The notes: generated by a model not told the origin, from the sequence alone. A DNA stretch of 47,380 bases from Microcaldota archaeon (GCA_021797575.1 JAJZZN010000024.1:1-47380), one strand, 5' to 3'. Shown: positions 1 through 47,380, numbered from the stretch's first letter. A program made the numbers and translations.

Positions 1-1
1 C

Positions 2-160
2 GTGAGGGATGTCAAGAAGCTTTCTTCAACAGAGTCTTACAAGAGGACCTACGGCAGGATGATAGACTATTTCGCACTGCCAGTCAACGGCGGAAAGCAT
101 GTTGCCAACTTCGCCAACGAGAAGCTAGCAGAAACCATAGAGCAGGCAGTCAAGGCATAA
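2..160 (+). CDS. 3' end of an unidentified gene (5'-truncated)
   Basis: An open frame runs in from the window edge and stops with TAA at 158-160, leaving the last 52 residues. The tail is hydrophilic and mixed-charge, with a short segment reading YFALPVNGGKHVANFANEKL and then a helical-looking end. I do not recognise the family. Codon use (AGG/AGA arginine, ATA isoleucine) matches the neighbouring genes, so it is very probably coding. The next gene starts 15 bp downstream on the same strand, so the two may be cotranscribed. Confidence 0.6.
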   Translation: MRDVKKLSSTESYKRTYGRMIDYFALPVNGGKHVANFANEKLAETIEQAVKA

Positions 161-175
161 ATGCGGGTGTGATAT

Positions 176-790
176 ATGGATACAAGAGATGAATCTGCTT
201 CGAACGCGCCGCGTTATAAGCAGGATTTAGAACAGCAATCTAAGCAGAACATAGACGATTCTAAGAACTGGATAGTTGAGGAAGGGAAGAAATTCAGGAT
301 GCCATACAAGATGATAAAGCAGGTGGTATTCTCCAATTTAAGCAAATCAGATATGATAGACCAAGAGCACGCAGCTAGGCTTCAATACAGGCTCCTGCTT
401 CTAGAGCCAGTGATAAAGGCATATGTTGAGTTCCAGAAGGGCAGGATAACAGTCATATACAATCCAACAGGCGCAGACAACATAAGGGAGAAGATGAGCC
501 TCGAAGACATCATAGCATTCCTTTCTAAGGAGGGTATAAACGTCGACAGGAGCGCGATTGCTGAGAGAGATTACGACTACTACAAAGAGTTCTATTCTTA
601 TGCATTCCACCCGAAGGTCATACGCGAGCATCCTCCGTACGGCTACACATTGGAGCAGTGGAGGAAGATGAAGCCCAAGTGGGAGCAGAAGTCGAAGGAG
701 TACGAGAAGAAGAAATGGCTTGACTTCAAGAAGTACCAGAAGAGCTACGAGGAGAAGCATCCGGAGGTTTACGCAAAGCCTTCGCAATGA
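176..790 (+). CDS. Hypothetical protein, 204 aa, possible ferredoxin-like (HMA-like) fold
   Basis: No confident function. The start ATG follows a GGTGTGAT stretch that can serve as a Shine-Dalgarno site. Residues ~1-30 are polar and low in complexity. Residues ~70-120 read like a beta-alpha-beta-beta-alpha-beta unit (VIKAYVEFQKGRITVIYNP, then a helix ending FLSKEGINVD). This is the layout of heavy-metal-associated domains, but the CxxC metal site is absent. The last ~60 residues are very rich in Lys, Glu, Tyr and Trp and probably helical. There is no signal peptide or membrane segment. A T-rich stretch (~799-813) follows the stop and could end transcription. The HMA resemblance is by eye only. 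Confidence 0.7.
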   Translation: MDTRDESASNAPRYKQDLEQQSKQNIDDSKNWIVEEGKKFRMPYKMIKQVVFSNLSKSDMIDQEHAARLQYRLLLLEPVIKAYVEFQKGRITVIYNPTGADNIREKMSLEDIIAFLSKEGINVDRSAIAERDYDYYKEFYSYAFHPKVIREHPPYGYTLEQWRKMKPKWEQKSKEYEKKKWLDFKKYQKSYEEKHPEVYAKPSQ

Positions 791-832
791 TGCTTAGCTC
801 TTTTTTCTTTTTATGCGTCTTCCCTGAATTAT

Positions 833-2485
833 TTAGTATTTTATGTCTTTTATCAGGATCAGCTCCAGCGCCGCTACTGGTTCTTCTATCTTGAAATTGT
901 TGAGCACCGCTGGATGTATCTCGCCGAAAAAGCCTACTGTCTCTCCGTTCACTTCTATGGCCGCGCACCTCCCTTCTATGAAGCTCGGGTTGGTGCCCGC
1001 CTTTATTTCATACTCCATGCCAAGCGAGCCCATGATGCTTTCCGCTACGCTCTTTATCTCTGCGAATGTTGCCTTTGAATGCTCTGTTGCCATGGCGAGC
1101 GATATGTTTTCAAACACTTTGCCAGAATTTATGGAGAAGGTTTCTCCTACCTCGAACACCTTCTGCGGCAGGGGCTCGCTTGTAGATATGCCCAGGGATT
1201 TCAGCAGTGATGGCAGTACGTCTGTGCGCAGCATTGTTGCGTTTTCGGTCTTCGAATAGGCAATCCTTATTACCTTGTCCTTGTCTGGATTGCTTATGCC
1301 CATGTTTGTGAAGTTCGTCTCCTCGTTTGTCAGGACCTGGTTGATCTCCTCAGTAAAGCCATGGCCAAGCGCCACATTGGCTACAAAATCACTTAGCTTT
1401 GTTATTTGGCTGGGGTAGCTTGGAGCTATGGGGTGGAATATGGGTTCTGGGATTATGTTGTTGTAGCCATACGATATCGCTATGTCCTCTATTATGTCCT
1501 GCTCGTTTAGCACGTCAACCCTATATGGAGGGATGTAGAACAGTACGGAATTGCCGTATTGCGCGCCCGGGTATCCCATCATCTCGCCCAGCCCTATTGC
1601 CGAAGTATTATCCATGTTTATGCCCAACGTTGCCTCTATCTTGTAGAGCCGCAGCCTGAGCTCCCTGTATTCCGGCGAGGGCGTCGTCACCTGTCTCTTG
1701 CCGTAATCTATCTCACACCCGTATACTTCGGCACCCATATCCATGAATGAGCACGCGAATATGTTAGCGGTATCGTTCACAGTTTTCATGTCTGTGCCGG
1801 TTATGTCCACCAGTAGCGACCTTGTGGATTCTGTGACCTTCGTAATCTCAGAATTTGTCAGAGGTATAACAGAGAGCACGTTCTTCGAATCTGACAGGAA
1901 AGGCACCAGTCCAGCCTTATTTGCGATTGTATTCTTGTACTGCATTCCCTTGCGGTTTTCCTCCATAACTTCTGAGAAACTCATTTCTTTAGTGCCTCCT
2001 AGCGGCATGATCCTGCCTTCGGAAGACGCGCCATATACAAGCCCGCTGCTTGCATCTATCGTGTCTAGATTGTGTATGCCCAGCGCCAGCTTCCTCCTCT
2101 TCCTTCCATAGGTATCCGACAGCTTCTCAGAGAAATCTATCAGGTACTTGAGCCTGTTTCCTGAAAGATCTATGTTCTTCACCACCATAGCTGCTATGTA
2201 CGGGCGCACCTTCTTTACATCTGCCGAAACTTTTATGCGCAGGGCGGTGCCCTCTTTCAGCCTGTACGCATCCTTGTCGGGCTTTAGCTTGCCAGACATA
2301 TATGATAGGGCCCTTATTAGGCCGTTAAAATCCAGTAGGTCGGGCCTGTTCGGTGTTATATCTATACTTATGTCCCTGTCTGTGATCCCTTCTATCTCCA
2401 TGCCAATGCGCTCTGCTAGCTCTGCAAACTTATCCTTGCTTATGTGCTTCTCTATGTCGCCCAATGCGAACGTTATTACTGCCAC
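833..2485 (-). CDS. pheT: Phenylalanyl-tRNA synthetase beta subunit
   Basis: Beta chain of the cytoplasmic alpha2beta2 enzyme that charges tRNA-Phe. I place the start at the GTG at 2485, giving 550 aa, the usual archaeal PheT length; it begins VAVITFALGDIEKH. An upstream ATG at 2572 would add 29 residues inside pheS and is rejected. Visible family features are ITPNRPDLLDF (~residues 50-60), the B5-like block YRVDVLNEQDIIEDIAISYG in the middle, and a C-terminal class II-like core with TMLRTDVLPSLLKSL. The start lies 4 bp after the pheS stop (2490), so pheS and pheT are a tight operon and probably translationally coupled. No editing-domain analysis was possible by eye. Confidence 0.95.
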   Translation of the reverse strand: MAVITFALGDIEKHISKDKFAELAERIGMEIEGITDRDISIDITPNRPDLLDFNGLIRALSYMSGKLKPDKDAYRLKEGTALRIKVSADVKKVRPYIAAMVVKNIDLSGNRLKYLIDFSEKLSDTYGRKRRKLALGIHNLDTIDASSGLVYGASSEGRIMPLGGTKEMSFSEVMEENRKGMQYKNTIANKAGLVPFLSDSKNVLSVIPLTNSEITKVTESTRSLLVDITGTDMKTVNDTANIFACSFMDMGAEVYGCEIDYGKRQVTTPSPEYRELRLRLYKIEATLGINMDNTSAIGLGEMMGYPGAQYGNSVLFYIPPYRVDVLNEQDIIEDIAISYGYNNIIPEPIFHPIAPSYPSQITKLSDFVANVALGHGFTEEINQVLTNEETNFTNMGISNPDKDKVIRIAYSKTENATMLRTDVLPSLLKSLGISTSEPLPQKVFEVGETFSINSGKVFENISLAMATEHSKATFAEIKSVAESIMGSLGMEYEIKAGTNPSFIEGRCAAIEVNGETVGFFGEIHPAVLNNFKIEEPVAALELILIKDIKY

Positions 2486-2489
2486 AGTA

Positions 2490-3986
2490 TCACATGCTCT
2501 TCTTGTACCTGAAATTCCTAAGCCAGCCCACCTGGTTCCGGTATATCTCTGAAAGGGAGCTGGTTTCAACATAGTCGAACATCATCCTGTCCAGGCCCAT
2601 GCCCCAGGCAAGCACGGTCTTATTGGTGCCCATCGCCTTGGTTATCTCCTTCCTTATTATTCCGCCGCCGAAGAGCTCTATGTTGTCGTTGTGCTCCTTG
2701 TTGTAGTAATATCCCTCCATGCCAGGCTCTACGAACGGGAAGTAGGAAGGCTTGAACTTGACGTCGATGCCTAGATATGAGTAGAACTCCCGCATTGTGA
2801 ATATCAGGTTAGACAGGGTGAGGGAATTGCCTATTATTATCCCATCCAGCTGGTTCAGCTCGTTCAGATGCTTGTAGTCTATGCTTTCGTTGCGGAACAC
2901 CTTGCCAAGCGAGAACAGCTTCACCGGATAGACTGAGCTGTCAAGATTCCCGTATTTGAGTATGTTCTTCACCGAGACTACGGTGTTGTGCGTGCGCAGT
3001 AGCGCCTGCTTGGCTAGGCTCTCCTTCCATGCGCTCTTCCAGCCCTTCTTGTGCATGCGCCTCACCCTGCCAAGCACCTCTAGATCGCTTATGTCTATCT
3101 CCTTTGGGTTTGAAAGGAAGAATGTGTCCTGCATGTCGCGCGTAGGATGATCCTGGGGGGAGAATAGCGCATCGAAGTTCCAGAACGCATTGTTTATTAT
3201 GGGCCCTTCAACTTCGGAGAACCCCATGCCTGAGAACACGCTGCGTATGTAATTGAAGAACCTGTGCGACGGGTGCATGCGCGCCGGATATGCACGCTCT
3301 GTAGGATCCGATACGTTGTAGCTCTTGAACTTGCTGCTCTTCCATGCACCGGACTTTATTATGTCCCTGCTGAGCGATGTAATCATTTCTTCTGGCTTGC
3401 TGGCAAGCAGTTTCCTGCCTTCGTCTGTTATTGATATGGATGATATCTGATTCCGCTCCTTTATTGTCACTAGGCCCCTCTTCGAAAGCTCGCCTATTTT
3501 ATTCTTATCCTCTTTTATGAGCTTTTCTATGAGCGTGCTGCCTGCCTCTTTTTCCAGACTGCTGAGAAGCTCACGGTATGGATAGGCCTTGCCAACAGCA
3601 GATTTGCCGCTGTCAGTGAGTTTTAGGGTTCCACTCTCAACCGTGACCCAGCCGTTCTTGCGGGCCCATCCAAGCGCTATGCTATCTATGCTGCCCGATA
3701 TCTTCAGCCCGTTGGATTTGGCAATGCTGCCGATTAGGCGCTCTTCAGGAAAACCCTCTTGTATGTCCTTCTTGCCTTCTTCAGTCAGCTGTATGTCGTA
3801 CTGCTTTGAGCGTTGGATCGATATTGCGCCAAGATTCTCCAGGCCTTCCAAATAGCTTGCTGCGGCGCTCTGGTCTATTCCAAGAGCCTTGCATATATCT
3901 TCCATGCTGCGCTTGGCACCGCCCCCGAGGTAGGACAGCAGCATTGATTCCTCTTTAGATATTCCTTCTGGCGCGCGTACCAACAA
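2490..3986 (-). CDS. pheS: Phenylalanyl-tRNA synthetase alpha subunit
   Basis: Catalytic alpha chain of phenylalanyl-tRNA synthetase, 498 aa, normal for archaea. The N-terminal ~200 residues hold winged-helix-like repeats (for example LLSYLGGGAKRSMEDICKAL and a later ISITDEGRKLL), expected to bind tRNA. The class II catalytic core follows: HPTRDMQDTFFL, LLRTHNTVV, FSLGKVFRNE, PGMEGYYY and motif 3 as WGMGLDRMMF near residue 467. The gene starts 7 bp after the stop of an exported membrane protein on the same strand and runs directly into pheT. All motifs expected for activity appear intact. Confidence 0.96.
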   Translation of the reverse strand: MLVRAPEGISKEESMLLSYLGGGAKRSMEDICKALGIDQSAAASYLEGLENLGAISIQRSKQYDIQLTEEGKKDIQEGFPEERLIGSIAKSNGLKISGSIDSIALGWARKNGWVTVESGTLKLTDSGKSAVGKAYPYRELLSSLEKEAGSTLIEKLIKEDKNKIGELSKRGLVTIKERNQISSISITDEGRKLLASKPEEMITSLSRDIIKSGAWKSSKFKSYNVSDPTERAYPARMHPSHRFFNYIRSVFSGMGFSEVEGPIINNAFWNFDALFSPQDHPTRDMQDTFFLSNPKEIDISDLEVLGRVRRMHKKGWKSAWKESLAKQALLRTHNTVVSVKNILKYGNLDSSVYPVKLFSLGKVFRNESIDYKHLNELNQLDGIIIGNSLTLSNLIFTMREFYSYLGIDVKFKPSYFPFVEPGMEGYYYNKEHNDNIELFGGGIIRKEITKAMGTNKTVLAWGMGLDRMMFDYVETSSLSEIYRNQVGWLRNFRYKKSM

Positions 3987-3993
3987 AACACCG

Positions 3994-4764
3994 TCAATGC
4001 ACTTTCATGTACGTGTAGAATATTATGAGAAGCACTATGGCAAGCACTATTATATACGTGAATATGCCCAAAGCAGAGTAGATAGAGCTGAAGAAGTCTT
4101 TTACCTCTGTCAGAAGACTTTCCTTCACCTGGAACGTCAGGTTGAAGTTGTACAGGGGCTCGCCGCCGAACCATGATACCTCCGATATGTTGGCCTGGCT
4201 TGCAGCGAAATTGCTCGGATAGTCGGGCAGCGGGTATATTGATAGGATCTTTGAGTTTTTAGGCAGTATTATATTGAAACGCGTGTCCTGCCCCAGGACA
4301 ACGCCGCCAGAGCCGTGGGCAAAGTTAAGCACATCGTCATTGAACTTGAATCCAAGTACCCTTGGGCCCGTCTGGTTCACTGTTGTGACGTTATAAACGT
4401 AGTAATTCATGTATATGGTAGCTATGCCGCCGTAGCTTGTCCGGTTTATTGGGCCGGGCAGCAGATGGAAGTCGTAAACTCCGGTCCTTGGGTTTATTAT
4501 GTGCTGCACGAGCCGAGGGCCCACTATTGTCTGCCAGTTGCTCAGAGTGAGATTAAGGCCGGACCGGTCTATCGTGTATTGGGCCAGCGAGGAATTAGGC
4601 AGTATCGTAGTAATGGCTTCGCTTATGTACGCACTGCCGTTCAGGTTTATCGAAACTGTAGTGTTGATGTTGCTTATTCCATAAACTATGCCTGACGCAC
4701 CGGCAACCGATACCATAAAATAGGCAAGCAGTACTGTAAACGCGGCATATGGCAGAAGCTTCAA
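3994..4764 (-). CDS. Exported, C-terminally anchored membrane protein, unknown function
   Basis: No family recognised. I choose the TTG at 4764 because GGTG lies 6 nt upstream and the product then opens with a textbook signal peptide, MKLLPYAAFTVLLAYFMVS. The open frame itself reaches 4794 with a TTG that lacks such a site. The ~200-residue middle is rich in beta-forming residues and carries about eight N-x-S/T sequons, suggesting a glycosylated outer-face domain. A final hydrophobic segment (IFTYIIVLAIVLLIIFYTYM) with a short basic tail anchors it with the C-terminus inside. It is the first gene before pheS (7 bp gap), which looks like cotranscription rather than shared function. Confidence 0.75.
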   Translation of the reverse strand: MKLLPYAAFTVLLAYFMVSVAGASGIVYGISNINTTVSINLNGSAYISEAITTILPNSSLAQYTIDRSGLNLTLSNWQTIVGPRLVQHIINPRTGVYDFHLLPGPINRTSYGGIATIYMNYYVYNVTTVNQTGPRVLGFKFNDDVLNFAHGSGGVVLGQDTRFNIILPKNSKILSIYPLPDYPSNFAASQANISEVSWFGGEPLYNFNLTFQVKESLLTEVKDFFSSIYSALGIFTYIIVLAIVLLIIFYTYMKVH

Positions 4765-4896
4765 GCAATGCACCGATTCTATTGCTGAGTTCAATAATAA
4801 ATAACTTGTTATATCGTTGCGGGTACGGCACTGATGCTGCCTGCCTAACCTATTTATACTTATATCTTTCTAAACTTAATAAAGCAAAGTGGTAAC

Positions 4897-5325
4897 ATGA
4901 TAACGGGATTCACAGTATCAAACGTAGAAGGCAAGATCGAGTCTATGGAAGCCCTTAGCAAGCAAAGGTTCCCAAAGATAAACGTTAACCTTGAGGAGGT
5001 CAAGTCGTCGAATGACGGAGTCACTGTAAAATACAGCTTCTTAGCCGATTATTTCGATGGCGATTCCAAGGATGCAAAGAGCGTCGGGCAGCTGAAGCTG
5101 GCTGGCACTGTGGATATAAAAGAATCTGCCGAGGGCGTCAGCGCGATAATGAAGTCGTGGAACGAGAAGCACATACTCCCAACCGCACTGGCTGAGGAAA
5201 TAATGAACGGGCTCAACTTCAGGTGCAGCGCTACTGGAACCCTTGTAGCGTATTCGCTTGGGCTGATACCGCCGCTGGGCATAAGCACCATAAAGATACA
5301 GGAGCCAGAAGAGAGCAAGAAGTAA
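4897..5325 (+). CDS. Hypothetical protein, 142 aa, small soluble beta-rich protein
   Basis: No confident family. The protein starts MITGFTVSNVEGKIESMEAL and contains alternating strands (INVNLEEVKSS, GVTVKYSFLADYF, GQLKLAGTVDIKE), then a helix and a mildly hydrophobic stretch near the end (LVAYSLGLIPPLGIS). The pattern recalls small archaeal SecB-like or dodecin-like folds, but this is only an impression. GTGGTAAC precedes the ATG, and a TATA-like TATTTATAC lies at 4851-4859, so it probably has its own promoter, divergent from the exported-protein gene. The stop is followed after about 55 bp by the 3' end of the oppositely oriented tRNA-Arg gene. Confidence 0.7.
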   Translation: MITGFTVSNVEGKIESMEALSKQRFPKINVNLEEVKSSNDGVTVKYSFLADYFDGDSKDAKSVGQLKLAGTVDIKESAEGVSAIMKSWNEKHILPTALAEEIMNGLNFRCSATGTLVAYSLGLIPPLGISTIKIQEPEESKK

Positions 5326-5380
5326 TTGCTCCGGGCTTTTCTATTTTCGTTTTGGCAGAGCGACAGCCTTGAATATTTTC

Positions 5381-5489
5381 TGGCGGACCTGGCGGGAGTT
5401 GCATCGCAATAGCCCTTGCTAGGGCGATTTTGAACCCGCAGCCGCGTGGTCCGAAGCCACGCGCGCTATCCAAGTTGCGCCACAGGTCC
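5381..5489 (-). tRNA. tRNA-Arg(UCG) with a 31-nt intron in the T-loop, CCA encoded
   Basis: Read on the minus strand, the acceptor GGACCUG pairs perfectly with CAGGUCC, followed by discriminator G and an encoded CCA (5383-5381). The D-arm is GGCGC...GCGC. The anticodon arm CGUGG-CUUCGGA-CCACG gives anticodon UCG. T-stem halves GCGGG (5439-5435) and CCCGC (5396-5392) are complementary but separated by 38 nt instead of 7. Removing 31 nt, about 5428-5398, restores the loop UUCAAAU. The exact cut may shift by a base or so. The inserted RNA has its own AUCGC...GCGAU stem. The gene starts 7 bp after the RNase HII stop; a TATA-like TTTTTAAC lies ~30 bp upstream, inside the end of that gene. Confidence 0.9.
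5398..5428 (-). other. Predicted non-canonical tRNA intron (T-loop, about position 59/60)
   Basis: These 31 nt interrupt the T-loop of tRNA-Arg(UCG). The RNA can form the helix AUCGC/GCGAU capped by CCU...AGG. The boundaries were set by requiring a standard 7-nt T-loop after splicing; a bulge-helix-bulge could not be drawn with certainty by eye. Introns at this position are known from Thermoproteales and other archaea whose splicing endonuclease has broad specificity. A three-unit endonuclease gene at 18852-20018 in this window is the expected enzyme. Confidence 0.75.
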
Positions 5490-5495
5490 GCACTG

Positions 5496-6206
5496 TTAAG
5501 CTGATGTGTCGCCAAAGTTAAAAAGCTTTGTCTGCCTTATGTTCCCAAGCGTCTTCCAGTACTCGCGTATGTGCATGCTAAGCTCCTTGTCCTTCATGTT
5601 CTTGCGCACCGCGTCTATGGTGTGGTAATCCGATGGATAGCCAGAGCCCAGTGCTATGGAAAGAGACGCGCTGAGCTGGTCCATCGCCCTGTCGCGCTCG
5701 ACCTTCGCTATTATGCTTGCAGCCGAAACAACAGGATACCTGGAATCGGCCTTGTGCTCGGCCACAACAGTGGTGTATTTGACGCCCCTGATGCCCCTGG
5801 CGCGTATGCCGTATACCTTGGTCGGCTTGTTGCTCAGCATGTTGACGCGTATGCCGAACTTCTCGGCTATCACATCAGGGGAATCGAGGTATAGAAAGTT
5901 CACTTCTTGGTCGAATTTGTCAAAAAGCTTTGCAAAATGTATGGCTTCAAGCTCATTCAGTGATATTCCCGCCTTCATTGCGGAATTAATCTCTGCAGGA
6001 GCTATCCTGTCTATCTTAACGTCCTCCGCTATGTCAAGTATAGAGCCGTAGAGTTCGTCGCGGCGCTTCCTGCTCAGCAGCTTTGAATCCCGCACCCCTA
6101 TCTCGGGCAGCTTGTGGACCATCGCCTTCTTGACAGAGACTAGCGAAATCACGAGCGGCCCTATCAGGGCGCCCCTCCCCGCCTCATCCCCGCCGCAAAG
6201 GATTAT
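5496..6206 (-). CDS. rnhB: Ribonuclease HII, probable AUA start codon
   Basis: Cleaves the RNA strand of RNA-DNA hybrids and removes single ribonucleotides from DNA. The conserved GGDEAGRG block, which holds the first catalytic Asp-Glu pair, lies upstream of the first conventional start (GTG at 6152), so that start cannot be right. Reading back in frame gives I-I-L-C-G-G-D-E-A-G-R-G-A-L-I-G-P-L with no ATG, GTG or TTG before an upstream stop. GGTGAT sits just before an ATA at 6206-6204, which I take as the start (236 aa). Other family motifs are IGVRDSKLLS, LYLDSPD and VVSAASIIAKVERD. A one-base error or frameshift from an ATG at 6222 is the alternative. It follows the PRC-barrel gene by 13 bp. 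Confidence 0.9.
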   Translation of the reverse strand: MILCGGDEAGRGALIGPLVISLVSVKKAMVHKLPEIGVRDSKLLSRKRRDELYGSILDIAEDVKIDRIAPAEINSAMKAGISLNELEAIHFAKLFDKFDQEVNFLYLDSPDVIAEKFGIRVNMLSNKPTKVYGIRARGIRGVKYTTVVAEHKADSRYPVVSAASIIAKVERDRAMDQLSASLSIALGSGYPSDYHTIDAVRKNMKDKELSMHIREYWKTLGNIRQTKLFNFGDTSA

Positions 6207-6219
6207 GGAATCACCGCGT

Positions 6220-6471
6220 TCATAGCCCCTTGAGGTCGACCATTATGTAGTCTGCCACGGCGGTGACGGAATTGTATGGTATCTTTACGTGGCCGTCCTG
6301 GGCATCGAGCTTGTTAGATATGCTGCTGTCCATGTTCGGCTCAACAAGTATGTAGTTTATCTTGCCGGTTATTTCGTTAACATCGGCATCTATAAACCTG
6401 CCAACATCAAATCCACTGACACTTATCACTTTCTTGCCGACTAGCTGTTTCGCTATGATAAATTTTACCAT
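6220..6471 (-). CDS. PRC-barrel domain protein
   Basis: Small (83 aa) protein with the layout of a PRC-barrel: AKQLVGKKVISVSGFDVGRF at the N-terminus, then alternating strands (GKINYILVEPN, HVKIPYNSVTAVADYIMVD). Such domains act in RNA processing and other adaptor roles; archaeal stand-alone versions are uncharacterised. The ATG at 6471 is preferred over the in-frame GTG at 6480 because that GTG lies inside the GGTGA Shine-Dalgarno site, 6 nt before the ATG. It is followed at 13 bp by RNase HII, so the two are likely cotranscribed. Confidence 0.85.
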   Translation of the reverse strand: MVKFIIAKQLVGKKVISVSGFDVGRFIDADVNEITGKINYILVEPNMDSSISNKLDAQDGHVKIPYNSVTAVADYIMVDLKGL

Positions 6472-6605
6472 GCACGTCACCTATACTAGTTTCTTACCGA
6501 AACTAATTAATATATTTATGTATTGGGATATATACGTGCAGGTAAAGGGCATTATTTGCATATTGCCCCGCAATGCTGCCTTTTTGTGCACACGGAGTAA
6601 TCCAT

Positions 6606-6929
6606 ATGGAGAATATTTTACTCAGGGAAAAGCAGACGGACATACTGGTCGCGCTTATGGATACGTCGCAGAGCTGGTACATATCAAGCCTGGCTAAGGC
6701 CGCCAATACGACCTATGTTCATGCCTGCAACTTCCTCGTTGAATGCGAAAAGCTTGGCCTTACATCCAGCGAGAAGCACGGCAAGATAAAGACGATAAAG
6801 CTCACCGAAAAGGGCAAGGAAGTGGCTGAGCGCCTGAGCGACATATACAAGGCCATAAGCCCCGAAGCGCAGGAGGCTGCCAAGCCAGCCAAGGAGGACG
6901 AGGCTAAGGTCAAACAACCTGCACAGTAG
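6606..6929 (+). CDS. Small winged-helix DNA-binding protein
   Basis: 107 aa from the ATG at 6606, which has GGAG 8 nt upstream; an earlier in-frame ATG at 6573 lacks this. Residues ~10-75 form a winged helix: REKQTDILVALMD (helix 1), WYISSLAKAANTTYVHACNFLVECEKLG (helix-turn-helix), KIKTIKLTEKGKEVAERL (wing and last helix). The tail is rich in Ala, Lys and Glu. It belongs broadly to MarR/ArsR-like archaeal regulators, with no visible effector domain and two Cys in the recognition region. Its 3' end overlaps the convergent gene at 6910-7323 by 20 bp. Confidence 0.8.
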   Translation: MENILLREKQTDILVALMDTSQSWYISSLAKAANTTYVHACNFLVECEKLGLTSSEKHGKIKTIKLTEKGKEVAERLSDIYKAISPEAQEAAKPAKEDEAKVKQPAQ

Positions 6930-7323
6930 TGCGCTTCTTTATCGCATTTATTATGTGCCCGTAATCGCGGTAGTGCGCTATGGCTGCGAGCGATACTGTG
7001 TATTCGCCAGGATCGGCATCGGTGCCGTTATACACATTAAGGCCGATTTCTTTCTCCTCTTCCGGGGCCAATTCGCCCATGCGCACCTCTCTCTGCTTCG
7101 ACATGCCTATCTCGTCGAAGCTCAGCTTGTTGGGCAGTTCAACCACGAGCGACGTGAGCAGCACCTCGTTGGTAAGGTTCTTCAGCTTGACCTTGAGCAT
7201 GACGCTGCTCTTCCTTCCGGAAAACATCTTGTACGGCGTCCATTCCGTGACCAGACGGTAAGGTATGTTCTTCGTTATGTCCGCGCTCACATCCTTTTTC
7301 CCGAAAATGTTGAATATTGCCAT
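6910..7323 (-). CDS. Hypothetical protein, 137 aa, Ig-like/arrestin-like beta domain
   Basis: After a short basic start (MAIFNIFGKKDVS), residues ~25-137 form a run of beta strands (SSVMLKVKLKNLTNEVLLTSLVVELP, GEYTVSLAAIAHYRDYG, KKRTTVQVV). The pattern of a conserved Asn-Leu-Thr turn and a Gly-Glu-Tyr-x-V strand resembles the CARDB/arrestin-type beta sandwich in many archaeal proteins. No signal peptide or membrane segment is seen, so it is probably cytoplasmic. The gene starts with ATG after GGGGCGAC. A TATA-like AT run at 7358-7372 could be its promoter, divergent from the gene at 7430. Confidence 0.75.
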   Translation of the reverse strand: MAIFNIFGKKDVSADITKNIPYRLVTEWTPYKMFSGRKSSVMLKVKLKNLTNEVLLTSLVVELPNKLSFDEIGMSKQREVRMGELAPEEEKEIGLNVYNGTDADPGEYTVSLAAIAHYRDYGHIINAIKKRTTVQVV

Positions 7324-7390
7324 GTTAGTCGCCCCGATTCAATCAATATTCATAACAAACATATATATTTTTATTCAGTGTAATTATTTA

Positions 7391-7399
7391 TTATAAATA
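7391..7399 (+). promoter_or_regulatory. TATA box for the gene at 7430
   Basis: TTATAAATA matches the archaeal TATA consensus. The expected transcription start, about 25 bp on (~7420), would leave a leader of only about 10 nt before the ATG at 7430. Confidence 0.6.
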
Positions 7400-7429
7400 C
7401 CGACTATTCGGGATTTATAGGGTTGTGTC

Positions 7430-7861
7430 ATGCCGATAAAACATAATTTGACTAAGTATGACATCTTGCAGGAGAAACTGCATAAGCTCTCGCAGAAACG
7501 CGAGAGCGAATACACGGATGAAGATTTGCAGTTGAAGAATATTGGGGTGCTCATAGCAGCATTTTCCTCTGGGCTTTCGTGGAAGACGCACAAAGCGCTC
7601 TCAGATAACCAGTATGAGTTCAACAGCGATGATATACGGAACGAATTCTCAATGGCGAAAACCGCAAAATGGAAGAATGTTACCGCCACGGATATATACG
7701 AGGTATCGCAGAAGAGCATACCCAAGTCAAAGTTCGCCAGCTGGATGTATTATACGGTAAATACACAGGAGCACAATACATATAAAACGGCGTGGGAGAG
7801 ATTCAATTCATATATCCTATCGGAAGAAAACGATGGTATAGAAACGGAAAAATCATATTAG
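7430..7861 (+). CDS. Hypothetical protein, 143 aa, unknown
   Basis: No family recognised. The protein is polar and mostly helical by eye (YDILQEKLHKLSQKRESEY, LQLKNIGVLIAAFSSGLSW, NEFSMAKTAKWKNVTATDIYE) and lacks Cys, membrane segments or a signal peptide. The central part has the spacing of a small helical DNA- or protein-binding domain, without a clear motif. It has its own TATA box at 7391-7399. The coding strand is more AT-rich than the ribonucleotide reductase gene downstream, which may indicate a more recent arrival. Confidence 0.65.
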   Translation: MPIKHNLTKYDILQEKLHKLSQKRESEYTDEDLQLKNIGVLIAAFSSGLSWKTHKALSDNQYEFNSDDIRNEFSMAKTAKWKNVTATDIYEVSQKSIPKSKFASWMYYTVNTQEHNTYKTAWERFNSYILSEENDGIETEKSY

Positions 7862-8026
7862 AAAAGCAACCTTTTTAAATACGGCAAGCCGCTAATCGGT
7901 CTTTACGACAACAATACTTTTTAGTAGTGGAAGTTTCCATACATGAACGGCTACACCGATACCGCATTTGATGCAATCTGCTATATAAATCTTATTTCTA
8001 AAATTGTAAGTGCCGAGGGGGTTAAA
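7862..8026 (+). promoter_or_regulatory. Leader and promoter region of the ribonucleotide reductase gene
   Basis: A TATA-like TTTTTAAATA lies at about 7870-7879. An inverted repeat TGGAA-GT-TTCCA at 7928-7939 sits downstream, between the expected transcription start and the coding sequence, where a repressor could act. No vitamin B12 riboswitch was recognised, although the enzyme is B12-dependent. GAGGGG is 6 nt or less before the chosen ATG at 8027. Confidence 0.4.
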
Positions 8027-10309
8027 ATGGCGACTAAATTTGTGATAAAGAGGAACGGGGAAAAGGTGGATTTTGACGAGAGGAAGATTGAAAGCGCAAT
8101 AGAACGCGCTTTCGCAAATGTTTATCCGATGCAGGAGGCAGATGAGAACAAGAAAAATGCGCAGCTCGTAGCCGAAAGCGTTGTCAAGAATGTCAATGAT
8201 CTTGGGAAGGAGGAGATTGGAGTAGAGGACATACAGAACATAGTGGAAAAGGTGCTGATGGAGAATGACCCGAACGTTGCAAAGGCGTACATACTTTACA
8301 GAAACAAGCGCGCTGAGATAAGGGCGGCAAAGAAGGTCCTTGGTATACCTGACGATGAGCTCAAGATGCCGATAAACTCGCTGATAGTGCTTGCGGCGAG
8401 GTATTTGAGCAAGGATGAGGACAGGAAGATAATAGAGACGCCGAAGATGCTGTTCATCAGGGTAGCTAAAGCTATAGCAGCAGCCGAGAAGAGCTATGGC
8501 AAGAGCGACGAACAGGTCAGGGAGATAGAGAACCAGTTTTACGAAGCGATGACATCGTTCAGGTTCATGCCGAACTCGCCAACGCTATTCAATGCTGGGA
8601 AAGAGCTTGGACAGCTGAGTGCGTGCTTCGTACTGCCTGTAGGCGATTCTATAGAGGAGATATTCGATTCAATCAAGTACACAGCAATAATACACAAGAC
8701 CGGAGGAGGCACTGGCTTTTCATTCTCAAGGCTCAGGCCCTCCAATGATGTGGTGCACAAAACAGGAGGCATAGCTTCCGGTCCGCTGTCGTTCATGAAA
8801 ATATTCGACGCCGCTACTGAGCAGATAAAGCAGGGAGGCAAAAGAAGGGGCGCGAACATGGGCATATTGCGCGTCGACCACCCGGACATATTGAACTTCA
8901 TAGTTGCTAAAGAGAGCGAAGGGGTTCTAAGGAATTTCAACATATCCGTTGCAATAACGGACAAGTTCATGGATGCGCTCAAGAACGATACTAACTACGA
9001 TTTGATAAATCCTAGGAACAAGAAGGTTGTTGGGATGCTGAACGCCAGGGCGGTGTGGAACCTGATAATAACAATGGCGTGGAAGACCGGCGATCCTGGA
9101 GTCGTGTTCATAGACAGGATGAATTCTACATACTCGAACCCTGTGCCCAAGTACGGGCCGATAGAGTCTACAAATCCCTGTGGTGAACAGCCGCTTTACT
9201 CGTATGATTCGTGCAACCTTGGATCCATAAACCTAGCGAAGATGGTCAAGAGGACCGACCACCATTACGAAGTTGACTGGGACCTGCTGCGCGAGACAAC
9301 AAGGTTGGGCACGAGGTTCCTCGACAACGTAATAGACATGAACAACTACCCGATACCACAGATAGAGCAGGTGAGCAAGGCGATAAGGAGGATAGGCCTC
9401 GGCGTAATGGGATGGGCTGACATGCTCATAAAGCTCAATATAAGGTACGACAGCAACGAAGCGCTCATGCTTGCTGAAAAAATCATGTCGTTCATAACAG
9501 AGAACGCGAGGAAGATGAGCGAAGAGCTCGCAGTGGAGAGGGGACCGTTCCCGGAGTTCGAGAACAGCATATGGTACAAGCTCGGGTATAAGCCTCTTAG
9601 GAACTCCACAGTCACTACTATAGCGCCCACAGGCACGATAAGCATAATATCCGGAGGCGCTTCGCAGGGTATAGAGCCGATATTCTCTGTAGTTTACATG
9701 AGGAACGTCAAGGACAGCCTTGGCTCGAACCTCATAGAAGTAGACAACGAGTTCGAGAGATATGCGCTTGAGTACAACTTCTATTCTGACGAGCTGATGC
9801 AGACGCTGGCAGGCAAGACGTCCATACAGGACGTGGATGCGATACCAGAGGAAGTGAGGAGGCTTTTCGTTACCGCGTATGATATAGCTCCAGAATGGCA
9901 TGTGAAGATGCAGGCAGCTTTCCAGAAGTATACGGACAATGCAGTGTCAAAGACGATAAACTTCCCGAGCTACGCCACTCCCCAGGATATAGAGACTGCT
10001 TACACCATGGCATACCAGCTCGGCTGCAAGGGCATAACAGTATACAGGGACAGCAGCAAGAGCGTGCAGGTGCTCTCCGCAGTAAACAAGGAAGCCACGC
10101 AGCTGGGGGGCGCAAAGAAGATAGCACATATGAAGGAGGAGAAGGAGAGGAAAGGGCAGGAGATATCAATGGCGGCGATAAAGGAAGGTGCCACGACATA
10201 CGTGCTGTCGCCCCATAGCGAGAAGAAATGCCCCTCATGCGGCACAGAGATGGTAGCTGCGGAAGGCTGCTTCACCTGCCCCAAGTGCGGATACAGCGAA
10301 TGCAGCTGA
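8027..10309 (+). CDS. nrdJ: Adenosylcobalamin-dependent (class II) ribonucleotide reductase
   Basis: Makes deoxyribonucleotides using adenosylcobalamin as radical source. I start at the ATG at 8027 (760 aa): it follows GAGGGG and gives the standard opening MATKFVIKRNGEKVDFDERK of an ATP-cone domain (residues ~1-95), the allosteric site. The catalytic barrel shows NSPTLFNAG (~182), SACFVLPVGDS, GGGTGFSFSRLRP, NPCGEQPL (~383, active-site Cys-Glu), CNLGSINL and PTGTISIISG (~533). The C-terminus is a zinc ribbon, CPSCGTE...CPKCGYSEC, from residue ~734, as in NrdJ-Zn proteins. An in-frame ATG at 7943 would add 28 residues without similarity. No small subunit gene is needed or seen. Confidence 0.96.
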   Translation: MATKFVIKRNGEKVDFDERKIESAIERAFANVYPMQEADENKKNAQLVAESVVKNVNDLGKEEIGVEDIQNIVEKVLMENDPNVAKAYILYRNKRAEIRAAKKVLGIPDDELKMPINSLIVLAARYLSKDEDRKIIETPKMLFIRVAKAIAAAEKSYGKSDEQVREIENQFYEAMTSFRFMPNSPTLFNAGKELGQLSACFVLPVGDSIEEIFDSIKYTAIIHKTGGGTGFSFSRLRPSNDVVHKTGGIASGPLSFMKIFDAATEQIKQGGKRRGANMGILRVDHPDILNFIVAKESEGVLRNFNISVAITDKFMDALKNDTNYDLINPRNKKVVGMLNARAVWNLIITMAWKTGDPGVVFIDRMNSTYSNPVPKYGPIESTNPCGEQPLYSYDSCNLGSINLAKMVKRTDHHYEVDWDLLRETTRLGTRFLDNVIDMNNYPIPQIEQVSKAIRRIGLGVMGWADMLIKLNIRYDSNEALMLAEKIMSFITENARKMSEELAVERGPFPEFENSIWYKLGYKPLRNSTVTTIAPTGTISIISGGASQGIEPIFSVVYMRNVKDSLGSNLIEVDNEFERYALEYNFYSDELMQTLAGKTSIQDVDAIPEEVRRLFVTAYDIAPEWHVKMQAAFQKYTDNAVSKTINFPSYATPQDIETAYTMAYQLGCKGITVYRDSSKSVQVLSAVNKEATQLGGAKKIAHMKEEKERKGQEISMAAIKEGATTYVLSPHSEKKCPSCGTEMVAAEGCFTCPKCGYSECS

Positions 10310-10341
10310 ACTGCGCATTAGAATAGAAGCGGCAGTGCCAA

Positions 10342-10866
10342 ATGGAGATAGAAGATTTCATAAGCAGCAAGCTGAGGGACGTTAAGGACTACCCAAAGAA
10401 AGGCGTGCTGTTCAAGGATATAACTCCGCTGCTTGCCGACCAGCAGGCGTTTCCACTCGCAATAGACTACTTGGCCAATAAGGTATCTGGCCGCAAGATA
10501 GACAGGATAGTCGGGATAGAAGCGAGAGGCTTCATAATAGGCGCTGCGCTGGCGTATACGCTGAAATGCTCTTTCGTGCCGATAAGGAAAGCGGGAAAGC
10601 TGCCTTACGAAAAGATAAGCACGGAGTACGACCTTGAGTATGGGCACCAAAAGATAGAGATGCACAAGGATTCAATAAGCAGCGGCGACAATGTGCTAAT
10701 AGTGGACGACCTGCTCGCTACGGGTGGAACTTCCATTGCTGCGCTCAAGCTGGTGGAAACATTAGGAGGGAATGTTACTGGTTTCGCCTTCATAGTAGAG
10801 CTTAAAGACTTGAAAGGGAGGGAGAGGCTGCTGCCTCATGACGTAATCTCCATAGTCAGATGCTGA
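10342..10866 (+). CDS. apt: Adenine phosphoribosyltransferase
   Basis: Salvages adenine by transferring phosphoribose from PRPP to form AMP. The 174-aa length is normal. Visible motifs are the N-terminal DYPKKGVLFKDITPLL, the flexible-loop region VGIEARGFIIGAALAY, RKAGKLPYEKISTEYDLEYG and the PRPP-binding loop VLIVDDLLATGGTSIAAL. It follows ribonucleotide reductase by 32 bp on the same strand, a sensible nucleotide-metabolism pair. Its end overlaps the convergent UbiA gene by 11 bp. Confidence 0.96.
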   Translation: MEIEDFISSKLRDVKDYPKKGVLFKDITPLLADQQAFPLAIDYLANKVSGRKIDRIVGIEARGFIIGAALAYTLKCSFVPIRKAGKLPYEKISTEYDLEYGHQKIEMHKDSISSGDNVLIVDDLLATGGTSIAALKLVETLGGNVTGFAFIVELKDLKGRERLLPHDVISIVRC

Positions 10867-11746
10867 AAAGGCCGAAATACAGCGCGCTTGACAGCAGATA
10901 CGCTATGAGCGCGAGTGCCATTGCGCCTAGGCTTATGTTGCGCGCCGTATCGAAAGCGCCCTTCCTTGAAATCCTGTGCTTTTTGATGTATATGGCGCTC
11001 ACGTAGAGAAGCAGAATGTCGGTTATCGCTATAGGCACAATGTAAACGAGGTTGTACCTGAACGGCATCCTGAACAGGAACATGAATATGCTTATAGCTA
11101 TTGCAGCGATGTAGAGCACCAGTGCTGCATATGATGAATCCTTCAGGCCTATGTAATACGGCAGGTTCCTTATCCTCCTCGCTTTTGTATCGCCGTGGTA
11201 ATCGCGTATCATGCCGTGTATCTCACGGGCCGTCCCGCTCAGCAGTATGACCAGCGTTATCAGCACTATGTTGATGTTAAGGCCAGTGGACATTACATAG
11301 TCGCCGAATATGAAAGGTATGGCCATGGAGAACGCTATGTAGATGTTACCCACAAGGAGCATCTCCTTCAGCTTATAGCTGTAGAGAGCAGCCAATGCTG
11401 CGAATATGAGGGCTATGGCGAACGCATAGGGGTTTATCAGTGCACTGGCAGCTACGCCTATCACAAACGACGATGCAGCGACATACATGGCGCCTTCCCT
11501 GCTGATTGCTCCGGACACTATTGGGCGGCTTGTCTTCTTGTTGAGCCTGTCCACTTCTACATCGTAATAATCGTTTATAGCGAAGGAGCCCATGCTCACG
11601 AATATCGGCACTATGAGGCTGAGCAGCAGAATATATGCATCTGGCAGATGTCCAGCAACTATCAGCTCTCCGGCTAGGACCGCGATGACCAGCATGGCGC
11701 TGTGCTCTATCCTTGTGAGCTTGAGCACTGCAACGAACTTGTTCAT
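10856..11746 (-). CDS. UbiA-family prenyltransferase, probable DGGGP synthase
   Basis: Polytopic membrane enzyme of 296 aa, probably digeranylgeranylglyceryl phosphate synthase, which adds the second geranylgeranyl ether to the archaeal lipid backbone. The first Asp-rich motif is NDYYDVEVDRLNKKTSRPI (~residues 58-76), the sequence typical of archaeal DGGGP synthases. The second is GMIRDYHGDTKARRIRNLP (~175-195). About eight hydrophobic helices are visible. The assignment to DGGGP synthase rather than another UbiA branch rests on motif resemblance and on this being an archaeon. A polyprenyl synthase at 29534-30586 could supply its substrate. Confidence 0.88.
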   Translation of the reverse strand: MNKFVAVLKLTRIEHSAMLVIAVLAGELIVAGHLPDAYILLLSLIVPIFVSMGSFAINDYYDVEVDRLNKKTSRPIVSGAISREGAMYVAASSFVIGVAASALINPYAFAIALIFAALAALYSYKLKEMLLVGNIYIAFSMAIPFIFGDYVMSTGLNINIVLITLVILLSGTAREIHGMIRDYHGDTKARRIRNLPYYIGLKDSSYAALVLYIAAIAISIFMFLFRMPFRYNLVYIVPIAITDILLLYVSAIYIKKHRISRKGAFDTARNISLGAMALALIAYLLSSALYFGLFSI

Positions 11747-11795
11747 GTGTGATTACCCTAAGATTTTTCATTATACCTTTTGGCAGGATGCATTT

Positions 11796-12770
11796 TTATC
11801 CTCTTCTTTTGTACAGTGCCTTTTCCACTAGCGGTATGGATGTGTCGTACCTGTAGCTTATGTTGATATGAGAGTCCTTGAACTCTGAATACATGTGCTT
11901 GACATTGAGCCCGGAAAGCTTTTTGTGAAGTGCCCGAGAGCCCTCCAGCAGGTTGAACTGGTCGTACAGGCCCACGTCTATGCCCAGGAAATCAAGCTTT
12001 TGCAGCGCCTTGTAGTGCGTATCTATCATCCTGACAGGATCGTTTGATAGCCACGTGCTCCATACATCTTCCCTAATCTCTCCTGTGTGGAGGTCGAACG
12101 GAAGCCCTATCTTTCTTCCAATTGGAGAGTAGAAAGCCGCCATCGCTATGATGTTAAGCACCGCCAGGTCATCGTTGCCTTTCTTGTTCGGCTTCCTCGA
12201 GAAGCTTGCGAGCCATGCTTCGGCGCTGCCAAAAGGCTCTATTGATCTTCTTGCCTTTGGAAAATCATGCATGTAGCAGTATTCAAAGTACGAATCCCCT
12301 GAATGATCCATAGCCGCGTTTATTGCTTCGGGATGCTTCATTGCCAGCGTTATCGCGCCGTAGCCTCCAGACGATTTGCCCAATACTGCAACTTTCTCTG
12401 ATTCGTACACGCTTTTTAGGTACGGTATCATCTCGTTTATTATGAAGTCTTCGTAGTTGCCCGCTACTGCAGAGTTTGTATATTGGCAGCCGCCGAACTT
12501 TGTCATCAAGTCAGGAAAGACATAAATCGATCCCTTAATCCTGCCAGATGCATAAAGCCTTTCTATCCTCTGCTGCATATTCTCTGTGAAGAAGTCGTCG
12601 TTGAACAGCATGGATTTGCCAGAGCCCATCATGCCTGCCAGGAATATCAGTATGGGCTTGCCCTTGGGGCTTGCAGGCTCCATCGCGTATACTCTCTGCT
12701 CGCTTTTCCCTTCCAGGTTTTTCGTCGCTGCGCTCTTAATCTTGAATTCCCTGATTTTGAATTTAGGCAT
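11796..12770 (-). CDS. Alpha/beta-hydrolase, esterase D/antigen 85-like
   Basis: 324 aa starting MPKFKIREFKI. The core shows a strand-loop PILIFLAGMMGSGKSM (oxyanion region; the resemblance to a P-loop is incidental), YVFPDLMTKFGG and the nucleophile elbow VLGKSSGGYGA (G-x-S-x-G, ~residues 130-140). A late SHINISY near residue 300 may hold the catalytic His. This is the pattern of the esterase D/Ag85 family (PF00756). No signal peptide is seen, so it probably acts inside the cell; the substrate is unknown. It shares an upstream region with the divergent membrane protein gene beginning near 12860. Confidence 0.85.
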   Translation of the reverse strand: MPKFKIREFKIKSAATKNLEGKSEQRVYAMEPASPKGKPILIFLAGMMGSGKSMLFNDDFFTENMQQRIERLYASGRIKGSIYVFPDLMTKFGGCQYTNSAVAGNYEDFIINEMIPYLKSVYESEKVAVLGKSSGGYGAITLAMKHPEAINAAMDHSGDSYFEYCYMHDFPKARRSIEPFGSAEAWLASFSRKPNKKGNDDLAVLNIIAMAAFYSPIGRKIGLPFDLHTGEIREDVWSTWLSNDPVRMIDTHYKALQKLDFLGIDVGLYDQFNLLEGSRALHKKLSGLNVKHMYSEFKDSHINISYRYDTSIPLVEKALYKRRG

Positions 12771-12859
12771 CTCAACACCAACAGGTATATCAACATTTTG
12801 GCTTAAAATGATTCTGTATAGTTTTTAGTTACTCGTTGAGAAGCCAAATCGGTGATTGC

Positions 12860-13462
12860 ATATCTTTCGCTGAGATATTTACCATAATAATCATTGCTGT
12901 GGATTTTGTCATATCCATCTGGGATGCATATGCGGGCGGCTTCAGCCTTGGCATGCTGAAAAAGACAAACGACAAGTCGAAATTCAGGAAAGCAAGCGCC
13001 ATATCAGCCGTAGGCCTCGGTTTTGTCGGCTCTGTATATGTGATAGCTACTGTGCTAGGCTTTGCTGCAGCCTGGCTGGGCTACATATCGTTTGCCACAT
13101 TGGAGTTCATACTCAGCTTCAACCTCGTGTTCCTGGGCATCCTCATAATAGGGTTCGGCTTGATAATAACGATACAGTCCATCATCATAGCGGCGCAGAG
13201 GAGAAATGCATGGAGCATACTTATAGCCGTATACAACTCTTTCGCACTAGGTTTTGACATATGGATGTATGTATCTGCCTTCAAGGAGTCAGCTGGCATA
13301 ATAACGCGCAGCACAAGGAAGTCGCAGGGCAGCGGGCTTGTAGTGATAATCGTTGCAGTGCTCATAGCCTTCATCATAGTGCATGCTGCATACAAGCATG
13401 GATACAAGAAAGGCCTGAATGGCATGCAGGGAAAGGCAGGCGCCATGCATTCTAGGGCTTGA
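12860..13462 (+). CDS. Multi-TM membrane protein, unknown; probable AUA start
   Basis: About 200 aa with five hydrophobic segments: IFTIIIIAVDFVISIWDAY, SAVGLGFVGSVYVIATVLGF, LEFILSFNLVFLGILIIGFG, WSILIAVYNSFALGFDIWMY and VVIIVAVLIAFIIVHAAYKH, with a basic C-terminal tail. No family recognised. The open frame reaches a TTG at 12836 without a ribosome-binding site. GGTGAT precedes an in-frame ATA at 12860 with the same 5-nt gap after GGTG seen at RNase HII. A TATA-like TGTATAGTTTTT near 12811 predicts transcription from about 12838, just after the TTG. I therefore favour AUA; a later GTG is also possible. Confidence 0.75.
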   Translation: MSFAEIFTIIIIAVDFVISIWDAYAGGFSLGMLKKTNDKSKFRKASAISAVGLGFVGSVYVIATVLGFAAAWLGYISFATLEFILSFNLVFLGILIIGFGLIITIQSIIIAAQRRNAWSILIAVYNSFALGFDIWMYVSAFKESAGIITRSTRKSQGSGLVVIIVAVLIAFIIVHAAYKHGYKKGLNGMQGKAGAMHSRA

Positions 13463-13578
13463 AGAGAGCTCGAAGAAGGAGCAGGTTTTTAGACTTTTTA
13501 TTGCATAGAATCATAGAGCTGGGCTATGGCAAAAAGCTTGGCACAGGAATCGGCATAAACCTGGTAAAAAGCTTCTGA
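13459..13578 (+). CDS. Possible 39-aa small protein
   Basis: A TTG overlapping the stop of the preceding membrane-protein gene opens a 39-codon frame ending TGA at 13576-13578. The product has a basic start (KRARRRSRF), a hydrophobic stretch (LDFLLHRIIEL) and a Gly-rich end GYGKKLGTGIGINLVKSF, which looks like real protein sequence. The end resembles the ATP-lid region of histidine kinases, so a decayed kinase remnant is another reading. No Shine-Dalgarno site other than GAGAG inside the frame is seen. Confidence 0.3.
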   Translation: MKRARRRSRFLDFLLHRIIELGYGKKLGTGIGINLVKSF

Positions 13579-13588
13579 TGATAGAAGT

Positions 13589-13625
13589 GCGCAGCTTATG
13601 GGCTAGTCTCGAGCGCGCAGCTTAT
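13589..13625 (+). repeat. 11-bp direct repeat upstream of the flippase-like gene
   Basis: GCGCAGCTTAT occurs at 13589-13599 and again at 13615-13625, 26 bp apart start to start. The second copy runs into a TATA-like CTTATATGC (13621-13629). The pair therefore spans the promoter of the gene starting at 13707 and could be a binding site for a regulator; chance duplication is not excluded. Confidence 0.4.
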
Positions 13626-13706
13626 ATGCACCAAGGCTTATAGTCATTGCGCACAAATTGTATGATAAGCCAGAGGGCATTTTCTGGACAGGATTCAGTG
13701 TATTTG

Positions 13707-14795
13707 ATGGCGGCAAATAAGAAGAAGGAGACGCTGTGGCAGCTCATAGTCAAACAGAAGAATCCTTCCAGGGAGGCGTATTTCAAGCTGGTGCGCAGGG
13801 TCATTGGATTTGTAGTCATACTGCTGGCAGCCAGCTTTATCGTCTTCATAGGCATTGCCATATTCTCTAAGGGCGGCCTGCTCGGGGTTATGGGAGTAAT
13901 AGAACATGCCAATGCCCTCATATACCTTCTCGCATTTTTATTCCAATTCCTCAGCTTCTTTGTGAGGTTCTTCAAATGGCGCTATTACCTGCGCATCCTG
14001 AAGATAAAGATATCAGAAGTCAAGAATTTTGTAATCTATCTGTCGCTCTATGCGATGAACCTGACCCCGGGAAGGATAGGTAGGGTCGTATCGGCATACA
14101 CTGTAGATAGAGTATCAAATACGCATTTCATAGAGATACTTCCGATAGTGAGCGTGGACATATTCACCGATTTTCTTGGTTTCGTTGTGCTGAGCCTGAT
14201 ATTTGGCATGCTCTTCGTCACGTATCTGCCTTTCATACTGGTTGTGGATTTTGTCATACTGCTGCCATTCATATTTATACTCAACCCGTGGCTTTTTGAC
14301 ATACTTAAGAAAAGGATATTGAGGGGCAAGTTGTCAGAGGTGTTTGCGCTGTATGGAGACGAGTATTTCGCCTCTCAAAGCAAGCTCAACACGCCGAAGG
14401 TATACTTGCTTTCGCTGCTCTTCACGGTCCCAGCATATTTTCTGACCTCGCTTTCGCTCTATCTGTCGCTCCATGCGCTTGGCATTAATGTGCCCGTGCT
14501 AAAAAGCGTGCTGGTATACATAGTGTCGGTGCTCATAGGCATTGTATCGTTCATACCCGGCACCGTTGGTTCTGCCGACGTAGCCATGGTGGCGCTCATA
14601 TCGAGCACCTTTGGTATCAGTTCATCGATAAGCGCAGCTGCGACAATAATGACCAGGCTGGCGACGCTGTGGTTCGGCGTTGCTCTGGGCAGCGGCTTCC
14701 TGTTTTTCAGCTTCCGTTATTGGTTCAGCAGCAAGAAGCTCATCAGAAGGCGCAAGCCTAGTAGAAGAGTAAAATCTGCCAAAAGGCACGTATAA
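13707..14795 (+). CDS. UPF0104/AglD-like polytopic membrane protein, putative lipid flippase
   Basis: Member of the large family related to the membrane half of lysylphosphatidylglycerol synthase (TIGR00374/PF03706), implicated in moving lipids or lipid-linked sugars. About eight to nine hydrophobic helices are visible. The conserved NLTPGRIGRVVSAYTVDR lies near residue 120, and the late helix pair FIPGTVGSADVAMVALI carries the family's Pro-Gly-x-x-Gly. The C-terminal tail is strongly basic (RRRKPSRRVKSAKRH). I use the ATG at 13707 (362 aa); ATG 13662 or TTG 13647 would extend the frame. The TATA-like CTTATATGC at 13621 predicts a start of transcription near 13650. Confidence 0.82.
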   Translation: MAANKKKETLWQLIVKQKNPSREAYFKLVRRVIGFVVILLAASFIVFIGIAIFSKGGLLGVMGVIEHANALIYLLAFLFQFLSFFVRFFKWRYYLRILKIKISEVKNFVIYLSLYAMNLTPGRIGRVVSAYTVDRVSNTHFIEILPIVSVDIFTDFLGFVVLSLIFGMLFVTYLPFILVVDFVILLPFIFILNPWLFDILKKRILRGKLSEVFALYGDEYFASQSKLNTPKVYLLSLLFTVPAYFLTSLSLYLSLHALGINVPVLKSVLVYIVSVLIGIVSFIPGTVGSADVAMVALISSTFGISSSISAAATIMTRLATLWFGVALGSGFLFFSFRYWFSSKKLIRRRKPSRRVKSAKRHV

Positions 14796-14836
14796 ATCAT
14801 TCAGCATAGAAGGTACTATAACTGCTTTGTGGTTTT

Positions 14837-15667
14837 ATGGAAAATAGTAATAGAGAAGCGAGCAGCGGCAACTCTGAAGGGGCTGGCCAAAAGCCAAATG
14901 AAGAGATCATGCATCCTTCCTTCATAAACACGCTGAACACGCGCGACAGGATAAAGAAGAAGCTCTCAAGCATAAAGCACAAGATAGGCGTATACAGCGC
15001 AAAGGGAGGAGTGGGCAAGACCACCATAGCGGTCAACATCGCTTACGAGCTTTCCAAGAAGGGCTTTTCCGTAGGCCTGCTCGATGCAGATATAGACTGC
15101 CCTAACATCACTATGTTCCTTGGAATCAATGAAATGATGGATACCGCTTCATTTCCATTAAAGCCGCTTGTGAAGGAAGGCGTCAAGGTTGCTTCTACTG
15201 CGATGCTCGTGGACGATCTTAAGAAGCCAATAATATGGAGAGGGCCCATAATAGTCAAGATGCTGTATGATTTCTTCGAGAACACAGAGTGGGGCCCATT
15301 GGACTACCTGATAATAGACCTGCCTCCTGGCACATCGGACGCGCCCCTGACCATAATGCAGGTGCTTGACATAGATGGTTTTGTCATAGTAACAACGCCG
15401 CAGAAGATTGCAATGCTCAATTCAATACGTTCTGCTATGATGGCAAAGAGGCTTGGCAAAGCGGTGCTTGGCGTGGTCGAGAACATGTATGAGGGAAGCG
15501 AGGGGAGCATAGACGACCTGCTAAAAATATCTGGCGCCAAGCTGGTAGGGAGAGTAGCGAGGGATAGGAGATTCAGCGAGGCGAGCGACAATGGAGAGAT
15601 TGCCGTATTGAAATATGATGACATAGATAATACATTCGGCGGCATTGTTGACGGCCTGTTAGGCTGA
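14837..15667 (+). CDS. Mrp/NBP35-family P-loop ATPase without the Fe-S cysteine motif
   Basis: 276 aa. After a polar ~50-residue N-terminus comes the deviant Walker A VYSAKGGVGKTTIAVNIAYEL, DADIDCPNITMFLG, GPLDYLIIDLPPGTSDAPLT (Walker B, Mrp signature), VIVTTPQKIAM and GVVENMYEG. In Mrp/ApbC/Nbp35 scaffolds, ENM is followed by a CxxC that bridges the Fe-S cluster; here it continues YEGSEGSIDDLLK with no Cys. The only Cys in the protein is in DIDCPNI. It therefore keeps the ATPase parts but cannot bind a bridging cluster in the usual way. It may be a chaperone or targeting ATPase with another client. Confidence 0.9.
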   Translation: MENSNREASSGNSEGAGQKPNEEIMHPSFINTLNTRDRIKKKLSSIKHKIGVYSAKGGVGKTTIAVNIAYELSKKGFSVGLLDADIDCPNITMFLGINEMMDTASFPLKPLVKEGVKVASTAMLVDDLKKPIIWRGPIIVKMLYDFFENTEWGPLDYLIIDLPPGTSDAPLTIMQVLDIDGFVIVTTPQKIAMLNSIRSAMMAKRLGKAVLGVVENMYEGSEGSIDDLLKISGAKLVGRVARDRRFSEASDNGEIAVLKYDDIDNTFGGIVDGLLG

Positions 15668-15842
15668 GATGGGGCAAGCTATAAATATCTTATCTGCATA
15701 TATAGGGCTGTGAAGTGTATTAATACATGTAAATGAAATATGCACTTCGCTGACGTTAATTACATGCATGTTATTTTCTTGTAGAACGATGCGATAAATC
15801 GATTTTTGAACTAAATCATTGATGCTTAAAGGGTGAAATCAT
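15668..15842 (+). promoter_or_regulatory. Thermosome upstream region: two TATA-like boxes and palindromes
   Basis: A strong TATAAATAT lies at 15680-15688, 155 bp before the ATG. A second, GATAAATC at about 15793-15800, is better placed to give a short leader. Between them are an inverted repeat GAAGTG/CACTTC (about 15712-15747, 20-odd bp apart) and the perfect 10-bp palindrome ACATGCATGT at 15762-15771. These would be inside the transcript from the distal promoter or upstream of the proximal one. Heat control of thermosome genes is general knowledge; the role of these sites is inference. Confidence 0.45.
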
Positions 15843-17501
15843 ATGGCAGAAAATCAATTGAATGGACAACAGGTATTGTACCTTCCTGAAGGTGCGAATA
15901 GGATTCTTGGAAGAGATGCGCAGAGGACAAACATAGCGGTCGGAATTGCGGTTGCGACAGCGATAAAGAGCGCTCTTGGACCAAAAGGAATGGACAAGAT
16001 GCTGGTTAGTGATCTAGGCGACATAACCATAACAAACGACGGAGCCACGATATTGGAGGAGATGAATGTCGAGCACCCGGTTGCAAAGATTATGGTCGAC
16101 GTCGCCAAGACGCAGGACAAGGAAGTAGGCGATGGGACTACAAGCGTAGTGGTAATCGCGGGCGAGCTTCTGCGTGGGGCCGGAGACCTCCTGGAGCAGG
16201 GAGTGCATCCCACAACGGTCATAAAGGGCTACAAGATGGCGGCAGAGAAGGCGTCATCGATACTCAGGGAGAAGGCCAGAAAGGTAGACGCTGCAGATGA
16301 AGCCATACTGCAGAAGATAGCAATGGTTTCTATGGGTTCCAAGAACGTGGGCGACGACCAAGTCAAGGCTTACATAAGCAAGCTCATAATAAAGGCAGTA
16401 AAGCAGGTAATGGACAAGGATGCAAAGGGCAAGATCGTCATAGACCATGACCTGATAAAGATAGAGAAGAAGGCAGGAGGGACTGTAGGCGATACGGCAC
16501 TGATAAACGGAGTGCTGATAGACAAGGAAGTGGCACACCCAGGAATGCCGAAGTCGATAAAGAACGCCAAGATAGCGTTGCTGGACGTAGCGCTTGAGAT
16601 AGAGAAGACCGAGACAGATGCAAAGATAGAGATAACATCACCTGAGCAGATGCAGTCGTTCCTGCAGCAGGAAGAGAAGATGCTAAAGGACATGGTCGAC
16701 AAGATAGTGAAGAGCAAGGCGAACGTGGTAGTCACGCAGAAAGGCATAGATGACGTAGCGCAGCACTATCTGGCGAAGGCGGGCATATTGGCAGTAAGGA
16801 GAGTGAAGAAGAGCGACATGGAGAAGCTGACCAAGGCCGCAGGAGGCAAGATAGTGACAAGCCTAGATGACCTGAGCCAGGATGACCTCGGATTCGCAGG
16901 CCTTGTTGAGGAGAGGAAGGTATCTGGAGAGCAGATGGTGTTCGTAGAGGACTGCAAGAACCCGAAGAGCGTGACGCTGTTCATACGCGGCGGAACACAG
17001 CAGGTCGTTGATGAAGGCGAGAGGATGGTCACCGACGTGATAGGCGCCATATCGAGCGTGATAGAGGATGGCGAATACGTGCTCGGAGGAGGCAGCATAG
17101 AGGTAGACCTCGCAACTGCGCTCAGGAACTACTCCAACAATGTTGGAGGCAGGGAGCAGCTAGCCATACAGAAGTTTGCCGATGCACTGGAAGTCATACC
17201 AAAGACATTGTCCGAGAGCGCAGGAATGGATGCAATCGACACGCTGGTGCAGCTGAGGAGCAGGCACAGGACAAAGGATGGAAGCAACACAGGCGTCGAC
17301 ATATTCAGGAACGCCATCGGCGACATGAACAAGCTCGGCGTATATGAGCCGCTCAGGATAAAGGAGCAGGCAATATACAGCGCAAGCGAAGCCGCAGAGA
17401 TAATCCTGAGGATAGACGACATGATAAGCTCCAAGAGCAAGCCAAGCGGCGGAGCAGGCGCAGGAGGAATGCCGGGAGGCATGGGAGGAGAGATGGATTG
17501 A
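15843..17501 (+). CDS. Thermosome subunit (group II chaperonin)
   Basis: ATP-driven double-ring protein-folding chaperone, 552 aa. Conserved blocks are TAIKSALGPKGMDKML, ITNDGATILEEM, VGDGTTSVVVIAGELL (catalytic Asp), the apical helical-protrusion region in the middle, GGGSIEVDLATALR and GMDAIDTLVQLRSRH. The C-terminus is the Gly-Met-rich tail GGAGAGGMPGGMGGEMD that projects into the cavity. GGTG with a 7-nt gap precedes the ATG. The gene is rich in codons typical of strong expression (AAG, GAG, GGA). Only one subunit gene is seen here; whether the ring is homo- or hetero-oligomeric cannot be told. Confidence 0.98.
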   Translation: MAENQLNGQQVLYLPEGANRILGRDAQRTNIAVGIAVATAIKSALGPKGMDKMLVSDLGDITITNDGATILEEMNVEHPVAKIMVDVAKTQDKEVGDGTTSVVVIAGELLRGAGDLLEQGVHPTTVIKGYKMAAEKASSILREKARKVDAADEAILQKIAMVSMGSKNVGDDQVKAYISKLIIKAVKQVMDKDAKGKIVIDHDLIKIEKKAGGTVGDTALINGVLIDKEVAHPGMPKSIKNAKIALLDVALEIEKTETDAKIEITSPEQMQSFLQQEEKMLKDMVDKIVKSKANVVVTQKGIDDVAQHYLAKAGILAVRRVKKSDMEKLTKAAGGKIVTSLDDLSQDDLGFAGLVEERKVSGEQMVFVEDCKNPKSVTLFIRGGTQQVVDEGERMVTDVIGAISSVIEDGEYVLGGGSIEVDLATALRNYSNNVGGREQLAIQKFADALEVIPKTLSESAGMDAIDTLVQLRSRHRTKDGSNTGVDIFRNAIGDMNKLGVYEPLRIKEQAIYSASEAAEIILRIDDMISSKSKPSGGAGAGGMPGGMGGEMD

Positions 17502-17503
17502 TT

Positions 17504-17560
17504 GATCTCTTTCCTTTTTTTCTTTTTCTTTTCGGTTTCTTTTCCTTTATCTTTTGGCTT
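17504..17560 (+). terminator. T-rich termination region after the thermosome gene
   Basis: The plus strand after the thermosome stop has repeated T runs (CCTTTTTTTC, TTTTTCTTTTC, TTTCTTTTCC). Oligo-T tracts end transcription in archaea without a hairpin. The convergent gene ends at 17568. Confidence 0.6.
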
Positions 17561-17567
17561 TTATGAA

Positions 17568-18080
17568 TTAGTGATTGGTGCGCAGGGGTATTGGCAGCAG
17601 ACGGCTGGCTTTTTCTTCTACTATCTGCATTCCTGACAGCTCAATCATGGAATTTGGATAGTTGCTTATTAGCATAAACGGATAATACTTTATGCCCGGC
17701 TTGCGTTGCTGCAAGGGCCTTGGAGCCGGATTCTTCTTGAGCATAACGTTTATGTCTATCTTTGCCTCTTTGCCGGAATCAATGAGCTTGATCATTTCCT
17801 GAGTCGATTTGTCTATTGCATTGACGTGGTTGACAAACAGCTTGACATTTCCGTATTCGCTATCTATTTTAAGCTCGTCTATTTCGCGCCTGAGTGGGTC
17901 AGATTTGTTTGGCTTGAGGTAATTCAGGTGTGTTTCAAGCACCATCACTACGCCATAGCGGTCATCATAATGAAGCTTATACCCGCATACCCATAAGCCT
18001 TTCAGCCGTGCATATGAACGCATGTTTGAATCGGCATTTGAATACATATCCCATAGGTCGCGGCTTTTTGCAGCAGCCAT
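17568..18080 (-). CDS. Hypothetical protein, 170 aa
   Basis: No family recognised. GGTG lies 5 nt before the ATG at 18080. The N-terminus is helical (KSRDLWDMYSNADSNMRSYARLKG). Several strands follow (WVCGYKLHYDDRYGVVMVLETHLNYL, GNVKLFVNHVNAID), then a basic Pro-rich linker (KKNPAPRPLQQRKPG) and a short final domain. The strand pattern could be a small beta-barrel, but nothing supports a specific call. No membrane segment or signal peptide. It is divergent from the AIM24-like gene. Confidence 0.7.
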   Translation of the reverse strand: MAAAKSRDLWDMYSNADSNMRSYARLKGLWVCGYKLHYDDRYGVVMVLETHLNYLKPNKSDPLRREIDELKIDSEYGNVKLFVNHVNAIDKSTQEMIKLIDSGKEAKIDINVMLKKNPAPRPLQQRKPGIKYYPFMLISNYPNSMIELSGMQIVEEKASRLLPIPLRTNH

Positions 18081-18121
18081 CTTTCCACCAAAGATAACTT
18101 AGTGGTTATTTGAAAGGCATC

Positions 18122-18130
18122 TATAAAATA
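18122..18130 (+). promoter_or_regulatory. TATA box of the AIM24-like gene
   Basis: TATAAAATA, a near-perfect archaeal TATA box. The predicted transcription start at about 18152 is only a few bases before the ATG at 18159, so the mRNA would be nearly leaderless. Confidence 0.65.
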
Positions 18131-18158
18131 CTATTGTTCAATATTAGTCTGTGGTTGC

Positions 18159-18845
18159 ATGAAATATGAAGTGATAGGGGGGAGCATGCAGGCGGTGAGG
18201 ATAAGCCTTGACGTCGGCGAAAAGGTATACTCTGATTCTGGAAAGCTGGTCAGCAAGAGCAGGTCAGTAGTAATGACACCAAGGATGGTGGGCGGGATAG
18301 TGGGCGCCATAGAGAGGAAGGTCACGGGCGCTACGGGTTTCCTCACGGAGTTCACAGCCAAGGACGAGCCGGGGCACATTACTGTTGCAGGTGTATTGCC
18401 CGGCAAGATATACCAGCTTACCTTAGAAGAGGGAGAGGATTTCATAGCAGAGCATTACGCATTCATTGCTGCGGATGAGACTGTCAAGTTCACAATGCAA
18501 ACTGTAGGTATAGGGGGCGCGTTCTTCGGGGGTGCTGGCCTCATACTGCAAAAGTTCGTCGGCCCCGGGAATGTATTTCTGCATATAACAGGGGATGTCG
18601 TAGAGTACAATGTTACTGATGACAATCCGCTAGAGATCGATCCCGGGCACATAGCGGGTTTTGACTCCAGCCTCAAGTACAAGATAACGTTTGTCGACAA
18701 TATAAAAACAGCGATGTTCGGGGGAGTCGGGCTCTTCCTTGCAAAGTTCGAGGGCAATGGGAAGGTCGTGGCGCACTCCGTGTCGAGGCTGAAAATGGCC
18801 AGCGAGATCTACCTGCAGGGGAAGGAGTCCACGAACAGCAAATAG
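18159..18845 (+). CDS. AIM24/TIGR00266 family protein
   Basis: 228 aa of repeated Gly-rich beta segments typical of the AIM24 (DUF124, PF01987) family: MKYEVIGGSMQAVRISLDVGE, LTEFTAKDEPGHITVAGVLPG, VGIGGAFFGGAGLILQKFVGPG and TAMFGGVGLFLAKFEGNGKV. These fold as a triple-repeat beta structure. The bacterial and archaeal members have no settled function; the mitochondrial relative is linked to inner-membrane organisation. No signal peptide. Its 3' end lies 6 bp from the convergent endA gene. Confidence 0.9.
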   Translation: MKYEVIGGSMQAVRISLDVGEKVYSDSGKLVSKSRSVVMTPRMVGGIVGAIERKVTGATGFLTEFTAKDEPGHITVAGVLPGKIYQLTLEEGEDFIAEHYAFIAADETVKFTMQTVGIGGAFFGGAGLILQKFVGPGNVFLHITGDVVEYNVTDDNPLEIDPGHIAGFDSSLKYKITFVDNIKTAMFGGVGLFLAKFEGNGKVVAHSVSRLKMASEIYLQGKESTNSK

Positions 18846-18851
18846 AAGTGC

Positions 18852-20018
18852 TTAGGGCTGCATCCAGTCTATCTCATAATACTCATAGGGGCTCTTCTCG
18901 AGCTCTATCTTCCTTACCCTGTAGTACGTAACAGCTGTTTCCCTGTCAGCTATTGCTATCACAAGCTCGCAGCTGAGCGACTTCGCTTCGCCTATTATCG
19001 CGGACAGCTCGGCGCCGCCTATGTATTCGTCTTCGCTCAGTGAAAGCATTGCATACTTCGGCTTGCTGCTCTCTGGTATGTCTGTGTTCCCGTTAGACCT
19101 GTGGTATAGGAAGAAGTCTATGCCGAGCTTCTTCTTCCTGCTCTTCCCAGGTATGGCCAGTATGAAGGTCTTGCGCACCGAATGGGCTACGCGTATGGCT
19201 CGCGCCCATTCAGCTATTAGCAGCTTGACGTCCCTAGGGAAGACCTGTATCACGTGCTTGGAATGCACCCATGAGTCCTGCGACATTATGGGCTTGGCAC
19301 CAGGGAAGTATATACGGAAGTGCGTGCCGAACTTGAATCCGGTCTTTACCACATAGCCCCTGCTCCTCCATTCTGAATATACCGAATAGAGCTTCGGAAA
19401 GTCCGAGCGCCTCTTCGATGCCGCTTCAAAGACTTCCTTGGGTTTGAGGTTGCGGAGCTTCAGCACGCCGCTTTCGGCGAGAAACATCGTTTCGTATATG
19501 TCGAGCTTGTTGAGTATACCGTGGTCGCTGGACTTGTATGTGCCGTACTGGCCGAACCAGTGGTCGTTGTATATCTTTTCGCCAGAAGCCGGATCGTCTA
19601 TTATGGTCACCATGTCATCCGGGAAGAATGTGCCTTCCAAGCCATAGTGCTGCAGGTTCAGCTTTTTGGCGGGGTATTTTTTTGATGTAGTTCCCTGCCC
19701 TTTTACCTTTATCCCCTCCGGGTGCTTTACTATTAGGCCGCGGTCCCTCCAGTCCTTGTACGTGAAGTACCTAGCCATGAACTTCCTGCTTTTGCTGAAT
19801 GCTGTGGCTATGTCGTTGAATTTCAGGGCTTCGCCCGTTTCCGGGTTGCGGCATTCTGCTTTCCTGACATCCATCAGGTATAGAGCCTCTTCTATATCGA
19901 GGCGCAATATCTGGCCGTCCTTCCTTCCGAAGTGGCCGTTGCGCAGTATGTCTATGGTTGATTGATCTTTAACCAGAGCCGTCCTGGTCTTCTGGTCGAA
20001 CAGTATGTTCAGGGGCAT
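18852..20018 (-). CDS. endA: tRNA-splicing endonuclease, three-unit (epsilon2-type) single chain
   Basis: Removes introns from pre-tRNA at bulge-helix-bulge motifs. At 388 aa it is about twice the length of a simple EndA subunit. Unit 1 (residues ~1-120) is a degenerate N-terminal unit containing FTYKDWRDRGLIVK. Unit 2 holds the catalytic parts: YSEWRSRGYVVKTGFKFGTHFRIY (catalytic Tyr ~236), HSKHVIQV (His ~251) and AHSVRKTF (Lys ~284). Unit 3 (from ~300) is a catalytic-fold C-terminal unit, YAMLSLSEDEY...TYYRVRKIELEKS, without the triad. This order matches the ARMAN three-unit enzyme, shown to have broad intron specificity. It is the last gene of a radA-dphB-endA run. Confidence 0.92.
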   Translation of the reverse strand: MPLNILFDQKTRTALVKDQSTIDILRNGHFGRKDGQILRLDIEEALYLMDVRKAECRNPETGEALKFNDIATAFSKSRKFMARYFTYKDWRDRGLIVKHPEGIKVKGQGTTSKKYPAKKLNLQHYGLEGTFFPDDMVTIIDDPASGEKIYNDHWFGQYGTYKSSDHGILNKLDIYETMFLAESGVLKLRNLKPKEVFEAASKRRSDFPKLYSVYSEWRSRGYVVKTGFKFGTHFRIYFPGAKPIMSQDSWVHSKHVIQVFPRDVKLLIAEWARAIRVAHSVRKTFILAIPGKSRKKKLGIDFFLYHRSNGNTDIPESSKPKYAMLSLSEDEYIGGAELSAIIGEAKSLSCELVIAIADRETAVTYYRVRKIELEKSPYEYYEIDWMQP

Positions 20019-20052
20019 TGGACCACTTTATTTCTTTTATCGTACTGCACAT

Positions 20053-20814
20053 TCAATAAAACATGCTGCTCACTGCTTCCTCTTCTATGTCACTGAGCTT
20101 AGCTGGTATTATGATGCATGCAGGCCCTTTTTCGATGTTGGACTTTTCCAGCTCGGACATGCTGGCATAGAGCTTTTGCTGCTTTTCTGCACCCAGGTTT
20201 ACCATGGCGAACATTTTCGTGCCTGGATGGATGAGGCCTTTGCCGTAATGGTTCTCTGCCTCAAGGAGTATGCGCAGCGCCTCGGTGAGCTGCATTGAGC
20301 TGCCCGCTTCTGGCTCATAGTCCAAGAGCAGAAGCGTGTGCAGGTTGTTAGACTGGTTTGCTGCTATGGACTCGTAGAATGATACTGGCTTATAGCTGTC
20401 CGTCCACCTGGATATGGTCGCGACCTTGCCGAACCGGTAGAAGTCCAGGCCTGATTCGCCCATCGCTGCGGTGAGGATAGAGCTCGAATGGCCTATCTTT
20501 ACCTTCACGCCCTCCTTCTTCGCACCTATGAAAAGTATCTTGTGGGTGGTCGCTATCATCGGGTCGCCGGAAAGTATTATGGCTATGTCGGCATCTTTAG
20601 CCTCCTTTATGATCTTGGATGATTCCTCTTCAAGACTGCTGCGCGGCAACTCCACAAGTTCCTTGCCTATCCTGTCCGATATAAGGCGCACCTTGGATTC
20701 GCTAATCAAGCTGGTGTATTTCTCGTAATAAACCTTGGAGGCGCTGCGGCAGGCTTCTATAGAACCTATAGATATGTCGCTTTCGCCTATGCCTGCACCT
20801 ATGAGATAGAGCAT
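20053..20814 (-). CDS. dphB: Diphthine synthase
   Basis: AdoMet-dependent methyltransferase that methylates the modified histidine of elongation factor 2 on the way to diphthamide. 253 aa, normal length. Visible motifs are MLYLIGAGIGESDISIGSIEA, the AdoMet-binding IILSGDPMIATTHK, IGHSSSILTAAMGESGLDFYRFGKVATI and the C-terminal GPACIIIPAKLSDIEEE. It starts 13 bp after the radA stop and is followed 34 bp later by endA, suggesting one transcript. Confidence 0.96.
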   Translation of the reverse strand: MLYLIGAGIGESDISIGSIEACRSASKVYYEKYTSLISESKVRLISDRIGKELVELPRSSLEEESSKIIKEAKDADIAIILSGDPMIATTHKILFIGAKKEGVKVKIGHSSSILTAAMGESGLDFYRFGKVATISRWTDSYKPVSFYESIAANQSNNLHTLLLLDYEPEAGSSMQLTEALRILLEAENHYGKGLIHPGTKMFAMVNLGAEKQQKLYASMSELEKSNIEKGPACIIIPAKLSDIEEEAVSSMFY

Positions 20815-20827
20815 ATCATCCTTCCTT

Positions 20828-21778
20828 TTAATCTTTTATGCCTTCGGGGGTTACCTTGATTATGCATTCGCCGTCTGGCATATTAGGAGAATCAGTGAGC
20901 CTGACGATCCTCTTGTCCTCCTTGCTTTTACGCATGTAAAGCCTTGTTGTGGCTGCATGGGCCATTATGTTGCCCCCTATGGGCGTTGTGGGGTCGCCGA
21001 ACAGTATGCCAGGGTTGTCCATTACCTGGTTGGTCACGTATACGGCAAGGTTGTACTTGTCCGCAAGAATCTGAAGCTTGTGTATATGCTGGTTGAGCTT
21101 CTGCTGTCGCTCTCCCAATGCCCCCCTGCCTATGTACTCTGCGCGAAACAGCGCAGTGAGCGAATCTATTATTATTAACTTTATGTTCTTCTCGGTTATC
21201 AGCTTGTCTGCGCGCTCTATAGTGAGTATCTGCTGGTCTGTGGTCTGTGCGCGCACATACATAATGTTGCTAAGGACCGTATCTGGGTCCATACCCTTTG
21301 CTTTGGCTATCTCTTTCAGGCGCTCCGGCCTAAATGTGCCCTCGGTATCGACGAAAAGGACAGCTCCTTCAAGGCCCCCTTTACCTTTTGGCAGCTGCGC
21401 GTTCACGCAAAGCTGGAAGCTCAGCTGCGTCTTTCCGCTTGCGAACTTGCCGTAAACTTCGGTTATGGCGTTGGTTTCTATTCCTCCGCCTATGAGCTCG
21501 TCCAGGTCCTTTGAGCCTGTTGAAATCTTGCCTATTCCTACTCTCTTATCATAGAATTCTGCGCCGGTCTCGTAGTTGACCGTTGTTGATTCCTGAGCAG
21601 CAGCTATGGCTTTCTTTGCGCTCTCCACACTTATGCCCACAAGTTCAGATAGCTCGTGTGGTATGGCGGTGGCAACCTTGTCAAGTGTGTCTATGCCAGC
21701 CGCTTTGAGCTTTGCCGCGGTGGCTTCGCCTATGCCAGGAAGGTCCTCTATATCCTTTATTGCTTTCTCCTTTGGCAT
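20828..21778 (-). CDS. radA: DNA repair and recombination protein RadA
   Basis: Archaeal Rad51/RecA recombinase that forms filaments on single-stranded DNA and drives strand exchange. Residues ~1-60 are the helix-hairpin-helix domain (DIEDLPGIGEATAAKLKAAG). The core has Walker A GKFASGKTQ, EGAVLFVDTEGTFRPERL, Walker B LIIIDSLTALF, the L1/L2 region ending GGNIMAHAATTRLYMRKS and the final MPDGECIIKVTPEGIKD. I use the ATG at 21778, giving MPKEKAIKD (316 aa); an in-frame ATG lies 3 codons upstream. A TATA-like TATATTAATTTA on the minus strand (about 21812-21823) is the likely promoter. Confidence 0.97.
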   Translation of the reverse strand: MPKEKAIKDIEDLPGIGEATAAKLKAAGIDTLDKVATAIPHELSELVGISVESAKKAIAAAQESTTVNYETGAEFYDKRVGIGKISTGSKDLDELIGGGIETNAITEVYGKFASGKTQLSFQLCVNAQLPKGKGGLEGAVLFVDTEGTFRPERLKEIAKAKGMDPDTVLSNIMYVRAQTTDQQILTIERADKLITEKNIKLIIIDSLTALFRAEYIGRGALGERQQKLNQHIHKLQILADKYNLAVYVTNQVMDNPGILFGDPTTPIGGNIMAHAATTRLYMRKSKEDKRIVRLTDSPNMPDGECIIKVTPEGIKD

Positions 21779-22069
21779 AATTAGCACGCTCTTTTTATTA
21801 TAGGCAGGAATAAATTAATATACCCTTGCAATCAATATCTACTAACGCAGTTGGTGCAATGCACAACGCTGTTTACGTCGTATGTGGATGGCGCACCATA
21901 AGCTGTAATGCGGATGGTTATAGAGAAAGAGGCCAGCGTGTTTCCACGCTGGCAAGGCGACCAGTTCTTTTCACGACCTTCCTTAGTTAGAGAACCTGAG
22001 ATTATATAAAAGATAAAACTTAAAAGGCTTTCCAAATAGCGGAATATTTCAATTTTATGAAATGGTTTG
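21779..22069. other. Intergenic region between radA and the DUF92 gene, with a strong hairpin
   Basis: This stretch separates divergent genes. It holds the radA TATA box near 21812-21823, a TATA-like TTTTATATAA on the minus strand near 22001-22008, and a perfect 9-bp hairpin GCCAGCGTG-TTTC-CACGCTGGC at 21932-21953. A weaker stem, CAGTTG...CAACGCTG around GTGCAATGCAC, lies at about 21847-21872. Two short plus-strand frames of 43 codons (21859) and 33 codons (21908) cross it. A structured RNA on the minus strand, from about 21975 to 21840, is possible; no known RNA family was recognised. Confidence 0.4.
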
Positions 22070-22771
22070 ATGGAATTTTTCACGTTAGATATGAAAGCCA
22101 CTGCATCTGCAGTGGTCATGGGCATATTGATAATATACCTTGGCGGCGGATTCGGCCTGTATTTCTTCATAGCAATGCTTATGTTCCTTGTACTCTCGGG
22201 CATAGTTAGCTACATAGGGAGAGTATACAAGCAGAAGAAGAGGCTCTTCGAGAGAGTAAGGACCATAAGGAACGTGATTGCCAACGGGCTTTGGCCGACA
22301 GCAATAGCGCTCATTTTCTACATATCAGCCAATTGGTTCTCAGGCGCATACGGAATCCTGATATTTGCCGCGTTCGTAGGGTCTGTGGCGGCGATAACGT
22401 CGGACAAATTCAGCAGCGAGCTCGGCGTGCTTGACGGCATGCCTACGCAGCTCATATCATTCAAGAAGGTAAAGAAGGGCGTTTCCGGGGGCGTTACGGC
22501 GATAGGATTGCTTTCAGGGCTTTTGGGCGCTGCGTTGATTTCGATAACCCCATTGCTTGTATATGGGCAGTTTGCGCGGGCCTTCGGACAGAGTATCTGG
22601 TATGTCGTGCTGGCTGCGCTGGTGGGCGGGTTCTTAGGTACTGTGTTCGATTCAATATTGGGCTATTATGAGGAGAACGGGATAGGGAACAAGTATACCT
22701 CTAACTTTTTTGCAAGCGTTGCAGGCAGCGTTGTTGCTCTGCTGATTGCTGCCTGGCTTATTTCGCTTTAG
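22070..22771 (+). CDS. DUF92 family membrane protein (phytol/prenol kinase-like)
   Basis: Polytopic membrane protein of 233 aa with about six helices. The DUF92 (PF01940) signatures are clear: AFVGSVAAITSDKFSSELGVL, the block PTQLISFKKVKKGVSGGVT and GGFLGTVFDSILGYYEE...NKYTSNFF. Plant VTE6 in this family phosphorylates phytyl phosphate, so a role in isoprenoid phosphate recycling is plausible but unproven for archaeal members. The ATG at 22070 is chosen over the TTG one codon earlier. Confidence 0.9.
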   Translation: MEFFTLDMKATASAVVMGILIIYLGGGFGLYFFIAMLMFLVLSGIVSYIGRVYKQKKRLFERVRTIRNVIANGLWPTAIALIFYISANWFSGAYGILIFAAFVGSVAAITSDKFSSELGVLDGMPTQLISFKKVKKGVSGGVTAIGLLSGLLGAALISITPLLVYGQFARAFGQSIWYVVLAALVGGFLGTVFDSILGYYEENGIGNKYTSNFFASVAGSVVALLIAAWLISL

Positions 22772-22811
22772 ATATGCATAAATCTAAATTCTTAGGATAC
22801 AATGCTTATCT

Positions 22812-23207
22812 ATGCAGCCTAAAAATGCGCACAGGAACGCACTGTCGGGCAAATGCGAGCTGTGCAGCCGCGAAGCAAAGCACACATGCAGGTTCTGCCA
22901 CAGGAGGGTGTGCGACCTGCATTATGACTCGATGCGCGACATGTGCGTAATATGCGCAGGCAAAGGCAAGGCTCCGTTGCAAGCCGGAGGCAAGGACACG
23001 CCCAAGAGGTTGTTGGTGCAGCTTATACCAGGCAGCATATGCGCAGTATGCAGCAAAGAAGCAAAACATGTGTGCAAGAACTGCGGAAGAAGCGTCTGTG
23101 ACGACCATTATGTGGCAAAGGAGGGCCTGTGCATAATGTGCAACATAAAGAATGAGCGCGAAAAGATGAAGGAAGATGCCAGGCAAAATGCAGATGATGG
23201 GAAATAG
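22812..23207 (+). CDS. Protein with two tandem B-box/HIT-like zinc fingers
   Basis: 131 aa made of two copies of one cysteine-rich module. Module 1 is CELCSREAKHTCRFCHRRVC, then DLHYD and CVIC (~residues 15-54). Module 2 is CAVCSKEAKHVCKNCGRSVC, then DDHYV and CIMC (~75-112). Each has the pattern C-x2-C-x7-C-x2-C-x4-C-x2-H...C-x2-C, able to bind two zinc ions like B-box or HIT fingers. The linker is basic and the tail rich in Lys, Glu and Asp. It is probably a nucleic-acid- or protein-binding adaptor. No catalytic domain. Confidence 0.8.
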   Translation: MQPKNAHRNALSGKCELCSREAKHTCRFCHRRVCDLHYDSMRDMCVICAGKGKAPLQAGGKDTPKRLLVQLIPGSICAVCSKEAKHVCKNCGRSVCDDHYVAKEGLCIMCNIKNEREKMKEDARQNADDGK

Positions 23208-23218
23208 GAACGTATGAT

Positions 23219-24514
23219 TTATGGCCTCGATATTGCGGCTGTCATGCAATGGATGCCGCCATAACCGCCAGTAAGGTTTTCGACATTGATGACTTCGAAG
23301 TCTATGCCGAACTCTCTTCCCATGGCCTTGCCCGGGAATATGTCCCTTGGGCTCATTTTTGAATATTCCTTCTTCATCTCCTTGAACAGCCTTCCGTATG
23401 TACTCGCGTCGGCCTCGGCTTTGCCTTTCAGGTCCCTGAGCACCAGAGGCATGTTGCGCGAGGCATCTGCAGCGAGTATCTTGCCATCGCTTATGCATAG
23501 AAAATTGGTTGCATAGGACATCTGCTCTGCCAATGAGATGTTGATGATGTTGAAGCCTTTGCCTTTCAGGTAATCATACAGGTTCTGCTTAGTTCTCTCT
23601 TTTGAGTACATGCCTTTGGACAATCTGAAATATATATCGACACTGGCGGCCTTAAGCAATGCAGATGGGCCCACAGCCGTAGAGCTGCCGGCAACATTGA
23701 AATATGTATCGAGGTGCATGTCTATCATAGGCTCTGCGCTTGCCGGCGGAAGCAATGGATGCCCGGGCCTGTGCACAACAGCGATCTCTCCGTATCCTGG
23801 GCCAGATGATAGTAGCTGCTTGACGCCCGAATCGTTGGTCCTGCTGCCGCATCCTATGAGAGCAAAGTCACCCATAGGCATGAAATCGCCGCCCTCTATG
23901 GTTGCCGGGGGCTTTGCTGCTCCTGAAATTGGGGCTCCGAGGGCCTTCCAAAGCAGTGAGGTAAGCTCTGTTTCGTGCGCCCTTTGCTGCGAAGACATGC
24001 GGCTCATGAATATGCCAGCATTGGAAACCATCTGCTGGTCCCTCATGAAGTACAGGTTGTTCAGGGGCGCTACGCCTATGCGGCTCGATTTTGTGCTCCT
24101 AGTAGCGCCCAGTCTTGCATCTATGGTGGGGCGCATGATGAGAATGTCGAGGAAATGGTTGGAGTCATAATATTGCACTTGCGATGCCAATGCGGATTTT
24201 GCCGACTCTACCTGCTTGCCGCTGCCTACATAACTGATTGAATTGAGGGCCATGCGCTGCATCTCCGCCCTTATTGATGCGTGCGCGTCTGCTGCTCTCA
24301 GTATTTCTTCATCCAGCCTTATGACTTTAATTTTGAATTTTTCTTTCAATACATCTACTAGCGAATCGTGCTCCCTGCGCGCCTTGTACCGGCTGAACGG
24401 CCTCTCGTAAAGCGAAGCTATTGGGTCTAGCAGGCCGAAGAACATCTCCATGCCGGGTTTGTGGACCGCAACTTCCCTGAGGCGATTCCATTCAGCGCGT
24501 ATCCTGCCGATCAC
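23219..24514 (-). CDS. arcA: Arginine deiminase
   Basis: Hydrolyses arginine to citrulline and ammonia. From the GTG at 24514 the product is 431 aa (typical ~410). Family features are EWNRLREVAVHKPG near the N-terminus, ERPFSRYKARREHDSLVDVLKE, LYFMRDQQ (substrate Asp), EGGDFMPMGD (Glu), DMHLDTYFNV (His) and the C-terminal nucleophile Cys in GGYGGIHCMTAA. All catalytic positions look intact. The open frame continues upstream to 24658 with sequence unlike the family. No ornithine carbamoyltransferase or carbamate kinase lies nearby, so the rest of the ADI pathway, if present, is elsewhere. TATA-like TTTTTATACA lies at about 24543-24552. Confidence 0.9.
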   Translation of the reverse strand: MIGRIRAEWNRLREVAVHKPGMEMFFGLLDPIASLYERPFSRYKARREHDSLVDVLKEKFKIKVIRLDEEILRAADAHASIRAEMQRMALNSISYVGSGKQVESAKSALASQVQYYDSNHFLDILIMRPTIDARLGATRSTKSSRIGVAPLNNLYFMRDQQMVSNAGIFMSRMSSQQRAHETELTSLLWKALGAPISGAAKPPATIEGGDFMPMGDFALIGCGSRTNDSGVKQLLSSGPGYGEIAVVHRPGHPLLPPASAEPMIDMHLDTYFNVAGSSTAVGPSALLKAASVDIYFRLSKGMYSKERTKQNLYDYLKGKGFNIINISLAEQMSYATNFLCISDGKILAADASRNMPLVLRDLKGKAEADASTYGRLFKEMKKEYSKMSPRDIFPGKAMGREFGIDFEVINVENLTGGYGGIHCMTAAISRP

Positions 24515-24615
24515 ACAGACCACAGCAATTATATGCAATGGCGTGTATAAAAATGTTGGTCTAAAGGCATGCACAAGGGTTAAAAAGCGTGCATTGAATA
24601 TAACATTGTGCTGGC

Positions 24616-25266
24616 ATGCCCGGAAATAATAGCATAATTGTGTCTCTTGGCGGATCATTCATTTTTGCTAATATGGACAAGATAAAGCATCTCAAAACCA
24701 TGCTGCAGCGCAGGCACTTGAGCGCGGCGCTTGTCACTGGCGGGGGAACGCTGGCAAGGGAATACATAGACTTTGCCAGGGGGATTGGCATAAAGGGGGA
24801 CAAGCTGCACGAGATAGGCATAAGATCCACCATGCTCAATGCATTCATAATATCAGAGTATTTCGGATGCCGCTATTATACTGGAGACCCCAGGGTTATT
24901 GGCAGAATAACCAGAACTGTGGCTATGGGGGGCTACAAGCCAGGGTGGACCACCGATGTATGCGCTGCATATGTATGCGTCTCTTCCGGATCAAAATTTC
25001 TGTTCAATATTTCTAAGGAAAGAGGTGTTTTCGACAAGGATCCGGGCAGGTTCAAGGATGCAGAGATGCTGCACAGAATGCGGTTCGATGACCTTTATAA
25101 ACTCACCAAGAGCAGGAGGATGCCAGGCATGAACTATATATTCGACCCCATGGCAGCAAGGATATGCGAAAGGCATGGCATAGAAGTGGTGGTGACAAAT
25201 TCAATAAGTGACATATCAAAGCGCATGGACAATAAGAGAATCAGCGGCACTGTAATACATGGCTGA
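24616..25266 (+). CDS. pyrH: UMP kinase (archaeal type)
   Basis: Amino-acid-kinase-fold enzyme phosphorylating UMP to UDP, 216 aa. Motifs are IIVSLGGSFIF, the Gly-rich LVTGGGTLAREYIDFAR, LHEIGIRSTMLNAFII, GGYKPGWTTDVCAAYV (family GHTTDA) and GVFDKDPGRFKDAEML. The neighbour of arginine deiminase in many genomes is a carbamate kinase of the same fold, but the UMP-site motifs here favour UMP kinase. It is divergent from arcA. Together with pyrB and pyrI it belongs to pyrimidine synthesis. Confidence 0.92.
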   Translation: MPGNNSIIVSLGGSFIFANMDKIKHLKTMLQRRHLSAALVTGGGTLAREYIDFARGIGIKGDKLHEIGIRSTMLNAFIISEYFGCRYYTGDPRVIGRITRTVAMGGYKPGWTTDVCAAYVCVSSGSKFLFNISKERGVFDKDPGRFKDAEMLHRMRFDDLYKLTKSRRMPGMNYIFDPMAARICERHGIEVVVTNSISDISKRMDNKRISGTVIHG

Positions 25267-25825
25267 CATGCAAGCAGCTAGAGGAAGGTGCCGAAACAGA
25301 TACAAAAAATCAGTGGAAACATATTTAAAGGTTATCAGAGATGCTGAAACAGGTGAATTACATGGAAGGACAAAACAGCGGTTAAACACTAACCATAGAA
25401 TAATTGGAAGTGCTATAAAATAGCCAAAAACGAAAGAGGTAAAAGGTGTTGGAAGTATATATAAACGGTGATGAAATGATGGGCGGAACTAATGCAGGCT
25501 AAAGCGATTGAAAAAATAGTTATATTAGGGGTGGAAATGACTGGTGGAGCAGGAGGAGTAGGAGACCCATAAATTCTTGTTATGAAGATGTATTTGGCTC
25601 GCAGGTTGCTATGAACAATTAAAAAGAGGTTTAAAATTATGGGTGGAAGTGCAGGCGGTTAAATGCGTCCATAAGGTCTAATTGTGGTATTAAGTAAGTA
25701 GATGATACAAATGGATGGCATAATGGGTTAAGTTTTAGGATTTGGCGCAAATATTCTTTATCTGCTTTTTGTAGTTCTGTTAATTATATGCATCGTAGGC
25801 ATGGACTGTTCCTTCTAGTTTGTCG
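25267..25825 (+). other. 559-bp region without conventional genes: several TATA boxes and very short Gly-rich ORFs
   Basis: Lies between the convergent pyrH and Lrp-like genes. It holds TATA-like ATATTTAAAG (25321), GCTATAAAATAG (25412), GTATATATAAAC (25455), TTATATTAG (25520) and GGTTTAAAATT (25628). Short plus-strand frames end Met...Gly-stop: MEGQNSG (25362-25385), MMGGTNAG (25476-25502), MGGSAGG (25639-25662) and MDGIMG (25711-25731). MTGGAGGVGDP (25537-25572) ends differently. GGTGA precedes the first two. In-frame extensions exist for some, for example GTG at 25446 and ATG at 25492. A 51-codon frame at 25268 overlaps the first. TGGAAGT recurs three times. Meaning unknown. Confidence 0.45.
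25268..25423 (+). CDS. Possible 51-aa basic protein
   Basis: An ATG one base after the pyrH stop opens a 51-codon frame ending TAG. The product starts MQAARGRCRNRYKKSVETYL and is strongly basic, with a single Cys and no membrane segment. The sequence looks protein-like, and coupling to pyrH translation is possible. There is no clear Shine-Dalgarno site, and it overlaps a TATA-like element and the MEGQNSG frame, so one of the two readings is likely wrong. Confidence 0.35.
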   Translation: MQAARGRCRNRYKKSVETYLKVIRDAETGELHGRTKQRLNTNHRIIGSAIK

Positions 25826-27214
25826 TCAGTAGTAGCTTATGCGCTCCTTGGGTTTGATGACCTTGTTCTTGACTAGGTTCTCATACTGCATGCTGTATGC
25901 ATTGTCGAATTTCCTGTAGTTTATGCTGCCTATAAGCACTTGCCTCACTACTATATACCTGGCCTTTATCCCGCCGAGTATGCTCATGAGTGAATTGCCA
26001 GTATCCTCCATCGACCCTTCCTGGTATACTGGCATTATGTACATTATGCCGTCAGGCGTCTCGAAGTCACATATGTATGAGAACCTGTTGGTGAACACCT
26101 CCTGCTCTTCGATTATGTATCTCCTGTGGATATCCCTCGTCTGAATGAACATTTTCTTGTTTATTATGTCGAGCAGTATTATGCCTACGTATTTGAGGTA
26201 GGGGTTTGAGAGTGATATCGTAGGGCGCAATATGGCGGGGGGATCCCCGGTTGTTAGCTTGCTATAGGCATTTTTGGCACTGCCAAGGGGCAGCACATAC
26301 TTCTTGTCTATCTCTGAGAAGCTAGCCGTGCTATCGGCATTGAACTCCCTGAGAATGGCGTATTCCCTATACAACAGGTCGTGCGCGGATGGCCTTGGAT
26401 TGAGCTTAGATCTTGTCCACACCTTATCCTTAAGCACATCGAAGAACCGGTCCCTGAACGGCACGAAGCCGTAGCTCTGGTCCACTGGCGTTACCGTCCA
26501 TATTGCCGATACGCCGACGAATGCCTCGTGCCTGCGTATCCTGTCTAGCAATATGTTCAATGTATAGTTGTTCTCGGCTACGCAGTACATCATGAGGTCG
26601 TAATCCCCTTTTGTGAGCATGGCAATCTGCACCAGCCCTTCGCTGTCGAGCGCGGCCTTGATGATCTCTGGGCTAGGCTCTGGATCAATGAACTTCACGA
26701 ATATGAAATAAGTCGAAAAGCCTATTGCAGTTGGATTGATTTCTATTGTGTAATGGATGCCCAGCGAAGCCTCCAGCTTCTTCAGCTTGTAAGGTACGCT
26801 TTGGCTCTTCATGCCTGCTATCCTGCCTATCGAACTGTATGAGAGCCTTGAATTCATGCTCAACGCCATGAGTATCTTCGCGTCCTCTGGGCTCAGCCGC
26901 AGCTGGGTTTCTGCTGTGGGTGCTTGCGCACGGGCCTTATTTATTTCCGCTTCTAGTGCCTCTATGCGTTTGAGGTACGTGCGCTCGAGCTCGCCCTTGC
27001 TCTCTGCCCTATGCCTCGCAGGCACTATGATCCCATCGCTAGTTATCCAGCCAAGGTAGTTGGTTTTCTTTCTTGACCTGCCTATATTGGGATCGTACCT
27101 GCTCGTAGCCTCGAAAATGCAGAACCGCTTGTTGAGATACTTGAGCTCCACATGAGCCCCATAAGCGAGCTTCAACGATTCAAAAGCGATTTTTATTTTG
27201 TCTGGGGGCTGCAT
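25826..27214 (-). CDS. Large Lrp/AsnC-like transcription regulator with extra domains
   Basis: 462 aa from the ATG at 27214, preceded by GTGAT. Residues ~1-75 read KRFCIFEATSRYDPNIGRSRKKTNYLGWI, resembling the N-terminal segment of some IS4/IS1634-type transposases (basic, then YLG). A coiled coil follows (~75-105). Residues ~110-170 are an AsnC/Lrp helix-turn-helix: AKILMALSMNSRLSYSSIGRIAG. A RAM-like alpha-beta domain comes next (IGFSTYFIFVKFI, GLVQIAMLTKGDYDLMMYCVA). About 200 further residues have no recognised domain. Ordinary Lrp proteins are ~150 aa. The target is unknown. Confidence 0.75.
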   Translation of the reverse strand: MQPPDKIKIAFESLKLAYGAHVELKYLNKRFCIFEATSRYDPNIGRSRKKTNYLGWITSDGIIVPARHRAESKGELERTYLKRIEALEAEINKARAQAPTAETQLRLSPEDAKILMALSMNSRLSYSSIGRIAGMKSQSVPYKLKKLEASLGIHYTIEINPTAIGFSTYFIFVKFIDPEPSPEIIKAALDSEGLVQIAMLTKGDYDLMMYCVAENNYTLNILLDRIRRHEAFVGVSAIWTVTPVDQSYGFVPFRDRFFDVLKDKVWTRSKLNPRPSAHDLLYREYAILREFNADSTASFSEIDKKYVLPLGSAKNAYSKLTTGDPPAILRPTISLSNPYLKYVGIILLDIINKKMFIQTRDIHRRYIIEEQEVFTNRFSYICDFETPDGIMYIMPVYQEGSMEDTGNSLMSILGGIKARYIVVRQVLIGSINYRKFDNAYSMQYENLVKNKVIKPKERISYY

Positions 27215-27447
27215 CGGCATCACATCAGGAGCATTAGGTATAGAATGCCATATATTTAAATATACCTATTAATTTCGTACTTAATTATTAGCATGCATAC
27301 AGATATTTTATTATTATAAAACGATGGGTATATAAATCAGCATGTTGATAATAATGTAGCATTTATGTTAATGAATTGTGAATAGAATTAATAATTTTAT
27401 TCAATATGTATGATTGCATTTATATAAAAGGTTATTCATAATAATTA
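27215..27447. other. AT-rich divergent promoter region
   Basis: Very AT-rich. A perfect 14-bp palindrome TATATTTAAATATA lies at 27251-27264, 37 bp or more upstream of the Lrp-like start, and can act as its TATA box and possibly an autoregulation site. On the plus strand there are TATA-like TATATAAAT near 27330 and a consensus TTTATATAAA at 27419-27428. No gene is seen between. Confidence 0.5.
27419..27428 (+). promoter_or_regulatory. Consensus TATA box
   Basis: TTTATATAAA followed by AGG. The predicted transcription start, ~25 bp from the box centre, is at about 27448. That is exactly the A of the next ATG, so the transcript is either leaderless mRNA or a non-coding RNA starting there. Confidence 0.7.
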
Positions 27448-27620
27448 ATGGCTTTCGGGCGATTGTGGATGTACGCTGATGTAAAAACAGAAGGATATGC
27501 TCATGCCTATCCATACGGATTTGGCACGCCTGCTTTTTCTTTCCCACCCAAATTTGCATTTATGCGTTTCCTCGTAAACCCGAAATCTATGGTGCGTGCT
27601 GGCTTAACGGCACGCACCGC
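27448..27620 (+). ncRNA. Candidate structured RNA (or leaderless 61-codon ORF to 27633)
   Basis: A strong TATA box directs transcription from about 27448. The RNA can pair UUUCGGG (27453-27459) with CCCGAAA (27579-27585) across 120 nt. It has an inner GGAUA/UAUCC hairpin near 27492 and ends in a perfect 9-bp hairpin GGTGCGTGC/GCACGCACC (27591-27599 with 27610-27618). An open frame of 61 codons (27448-27633) starts at the same point, but its arginines are all CGN, while neighbouring genes mostly use AGG/AGA. I therefore favour RNA. No RNase P, SRP, C/D or H/ACA signature was recognised. Confidence 0.4.
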
Positions 27621-27647
27621 CACCACCCTTTGAATTTAGTGATACCC

Positions 27648-27851
27648 ATGGGCATATTTAAAAGAAAACCGCGCGCCTTAGTGGCCGAAAATAAAGAAGG
27701 CGAAGCGATAAGCATGGTAGTGACAGGCGAGAATTCGTGGAGGATAGTGTATGCGGGCAAAAAGGCAGGGTCGCACAGTGCAAGGGCCGAAGCCAGGAAG
27801 GCCATTGCCGAAAATGTGACCAGCCCTTATAGGATATATTTCAATAGATGA
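27648..27851 (+). CDS. Hypothetical protein, 67 aa
   Basis: Small basic protein beginning MGIFKRKPRALVAENKEGEA. Alternating strands follow (AISMVVTGENSWRIVYAGKK), then an Ala-rich helix (SARAEARKAIAEN) and a short end. No family recognised; the strand-strand-helix order suits a small nucleic-acid-binding fold, which is only a guess. The ATG at 27648 has AGTGAT upstream and is preferred over an in-frame TTG at 27630. Its stop overlaps the start of the next gene (ATGA), so the two are translationally coupled. Confidence 0.7.
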   Translation: MGIFKRKPRALVAENKEGEAISMVVTGENSWRIVYAGKKAGSHSARAEARKAIAENVTSPYRIYFNR

Positions 27852-28150
27852 TTGCTATGGCAAGCCAGAAAGATGCGCCTAAATACCATGGATATGCCAG
27901 CGGCGGAAGCAGGATGTACAAATTTGTCATAAATAGCCCGAAGGAATCGGCTGATCCGGAAACCTTAGCCGAATACTTGATACGCATGGATGCAGTAGCT
28001 GAAGTGGATGTTTCTGATTCGGACGATTACAGGGGCCTGATCATAAAGGCCAGGTTCCTTCCTGGAAGGGTGCCTTCGGATGTATATGGGTTTATAAACA
28101 GCAGGATAAGCAGGAAATATGGAAGGATAGAGAACGCAAGCACCAGATAA
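27848..28150 (+). CDS. Hypothetical protein, 100 aa
   Basis: Starts in an ATGA overlap with the preceding gene (an ATG at 27857 is an alternative start). Residues ~22-100 form a small alpha-beta unit: RMYKFVINSPKESADPETLAEYLIRMDAVAEVDVSDSDDYRGLIIKARF, compatible with a ferredoxin-like fold (strand, helix, strand, strand, helix). There is no metal or catalytic motif. Coupling to the 67-aa gene suggests a shared role. A T run (28162-28168) after the stop may end the transcript. Confidence 0.7.
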   Translation: MIAMASQKDAPKYHGYASGGSRMYKFVINSPKESADPETLAEYLIRMDAVAEVDVSDSDDYRGLIIKARFLPGRVPSDVYGFINSRISRKYGRIENASTR

Positions 28151-28182
28151 CACTTTTTTTGAAAAAGGTTTCCCACCCTTAT

Positions 28183-28201
28183 GCATGGCCTTTGGCCATG
28201 C
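28183..28201. repeat. Perfect 8-bp hairpin GCATGGCC-TTT-GGCCATGC
   Basis: A near-palindromic 19-bp element 32 bp after the stop of the 100-aa gene and about 20 bp after a T run. It is not followed by T residues, so it is not a classical terminator. It may be an mRNA 3' end structure or a protein-binding site upstream of the J-domain gene. Confidence 0.45.
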
Positions 28202-28291
28202 AGTTGTTCAATGCATAGCGTAAGATATGCCAATATTATTATTACCCCTGTGAGTATTAGGTCAGTGATGCGCTATTGAAAGGCGAAAGGC

Positions 28292-29068
28292 ATGCAGCTC
28301 ATTGATTTTTTATCAGGGATGAAACGTAAAGCCCTTGATTCCCAGGAAGCGAAGCTCTATGAGGGCATTGACAGGGCAAAAGGGGTTTTCAAGGTTTTTG
28401 CTAGGAGATTCTCCTTCGAATATGATGCAAGTTATGCACATTATTTCTCTGCCTTGGGCCTGAAGCCTACAGGAGATTTAGCTGCTATAAGGGGTGCGTA
28501 TAGGGCAATAATCAAAAAATACCACCCTGATGTGAATAAGAGCCTCCTCTCCGAGGAGATAACCAGGGAGGCAAATGAAGCGTACAGGTTCTTGAGCAAC
28601 TACAGCATGCATTCCGAGGGGGAATCGCTGCAAAGGGCAAGCAAAAGTGCATTGATGGACGCGCTTTCCGACGAATATGAAAGGCTTTTGGAGAAGGATT
28701 ACGACAATCTGAAGAGGTCGCTTGGCGACGGATCTGTAGAGAGGTGGTATTATGATCAGGAGATCGGACGGTTCCTTGACTGGAACAGGCGGAGCTCCCT
28801 TGCCGTGGATAATGCAATCGGGGATTATATGGGCTTAGGAAAGAGACTCAAGGCTTTGATAGGCATGGGCAAAAGGCTTCTGAAGCGCGAGAAGGATGAG
28901 CGCAAGATGAAGATGCTCCAAAGCAGCATTGCAGAGGTTGAATACCTTTATGATAGGCATACACGCATAAAAAAGCTTGTTGAAAGGGACGTATTGAAGG
29001 ATTTCTATTCCTCGACAAGGAGAAATAGCGAAGAGTTTAGTAAACGCATCAAAGCTGGAGAAAGGTAA
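28292..29068 (+). CDS. J-domain (DnaJ-like) protein
   Basis: 258 aa. Residues ~48-108 are a J domain: YAHYFSALGLKPTGDLAAIRGAYRAIIKKYHPDVNKS with the HPD motif that stimulates Hsp70 ATPase, then ITREANEAYRFLSNY. It lacks the Gly-Phe region, zinc centre and C-terminal peptide-binding domain of true DnaJ, so it is a type III J protein. The first ~45 and last ~150 residues are long charged helices (for example REKDERKMKMLQSSIAEVEYLYDRH), probably coiled coil. No dnaK is seen in the window. Confidence 0.88.
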   Translation: MQLIDFLSGMKRKALDSQEAKLYEGIDRAKGVFKVFARRFSFEYDASYAHYFSALGLKPTGDLAAIRGAYRAIIKKYHPDVNKSLLSEEITREANEAYRFLSNYSMHSEGESLQRASKSALMDALSDEYERLLEKDYDNLKRSLGDGSVERWYYDQEIGRFLDWNRRSSLAVDNAIGDYMGLGKRLKALIGMGKRLLKREKDERKMKMLQSSIAEVEYLYDRHTRIKKLVERDVLKDFYSSTRRNSEEFSKRIKAGER

Positions 29069-29086
29069 ATGTGTGCCTTGCGGATT

Positions 29087-29419
29087 TCAGGTTGAATCCC
29101 TCAATGCATTGATGTATGCCTCCATAGCGAGTTGCTTGTCCTGAACTATGTCAGGCGACGCCGCGAAGTGTTTCTTCGCGCCTTTTCCTTCTATCTTTAG
29201 GAAGGATGAAAGCACCATAAAATGTATGTCTTCACGCTTCTGGCTATCGCCGGCGATTGATACCCGGCATAGTGCGACGGAATCGCCGCTGTATGATATG
29301 TCGGTCTTTTCGGTTTCTACCCCCAGCACCTTGAACTCCTTGCCTTCGTATGAGAAGAGCAGCCCGTCACTCCCATAACGCGGCACAACCTCTTTCCACA
29401 CCGTCTTCTTGTAATGCAT
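29087..29419 (-). CDS. Hypothetical protein, 110 aa
   Basis: Unrecognised. It begins MHYKKTVWKEVVPRYG and contains strands KEFKVLGVETEK, VALCRVSIAG and IHFMVLSSFLKIEG, then a C-terminal helix (DKQLAMEAYINALRDS). It is soluble, with one Cys. Upstream on the minus strand is a 6-bp stem GGGCAA/TTGCCC (around 29441-29459), and further up a TTAAATTA element that could be the TATA box. Confidence 0.7.
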   Translation of the reverse strand: MHYKKTVWKEVVPRYGSDGLLFSYEGKEFKVLGVETEKTDISYSGDSVALCRVSIAGDSQKREDIHFMVLSSFLKIEGKGAKKHFAASPDIVQDKQLAMEAYINALRDST

Positions 29420-29533
29420 ATTCTCGCCTATTAGTATAGGGGCAAGTATGCATTGCCCTACATATGCACTATGCTAATAATTTAACCGTTTCCATGCGTG
29501 GCGTATAACCCGGTAAATGCGTTAGCACCACAA

Positions 29534-30586
29534 TCATACGTTCCTTTTCGCTGCATAGCCTATCGACTCCGCGGCTATCTCTTTCAGCTTCGATTCGGGC
29601 AACTCTGACGAGAGGCGCTTGAATGATTCTACGGCCTGCGACACCAGGGCATCTGCATCCTTCTGCGCCAATTGCGTGGCATTGAGCTCGTTGAACAGGT
29701 TTAGCACCCATGATACCTCTTCTTCTGTTTTTGCTGGCCTGTCTTTCATGTATATCGATTTGAGCTTATCCAGCTGCGCCTGGCTGGCGTTCTGCACTGC
29801 ATGCCACAGTATTATGGTCTTTACGCCATCGCGCACGTCGTTGCCAATGCTCTTCCCGAGTGTAGCCTGGTCTGATACGCAGTCCAATATATCGTCCTTT
29901 ATTTGGAAGGCGTTACCTGCAGGCACTCCATATTCCTTTATAGATGATACAGTATCATCGTCTGCGCCCGCTATTATGGCGCCGCACTGCATTGGGCCGT
30001 ACACCGAATAGTATGCACTCTTGGCGTGTATCGATTTGAAATAGTCTTCCTTGGTGAACTTTGTTATGTCCTTTACTTCGCGCGTAAGCCTAACGTCGAG
30101 GTACTGCCCTTGATGGGTTACTATCATAGTATCATAGAATTTGCTGAAATAGGCATTGCCGCGCTCTTCGCCTAGAGCTTTTGCGGCGTCATGTGCAATT
30201 CTCCAAGTTATTGCATGCACCATGCTTCCTGCGGTTATGGCGTGCCTTTCGCCAAATAGAACATGGGCTGCTGGTCCGTTACGCCTTACTGTGTTGCCAT
30301 CCATCCAATCGTCGTGCATTAGAAAGTAGTCTTCTGATGCCTGCTGCGCGGCGGCAGGCAAAATTGCCTCTTCGTCGACACCCCCATATAGCCTGTTCCA
30401 GAGCATTATGTAGCTGGGCCTCCTGTACTGGCCCTTCCTTTCCGTGTATGTCATTGCCATCTTATTAAATTCTGCGGGACCAGAGGTTGGGAAGTATGAT
30501 ACAAGGCGGTTGTATATATCATCCTTATAAAGGGCGATGAATTCCTTGAAACTGCTTACATTGTCAATATTGCGGTTAACTGTCAC
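29534..30586 (-). CDS. Polyprenyl diphosphate synthase (probably GGPP/FPP synthase)
   Basis: Condenses isopentenyl diphosphate units into the prenyl chain of membrane lipids. The GTG at 30586 is the likely start (350 aa): GGTG lies 6 nt upstream and the ATG at 30604 falls before that site. The first Asp-rich motif is LMHDDWMDGNTVRRNGPA (DDxxD), with QYLDVRL between, and the second is FQIKDDILDCVSD. The residues before the first motif (ASEDYFLMHDD) set chain length, but the product cannot be assigned by eye. It may feed the UbiA-like enzyme at 10856-11746. Confidence 0.92.
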   Translation of the reverse strand: MTVNRNIDNVSSFKEFIALYKDDIYNRLVSYFPTSGPAEFNKMAMTYTERKGQYRRPSYIMLWNRLYGGVDEEAILPAAAQQASEDYFLMHDDWMDGNTVRRNGPAAHVLFGERHAITAGSMVHAITWRIAHDAAKALGEERGNAYFSKFYDTMIVTHQGQYLDVRLTREVKDITKFTKEDYFKSIHAKSAYYSVYGPMQCGAIIAGADDDTVSSIKEYGVPAGNAFQIKDDILDCVSDQATLGKSIGNDVRDGVKTIILWHAVQNASQAQLDKLKSIYMKDRPAKTEEEVSWVLNLFNELNATQLAQKDADALVSQAVESFKRLSSELPESKLKEIAAESIGYAAKRNV

Positions 30587-30671
30587 TATAATCACCACCA
30601 CCATTTTGTATGCAAATGAATTAATAGATGAATACGAATTCGACTAATGACGTTTTAATTGCTTGTCGAGG

Positions 30672-31028
30672 CTAATCGGCCATTGTCTTGCTGCCCTTGC
30701 CTGGGCGCTTCAGCTTTGAAAGCCTGTACAGTGCCTTCTCATACAGGTAGAAGGCAATAGCACCGGAAATCAGCGTAGACGATAACAATATTATGGGGTC
30801 CAGGTATGGCGCTGCGTTGACCGGATTGTGTAAATCTATCTCATATAGCACTTTACTTGCAGCAGGGAAACCTATGGATATGTCTGCTGCGGTGAGATCT
30901 GCAGTCAGCATTAGGCGGTTTGGCTTGCTTGACAGTATATCATGATATATCTCCAAAACCGTTGAAGTCAGCTGTTTCCAAGCATTGGTATTGTTGTTTT
31001 GAGGCTTTTGCTTGCCCTTGGTTTCCAT
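30672..31028 (-). CDS. Small membrane protein at the end of the mercury cluster
   Basis: 118 aa from the ATG at 31028. A TATA-like AGTATATATATGG about 15-25 bp upstream suggests a nearly leaderless transcript of its own. The first ~75 residues are polar (METKGKQKPQNNNTNAWKQL, then a helical stretch). One hydrophobic segment, DPIILLSSTLISGAIAFYLYE, follows, with a basic C-terminal tail (RLSKLKRPGKGSKTM). No family recognised and no Cys, so a direct mercury role is not supported. The stretch upstream to 31109 is open but lacks a good start. Confidence 0.65.
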   Translation of the reverse strand: METKGKQKPQNNNTNAWKQLTSTVLEIYHDILSSKPNRLMLTADLTAADISIGFPAASKVLYEIDLHNPVNAAPYLDPIILLSSTLISGAIAFYLYEKALYRLSKLKRPGKGSKTMAD

Positions 31029-31105
31029 GTTAATACTGCTGCATTTCCATATATATACTATAATGGTATGAACAACTGCCTCCAGGCTGCAGCGCCTTGC
31101 TGCCT

Positions 31106-32521
31106 TCATATAGTGCAGCAGCTCATCTTGCTGACATCGCTGTAAAATGATATTGAAGCCAGTTTAAGCGCTTCGTTGAGCGTCGGGAACGGGTGTATGG
31201 TGTCAATTATGTCATCTATTGTAAGGCCGAACTTCACAGCTAGTGTCGCCTCGGATATCATGTCTGAGGCATTTCTTGCAAGTATGCTTACGCCTAATAT
31301 TCTGTGCGTCTTGTAGTCTATCACTATCTTTACGAGCCCCCTTTCGTCGCCTATTATGCTAGCTTTTGGCACGCTTGACATTTGGAGCACACCGCAGCTG
31401 CACTTTATGCCTGACCCGTTGGCCTCTTCGTCAGTCAATCCGACCATAGCTGCTTCAGGCATAGTGAATACAACGTTAGGCACTTCGTGGAGGTTTATTG
31501 TAAGCTTGGTATTTGCGAAGGCATTTTGCGTGGCTAGATTGCCTTCCTTTGCAGCAAGGGTTTCGAGCATGGGATTCCCCGTCACATCTCCAGCAGCATA
31601 TGTGCCTACCTTGCTTGTCATCATATACTTGTCTATTTTTATGAAGCCCTGTTTATCGGTTTTTATGCCTAGGCTCTGCAGGTTGAGGTGCTCAGTATTG
31701 GGTGCCCTTCCGGTGGCAAACAATATTTGCTCTGAATATGCGCGTGACACTTTGCCATTTACTGAAAATTCTACATATTTTTTGCCGTCTTCCTCTCCTA
31801 TCTTTTTAGTCTCTGCCCCGGTGATAATGCTTATGCCAGATGACTTCATGTAATATGCAAGCGATGATGAGACTTGAGGCTCCCATCCCGGCAGTATGGT
31901 GTTGCTGCGCTGCAGTACTGTAACCTTCGAGCCCAATGAAGAGAACATTTGAGCGAATTCGAGCCCCATGGCCCTGCCGCCCACTATCGTAATGGATTTG
32001 GGTAGCTCTGTAAGTGACAGTGCTTCTTCGTTGGTCAGGTACGCAGTTTTATTGACGCCCTCTATTTTTGGTATACTTGCCTTTGCGCCTGTTGCTATAA
32101 GCGTTTTTTCTGCGGCAATCTCCTTTTTGCCTGCAGATATGGTGCCATTTTCATTAAATGACGCAAAGCCTTCTACGAAGCTGACATTCTCGAGTCCCTT
32201 GAGCACTTCTTCGTATTTGCTAGTTCGCATGCCAGATATTAGGCGGTCCTTATCGCACATCAGCTCTTTGAAGTTTATTTCTGGTTTGCTTATTTCCACG
32301 CCGCCGAATTTACGTGCACGGCCATCAATCGCGTATTCGCCTGCCGATATGAGCCTTTTGCTCGGGACGCAGCCGACATTCACGCATGTGCCTCCGATCA
32401 GAGCTCCAGGGGTTGCATTCTTGCCTATCATGACGGTTTCTATTCCTAATTCGTTGGCCTTTATCGCGGCAGCAAATGCTGCTGCGCCCTGACCCAGTAT
32501 TGCGTATTTGAATTCTTCCAT
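31106..32521 (-). CDS. merA: Mercuric reductase
   Basis: FAD/NAD(P)H enzyme reducing Hg(II) to Hg(0), 471 aa. The start is MerA-like (AILGQGAAAFAAAIKANELG), followed by the redox-active GGTCVNVGCVPSKRLI, NAD-binding ITIVGGRAMGLEFAQMFSSLG, LFATGRAPNTE, YAAGDVTGNPMLETLA and HPFPTLNEALKLA. It ends SFYSDVSKMSCCTI: the vicinal Cys pair near the C-terminus delivers Hg(II) to the active site and separates MerA from lipoamide dehydrogenases. The N-terminal metal-binding domain (NmerA) is absent, as in many archaeal MerA. It starts 13 bp after the ArsR-type gene. Confidence 0.93.
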   Translation of the reverse strand: MEEFKYAILGQGAAAFAAAIKANELGIETVMIGKNATPGALIGGTCVNVGCVPSKRLISAGEYAIDGRARKFGGVEISKPEINFKELMCDKDRLISGMRTSKYEEVLKGLENVSFVEGFASFNENGTISAGKKEIAAEKTLIATGAKASIPKIEGVNKTAYLTNEEALSLTELPKSITIVGGRAMGLEFAQMFSSLGSKVTVLQRSNTILPGWEPQVSSSLAYYMKSSGISIITGAETKKIGEEDGKKYVEFSVNGKVSRAYSEQILFATGRAPNTEHLNLQSLGIKTDKQGFIKIDKYMMTSKVGTYAAGDVTGNPMLETLAAKEGNLATQNAFANTKLTINLHEVPNVVFTMPEAAMVGLTDEEANGSGIKCSCGVLQMSSVPKASIIGDERGLVKIVIDYKTHRILGVSILARNASDMISEATLAVKFGLTIDDIIDTIHPFPTLNEALKLASISFYSDVSKMSCCTI

Positions 32522-32534
32522 TCTCCCACTTATA

Positions 32535-32864
32535 TTATCTTTTCCTACTATCTTTCGCTATTATGCCGCATGCCTGCAGGTGTGTTTCATATCTGTCCAT
32601 ATGCGAAGCTATATTTTTCACTATCCGGGCTGCAGCGGGTTCTATGGTGTATATGTGCTCTTTGCCTATCTGCCTGACGTTGACAAAGCCGCAATTTGTC
32701 AGGCATTTCATATGATGTGATACATTGCTTTGCTCTAGAGCGGTGAGTTTGGCTATGGAACCCACATTGAGGGGCTTTTTGAGTAATAGCAATAGTATAT
32801 TGAATCTATTTATATCACCAAACGCATCAAAGAAAAGCTGCACGGTTTCTTTCTCCATATTCAT
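32535..32864 (-). CDS. ArsR-family regulator, probable MerR-type mercury sensor
   Basis: 109-aa winged helix: FGDINRFNILLLLLKKPLNVGSIAKLTALEQSNVSHHMKCLTNCGFVNVRQIGKEHIYTIEP. ArsR proteins sense metals through Cys thiols. Here Cys residues sit in and after the recognition helix (KCLTNCGF) and near the C-terminus (LQACGII), a plausible Hg(II) site. The archaeal mercury regulator known from Sulfolobus is also an ArsR-type winged helix. The start codon overlaps the end of the upstream thioredoxin-like gene by 4 bp, and merA follows. It probably represses the cluster through the palindrome at 33929-33956. Confidence 0.88.
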   Translation of the reverse strand: MNMEKETVQLFFDAFGDINRFNILLLLLKKPLNVGSIAKLTALEQSNVSHHMKCLTNCGFVNVRQIGKEHIYTIEPAAARIVKNIASHMDRYETHLQACGIIAKDSRKR

Positions 32865-33406
32865 GCCTCATTTATTGCAGCTTCGAGCTGGTTGAGCGTT
32901 GCTGACGGTTCGCCGTTTACATATAGTATCTTGCCTGAAGGTGATATCAAGTAGTAGATGTCCAGGTATCCCTTCGGGTCGTACGTTTTGGTAAGGTTAT
33001 ACCCGGAATAGCCTTGGGTTATATATCTGGAGCTTTGGCCTGCGTACGTATTCACAAATTGATTTATTGTTGGGCCTGCATAGCCAAAATCCCTGTATGC
33101 TTCCACTTCCAGCACACTGACATTCCTTGAGTTGAAAAAGGCAATGTTTTTGCCCAACGTCTGTGTGCCTTCTGCACACGTCGAGCACCACGTAGTTACT
33201 ATGTATAGAAGAACTTCTTTGCCTGAATATGCATTTAGGTTTGTATAGGTGCCGTTGAGCAGATAGAACCCTTTGTTAGGTGCACTGCTCCCTGTGGGTA
33301 TAGAAGACGCATTTGATGGCCTGCCGAAAATCTGTATGAGAATGAATATTGCAGCTAGAATCACCAATGTTATCCAGATATAATGCAATTTTTTCATAAT
33401 TACCAC
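32861..33406 (-). CDS. Membrane-anchored thioredoxin-like (TlpA-type) protein
   Basis: 181 aa. A signal anchor (HYIWITLVILAAIFILIQIF, residues ~7-26) places a thioredoxin-like domain outside the membrane. The domain has LLYIVTTWCSTCAEGTQTLGKN with a CSTC active site (~residues 74-77) and a later YLISPSGKILYVNGEP, as in TlpA/ResA. Between an MerT-like gene and the mercury regulator, it could bind Hg(II) outside the cell in place of MerP, or keep extracytoplasmic thiols reduced. That role is inference. It overlaps the next gene by 4 bp. Confidence 0.85.
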   Translation of the reverse strand: MVIMKKLHYIWITLVILAAIFILIQIFGRPSNASSIPTGSSAPNKGFYLLNGTYTNLNAYSGKEVLLYIVTTWCSTCAEGTQTLGKNIAFFNSRNVSVLEVEAYRDFGYAGPTINQFVNTYAGQSSRYITQGYSGYNLTKTYDPKGYLDIYYLISPSGKILYVNGEPSATLNQLEAAINEA

Positions 33407-33424
33407 AATTTAACATCAAGCAAA

Positions 33425-33934
33425 TCATTTGACATTGCAGGAACACAGCTTTACTGAAGATTTGTATATTGCTACAAGCAAAAGCGCACCGGATAGCAGC
33501 AACAGCAGAGGCTCGTATGTGGCTATAGGGCCCTGTATTATGCCCGTGGTGCCTATTACAGTAGAGATGGATGCACCTGACAATGCAAGCAGTGATGGCA
33601 CCAATGCCGTGCAACACATGCTGCTCGGCAACACTGCTGCCAAGAACGATCCTATGGACAGTTTCGCAGAGGCATTAACGCCACGTTTAATCCCGTATAT
33701 GTTCATCACAATAACGACTGAAAACAGGGCTGATAACAAGAATGATACCATAATTACTGCAACGCTTAAACCAAAGAGGGCAGGACTAGGTAGGAGCGCT
33801 ATGCTTGAATATGAGAGCAGATAAGCGTACAGCATAAACATTAGCGCAGTTATTACTGCAAAAGTTGCGGCGTTGCGCTTTTCGCTGAATACAATTCTCA
33901 ATGAATTAACTATGTCGCCTAAACGCGCATACAT
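33425..33934 (-). CDS. MerT-like membrane protein, putative Hg(II) importer
   Basis: 169 aa with four hydrophobic segments. The third begins LAAVLPSSMCCTALVPSLLALSGAS and is followed by a YEPLLLLLSGALLLVAIYKS helix. This resembles MerT, which has SSCC in its first helix followed by Leu-rich sequence, Gly-x-Ser-Gly and a Glu-Pro-containing helix. Vicinal Cys in a helix passes Hg(II) across the membrane. A further Cys-x-Cys ends the protein (LCSCNVK). The two N-terminal helices have no MerT counterpart. The ATG at 33934 lies inside the palindrome, so the mRNA is probably leaderless. First gene of the cluster. Confidence 0.72.
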   Translation of the reverse strand: MYARLGDIVNSLRIVFSEKRNAATFAVITALMFMLYAYLLSYSSIALLPSPALFGLSVAVIMVSFLLSALFSVVIVMNIYGIKRGVNASAKLSIGSFLAAVLPSSMCCTALVPSLLALSGASISTVIGTTGIIQGPIATYEPLLLLLSGALLLVAIYKSSVKLCSCNVK

Positions 33935-33956
33935 ATGAATCTAGATTCATATGTAT
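33929..33956. promoter_or_regulatory. 28-bp perfect palindrome over the mercury-cluster promoter and start codon
   Basis: The sequence is self-complementary over 28 bp, centred between 33942 and 33943, with half-site ATACATATGAATCT. It covers the ATG of the MerT-like gene (33934-33932), and its outer edge overlaps a TATA-like AATATACAT on the minus strand. A dimeric repressor bound here would block transcription initiation. The ArsR-type regulator in the same operon is the obvious candidate. Confidence 0.8.
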
Positions 33957-34038
33957 ATTAGGTTTATTAAATGTTTTGTGGTGTATGGAGCAGCATACTA
34001 CAACCTAATCATTTAGCAGGGATGCTGCACGCAATGGT

Positions 34039-34047
34039 TTTATATAC
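34039..34047 (+). promoter_or_regulatory. TATA box upstream of the transporter-like gene
   Basis: TTTATATAC. The expected transcription start is about 34068, which lies beyond the ATG at 34057. This suggests translation from a later codon such as the TTG at 34075 or 34087. Confidence 0.55.
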
Positions 34048-34056
34048 ATTTTAAAT

Positions 34057-34986
34057 ATGCACTTACCAATACATTTGGGTTTTACTTTGAGCATCAGATC
34101 CAAGCATATCGTGTATTTTATAGTATTAAGCACGTTGGCGTACAGCATTGGCGGTGTGCTGGCATATATTGGCGTAATAAGCATGCCGTTTTATTCATTC
34201 ATACTGTTGTATGGCATAGGCATGCTCCTTGGGGTATTTGCAATGGCAGTTCCGCTAAATATGCATTTTGGGTGGAACAGAAAACGTTATGCATTTGCTG
34301 TGGCTTCTGGGTTGGTAATCACTACGTACCTGTATGTCCTATTTTTCTCGTATAAGTACTACAAGCTGGCAGCAATATATCCATTGCTATCTATATCGGT
34401 GCTGGTTTTCTTCGGATTCGATGTAATCTTGTATAACAAGCGCATACCGCGCGCAATGGGATATTTCATACTCGTTGGGACGCTACTGGTGTCTTTTGGC
34501 TCTTTTGTCACAGGAAGCACTGGTTTTTCGTTCAACATCACTTTGCTGCCCTTCATTGCAGTTTTCGCCGTGGGCGGCGGTGCGGTGAGCTACCTTTACT
34601 TTTACAAGATAGATAGGTATAGCATAGGGTCAAAAATGCTCGCTTTCGCGATTATTTTCTTGATGTTAGGTATTTTGTATACCGCTGCGAGTGGGTTCAG
34701 GTTTGATGTATCTCTTTATGCTTCACTTATTGTGCTGATAGCTGGCTTCATTAATGTCTGCGCGCTGATGTTCGAGCTCCACGCAATGAAGCTGTACAAA
34801 TCAAGAAATATAGCTGGAGGAGTGGCTGAACGCAATTTCATAAACAATTTTACGTATCTTGATACTGTTTTTGTGCTTATAGGAAGCATAATAATAGGCA
34901 GTTTCACATATCAAGAGGTACTTGGTGGTATAATAATATTTGCAGGGGTATTGGTTATAGAGAGGGCGAGGTCGTTGCGTAGGTAG
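34057..34986 (+). CDS. DMT/EamA-like multi-TM transporter, substrate unknown
   Basis: 309 aa with nine or ten hydrophobic helices arranged as two halves, each beginning with a helix rich in Gly and Tyr (VYFIVLSTLAYSIGGVLAYIGV; LLPFIAVFAVGGGAVSYLYFYK). The late LDTVFVLIGSIIIGSFTYQEVLGGIIIFAGVLVIERAR is typical of EamA/drug-metabolite transporters (paired helices, Glu before a Gly-rich helix). It has no Cys cluster, so nothing ties it to mercury except being divergent from that cluster. The start is uncertain; TTG at 34075 fits the TATA box better. Confidence 0.75.
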   Translation: MHLPIHLGFTLSIRSKHIVYFIVLSTLAYSIGGVLAYIGVISMPFYSFILLYGIGMLLGVFAMAVPLNMHFGWNRKRYAFAVASGLVITTYLYVLFFSYKYYKLAAIYPLLSISVLVFFGFDVILYNKRIPRAMGYFILVGTLLVSFGSFVTGSTGFSFNITLLPFIAVFAVGGGAVSYLYFYKIDRYSIGSKMLAFAIIFLMLGILYTAASGFRFDVSLYASLIVLIAGFINVCALMFELHAMKLYKSRNIAGGVAERNFINNFTYLDTVFVLIGSIIIGSFTYQEVLGGIIIFAGVLVIERARSLRR

Positions 34987-35332
34987 CGCTGCATGTGGTG
35001 CAGCAATAGCCTGTATTATGACTTCTTGGGGTCATTCCCCGTTATGGGCGCGCCTAGCTTGCTTACTTTGAATCTGGCCCTTCTTAAAGCGGTATTGCCA
35101 CCGTCAGTCATTAATTCGCCATTTTATAATGTATGATAATGATCATCGCACGGCAGAATGAAGTTTGCCGGATATAAATTCCTTGTTGTCTGTGAGTATT
35201 TAGTATTGTAGCGTATATGGTAAATTGATTTATGCTGTTTTGTGCGCGCACACAAACAAAAAACCGAACAAAAACCGAACTCTCTCTAATTATTTTATAT
35301 AATTTATACGTAATTATTTGTTTGTGAGCATA
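34987..35332. other. 346-bp intergenic region with hairpin, palindrome and tandem repeat
   Basis: After the transporter stop is a 6-bp hairpin GCTGCA-TGTGG-TGCAGC (34988-35004) without a T run. A TATA-like TTTTATAATG near 35123 precedes a 17-codon frame at 35159 (MKFAGYKFLVV...). Just upstream of the next gene are the perfect 12-bp palindrome TGTGCGCGCACA (35241-35252), two tandem copies of AAAAACCGAAC (35259-35269, 35270-35280) and the TATA box TTTTATATAA (35293-35302). I see no conventional gene here. Confidence 0.55.
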
Positions 35333-36052
35333 ATGACAAAGAATCTTCAGACAAAGAGCAGGATATTAAACTTGTTGAAGAAACGCAAGATGACAATTAC
35401 AGAGATTAGCCAAGATTTAGGCATCTCCAAATCCACAGCGAGCCAGCACATGTCTGAGCTAGCCAGAATGAATCTTGTCGAACAGGAATTCAACCCACAT
35501 TTCAAGAAGGTTAAATATTATAAGGCAACGGGTTCTTCTAGTAGTGCTTCAAATCAGGAGTATGGCAAGATTAGCAGGGCAATTGTCGGTATTTCGATCG
35601 TTGCTGCGCTTGGCGCCGCATTGATATTTTTGGCTCTAGTCGGGTCTGCGGCACACTACCACGTCCGTACAAACACCACTACCGAAAATGCAGGCATCCG
35701 GGGTAATGCCCTTTCGTGCCCGGTTATGCTCATATATAACAACCCCAATACCAGCGTTATTTATCACATTGTTAATGGCATAGCTGATGGTGATCCATGC
35801 CAGATGGCCTACATAAATGGGAACACATCAAGTTTCACGCAGGCATTAGGAGGACTAAAATATATATCGGACAATGGCACCGTGTATGTGCCTTCGGCAA
35901 GGTTCAATTACACTCTGTCCAGTACGCAGGTTACAGATCTCGAGGCCTCTGTTGACAATGGATATTGCTATGACTTGAAGGCGTTGCAGTTCTTTGGAAT
36001 AAAGTTTTCAATACCATCAGGCACTTCATGCAAGGCCAGCATTTATAGCTGA
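35333..36052 (+). CDS. Membrane-anchored winged-helix regulator with extracytoplasmic domain
   Basis: 239 aa from the ATG at 35333, with GTGA just upstream. Residues ~1-65 are an ArsR-like winged helix: SRILNLLKKRKMTITEISQDLGISKSTASQHMSELARMNLV. A Ser-rich linker and one membrane helix (IVGISIVAALGAALIFLALVG, ~85-105) follow. An outer domain of ~130 residues has four Cys (LSCPV, DPCQM, GYCYD, TSCKA) that could form two disulfides, plus several N-x-S/T sites. A DNA-binding head, one helix and an outer domain suggest a one-component transmembrane sensor. The signal and target are unknown; upstream repeats may be its own operator. Confidence 0.82.
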   Translation: MTKNLQTKSRILNLLKKRKMTITEISQDLGISKSTASQHMSELARMNLVEQEFNPHFKKVKYYKATGSSSSASNQEYGKISRAIVGISIVAALGAALIFLALVGSAAHYHVRTNTTTENAGIRGNALSCPVMLIYNNPNTSVIYHIVNGIADGDPCQMAYINGNTSSFTQALGGLKYISDNGTVYVPSARFNYTLSSTQVTDLEASVDNGYCYDLKALQFFGIKFSIPSGTSCKASIYS

Positions 36053-36126
36053 TTGGCATATTGCAGCTGCGCGTAATAAAGAAAACCATTAAATATTAGG
36101 ATGGGCGAGCGGTATTTGGTGGTGAA

Positions 36127-36477
36127 ATGGTATCAATATTCAAGAAGAAAGAACAGAACGCGAATGAGCCCCAGCCAGTAAATCATCCTGGCAGCCCCAA
36201 TACTATGAACTTGGACGAGCAGCGTTTGGCCGTATTCGAAAGGATAGCTGGAGATAGCAACGTGAATGCGCATGCGTTCCAGATCATAGTAAGCTACATG
36301 CAAACTGCAGCGGATCTGCCGAGATCACCAGAATCTAAAAGGAGGATGAAGGACATAGCAGTTAAGGCGAAGGAAACGCTAGAGCAGAGGCTTAGCATGC
36401 CGGACGCCAAAACGGATGTGAATGCAATAAAGGATATGCTGCTGCAGCTCGACCAAGCGATACCCAAGCTTTCCTGA
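36127..36477 (+). CDS. Hypothetical protein, 116 aa, helical
   Basis: GGTG lies 5 nt before the ATG, and a TATA-like TTAAATATTAG stands ~30 bp further up. A basic, disordered-looking start (MVSIFKKKEQNANEPQPVNH) is followed by an all-helical body (DEQRLAVFERIAGDSNVNAHAFQIIVSYMQ, SKRRMKDIAVKAKETLEQRL, AIKDMLLQLDQAI). No family, metal site or membrane segment recognised. It could be a small bundle that binds a partner protein. Confidence 0.7.
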   Translation: MVSIFKKKEQNANEPQPVNHPGSPNTMNLDEQRLAVFERIAGDSNVNAHAFQIIVSYMQTAADLPRSPESKRRMKDIAVKAKETLEQRLSMPDAKTDVNAIKDMLLQLDQAIPKLS

Positions 36478-36526
36478 TTTGGCTCTGTGCAGGTAAAAAT
36501 GGGGCATGATGCGTTCAGCTAGATGT

Positions 36527-36865
36527 TTAATGCTGTTCGTCTCCATCTTTAGGCAACCTGGCCACTAGGCTGAGCATTTCGTTGTAATGTTTTTCAATTA
36601 TTTTGTTCCCATCTTCGCCTAGTGTCCCTTTTATGTTGTTGCGGCATTCTTCCATGGCTTTAATCATGCCTTCCTTATCAGGGTTCTTGAAGTCCACGCC
36701 GCATTTCTTGAAAGCGTCGCCTACGAACAGCTTGACCTTCGCCTTTAGCACCCTTTCAGGGACTTTTTGACCTACCGCCTCGTTGAGTTCGCGGTTCGCA
36801 TCGGCAAAGCATTTTATCAGCCTGTCCCTAACGTATATGTTGTCTGGTTTTTCGCTCTTGTCCAT
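36527..36865 (-). CDS. Hypothetical protein, 112 aa, helical
   Basis: The ATG at 36865 is chosen because GGTG lies 7 nt upstream and the product starts cleanly, MDKSEKPDNIYVRDRL; the frame extends to 36922 with unlikely hydrophobic sequence. It is a charged, mostly helical protein with three Cys (IKCFADANRELNEA, KKCGVDFKNPDKEG, EECRNNIKG). No family recognised. A TTTAATATGC element ~30 bp upstream may be the TATA box. Confidence 0.68.
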   Translation of the reverse strand: MDKSEKPDNIYVRDRLIKCFADANRELNEAVGQKVPERVLKAKVKLFVGDAFKKCGVDFKNPDKEGMIKAMEECRNNIKGTLGEDGNKIIEKHYNEMLSLVARLPKDGDEQH

Positions 36866-36963
36866 TCTGCTGCACCGATAGAACATGAAAAATAAGCATA
36901 TTAAAGGCAGCGGCTGCGACATTTACATGGTTTACAATTGTGCGCATGCCTACCGAAGCATGA

Positions 36964-37467
36964 TTAGCGCATACTATCCTTGACGCAGCTGCTGACTATG
37001 CCACGGTTTCGGCGCAAGAACTCACAATAGTTGTTTGCATCATTCATTATCCTTTGATGCTCTTCCTCAAGCAATAGATCATAAAGCCTTGCTGTTTTAT
37101 CTGTCGCAGGTGATCTCTTTAGGTATTCTTGCATGAATTCAAGCGATTCGCTGCCATATTCTTTTAAGTACTGCATAAATAGCTTGTCAAGCAGATTGGT
37201 CTCGTACACGGTCAATATGTATTCAGAGGCGGCAACCAGGTCCTTGAATCCTTCTATAACTTCCGATACCTCAGCCGTACGAAGGTCGGATTCAGCGAAG
37301 CTCGGCACGTGCACACGGCCATAGTTAAGCAGCACCTTGTCGCCGAATTCATCATCCACCAAAAGGGCGCTATTACTCTTTGCTGCCCTGATTGCACGAG
37401 CGGCATCTAGGTGGTCTAAAGATGCACTAAACAGTTCCTCGGGCCTACTCAGGGGTTTGGTTGCCAT
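36964..37467 (-). CDS. Hypothetical protein, 167 aa, all-helical
   Basis: Unrecognised. Helices dominate: SRPEELFSASLDHLDAARAIRAAKSN, SDLRTAEVSEVIEGFKDLVAASEYILTVYE, NLLDKLFMQYLKEYGSESLEFMQEYLKR and ARLYDLLLEEEHQRIMNDANNYCEFLRR. The Glu- and His-bearing helices (EEEHQRI) recall ferritin-like bundles, but the paired ExxH sites are not evident. The start is an ATG at 37467. Three minus-strand genes follow one another from 37869 to 36527, possibly one transcription unit. Confidence 0.7.
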   Translation of the reverse strand: MATKPLSRPEELFSASLDHLDAARAIRAAKSNSALLVDDEFGDKVLLNYGRVHVPSFAESDLRTAEVSEVIEGFKDLVAASEYILTVYETNLLDKLFMQYLKEYGSESLEFMQEYLKRSPATDKTARLYDLLLEEEHQRIMNDANNYCEFLRRNRGIVSSCVKDSMR

Positions 37468-37512
37468 GATAAATCACACGGATATCGCGCAGCTCGAGAT
37501 ATATATAGATTT

Positions 37513-37869
37513 TCATTTGCTGTTCTGCATGGCTGCCATGCTTTTGCCGTGAAAGATGATGCGTTTCTCTGTACCGCACTGGATGCATTTGTACAATGCT
37601 GCATGCTCCCTGCCTAAAATCCTTACAGTGCACGTGATGCCAGGTATCAGTAAGGTGTGGCACTTCTTGCATACTGTGTCAAATCTTTTGTCTTTGCCCT
37701 TTATCTTATAATGCCTCCTTATTTGCATGGCTAGGCCTATGTACTTTTTTGCAAGTGCGTCGTCAACCCCCTGCGGCGCCTTGCCCCTGTAAAAGCTTTC
37801 GGCCATATCTAGCAGTATGCTTATGCGTTCTTCTGCTATGCGTTTAATAGTGCCCTTGTCGTTGCCCAT
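37513..37869 (-). CDS. rnp4: RNase P protein subunit, Rpp21/Rpr2 family
   Basis: Protein component of archaeal RNase P, which trims tRNA 5' ends. It is 118 aa from the ATG at 37869. N-terminal helices carry the family pattern AEERISILLDMAESFYRG...LAKKYIGLAMQIRRHYKIKGK. The zinc ribbon follows: CKKCHTLLIPGITCTVRILG...LYKCIQCGTEKRI, with four Cys in two CxxC pairs and the conserved LIPG. The tail is basic. The RNase P RNA gene was not found in this window. The DJ-1-like gene ends 15 bp upstream on the same strand. Confidence 0.9.
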   Translation of the reverse strand: MGNDKGTIKRIAEERISILLDMAESFYRGKAPQGVDDALAKKYIGLAMQIRRHYKIKGKDKRFDTVCKKCHTLLIPGITCTVRILGREHAALYKCIQCGTEKRIIFHGKSMAAMQNSK

Positions 37870-37884
37870 GGGGATTACTTGCAA

Positions 37885-38406
37885 TTATTTAACGCCGAGG
37901 CGGGAGAGTACCTCCAGTACGGCTGAATCCATATTGTTGGAATCGCGTATAGTGGATATGTTTTCGTTTATCGCATATGCATCGTTGGTAGGTATGCCGT
38001 GGAACAGCAGCACTAGGCGTTTCGCTTCTTCGTCATCAGGCGTAGCTACTTTTATATCTTTTACGATATTTGCCCTCGCAAGCACCTTAACCGAATTGCC
38101 TATCGCACACACCTGCTTCTTAGAAGCGCCGAACTTAAGCACAAGGTCAAGGAGAGGCCTGAAATCATAGAGCTTGTACGAATCTATGCCTTTGCCATCC
38201 ACTATTATTAGGCCGTCATAATCTTCGGTGCTCACAGAGTTGGTGTTTACATCAGGCATGCACACAGCGCCATGGTACCCCCTGCATTCCTTTTTCGAAT
38301 AACTGCTTATTGCATACTTGACGCCCCATTTGCTGAGCAGGAGCTTAAGCTTTTCTAGTGTCTCGTCCTTGTAATCGTTTGGGGCTATGAATATGAGGAT
38401 CTTCAT
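37885..38406 (-). CDS. DJ-1/PfpI-family protein lacking the nucleophile cysteine
   Basis: 173 aa: MKILIFIAPNDYKDETLEKL, the strand-turn DYDGLIIVDGKG and FGASKKQVCAIGNSVKVLARANIVKD. In active DJ-1/PfpI proteins the elbow reads A-I-C-H-G; here it is AIGNS, so the reactive Cys is Gly and the following His is Asn. Another Cys lies three residues earlier (VCAIG) but not at the elbow. The usual acid near the start is also not clear. The fold should be kept, so a binding or regulatory role is more likely than glyoxalase or protease activity. Confidence 0.82.
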   Translation of the reverse strand: MKILIFIAPNDYKDETLEKLKLLLSKWGVKYAISSYSKKECRGYHGAVCMPDVNTNSVSTEDYDGLIIVDGKGIDSYKLYDFRPLLDLVLKFGASKKQVCAIGNSVKVLARANIVKDIKVATPDDEEAKRLVLLFHGIPTNDAYAINENISTIRDSNNMDSAVLEVLSRLGVK

Positions 38407-38478
38407 TTTATCTGGTAATATCTCAATTGAAAACTATTTATGAATTCTTATTATGGGCGCAACAGAGACATAAATAGC

Positions 38479-39357
38479 TCATAGCTTTGAGGACACTCTG
38501 AGCGACGCCTCCTTTATGTGCTGTGATACCTTGGCAGAAGCTTCGCTGTTGCATGAGAATAGTATGCCGACCCCGTAATACGCAGTATTTATGTCGTCTA
38601 TGACTATCTGAACGTCTTTTGCATTCTTTGCTATGTATTTATCGCTTGAAAAAGCAGACTTGGCCATTTTCTTGAACTTCTGAAAGTCTTTTTTGATATC
38701 GAGCTCTACGCGAACCTGCACGGAATTCGTAACTGCCATGTTTTTGTTGAATATGAGCGCCTGTATCACTATGCTGTTAGGCACAAAAACAGGCATCCCT
38801 GTTTTCTCGATTATGGTTGTGTATATGATACCTATCTTATCGATTTTGCCGGTAATGCCAGGGTATATGTTGCCATGTGGATATGTCTGCGCTATGAGGC
38901 CGTACTGCCAGGTAGACAGCTCTATTTCATCCCCAGAATGGAACGGCTTTGCATAGAGGAGCATCATTCCTGCAAACAGGTTGCCAAGCGTGTTCTGCGC
39001 GGCGAGGCCTATTACTATGCCCAAGAAACCCGCACCTACGAGTATGCCTGTTATGTTTACACCAAGCATATCCAAGATGACTATCACAAGCACTGCATAT
39101 GCCAGCATTTTGAATACTCCAGATAGCGCTTTATAGTCCTTTTCGGCATTCCTCCTAGTGCCGTAGCCCTCTATCGATAGCGATGCCGCATATATCAGCG
39201 CTATGCCTGCAACAGCGGCGAGCATTGCGTAGAGAAACAGGTCATATTGCAGCAGCCATGAAGGCCCGTAGTACTTGAGCATGAAAAATAATGCCGCTGC
39301 AATAACAAATATGGCTATCCATGTACTTTTGGTGCTGCTCTTCTTCGCTTCCTGCAA
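38479..39357 (-). CDS. MscS-family mechanosensitive channel
   Basis: 292 aa. A TTG start at 39357 has GGAGGGTG immediately upstream. Two N-terminal helices (WIAIFVIAAALFFMLKYYG; FLYAMLAAVAGIALIYAASL) lead to the pore-lining region LGVNITGILVGAGFLGIVIGLAAQNTLGNLFAGMMLLYAKPFHSGDEI, the MscS signature. The soluble beta domain (GKIDKIGIIYTTI, VFVPNSIVIQALIFN) and an alpha-beta end follow. The family releases solutes during osmotic downshock. It lies 23 bp after pcn on the same strand. Confidence 0.93.
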   Translation of the reverse strand: MQEAKKSSTKSTWIAIFVIAAALFFMLKYYGPSWLLQYDLFLYAMLAAVAGIALIYAASLSIEGYGTRRNAEKDYKALSGVFKMLAYAVLVIVILDMLGVNITGILVGAGFLGIVIGLAAQNTLGNLFAGMMLLYAKPFHSGDEIELSTWQYGLIAQTYPHGNIYPGITGKIDKIGIIYTTIIEKTGMPVFVPNSIVIQALIFNKNMAVTNSVQVRVELDIKKDFQKFKKMAKSAFSSDKYIAKNAKDVQIVIDDINTAYYGVGILFSCNSEASAKVSQHIKEASLRVSSKL

Positions 39358-39380
39358 TCGGCACCCTCCTTGTGGCTAAT

Positions 39381-40124
39381 TTAGCTCTCCATATACGGAG
39401 CTAGGTAGTACGCCACTTGTGCGTCCCCTATCTTGTAGTCTATCTTTATGGGCTCTTCAGTCTTCATAGATAAGGATATGTTGGAGCTTGCAGGGCACGG
39501 GCCTATTATCTTGCCTAGGTATTCAAGATTGAATGTTGCCGAAGACCCGTCCGTCACTTCGAGCTTCTTTATGAACTCTGCATTGTTGAGGTGCTCCTCT
39601 TCTAGCTCTGCGGCGTCGCCCTTCGCAACAACCCTGAATGAGCCCTTGTCGGTCTTGAAGCTTATGTATGAAGACAATAGGTTGGCATCTTTTATTATCT
39701 CTTTGAGCGAATCGCTTTTAACTTCTACCACAGAATCAAAATCTACTTTTGGCTCCTTGTCTGCATCTTTCTTCACGTCTATTAGGGGCAGCTTGTACCT
39801 TCTGCGCGTGTTCTCGCCTATGAACTCCAGGGCCAGCTTGTTGTTGTCCTCCTTCATCACTAACTGCTCGCCGTTCCTGGAGCTGTTGAGTATCTTGTTC
39901 AGGTTGTCCATGTTTATGCCTACGTTCGACTGCTTGTCTACATTGTACTTGGAGAAGGCCTTGTTAGGTATGAAGAAGGATATCATGCTGATGCCCGATG
40001 GATCCATCGCTTTGAGTGATATTCCTTCTTTTGTGATGTTGAATGTGCCCTCCTCTATGAGGCTGTCTATGGCATCGACACAGTTCTTCCAATATTTTGC
40101 GTCATCTATTTTTATCTCAAACAT
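39381..40124 (-). CDS. pcn: DNA polymerase sliding clamp (PCNA)
   Basis: 247-aa clamp that tethers DNA polymerase and other replication factors to DNA. It has FEIKIDDAKYWKNCVDAIDSLIEEGTF, the DPSGISMISFFIP segment, the interdomain connector after KEPKVDFDSVVEV, the second-domain FKTDKGSFRVVAKGDAAE and the C-terminal QVAYYLAPYMES, typical of archaeal PCNA. GGGGTAGAG precedes the ATG. It appears to be a single PCNA gene, as expected for a homotrimer. Confidence 0.97.
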   Translation of the reverse strand: MFEIKIDDAKYWKNCVDAIDSLIEEGTFNITKEGISLKAMDPSGISMISFFIPNKAFSKYNVDKQSNVGINMDNLNKILNSSRNGEQLVMKEDNNKLALEFIGENTRRRYKLPLIDVKKDADKEPKVDFDSVVEVKSDSLKEIIKDANLLSSYISFKTDKGSFRVVAKGDAAELEEEHLNNAEFIKKLEVTDGSSATFNLEYLGKIIGPCPASSNISLSMKTEEPIKIDYKIGDAQVAYYLAPYMES

Positions 40125-40288
40125 TTGCTCTACCCCTTGACTGAATAGTACCTTTATCTATTGCTGCAAATCAATATAAAAGTTCTTGTGATTTCACCGT
40201 ATATGTGTTAGGCGCTGGTGCAGGAATATGGAAACGCTTAAATATTACCTGATACGCGATAATTATACTACTGATCATCGGTGCTTTA

Positions 40289-40717
40289 TTGCCAATTGCT
40301 ATAGCCAATAATAAGAGCGAGGTGTTAAAGGGCGTAGCCGATGCACTCAGTGCGGAGAAGGAGGATTATGCCAGGGCATTGGATTCTTTTGTCAGGGCCC
40401 CGAAAAGGGTATTGCACATATATATGGCAAATTTTGATTCTGCAATTGACACATATGAAAAACAGCTGGCATATTTAGTGCCAAAAAATCCTGGCACCGC
40501 GATGCTCGCGATTATTTCAGAGTACACCGATTCAGTAAAGGGCATAGTAAAAAGGAGCCTGGGCAAGGTAGGGCCTCTTGACGGCATAGAGGAGTTGCCC
40601 AAGATATATGAGGCGTATAAGTTCTTTGCAAGCCAGGTGCACGGTGATTTGTGTAAAATGACCGATGAACTAATAGTCAGTTTACAGAGAATGGTAATGC
40701 TGAGGCAAAACCAATAG
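40289..40717 (+). CDS. Hypothetical protein, 142 aa, helical
   Basis: The TTG at 40289 has GGTG 5 nt upstream, and a TATA-like CTTAAATATTA lies near 40229, both supporting it. The body is helical: NNKSEVLKGVADALSAEKEDYARALDSFV, APKRVLHIYMANFDSAIDTYEKQLAYLV and LPKIYEAYKFFASQVHGDLCKMTDELIVSLQR. No family recognised. It precedes the TFE gene by ~65 bp with a separate TATA box between. Confidence 0.68.
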   Translation: MPIAIANNKSEVLKGVADALSAEKEDYARALDSFVRAPKRVLHIYMANFDSAIDTYEKQLAYLVPKNPGTAMLAIISEYTDSVKGIVKRSLGKVGPLDGIEELPKIYEAYKFFASQVHGDLCKMTDELIVSLQRMVMLRQNQ

Positions 40718-40721
40718 AAAG

Positions 40722-40730
40722 GTTTAAATA
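40722..40730 (+). promoter_or_regulatory. TATA box of the TFE gene
   Basis: GTTTAAATA. The expected transcription start is near 40752, inside the open frame that begins at 40747. This supports the second Met (40783) as the real start. Confidence 0.6.
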
Positions 40731-40782
40731 TCAAAAAAACCAAAATATGATATTGTTACTGTTCCGTTTTAGAGGCCTTGTT

Positions 40783-41625
40783 ATGGAGAAAAAAACTAAA
40801 AATAAGCGTTTCCTTAAAAGTGGCAAGAGGGCGACAAAGAGCATAGTGAAAGGAGATAAAAATAGGGTGAAGGCCAAAGTGGCAAAACACGCTCAGCACA
40901 CACCAAAAGCAGTAAAAACGAAGGATAGACTGGCGCAGCCAAGGCATAGCGCAACGAAGAAGGTGCAGATAAAGCAGAAAATGGTGCAGAAGAGGGAAGA
41001 GAAAGCGAACAAGTATATACCTTCGCCGAAAGAGACAAAAGAAGCGCTGAACATACTGTTTGCAAATGATTTTGCTGTAGATTATTTAAAGAAGAACGTC
41101 AACAAGAGCGCCTTGGATGTGCTTTCTCTGCTGCAATCTCCGAATACTGACGAATCAATAGCTATGCAATTGGACATGAAGGTCAACTCAGTGAGGAGAA
41201 TACTGAACATTATGCAGGGATATGGCATAACCAACTATTACGTGGCAAAGAACACCAATGGGTGGCTCTCTTTTGCGTGGTACATAAACACAAGCAAGAT
41301 AAGCTCGTTCTTTGACTACATAAAGTCAATGAGAGGCGATGAATATTCAGTGATAAAGGAAGATTGCAATGACTATTTTGTATGCAAGAAATGCTACAAG
41401 GACGATAGCATAATATTCACTTTCGACGCTGCGTATGAAGCTGGATTCAGGTGCGGCTCGTGTGGGGAGAAGTTCGATATGATAAGCAAAGAAGAGGCTA
41501 TGGAGCTAATCAATCAGGACAGGCAGAAACAGGAAGCCGCACTTATGAGCCTAAGAGCTAGTGCAGAAAACCAATCCATAAATATGGCATTGCCGCAGCC
41601 GCAGCAGAAAAAGCAGTTCAAGTAG
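40783..41625 (+). CDS. tfe: Transcription factor E (TFIIE-alpha homologue)
   Basis: Helps archaeal RNA polymerase open promoter DNA. 280 aa from the ATG at 40783, which has AGAGG 7 nt upstream. The first ~80 residues are an unusually long, Lys-rich extension (MEKKTKNKRFLKSGKRATKS). The winged helix spans ~80-170 (EALNILFANDFAVDYLKKNVNKSALDVLSLL...NSVRRILNIMQGYGITNYY). A zinc ribbon follows, CKKC (~202) and CGSC (~223), separated by KDDSIIFTFDAAYEAGFR. The Gln-rich tail is also unusual. Ordinary archaeal TFE is ~180 aa, so the basic extension is the odd part and may contact DNA. Confidence 0.88.
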   Translation: MEKKTKNKRFLKSGKRATKSIVKGDKNRVKAKVAKHAQHTPKAVKTKDRLAQPRHSATKKVQIKQKMVQKREEKANKYIPSPKETKEALNILFANDFAVDYLKKNVNKSALDVLSLLQSPNTDESIAMQLDMKVNSVRRILNIMQGYGITNYYVAKNTNGWLSFAWYINTSKISSFFDYIKSMRGDEYSVIKEDCNDYFVCKKCYKDDSIIFTFDAAYEAGFRCGSCGEKFDMISKEEAMELINQDRQKQEAALMSLRASAENQSINMALPQPQQKKQFK

Positions 41626-41689
41626 ACGTATTTTGCGTGCTATTAAATATTTTGCCTTTATATTATACGTTAGCGTTTTTTGCAATCGT

Positions 41690-41764
41690 AGCGAGGTAGG
41701 GTAGTCTGGAGTGCCCGCCGGGCTCATAACCCGGAGACCGGTGGTTCAAATCCATCCCTCGCTA
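41690..41764 (+). tRNA. Initiator tRNA-Met(CAU)
   Basis: 75 nt without intron or encoded CCA. Acceptor AGCGAGG pairs with CCUCGCU, discriminator A. Anticodon arm CCGGG-CUCAUAA-CCCGG gives CAU with three stacked G-C pairs at 29-31/39-41, and the first pair is A-U; both mark archaeal initiator tRNA. T-arm GGUGG-UUCAAAU-CCAUC has one G-U pair. It is on the plus strand upstream of the GINS gene. Confidence 0.95.
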
Positions 41765-41777
41765 TTAATAGACACAG

Positions 41778-41902
41778 ACCCCGCAGTTCCACTATTCAAG
41801 CTTTTATATTTATATATAACAAACAATAAAAAGAACATAAAACAATACCTAACATAAAAAAATTAAAAGCAGGCTTTCCAAATATTACCGGAACTGTGGG
41901 GT
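41778..41902. mobile_element. 125-bp element with 13-bp terminal inverted repeats (MITE-like), abutting the GINS start
   Basis: ACCCCGCAGTTCC (41778-41790) and GGAACTGTGGGGT (41890-41902) are inverted repeats matching at 12 of 13 positions; the mismatch would be a G-U pair in RNA. The 99-bp interior is very AT-rich with a TATA-like TTATATTTATATATA near 41808-41820. No obvious target duplication flanks it and it has no ORF. The right repeat contains part of the GGTG ribosome-binding site of GINS. It may be a miniature transposable element or an RNA stem that hides the site. Confidence 0.45.
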
Positions 41903-41908
41903 GTTAAT

Positions 41909-42388
41909 ACGGAATCTGAAAACTTCTTTGATACTGTATGGCAAATATGGCAGAAGGAAAAAGTTTCCAACGAACTCCAAGAAGTCCCAAAAGAATTCTA
42001 CGAGGACAGTATGTCTTTCATAGCTGCAATCAAAGCCAACGATGAGCAATCAAAAACTACCAAAGAAAACACTATGAAAATACTATATAACATATACGAA
42101 CTGAGAAAAAAGAAGATATTGCTTTACATAGCATATAAGAAACAACTACCTCAATCTGTGCCTAAGCTCGATACAAAACTATACAGCCAGATATCTGAAT
42201 TATATAACAAAGCCAAGCTTGAGTTTGATTCGGAGAGAAACAATTTTATAGTGTTGCAGCATATACCTAAAATAATACTTCCTTCAGGGGCGCAGATAGG
42301 CCCGCTTGAAAAGGACGATACGGTATCAATAAACGACGAGGAAGACAAGAAGTTCCTGCTCAACAATAACATTTGTAAGAATATCTGA
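41909..42388 (+). CDS. GINS complex subunit (Gins51-like), probable non-AUG (ACG) start
   Basis: Replication-fork factor that joins MCM helicase and RecJ/Cdc45. The first ATG in frame (42011) would cut off conserved sequence. Reading upstream gives SENFFDTVWQIWQKEKVSNELQEVPKEFYED, the typical N-terminal A-domain of archaeal GINS. No ATG, GTG or TTG occurs between the upstream stop and this segment. GGTG (41900-41903) lies 5 nt before ACG at 41909, which is where similarity should begin (159 aa). The small B-domain is at the C-terminus: VLQHIPKIILPSGAQIGPLEKDD. It is followed by rpl44e 10 bp later. Confidence 0.82.
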   Translation, partial: TESENFFDTVWQIWQKEKVSNELQEVPKEFYEDSMSFIAAIKANDEQSKTTKENTMKILYNIYELRKKKILLYIAYKKQLPQSVPKLDTKLYSQISELYNKAKLEFDSERNNFIVLQHIPKIILPSGAQIGPLEKDDTVSINDEEDKKFLLNNNICKNI

Positions 42389-42398
42389 AGGGATCTAT

Positions 42399-42695
42399 AT
42401 GAAAATCGGAAAAGAAATCACAACATTTTGCCCAAAATGCAACAAGCACACTGTTCATGCTGTAAAGCTGTATTCAAAATCTCCTGGGTTCGGCATAGGG
42501 CTTAACGTTGGTAACAGAAGGGCACTCAGGAAAAGGCTAGGATACCACGGCAAGGTAAAGGGGCAGGCCACCTCGTACAAGAACTCGAAGAGGCAGAAGG
42601 CTATGCTTAAGTGCAAGGAATGCGGCTACACAGTGGAAAGGGTGCTGGGCACAAGGACGAAGAAGAAGCTCGAGATAGCGGCTGCGCAAGTGTGA
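42399..42695 (+). CDS. rpl44e: Large-subunit ribosomal protein L44e
   Basis: 98 aa, 50S subunit protein near the E-site. Zinc-binding Cys are in FCPKCNKHTVH near the N-terminus and LKCKECGYTVER near the C-terminus, with the basic central block NRRALRKRLGYHGKVKGQATSYKNSKRQKAMLK between. Its stop lies 2 bp before the ATG of the aIF2-alpha gene. In most archaea S27e sits between these genes; it is missing here. Confidence 0.95.
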   Translation: MKIGKEITTFCPKCNKHTVHAVKLYSKSPGFGIGLNVGNRRALRKRLGYHGKVKGQATSYKNSKRQKAMLKCKECGYTVERVLGTRTKKKLEIAAAQV

Positions 42696-42697
42696 AG

Positions 42698-43504
42698 ATG
42701 GAATACAAACAATATCCACCACCAAACAGCCTCGCGTTGGCCAAGATAGAGAAAATAATGCAGTTCGGTGCGTATTGCAAGCTTATCGAATATAACAACA
42801 CCGACGCATATCTCCCAATACGCGAAGTGTCGTCAGGATGGATAAAGAACATACACGAATTCATACATGAAGGGCAGACGGTAGTATGCAAGATAATCTA
42901 CATAGACAGGGAAAAGGGCACCATAGACATATCGCTTAAGAAGGTGACAAGCAAGGAATCGAAGGACAAGATGGGGGCATTTAACCTTGACAACCGCCTC
43001 AAGGCGCTATGCCAAAGGGCGTTCAAGGAGGCAAAGCTCCCGGTGTCGCAGCGCAATGAGATAAACGATTACATAATGTCGCAGTTCAAGAGCTACACTA
43101 ATTTTGTAAAGGCGTTGGGCGAAGAAAGCGAAACTAAAGGCTCTGCCGAAGAAATAAAGGTACCGAAGAGGTTCAAGGAAGCGGTTCTCAGGATAATAGA
43201 GGCGAGCAGGCAGAACAAGAAATTCATAGTGGCGTACGACCTCTCAATGTCTACGCAAGACACCATGAACGGCATCGACAACCTGAAAGACGTGCTCAAC
43301 AGCATAAGCGCCGCAGGGGTAGAAGTGAGCTACGTCAGTGCGCCCAAGTACAAGCTCATAGCAGAAGGTACCGACTACACTGACGCAGAGGAGAAGATAA
43401 AGAACGCGGTGAATGTGATCAAAAGCAAGCTAAAGGCAGGCAGCTTCAATATTGAAAAGGAAAAACTTAAGAAAGAGAAAGAAGACATAATGAACAGGCT
43501 CTAG
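42698..43504 (+). CDS. Translation initiation factor aIF2, alpha subunit
   Basis: Part of the aIF2 trimer that brings initiator tRNA to the ribosome. 268 aa from the ATG at 42698, GAAG just upstream. The N-terminal S1/OB domain (residues ~10-85) reads LALAKIEKIMQFGAYCKLIEYNNTDAYLPIREVSSGWIKNIHEFI...TIDISLKKV. A helical middle domain and the C-terminal alpha-beta domain (KKFIVAYDLSMSTQDTMNGI, GVEVSYVSAPKYKLIAEG) follow. The order L44e, aIF2-alpha, PAC2 is the usual archaeal operon minus two genes. An initiator tRNA gene lies just upstream. Confidence 0.96.
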   Translation: MEYKQYPPPNSLALAKIEKIMQFGAYCKLIEYNNTDAYLPIREVSSGWIKNIHEFIHEGQTVVCKIIYIDREKGTIDISLKKVTSKESKDKMGAFNLDNRLKALCQRAFKEAKLPVSQRNEINDYIMSQFKSYTNFVKALGEESETKGSAEEIKVPKRFKEAVLRIIEASRQNKKFIVAYDLSMSTQDTMNGIDNLKDVLNSISAAGVEVSYVSAPKYKLIAEGTDYTDAEEKIKNAVNVIKSKLKAGSFNIEKEKLKKEKEDIMNRL

Positions 43505-43513
43505 CTAACGCTT

Positions 43514-44302
43514 ATGGTGTTAATGTTGTCAGACCTCATGAATGAAACGATAATACTGAAAAGAAAAGGAGTAAAAGTCCACGACCCCATACTTATAGTG
43601 GGGCTTCCAGGCATAGGCAGCGTAGGCAAGATCGTTGCGGAGCACCTGAAGAGCGAGTTCAAGGCAACGAGGATAGCAACCCTATACTCGCCCCATTTCC
43701 CGCACCAGGTCGTCATGACAAAGAGCGGCGGCATACGCCTTGTGAGCAACAAGTTCTACCTTATAAAGCACAAGCCGAACGACATAGTAGTGCTTACTGG
43801 CGATTTCCAGGCACTCTCGCCCGAAGGGCAGTACGAGGTCAATGCAAAGATAGTGAAATTCTTCAAGAACACACTCGGAGGAAAGTTCATATACACTCTT
43901 GGGGGCTATGTATCTGGAGAGAGCAACATATCGAGGCCGCGGGTCTTCGGCAATGCCACAGGAAAGGACGTTGTGAAGGAATTCAATGGTAGGAAAATAA
44001 TATTTGGCAAATCCAAAGGCACAATATATGGCTCAGCCGGCATGCTTCTTGCATTTGCGAAGATATATGGGCTTCGCGGCATATGCGTTATGGGGGAGGT
44101 AGGCTTCATGGACTTCGATGCTTCTGCAGCCAAAGTAGTCATGGAAGTAATGGCCGAAACGTTGAAGCTCAAGATTAACATGAAGAACTTGGACGACATG
44201 ATAAAGAGCGCAGCTAATGCCGTAAAAACTGTAGAGGACCAGATGAAGGCATACTCGCAGCCAGGAGAAGGGAGCGAGGTCAAGCTGCCATATATACGCT
44301 GA
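43514..44302 (+). CDS. PAC2-family protein (proteasome assembly chaperone-like)
   Basis: 262 aa: HDPILIVGLPGIGSVGKIVAEHLKSEF, LYSPHFPHQVVMTKSGGIRL, DIVVLTGDFQALSPEGQYEV, IYTLGGYVSGE and SAGMLLAFAKIYGLRGICVMGEVG. This is the conserved archaeal PAC2 (PF09754) protein, related to proteasome assembly chaperone 2. It starts 9 bp after aIF2-alpha. In many archaea nop10 lies between; it is absent here. Several starts are possible near the N-terminus (43514, 43523). Confidence 0.9.
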   Translation: MVLMLSDLMNETIILKRKGVKVHDPILIVGLPGIGSVGKIVAEHLKSEFKATRIATLYSPHFPHQVVMTKSGGIRLVSNKFYLIKHKPNDIVVLTGDFQALSPEGQYEVNAKIVKFFKNTLGGKFIYTLGGYVSGESNISRPRVFGNATGKDVVKEFNGRKIIFGKSKGTIYGSAGMLLAFAKIYGLRGICVMGEVGFMDFDASAAKVVMEVMAETLKLKINMKNLDDMIKSAANAVKTVEDQMKAYSQPGEGSEVKLPYIR

Positions 44303-44325
44303 TCCGGTCAATGCGCCAACGGCGT

Positions 44326-44426
44326 GCGCCAATAATCTAGCCTGGTAGGATCTCAGCTTCCCACGCGCAGCATGCAACGCAGCACGGAAACAGCTGAATG
44401 CCCGGGTTCAAATCCCGGTTGGCGCA
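44326..44426 (+). tRNA. tRNA-Gly(CCC) with a 28-nt intron at position 37/38
   Basis: Acceptor GCGCCAA pairs with UUGGCGC, discriminator A, CCA not encoded. D-arm AUCU...GGAU has one G-U pair. The anticodon stem UCAGC/GCUGA is split: after UUCCCA come 28 nt (44364-44391), then A-GCUGA. Splicing at the canonical 37/38 site gives loop UUCCCAA, anticodon CCC. T-arm CCGGG-UUCAAAU-CCCGG is perfect. The octamer TGCGCCAA also occurs 13 bp upstream (44312-44319), duplicating the start of the tRNA. Confidence 0.92.
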
Positions 44427-44466
44427 TCAATATATAGCAATATGTGCAAACGCCGGCGATGATTCG

Positions 44467-45066
44467 ATGATAAAAGACATAATATTTGATATGGGCGGAG
44501 TGCTCCTTAGGTACCGGGAATTGGAGTATTATCGCTACATTAGCAAGAAATACGGGCTGAGCGAGACGAAGGTGTCGCACACCCTCAATCCAATGATAGA
44601 AAAGCTAGAGGTGGGCCAGATGACGCTCAAGCATATGCGCGTGCAGGCCAGCAGGGAATTCGGGATACCTAATGCGGATCTTGAATGGGTAAGGTTCTTC
44701 AAAGCCACCGCAAAGCCTGACAGCTCCGTCATAGGCTTGGCTAAGCGCCTCGAGCGCAGGTACAGGGTATCTGTGCTTTCGAATATCAGCCGGTCGAGGT
44801 ATATTGTAGCGCGCGAGCTTTTCCTGCGCGACCTCGGCGCATACAGGATCTTCACGTCATGCTACATGGGCATGAGGAAGCCCAGCAAGAAGATATACCT
44901 GTCAGTACTGCGCGACCTCGGTGCCAAGCCGGAAGAGACGGTCTTCATAGACAACCTGAAGGCGAATGTGGATGGCGCAAAGAAAGTAGGCATAAGAGCG
45001 GTGCAGTTCAAGGATTATGAGCAAATACACAGTGCGCTCAAGCGCCTCGGCATCAAAACTGCATGA
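44467..45066 (+). CDS. HAD-superfamily hydrolase (subclass IA)
   Basis: 199 aa from the ATG at 44467. Motif I is IIFDMGGVLLRY (nucleophile Asp; the second Asp of DxD is Gly, as in the YihX-like branch). Motif II is VSVLSNISRS (Ser/Asn), motif III is the Lys of GMRKPSKKIYLSVL, and motif IV is VFIDNLKANVDGAKKVG. The helical cap lies at ~15-85. It is probably a small-molecule phosphatase; substrate unknown. It begins just after tRNA-Gly and ends about 55 bp before pyrB. Confidence 0.88.
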   Translation: MIKDIIFDMGGVLLRYRELEYYRYISKKYGLSETKVSHTLNPMIEKLEVGQMTLKHMRVQASREFGIPNADLEWVRFFKATAKPDSSVIGLAKRLERRYRVSVLSNISRSRYIVARELFLRDLGAYRIFTSCYMGMRKPSKKIYLSVLRDLGAKPEETVFIDNLKANVDGAKKVGIRAVQFKDYEQIHSALKRLGIKTA

Positions 45067-45087
45067 CCTGCCGTGCTAGCAAAGCGC

Positions 45088-45097
45088 TTTATATTTT
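45088..45097 (+). promoter_or_regulatory. TATA box of the pyrB-pyrI operon
   Basis: TTTATATTTT. The predicted transcription start near 45118 leaves only a few bases before the ATG at 45124. Confidence 0.6.
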
Positions 45098-45123
45098 TGC
45101 TGCGTTCGTATAATGGTAATGCA

Positions 45124-46050
45124 ATGGCAGCCGGATTGGCAGGCAAGGACATAATCTCGATAAACGACTTTTCTAATCCTGAAATAGAGCGCGTGTTTGA
45201 TGTTGCAGACTTAATGCTGAAAAGCCCAAGGAAGGCATCAAGCCTCCTCAAGGGCAAGCTTATGGCCGCAATGTTCTTCGAGCCCAGCACGCGCACCAGG
45301 TTCTCATTCGAGGCCAGCATGCACCGCCTCGGCGGATCTGTGATGGACTTTGCAAACACCGAAAGCACGTCAGTGGCAAAAGGCGAGAACCTTGCAGACA
45401 CGATACGCATAATAGACTCGTATGCGGACGTGATAGTTATACGGCACAAATACGAAGGCGCTGCGCGCCTTGCTGCAGAGTTTGCGTCGCATCCTGTGAT
45501 AAACGCAGGCGATGGATCCGGTCAGCACCCGACGCAGACGCTACTTGACCTGTACACGATAAAAAAGGAGAAGGGTGCAATAAAAGGCCTCAACATAGGC
45601 CTTGTCGGCGACCTGAAATACGGGAGGACTGTGCATTCACTGGCATACGCGCTGTCCAGGCTCGGCGCTAGGATATACCTGGTAGCGCCAGAAATGCTGC
45701 AGATGCCCAGCTACATACTGTCGGACATAAGCAACGGCTCCATAGCTTCAAAGACCGATAAGCTCGAGGATGTCATAGGCGACCTCGATGTAATCTATAT
45801 GACGAGGGTGCAGAAGGAAAGGTTCGGCGACCTGAACGAATACGCCAAGGTAAGCCGTGCATACACAATAACCAAGGATACCATGTCCAAGGCGCAAAAG
45901 GGCGCAATACTCATGCATCCGCTGCCCCGGATAGGCGAAATCAAGCCCGAAGTGGACAGAATGGAGAATGCCAAGTACTTCAAGCAGGCGGCAAACGGCA
46001 TACCGATAAGGATGGCGCTGCTGAGCATGGTTATGGGGGCGATACGATGA
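45124..46050 (+). CDS. pyrB: Aspartate carbamoyltransferase, catalytic chain
   Basis: Joins carbamoyl phosphate and aspartate in pyrimidine synthesis. 308 aa from the ATG at 45124. Carbamoyl-phosphate site FFEPSTRTRFSFEASMHRLGG, ESTSVAKGENLADTI (80s loop), VIRHKYEGAARLAAEF, GDGSGQHPTQTLLDLYTI, GDLKYGRTVHSLAYAL and MHPLPRIGEIKPEVD (240s loop) are all intact. It overlaps pyrI by 4 bp (ATGA), as usual for archaea. Confidence 0.98.
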   Translation: MAAGLAGKDIISINDFSNPEIERVFDVADLMLKSPRKASSLLKGKLMAAMFFEPSTRTRFSFEASMHRLGGSVMDFANTESTSVAKGENLADTIRIIDSYADVIVIRHKYEGAARLAAEFASHPVINAGDGSGQHPTQTLLDLYTIKKEKGAIKGLNIGLVGDLKYGRTVHSLAYALSRLGARIYLVAPEMLQMPSYILSDISNGSIASKTDKLEDVIGDLDVIYMTRVQKERFGDLNEYAKVSRAYTITKDTMSKAQKGAILMHPLPRIGEIKPEVDRMENAKYFKQAANGIPIRMALLSMVMGAIR

Positions 46051-46535
46051 ATGCTGAAGATGTAGAAGGGCTGAGCGTCAGAAAGATACGCGACGGCGTG
46101 GTGATAGACCACATAGAGCCAGGCATGGCGCTGAACGTGCTGAAGATGCTGCACGTAGACGGCAATACTGCCGATCAGTCAACTGTGAGCGTTCTAATGC
46201 ATGCGCCGAGCAGCAGGATGGGCCACAAGGACATAGTCAAGATAGAGAACAGGAAGCTCAACGAGGACGAGATAGATGTGATATCGCTTATAAGCCCAAG
46301 GGCAACCATAAACGAAATATACAAGTACAAGGTCGTGAAAAAGCTCAACGTCGTGCTGCCCAAAGCGATAAAGGGCTCTATAGCCTGCTCAAACCCAAGC
46401 TGCATAACCAACCAGAACGAGCCAGTGCTAAGCGAATTCAAGGTGGTATCAAAGAAGCCCGTGGCGATGCGGTGCAAGTACTGCGGCAGGGACATGTCAT
46501 ACGAAGACATAAGCGCCTACGTAAGCGGCAGATGA
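46047..46535 (+). CDS. pyrI: Aspartate carbamoyltransferase, regulatory chain
   Basis: 162-aa subunit that binds nucleotide effectors and a structural zinc. The N-terminal allosteric domain is VRKIRDGVVIDHIEPGMALNVLKML, with SSRMGHKDIVKIENRKL. The zinc domain has CSNPSC (~residues 113-118) and CKYC (~141-144). It is translationally coupled to pyrB, giving allosteric control of the first committed step of pyrimidine synthesis. It converges on taw1, 4 bp away. Confidence 0.97.
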   Translation: MNAEDVEGLSVRKIRDGVVIDHIEPGMALNVLKMLHVDGNTADQSTVSVLMHAPSSRMGHKDIVKIENRKLNEDEIDVISLISPRATINEIYKYKVVKKLNVVLPKAIKGSIACSNPSCITNQNEPVLSEFKVVSKKPVAMRCKYCGRDMSYEDISAYVSGR

Positions 46536-46539
46536 ACCG

Positions 46540-47380
46540 CTACCTGTATGCCTCCATGTACTGCTTGCCTATCCTGTCAAAGTCTATTATGCGGCTGTCC
46601 TTTGACTCCTGGTCGCGGCACAGTAGCACTATCCTGCTGGGCTTGTGCTCTGCCGTCTCTATATAGCCAGTGAGGCTGGCAAGCTTTGACGCAAAATCCT
46701 TGATCTCCTCGTGCTTTGGCATGCTCTCCAAGGAAAGCCCGCGCTGCGGCTCCCTCGACCCGCCAACGAACGAGAATCCCTTGACCTCGACATAGTTCGG
46801 CCTGGCCAGCTTTATGAGCTCGGCATATCCCTCCGGGTTGTGCATGTTGAGGCCCTTTATCAATGTCATCCTGAGCACCGTCCTGGTCTTCAGCCTTGAC
46901 ATGAGCTCGAGCGATTTCCTGAAGCGCTGCCACGTATTCTTAGTCTTTGGCCTTGTCACTTTCATGTAGGTTTCTTCGTCGGGCGCCTGCATCGATATGT
47001 AGAGCTGCGTAGGCAATGGGTCAAGCCTTTCTATCGCTTCAGGAAGGGTGCCGTTGGTGACAAGGAAAGTGCTTATGCCCCTCCTGTGGAAGCTCTCTAT
47101 GAGCTTGCTCATCTTGGGATAGAAGGTGGGCTCGCCTGTGAGGCTCAGCGCCACGTGCTTAGGGCTGTTCGCTTCCTTCCATCTGTTCAGCTTGAGCTCC
47201 GTATCTGCTATCGATTTGTAGCCGCTAACTATCCTCCTCTGCTCTACTATCATATTGTCTATTATGAAATCAGGGTCGTCCCACTCCCCTACCGCGTTGA
47301 GCTCGTTCCACTTCATGCCGTGCTCATCCGGTATTATTCGCCAGCAGAACTGGCAGCTTATGTTGCAGCCTATCGCAGGG
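46540..47380 (-). CDS. taw1: tRNA 4-demethylwyosine synthase (radical SAM), 5'-truncated by the window
   Basis: Makes the tricyclic base of wyosine at position 37 of tRNA-Phe. The frame continues past the window edge: upstream of the first Met (47316) it reads IGCNISCQFCWRIIPDEHG, the CxxxCxxC iron-sulfur motif of radical SAM enzymes followed by W, as in Taw1/TYW1. Further on are NMIVEQRRIV, HVALSLTGEPTFYPKM, FLVTNGTLPEAIERL, LYISMQAPDEETYMKV, RTVLRMTLIKGLN and YVEVKGFSFVGGSR. About 280 residues are visible; the N-terminus is missing. Confidence 0.95.
   Translation of the reverse strand, partial: PAIGCNISCQFCWRIIPDEHGMKWNELNAVGEWDDPDFIIDNMIVEQRRIVSGYKSIADTELKLNRWKEANSPKHVALSLTGEPTFYPKMSKLIESFHRRGISTFLVTNGTLPEAIERLDPLPTQLYISMQAPDEETYMKVTRPKTKNTWQRFRKSLELMSRLKTRTVLRMTLIKGLNMHNPEGYAELIKLARPNYVEVKGFSFVGGSREPQRGLSLESMPKHEEIKDFASKLASLTGYIETAEHKPSRIVLLCRDQESKDSRIIDFDRIGKQYMEAYR

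Follow-up and report, generated by a model that had tools for sequence, protein, structure and literature searches.

A Micrarchaeota-type mer operon with a MerT/MerF-related membrane protein and a thioredoxin-fold partner as a candidate Hg(II) uptake module

Which proteins would supply Hg(II) to the mercuric reductase MerA in archaea? In bacteria, MerT is an inner-membrane Hg(II) transporter and MerF is a two-helix Hg(II) transporter. In a 2012 survey of mer operons, MerP and MerT were absent from Archaea except for MerP in Ferroplasma (PMC3466566), and merA has been found together with merP in Thermoplasmatales (PMC3750248). A 2021 survey counts MerA in 22 Micrarchaeota genomes, and searching its text by term revealed no description of the regulators or transporters that go with it (PMC8261052). 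Here, we describe a merA locus of a Micrarchaeota-type archaeon in which the places expected for MerT and MerP are taken by a membrane protein and by an exported protein with a thioredoxin fold.

The merA locus and its regulator

The window, that is, the whole 47,380-nt stretch of DNA analyzed, is contig C23 of a 659-kb assembly that is 77% complete. Its minus strand carries four tightly packed genes from 33934 down to 31106, here called T, X, R, and merA (Table 1), with 18 nt between T and X, a 4-nt overlap of X and R, and 13 nt between R and merA. This is the gene order that a sequence-only reading of the window had given (MerT-like protein, TlpA-like protein, ArsR-type regulator, MerA), and the CC helix and terminal CxC of T (here CSC) and the CSTC thioredoxin that it described are all present in the translations. 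The ATG at 33397 is probably the start codon of X. A small membrane open reading frame at 30672 to 31109, which had been marked as an uncertain member, drops out of the cluster: stops and frame shifts break it in the nearest relative (G247), no more than its end can be aligned in another relative (G248), and it is absent from all other clusters.

TABLE 1. Features of the locus, in positions of the window
Feature	Coordinates	Strand	Description
T	33425..33934	-	169 aa; four-helix membrane protein with a MerT/MerF-like C-terminal half; first gene of the operon
X	32861..33406	-	181 aa; membrane-anchored, exported TlpA/ResA-like protein with WCSTC
R	32535..32864	-	109 aa; metalloregulator of the ArsR/SmtB family
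MerA	31106..32521	-	471 aa; mercury(II) reductase without an N-terminal HMA domain
28-bp perfect palindrome ATACATATGAATCTAGATTCATATGTAT	33929..33956		Overlaps the T start codon; presumed operator of R
TATA-box-like element TTTAATAA	33964..33971	-	Putative; recognized from sequence alone, 30 to 37 nt ahead of the T start

MerA matches the NCBIfam equivalog TIGR02053 at 539 bits (cut-off, 454 bits; E 1e-161), and its closest PDB matches are mercuric reductases. Its cysteines include C46 and C51 of a CxxxxC motif (CVNVGC, residues 46 to 51) and a C-terminal pair at 468 and 469; the C-terminal SCC is missing from its lipoamide-dehydrogenase-like paralogues. Judged by family score and motifs, MerA is a genuine mercuric reductase and no look-alike, since its TIGR02053 score lies above the equivalog cut-off.

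CmtR of Mycobacterium is an ArsR-type sensor of Cd and Pb. R belongs to the ArsR/SmtB subfamily NF033788 (67.1 bits; cut-off, 55) and is not a member of the CmtR equivalog, against which it scores 42 bits, far under the cut-off of 150. C54 and C58 of R align without gaps to CmtR (2jsc) positions 57 and 61, with an offset of 3 over positions 12 to 76, and by the same offset C99 falls at CmtR position 102; CmtR binds its metal through the cysteines at these three positions. Each of the three is present in 52 or 53 of 57 aligned R-family rows, a set that includes some unrelated ArsR neighbors. The cysteine site of R thus resembles that of CmtR without family membership, and R differs further from CmtR in sitting in archaeal mer operons.

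An archaeal MerA under an ArsR-type regulator is also a feature of the Sulfolobus operon, which includes a TRASH protein (PMC3466566). Short of a model search, no TRASH protein was noticed here. The Sulfolobus-type and other archaeal merA clusters are described as having no membrane transporter, whereas T is present in this one. The cluster is a mer operon, and its transport half is a new variant.

T and X compared with known families

T has a vicinal cysteine pair in helix 3 (C107 and C108) and a CSC at its C terminus (residues 164 to 166). Among 60 near-full-length relatives, the vicinal pair is invariant, as are Y36 and G120; a cysteine is found at position 164 in 58 of the 60, two cysteines lie within the last 15 residues in 52, and every T has one to three cysteines there. 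Searches with the T of the window alone returned nothing informative from Pfam, NCBIfam, or the PDB and no match to Pfam MerT (PF02411). Its relatives as a rule match no Pfam family either. A single member matches Pfam MerT, over MerT positions 12 to 77 at E 6e-5, and the best score of any relative against PF02411 (23.5 bits) falls under the gathering cut-off of 32.9, outside the MerT family as Pfam defines it. Among 35 T members, there was no match to the MerF, VKOR, DsbD, or MauE families (for the last three, at E up to 1).

At the level of profiles, the relation becomes visible. Using HHalign with profiles built from nine bacterial MerT and nine MerF sequences taken from plasmids, we obtained scores of 44.1 for T against MerT (probability, 91) and 41.9 for T against MerF (probability, 91), compared with 44.4 for MerT against MerF. 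T thus resembles MerT and MerF about as much as these two resemble each other. The T-MerT alignments spanned 69 to 72 columns and scored 39 to 44, whereas controls reached at most 19.7 (column shuffles, up to 16.7; a reversed MerT profile, up to 19.7; 12 unrelated membrane families, up to 17.0). These scores support the view that T carries a MerT/MerF core, made up of the CC helix, a second helix, and terminal cysteines, behind two extra helices, as the sequence-only reading had supposed.

Like MerT, T belongs to a mer operon and has a helix with a vicinal CC, then a second helix that bears an EP-type motif, and then cysteines; it differs in having two additional N-terminal helices, in stopping just past the cysteine pair without the third MerT helix, and in scoring under the Pfam cut-off. 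With MerF, it shares an LCCxxP-type CC helix and, in most T proteins, a C-terminal vicinal CC past the second helix. However, MerF is a protein of about 80 residues with two helices, CC in helix 1, and a C-terminal CC, whereas T has 169 residues and four helices, and the similarity exists at profile level only. By the positive-inside rule, both termini of T and the loop between helices 2 and 3 should be cytoplasmic, which would orient the CC helix as in MerT. An AlphaFold2 model of T placed helices at 19 to 41, 58 to 83, and 138 to 165; its fold was not used as evidence because the pLDDT was 65, and near 40 around the CC, and comparison of the model with the PDB gave no matching structure.

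X consists of an N-terminal anchor followed by WCSTC (C74 and C77). It matches Pfam Redoxin at 31.6 bits (cut-off, 26.6; E 1.7e-7), and its best Foldseek match is ResA (E 4.7e-10). In fold, WCxxC, and N-terminal anchor, X is therefore a ResA/TlpA-like protein, and the CxxC is kept in 66 of 66 X sequences, bacterial and haloarchaeal partners included. It departs from ResA/TlpA proteins in being found with T and at the position of the ResA cis-proline (149 in X), where none of the 66 has a proline: 57 have Asp, as in the window (Asp149), and 9 have Glu. An atlas of the thioredoxin fold found the cis-proline to be more conserved than the CxxC itself (PMC2757866) and noted that it may prevent metal binding to the CxxC (PMC2757866, citing Su et al. 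2007). Because this proline is replaced by Asp or Glu, we infer that X is closer in character to a metal carrier than to a thiol oxidoreductase.

The likeness of X to MerP is one of functional analogy only: X is an exported CxxC protein that adjoins a putative transporter. It is membrane anchored and has a Redoxin/ResA thioredoxin fold where MerP has an HMA fold with a CxxC. No HMA domain of the MerP type (PF00403) was found in the 77%-complete assembly, and a thioredoxin-fold X adjoins T in nearly every cluster described below, so the earlier suggestion of an exported thioredoxin in MerP's stead agrees with what we see.

Occurrence, gene order, and the presumed operator

The sequence-only reading had named a neighborhood survey of merA as a check on itself. 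We searched 301 genomes belonging to the phylum (Ca. Micrarchaeota) for T relatives and for MerA and read 70 regions. Wherever the flank of MerA could be read, at 53 of 53 loci, T was no more than 2.4 kb away. Five further MerA loci have no T, and in each of them the contig breaks off on the side on which T would be expected. This clustering of T with MerA is far beyond chance. A contig search with the T alignment found T, X, R, and MerA together at 24 of 24 loci, which overlap the surveyed genomes and are not independent of them. Five gene orders occur: T-X-R-merA (32 complete clusters), T-X-merA (7), R-merA-T-X (5), R-T-X-merA (1), and T and X on the strand opposite MerA (8). The adjacency of T and X survives nearly all of these rearrangements, and in the regions read, the genes flanking the cluster differ from one locus to another but MerA does not.

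MerA is missing from four genomes that have T and X: G258 and G259, which have R-T-X and the operator, and G191 (on one contig) and G213, which have T and X. From this gene content, T and X in these genomes must either have some role without MerA or be relics.

The palindrome at the start of T contains the core ATATGA-N8-TCATAT (33933 to 33952), which has no other exact copy in the 659-kb assembly. We examined 51 T starts. In T-first clusters that contain R, the core is present with at most one mismatch at 29 of 29 T starts, mostly some 20 nt upstream of where T nominally starts. R-first clusters have the same core, often doubled, at the R start, and clusters that begin with a gene other than T had no palindrome upstream of T. 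Within 80 nt of a T or R start, matches to the core occur at about 135 times the density seen in the rest of the regions read. On this distribution, the 28-bp palindrome is presumed to be the operator of R.

Outside the phylum, a search of 72,556 plasmids with T gave four weak matches only (E 0.1 to 1), on Acidithiobacillus, Acidiphilium, and two Halorussus plasmids. The Acidithiobacillus region reads merA-redoxin-T, and the Acidiphilium match is an identical protein under a redoxin. One Halorussus region contains merA, ArsR, a redoxin-DUF3105 protein, and T, and the second Halorussus match is a near-identical protein. With the Acidithiobacillus T as the query, a further merA-redoxin-T locus was found in Acidiphilium. 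The same query also matches a protein that ends gammaproteobacterial mer transposons with merT, merP, and merC; this relative has no redoxin alongside, and its partner is a different membrane protein.

Micrarchaeal T and the acidophile and haloarchaeal T proteins align over 162 columns at E 3e-19, and we therefore regard the four-helix T as one family. The bacterial and haloarchaeal versions are homologous to micrarchaeal T over the entire length, so four helices are native to the family; the MerT-like core of the earlier "MerT-like fusion" stands, and the fusion does not. Taken alone, the small bacterial and haloarchaeal T set scores 12.8 against MerT, which is poor, and 29.0 against MerF, which is moderate, and the link to MerT therefore rests on the larger archaeal T profile. 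Likewise, in the earlier phrase "archaeal variant of Hg(II) uptake," the linkage of T to MerA is borne out and uptake itself is a prediction, but the pair is not purely archaeal, since it is also found on bacterial plasmids.

Proposed function and alternatives

We consider it probable that the locus is a mercury-resistance operon, T-X-R-merA, of a Ca. Micrarchaeota-type archaeon and that T and X form a distinct Hg(II) uptake module feeding MerA, the two parts being judged jointly. X, tethered outside the membrane, would use its CxxC pair to capture Hg(II), as MerP does elsewhere, and would hand it to the vicinal C107-C108 of T. T would then shift the ion inward to its cytoplasmic pair, C164 and C166, from which it would pass to the C-terminal CC of MerA for reduction to Hg(0). 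R would sit on the palindrome that spans the first start codon, repressing the operon, and would come off when its three cysteines bind Hg(II). In a broader form, for which we judge the chances to be only somewhat better than even, T and X would be a distinct, as yet unnamed class of systems for Hg(II) uptake, present in Micrarchaeota and on haloarchaeal and acidophilic bacterial plasmids, in which a thioredoxin-fold carrier without the cis-proline replaces MerP and a four-helix MerT/MerF relative replaces MerT.

Several observations were counted against uptake. As a CxxC thioredoxin-like protein, X could be a redox partner and not a metal carrier, and T and X could then serve as a thiol-redox relay in the manner of CcdA-ResA, VKOR-thioredoxin, or MauE-MauD. 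X would repair or reduce Hg-damaged exported proteins or keep the cysteines of T reduced, and T would carry electrons, not mercury. Small cysteine-bearing membrane proteins often partner exported thioredoxins, and the TlpA/ResA fold and WCxxC of X would suit such a role. We nevertheless hold a relay to be unlikely: T combines a vicinal CC with a core like that of MerT and MerF, and none of the T members searched resembles VKOR, DsbD, or MauE, while X is without the cis-proline typical of thiol oxidoreductases and T accompanies MerA at every readable locus. The scores of the small T set against MerT and MerF, the weak model of T, and the gammaproteobacterial relative without a redoxin were also set against uptake.

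What speaks most strongly against uptake is that four genomes have T and X but no MerA. These genomes, two of which retain R and the operator, would fit a pair that handles another soft metal or exports its cargo, with MerA clustering as part of a wider metal-resistance island, and the match of the R cysteines to those of a Cd/Pb sensor points the same way. Against this stand the outer neighbors, which vary while MerA does not, and the T relatives from the plasmid search, which, where read out, all lie in merA loci; we think this explanation quite improbable. That T and X are merely co-inherited with merA and have little to do with mercury seems very improbable indeed. Gene order does pass jointly among related genomes, but there are five gene orders, the genes repeatedly lie together on plasmids of Pseudomonadota and Halobacteria, and the cysteines are strictly conserved.

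We found no paper linking merA to a redoxin or TlpA protein or describing a new mercury transporter family, in a literature search that scarcely covered subscription journals. If T and X do import Hg(II), mercury uptake in archaea becomes directly testable, and a thioredoxin fold would be filling the role of a metal-binding HMA domain. An unnamed T and a thioredoxin-like X accompany MerA throughout the phylum and recur in bacteria and haloarchaea. On the plasmids, T is annotated as "hypothetical protein" and lies with a redoxin beside merA; if the pair imports Hg(II), many such genes beside merA would gain a function.

Regulation in clusters lacking R

The T-X-A clusters in genome regions L098, L100 to L102, L107, L114, and L116 lack R. 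Upstream of T in three of these (L100, L101, and L102) there is a different palindrome, AACTATAAAGTTTATAGTT, and repeats related to it were found in L098 and L107. These sequence elements suggest that the R-less clusters carrying them may be under another regulator.

Further genes in mer clusters

Some clusters contain two thioredoxin-like X genes, one on each side of T (L103, L105, L113, and L117); the second copy is fragmented in L103 and L108. Three genomes encode a secreted-looking CxxC protein, GSIDCVFCGENRW, in the interval separating R from MerA; it presumably resembles DUF929. The L119 mer cluster is divergent, and its cysteine-rich ORF, MAKRTGKGQLKKEECCTSCCACCDCGECKGGKRKCGCSCC, is metallothionein-like.

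Coordinates of further features
Feature	Location	Strand	Description
ArsR-fold protein	window 35318-36052	+	DNA-binding domain, then membrane segment and secreted-looking domain; near mer operon, opposite strand
CxxC protein	L103:2166-3281; L113:4640-5719; L121:6393-7463		
Long Halorussus X partner	L132:4329-5780		Zinc-finger-like N terminus, twin-arginine-like segment, redoxin domain, DUF3105
Cysteine-rich ORF	L119:5588-5710	+	40 residues; between T and R
L120 ORF	L120:3581-3721		Short tail bearing cysteine; same T/R position as L119 ORF
Second transposon unit	L159:7456-8414		Downstream of merA

T relatives in gammaproteobacterial transposons

In gammaproteobacterial Tn3-type mer transposons (L158 to L161), an unnamed second unit lying downstream of merA consists of a MerR-family gene, a 131-amino-acid membrane protein, and a T relative.
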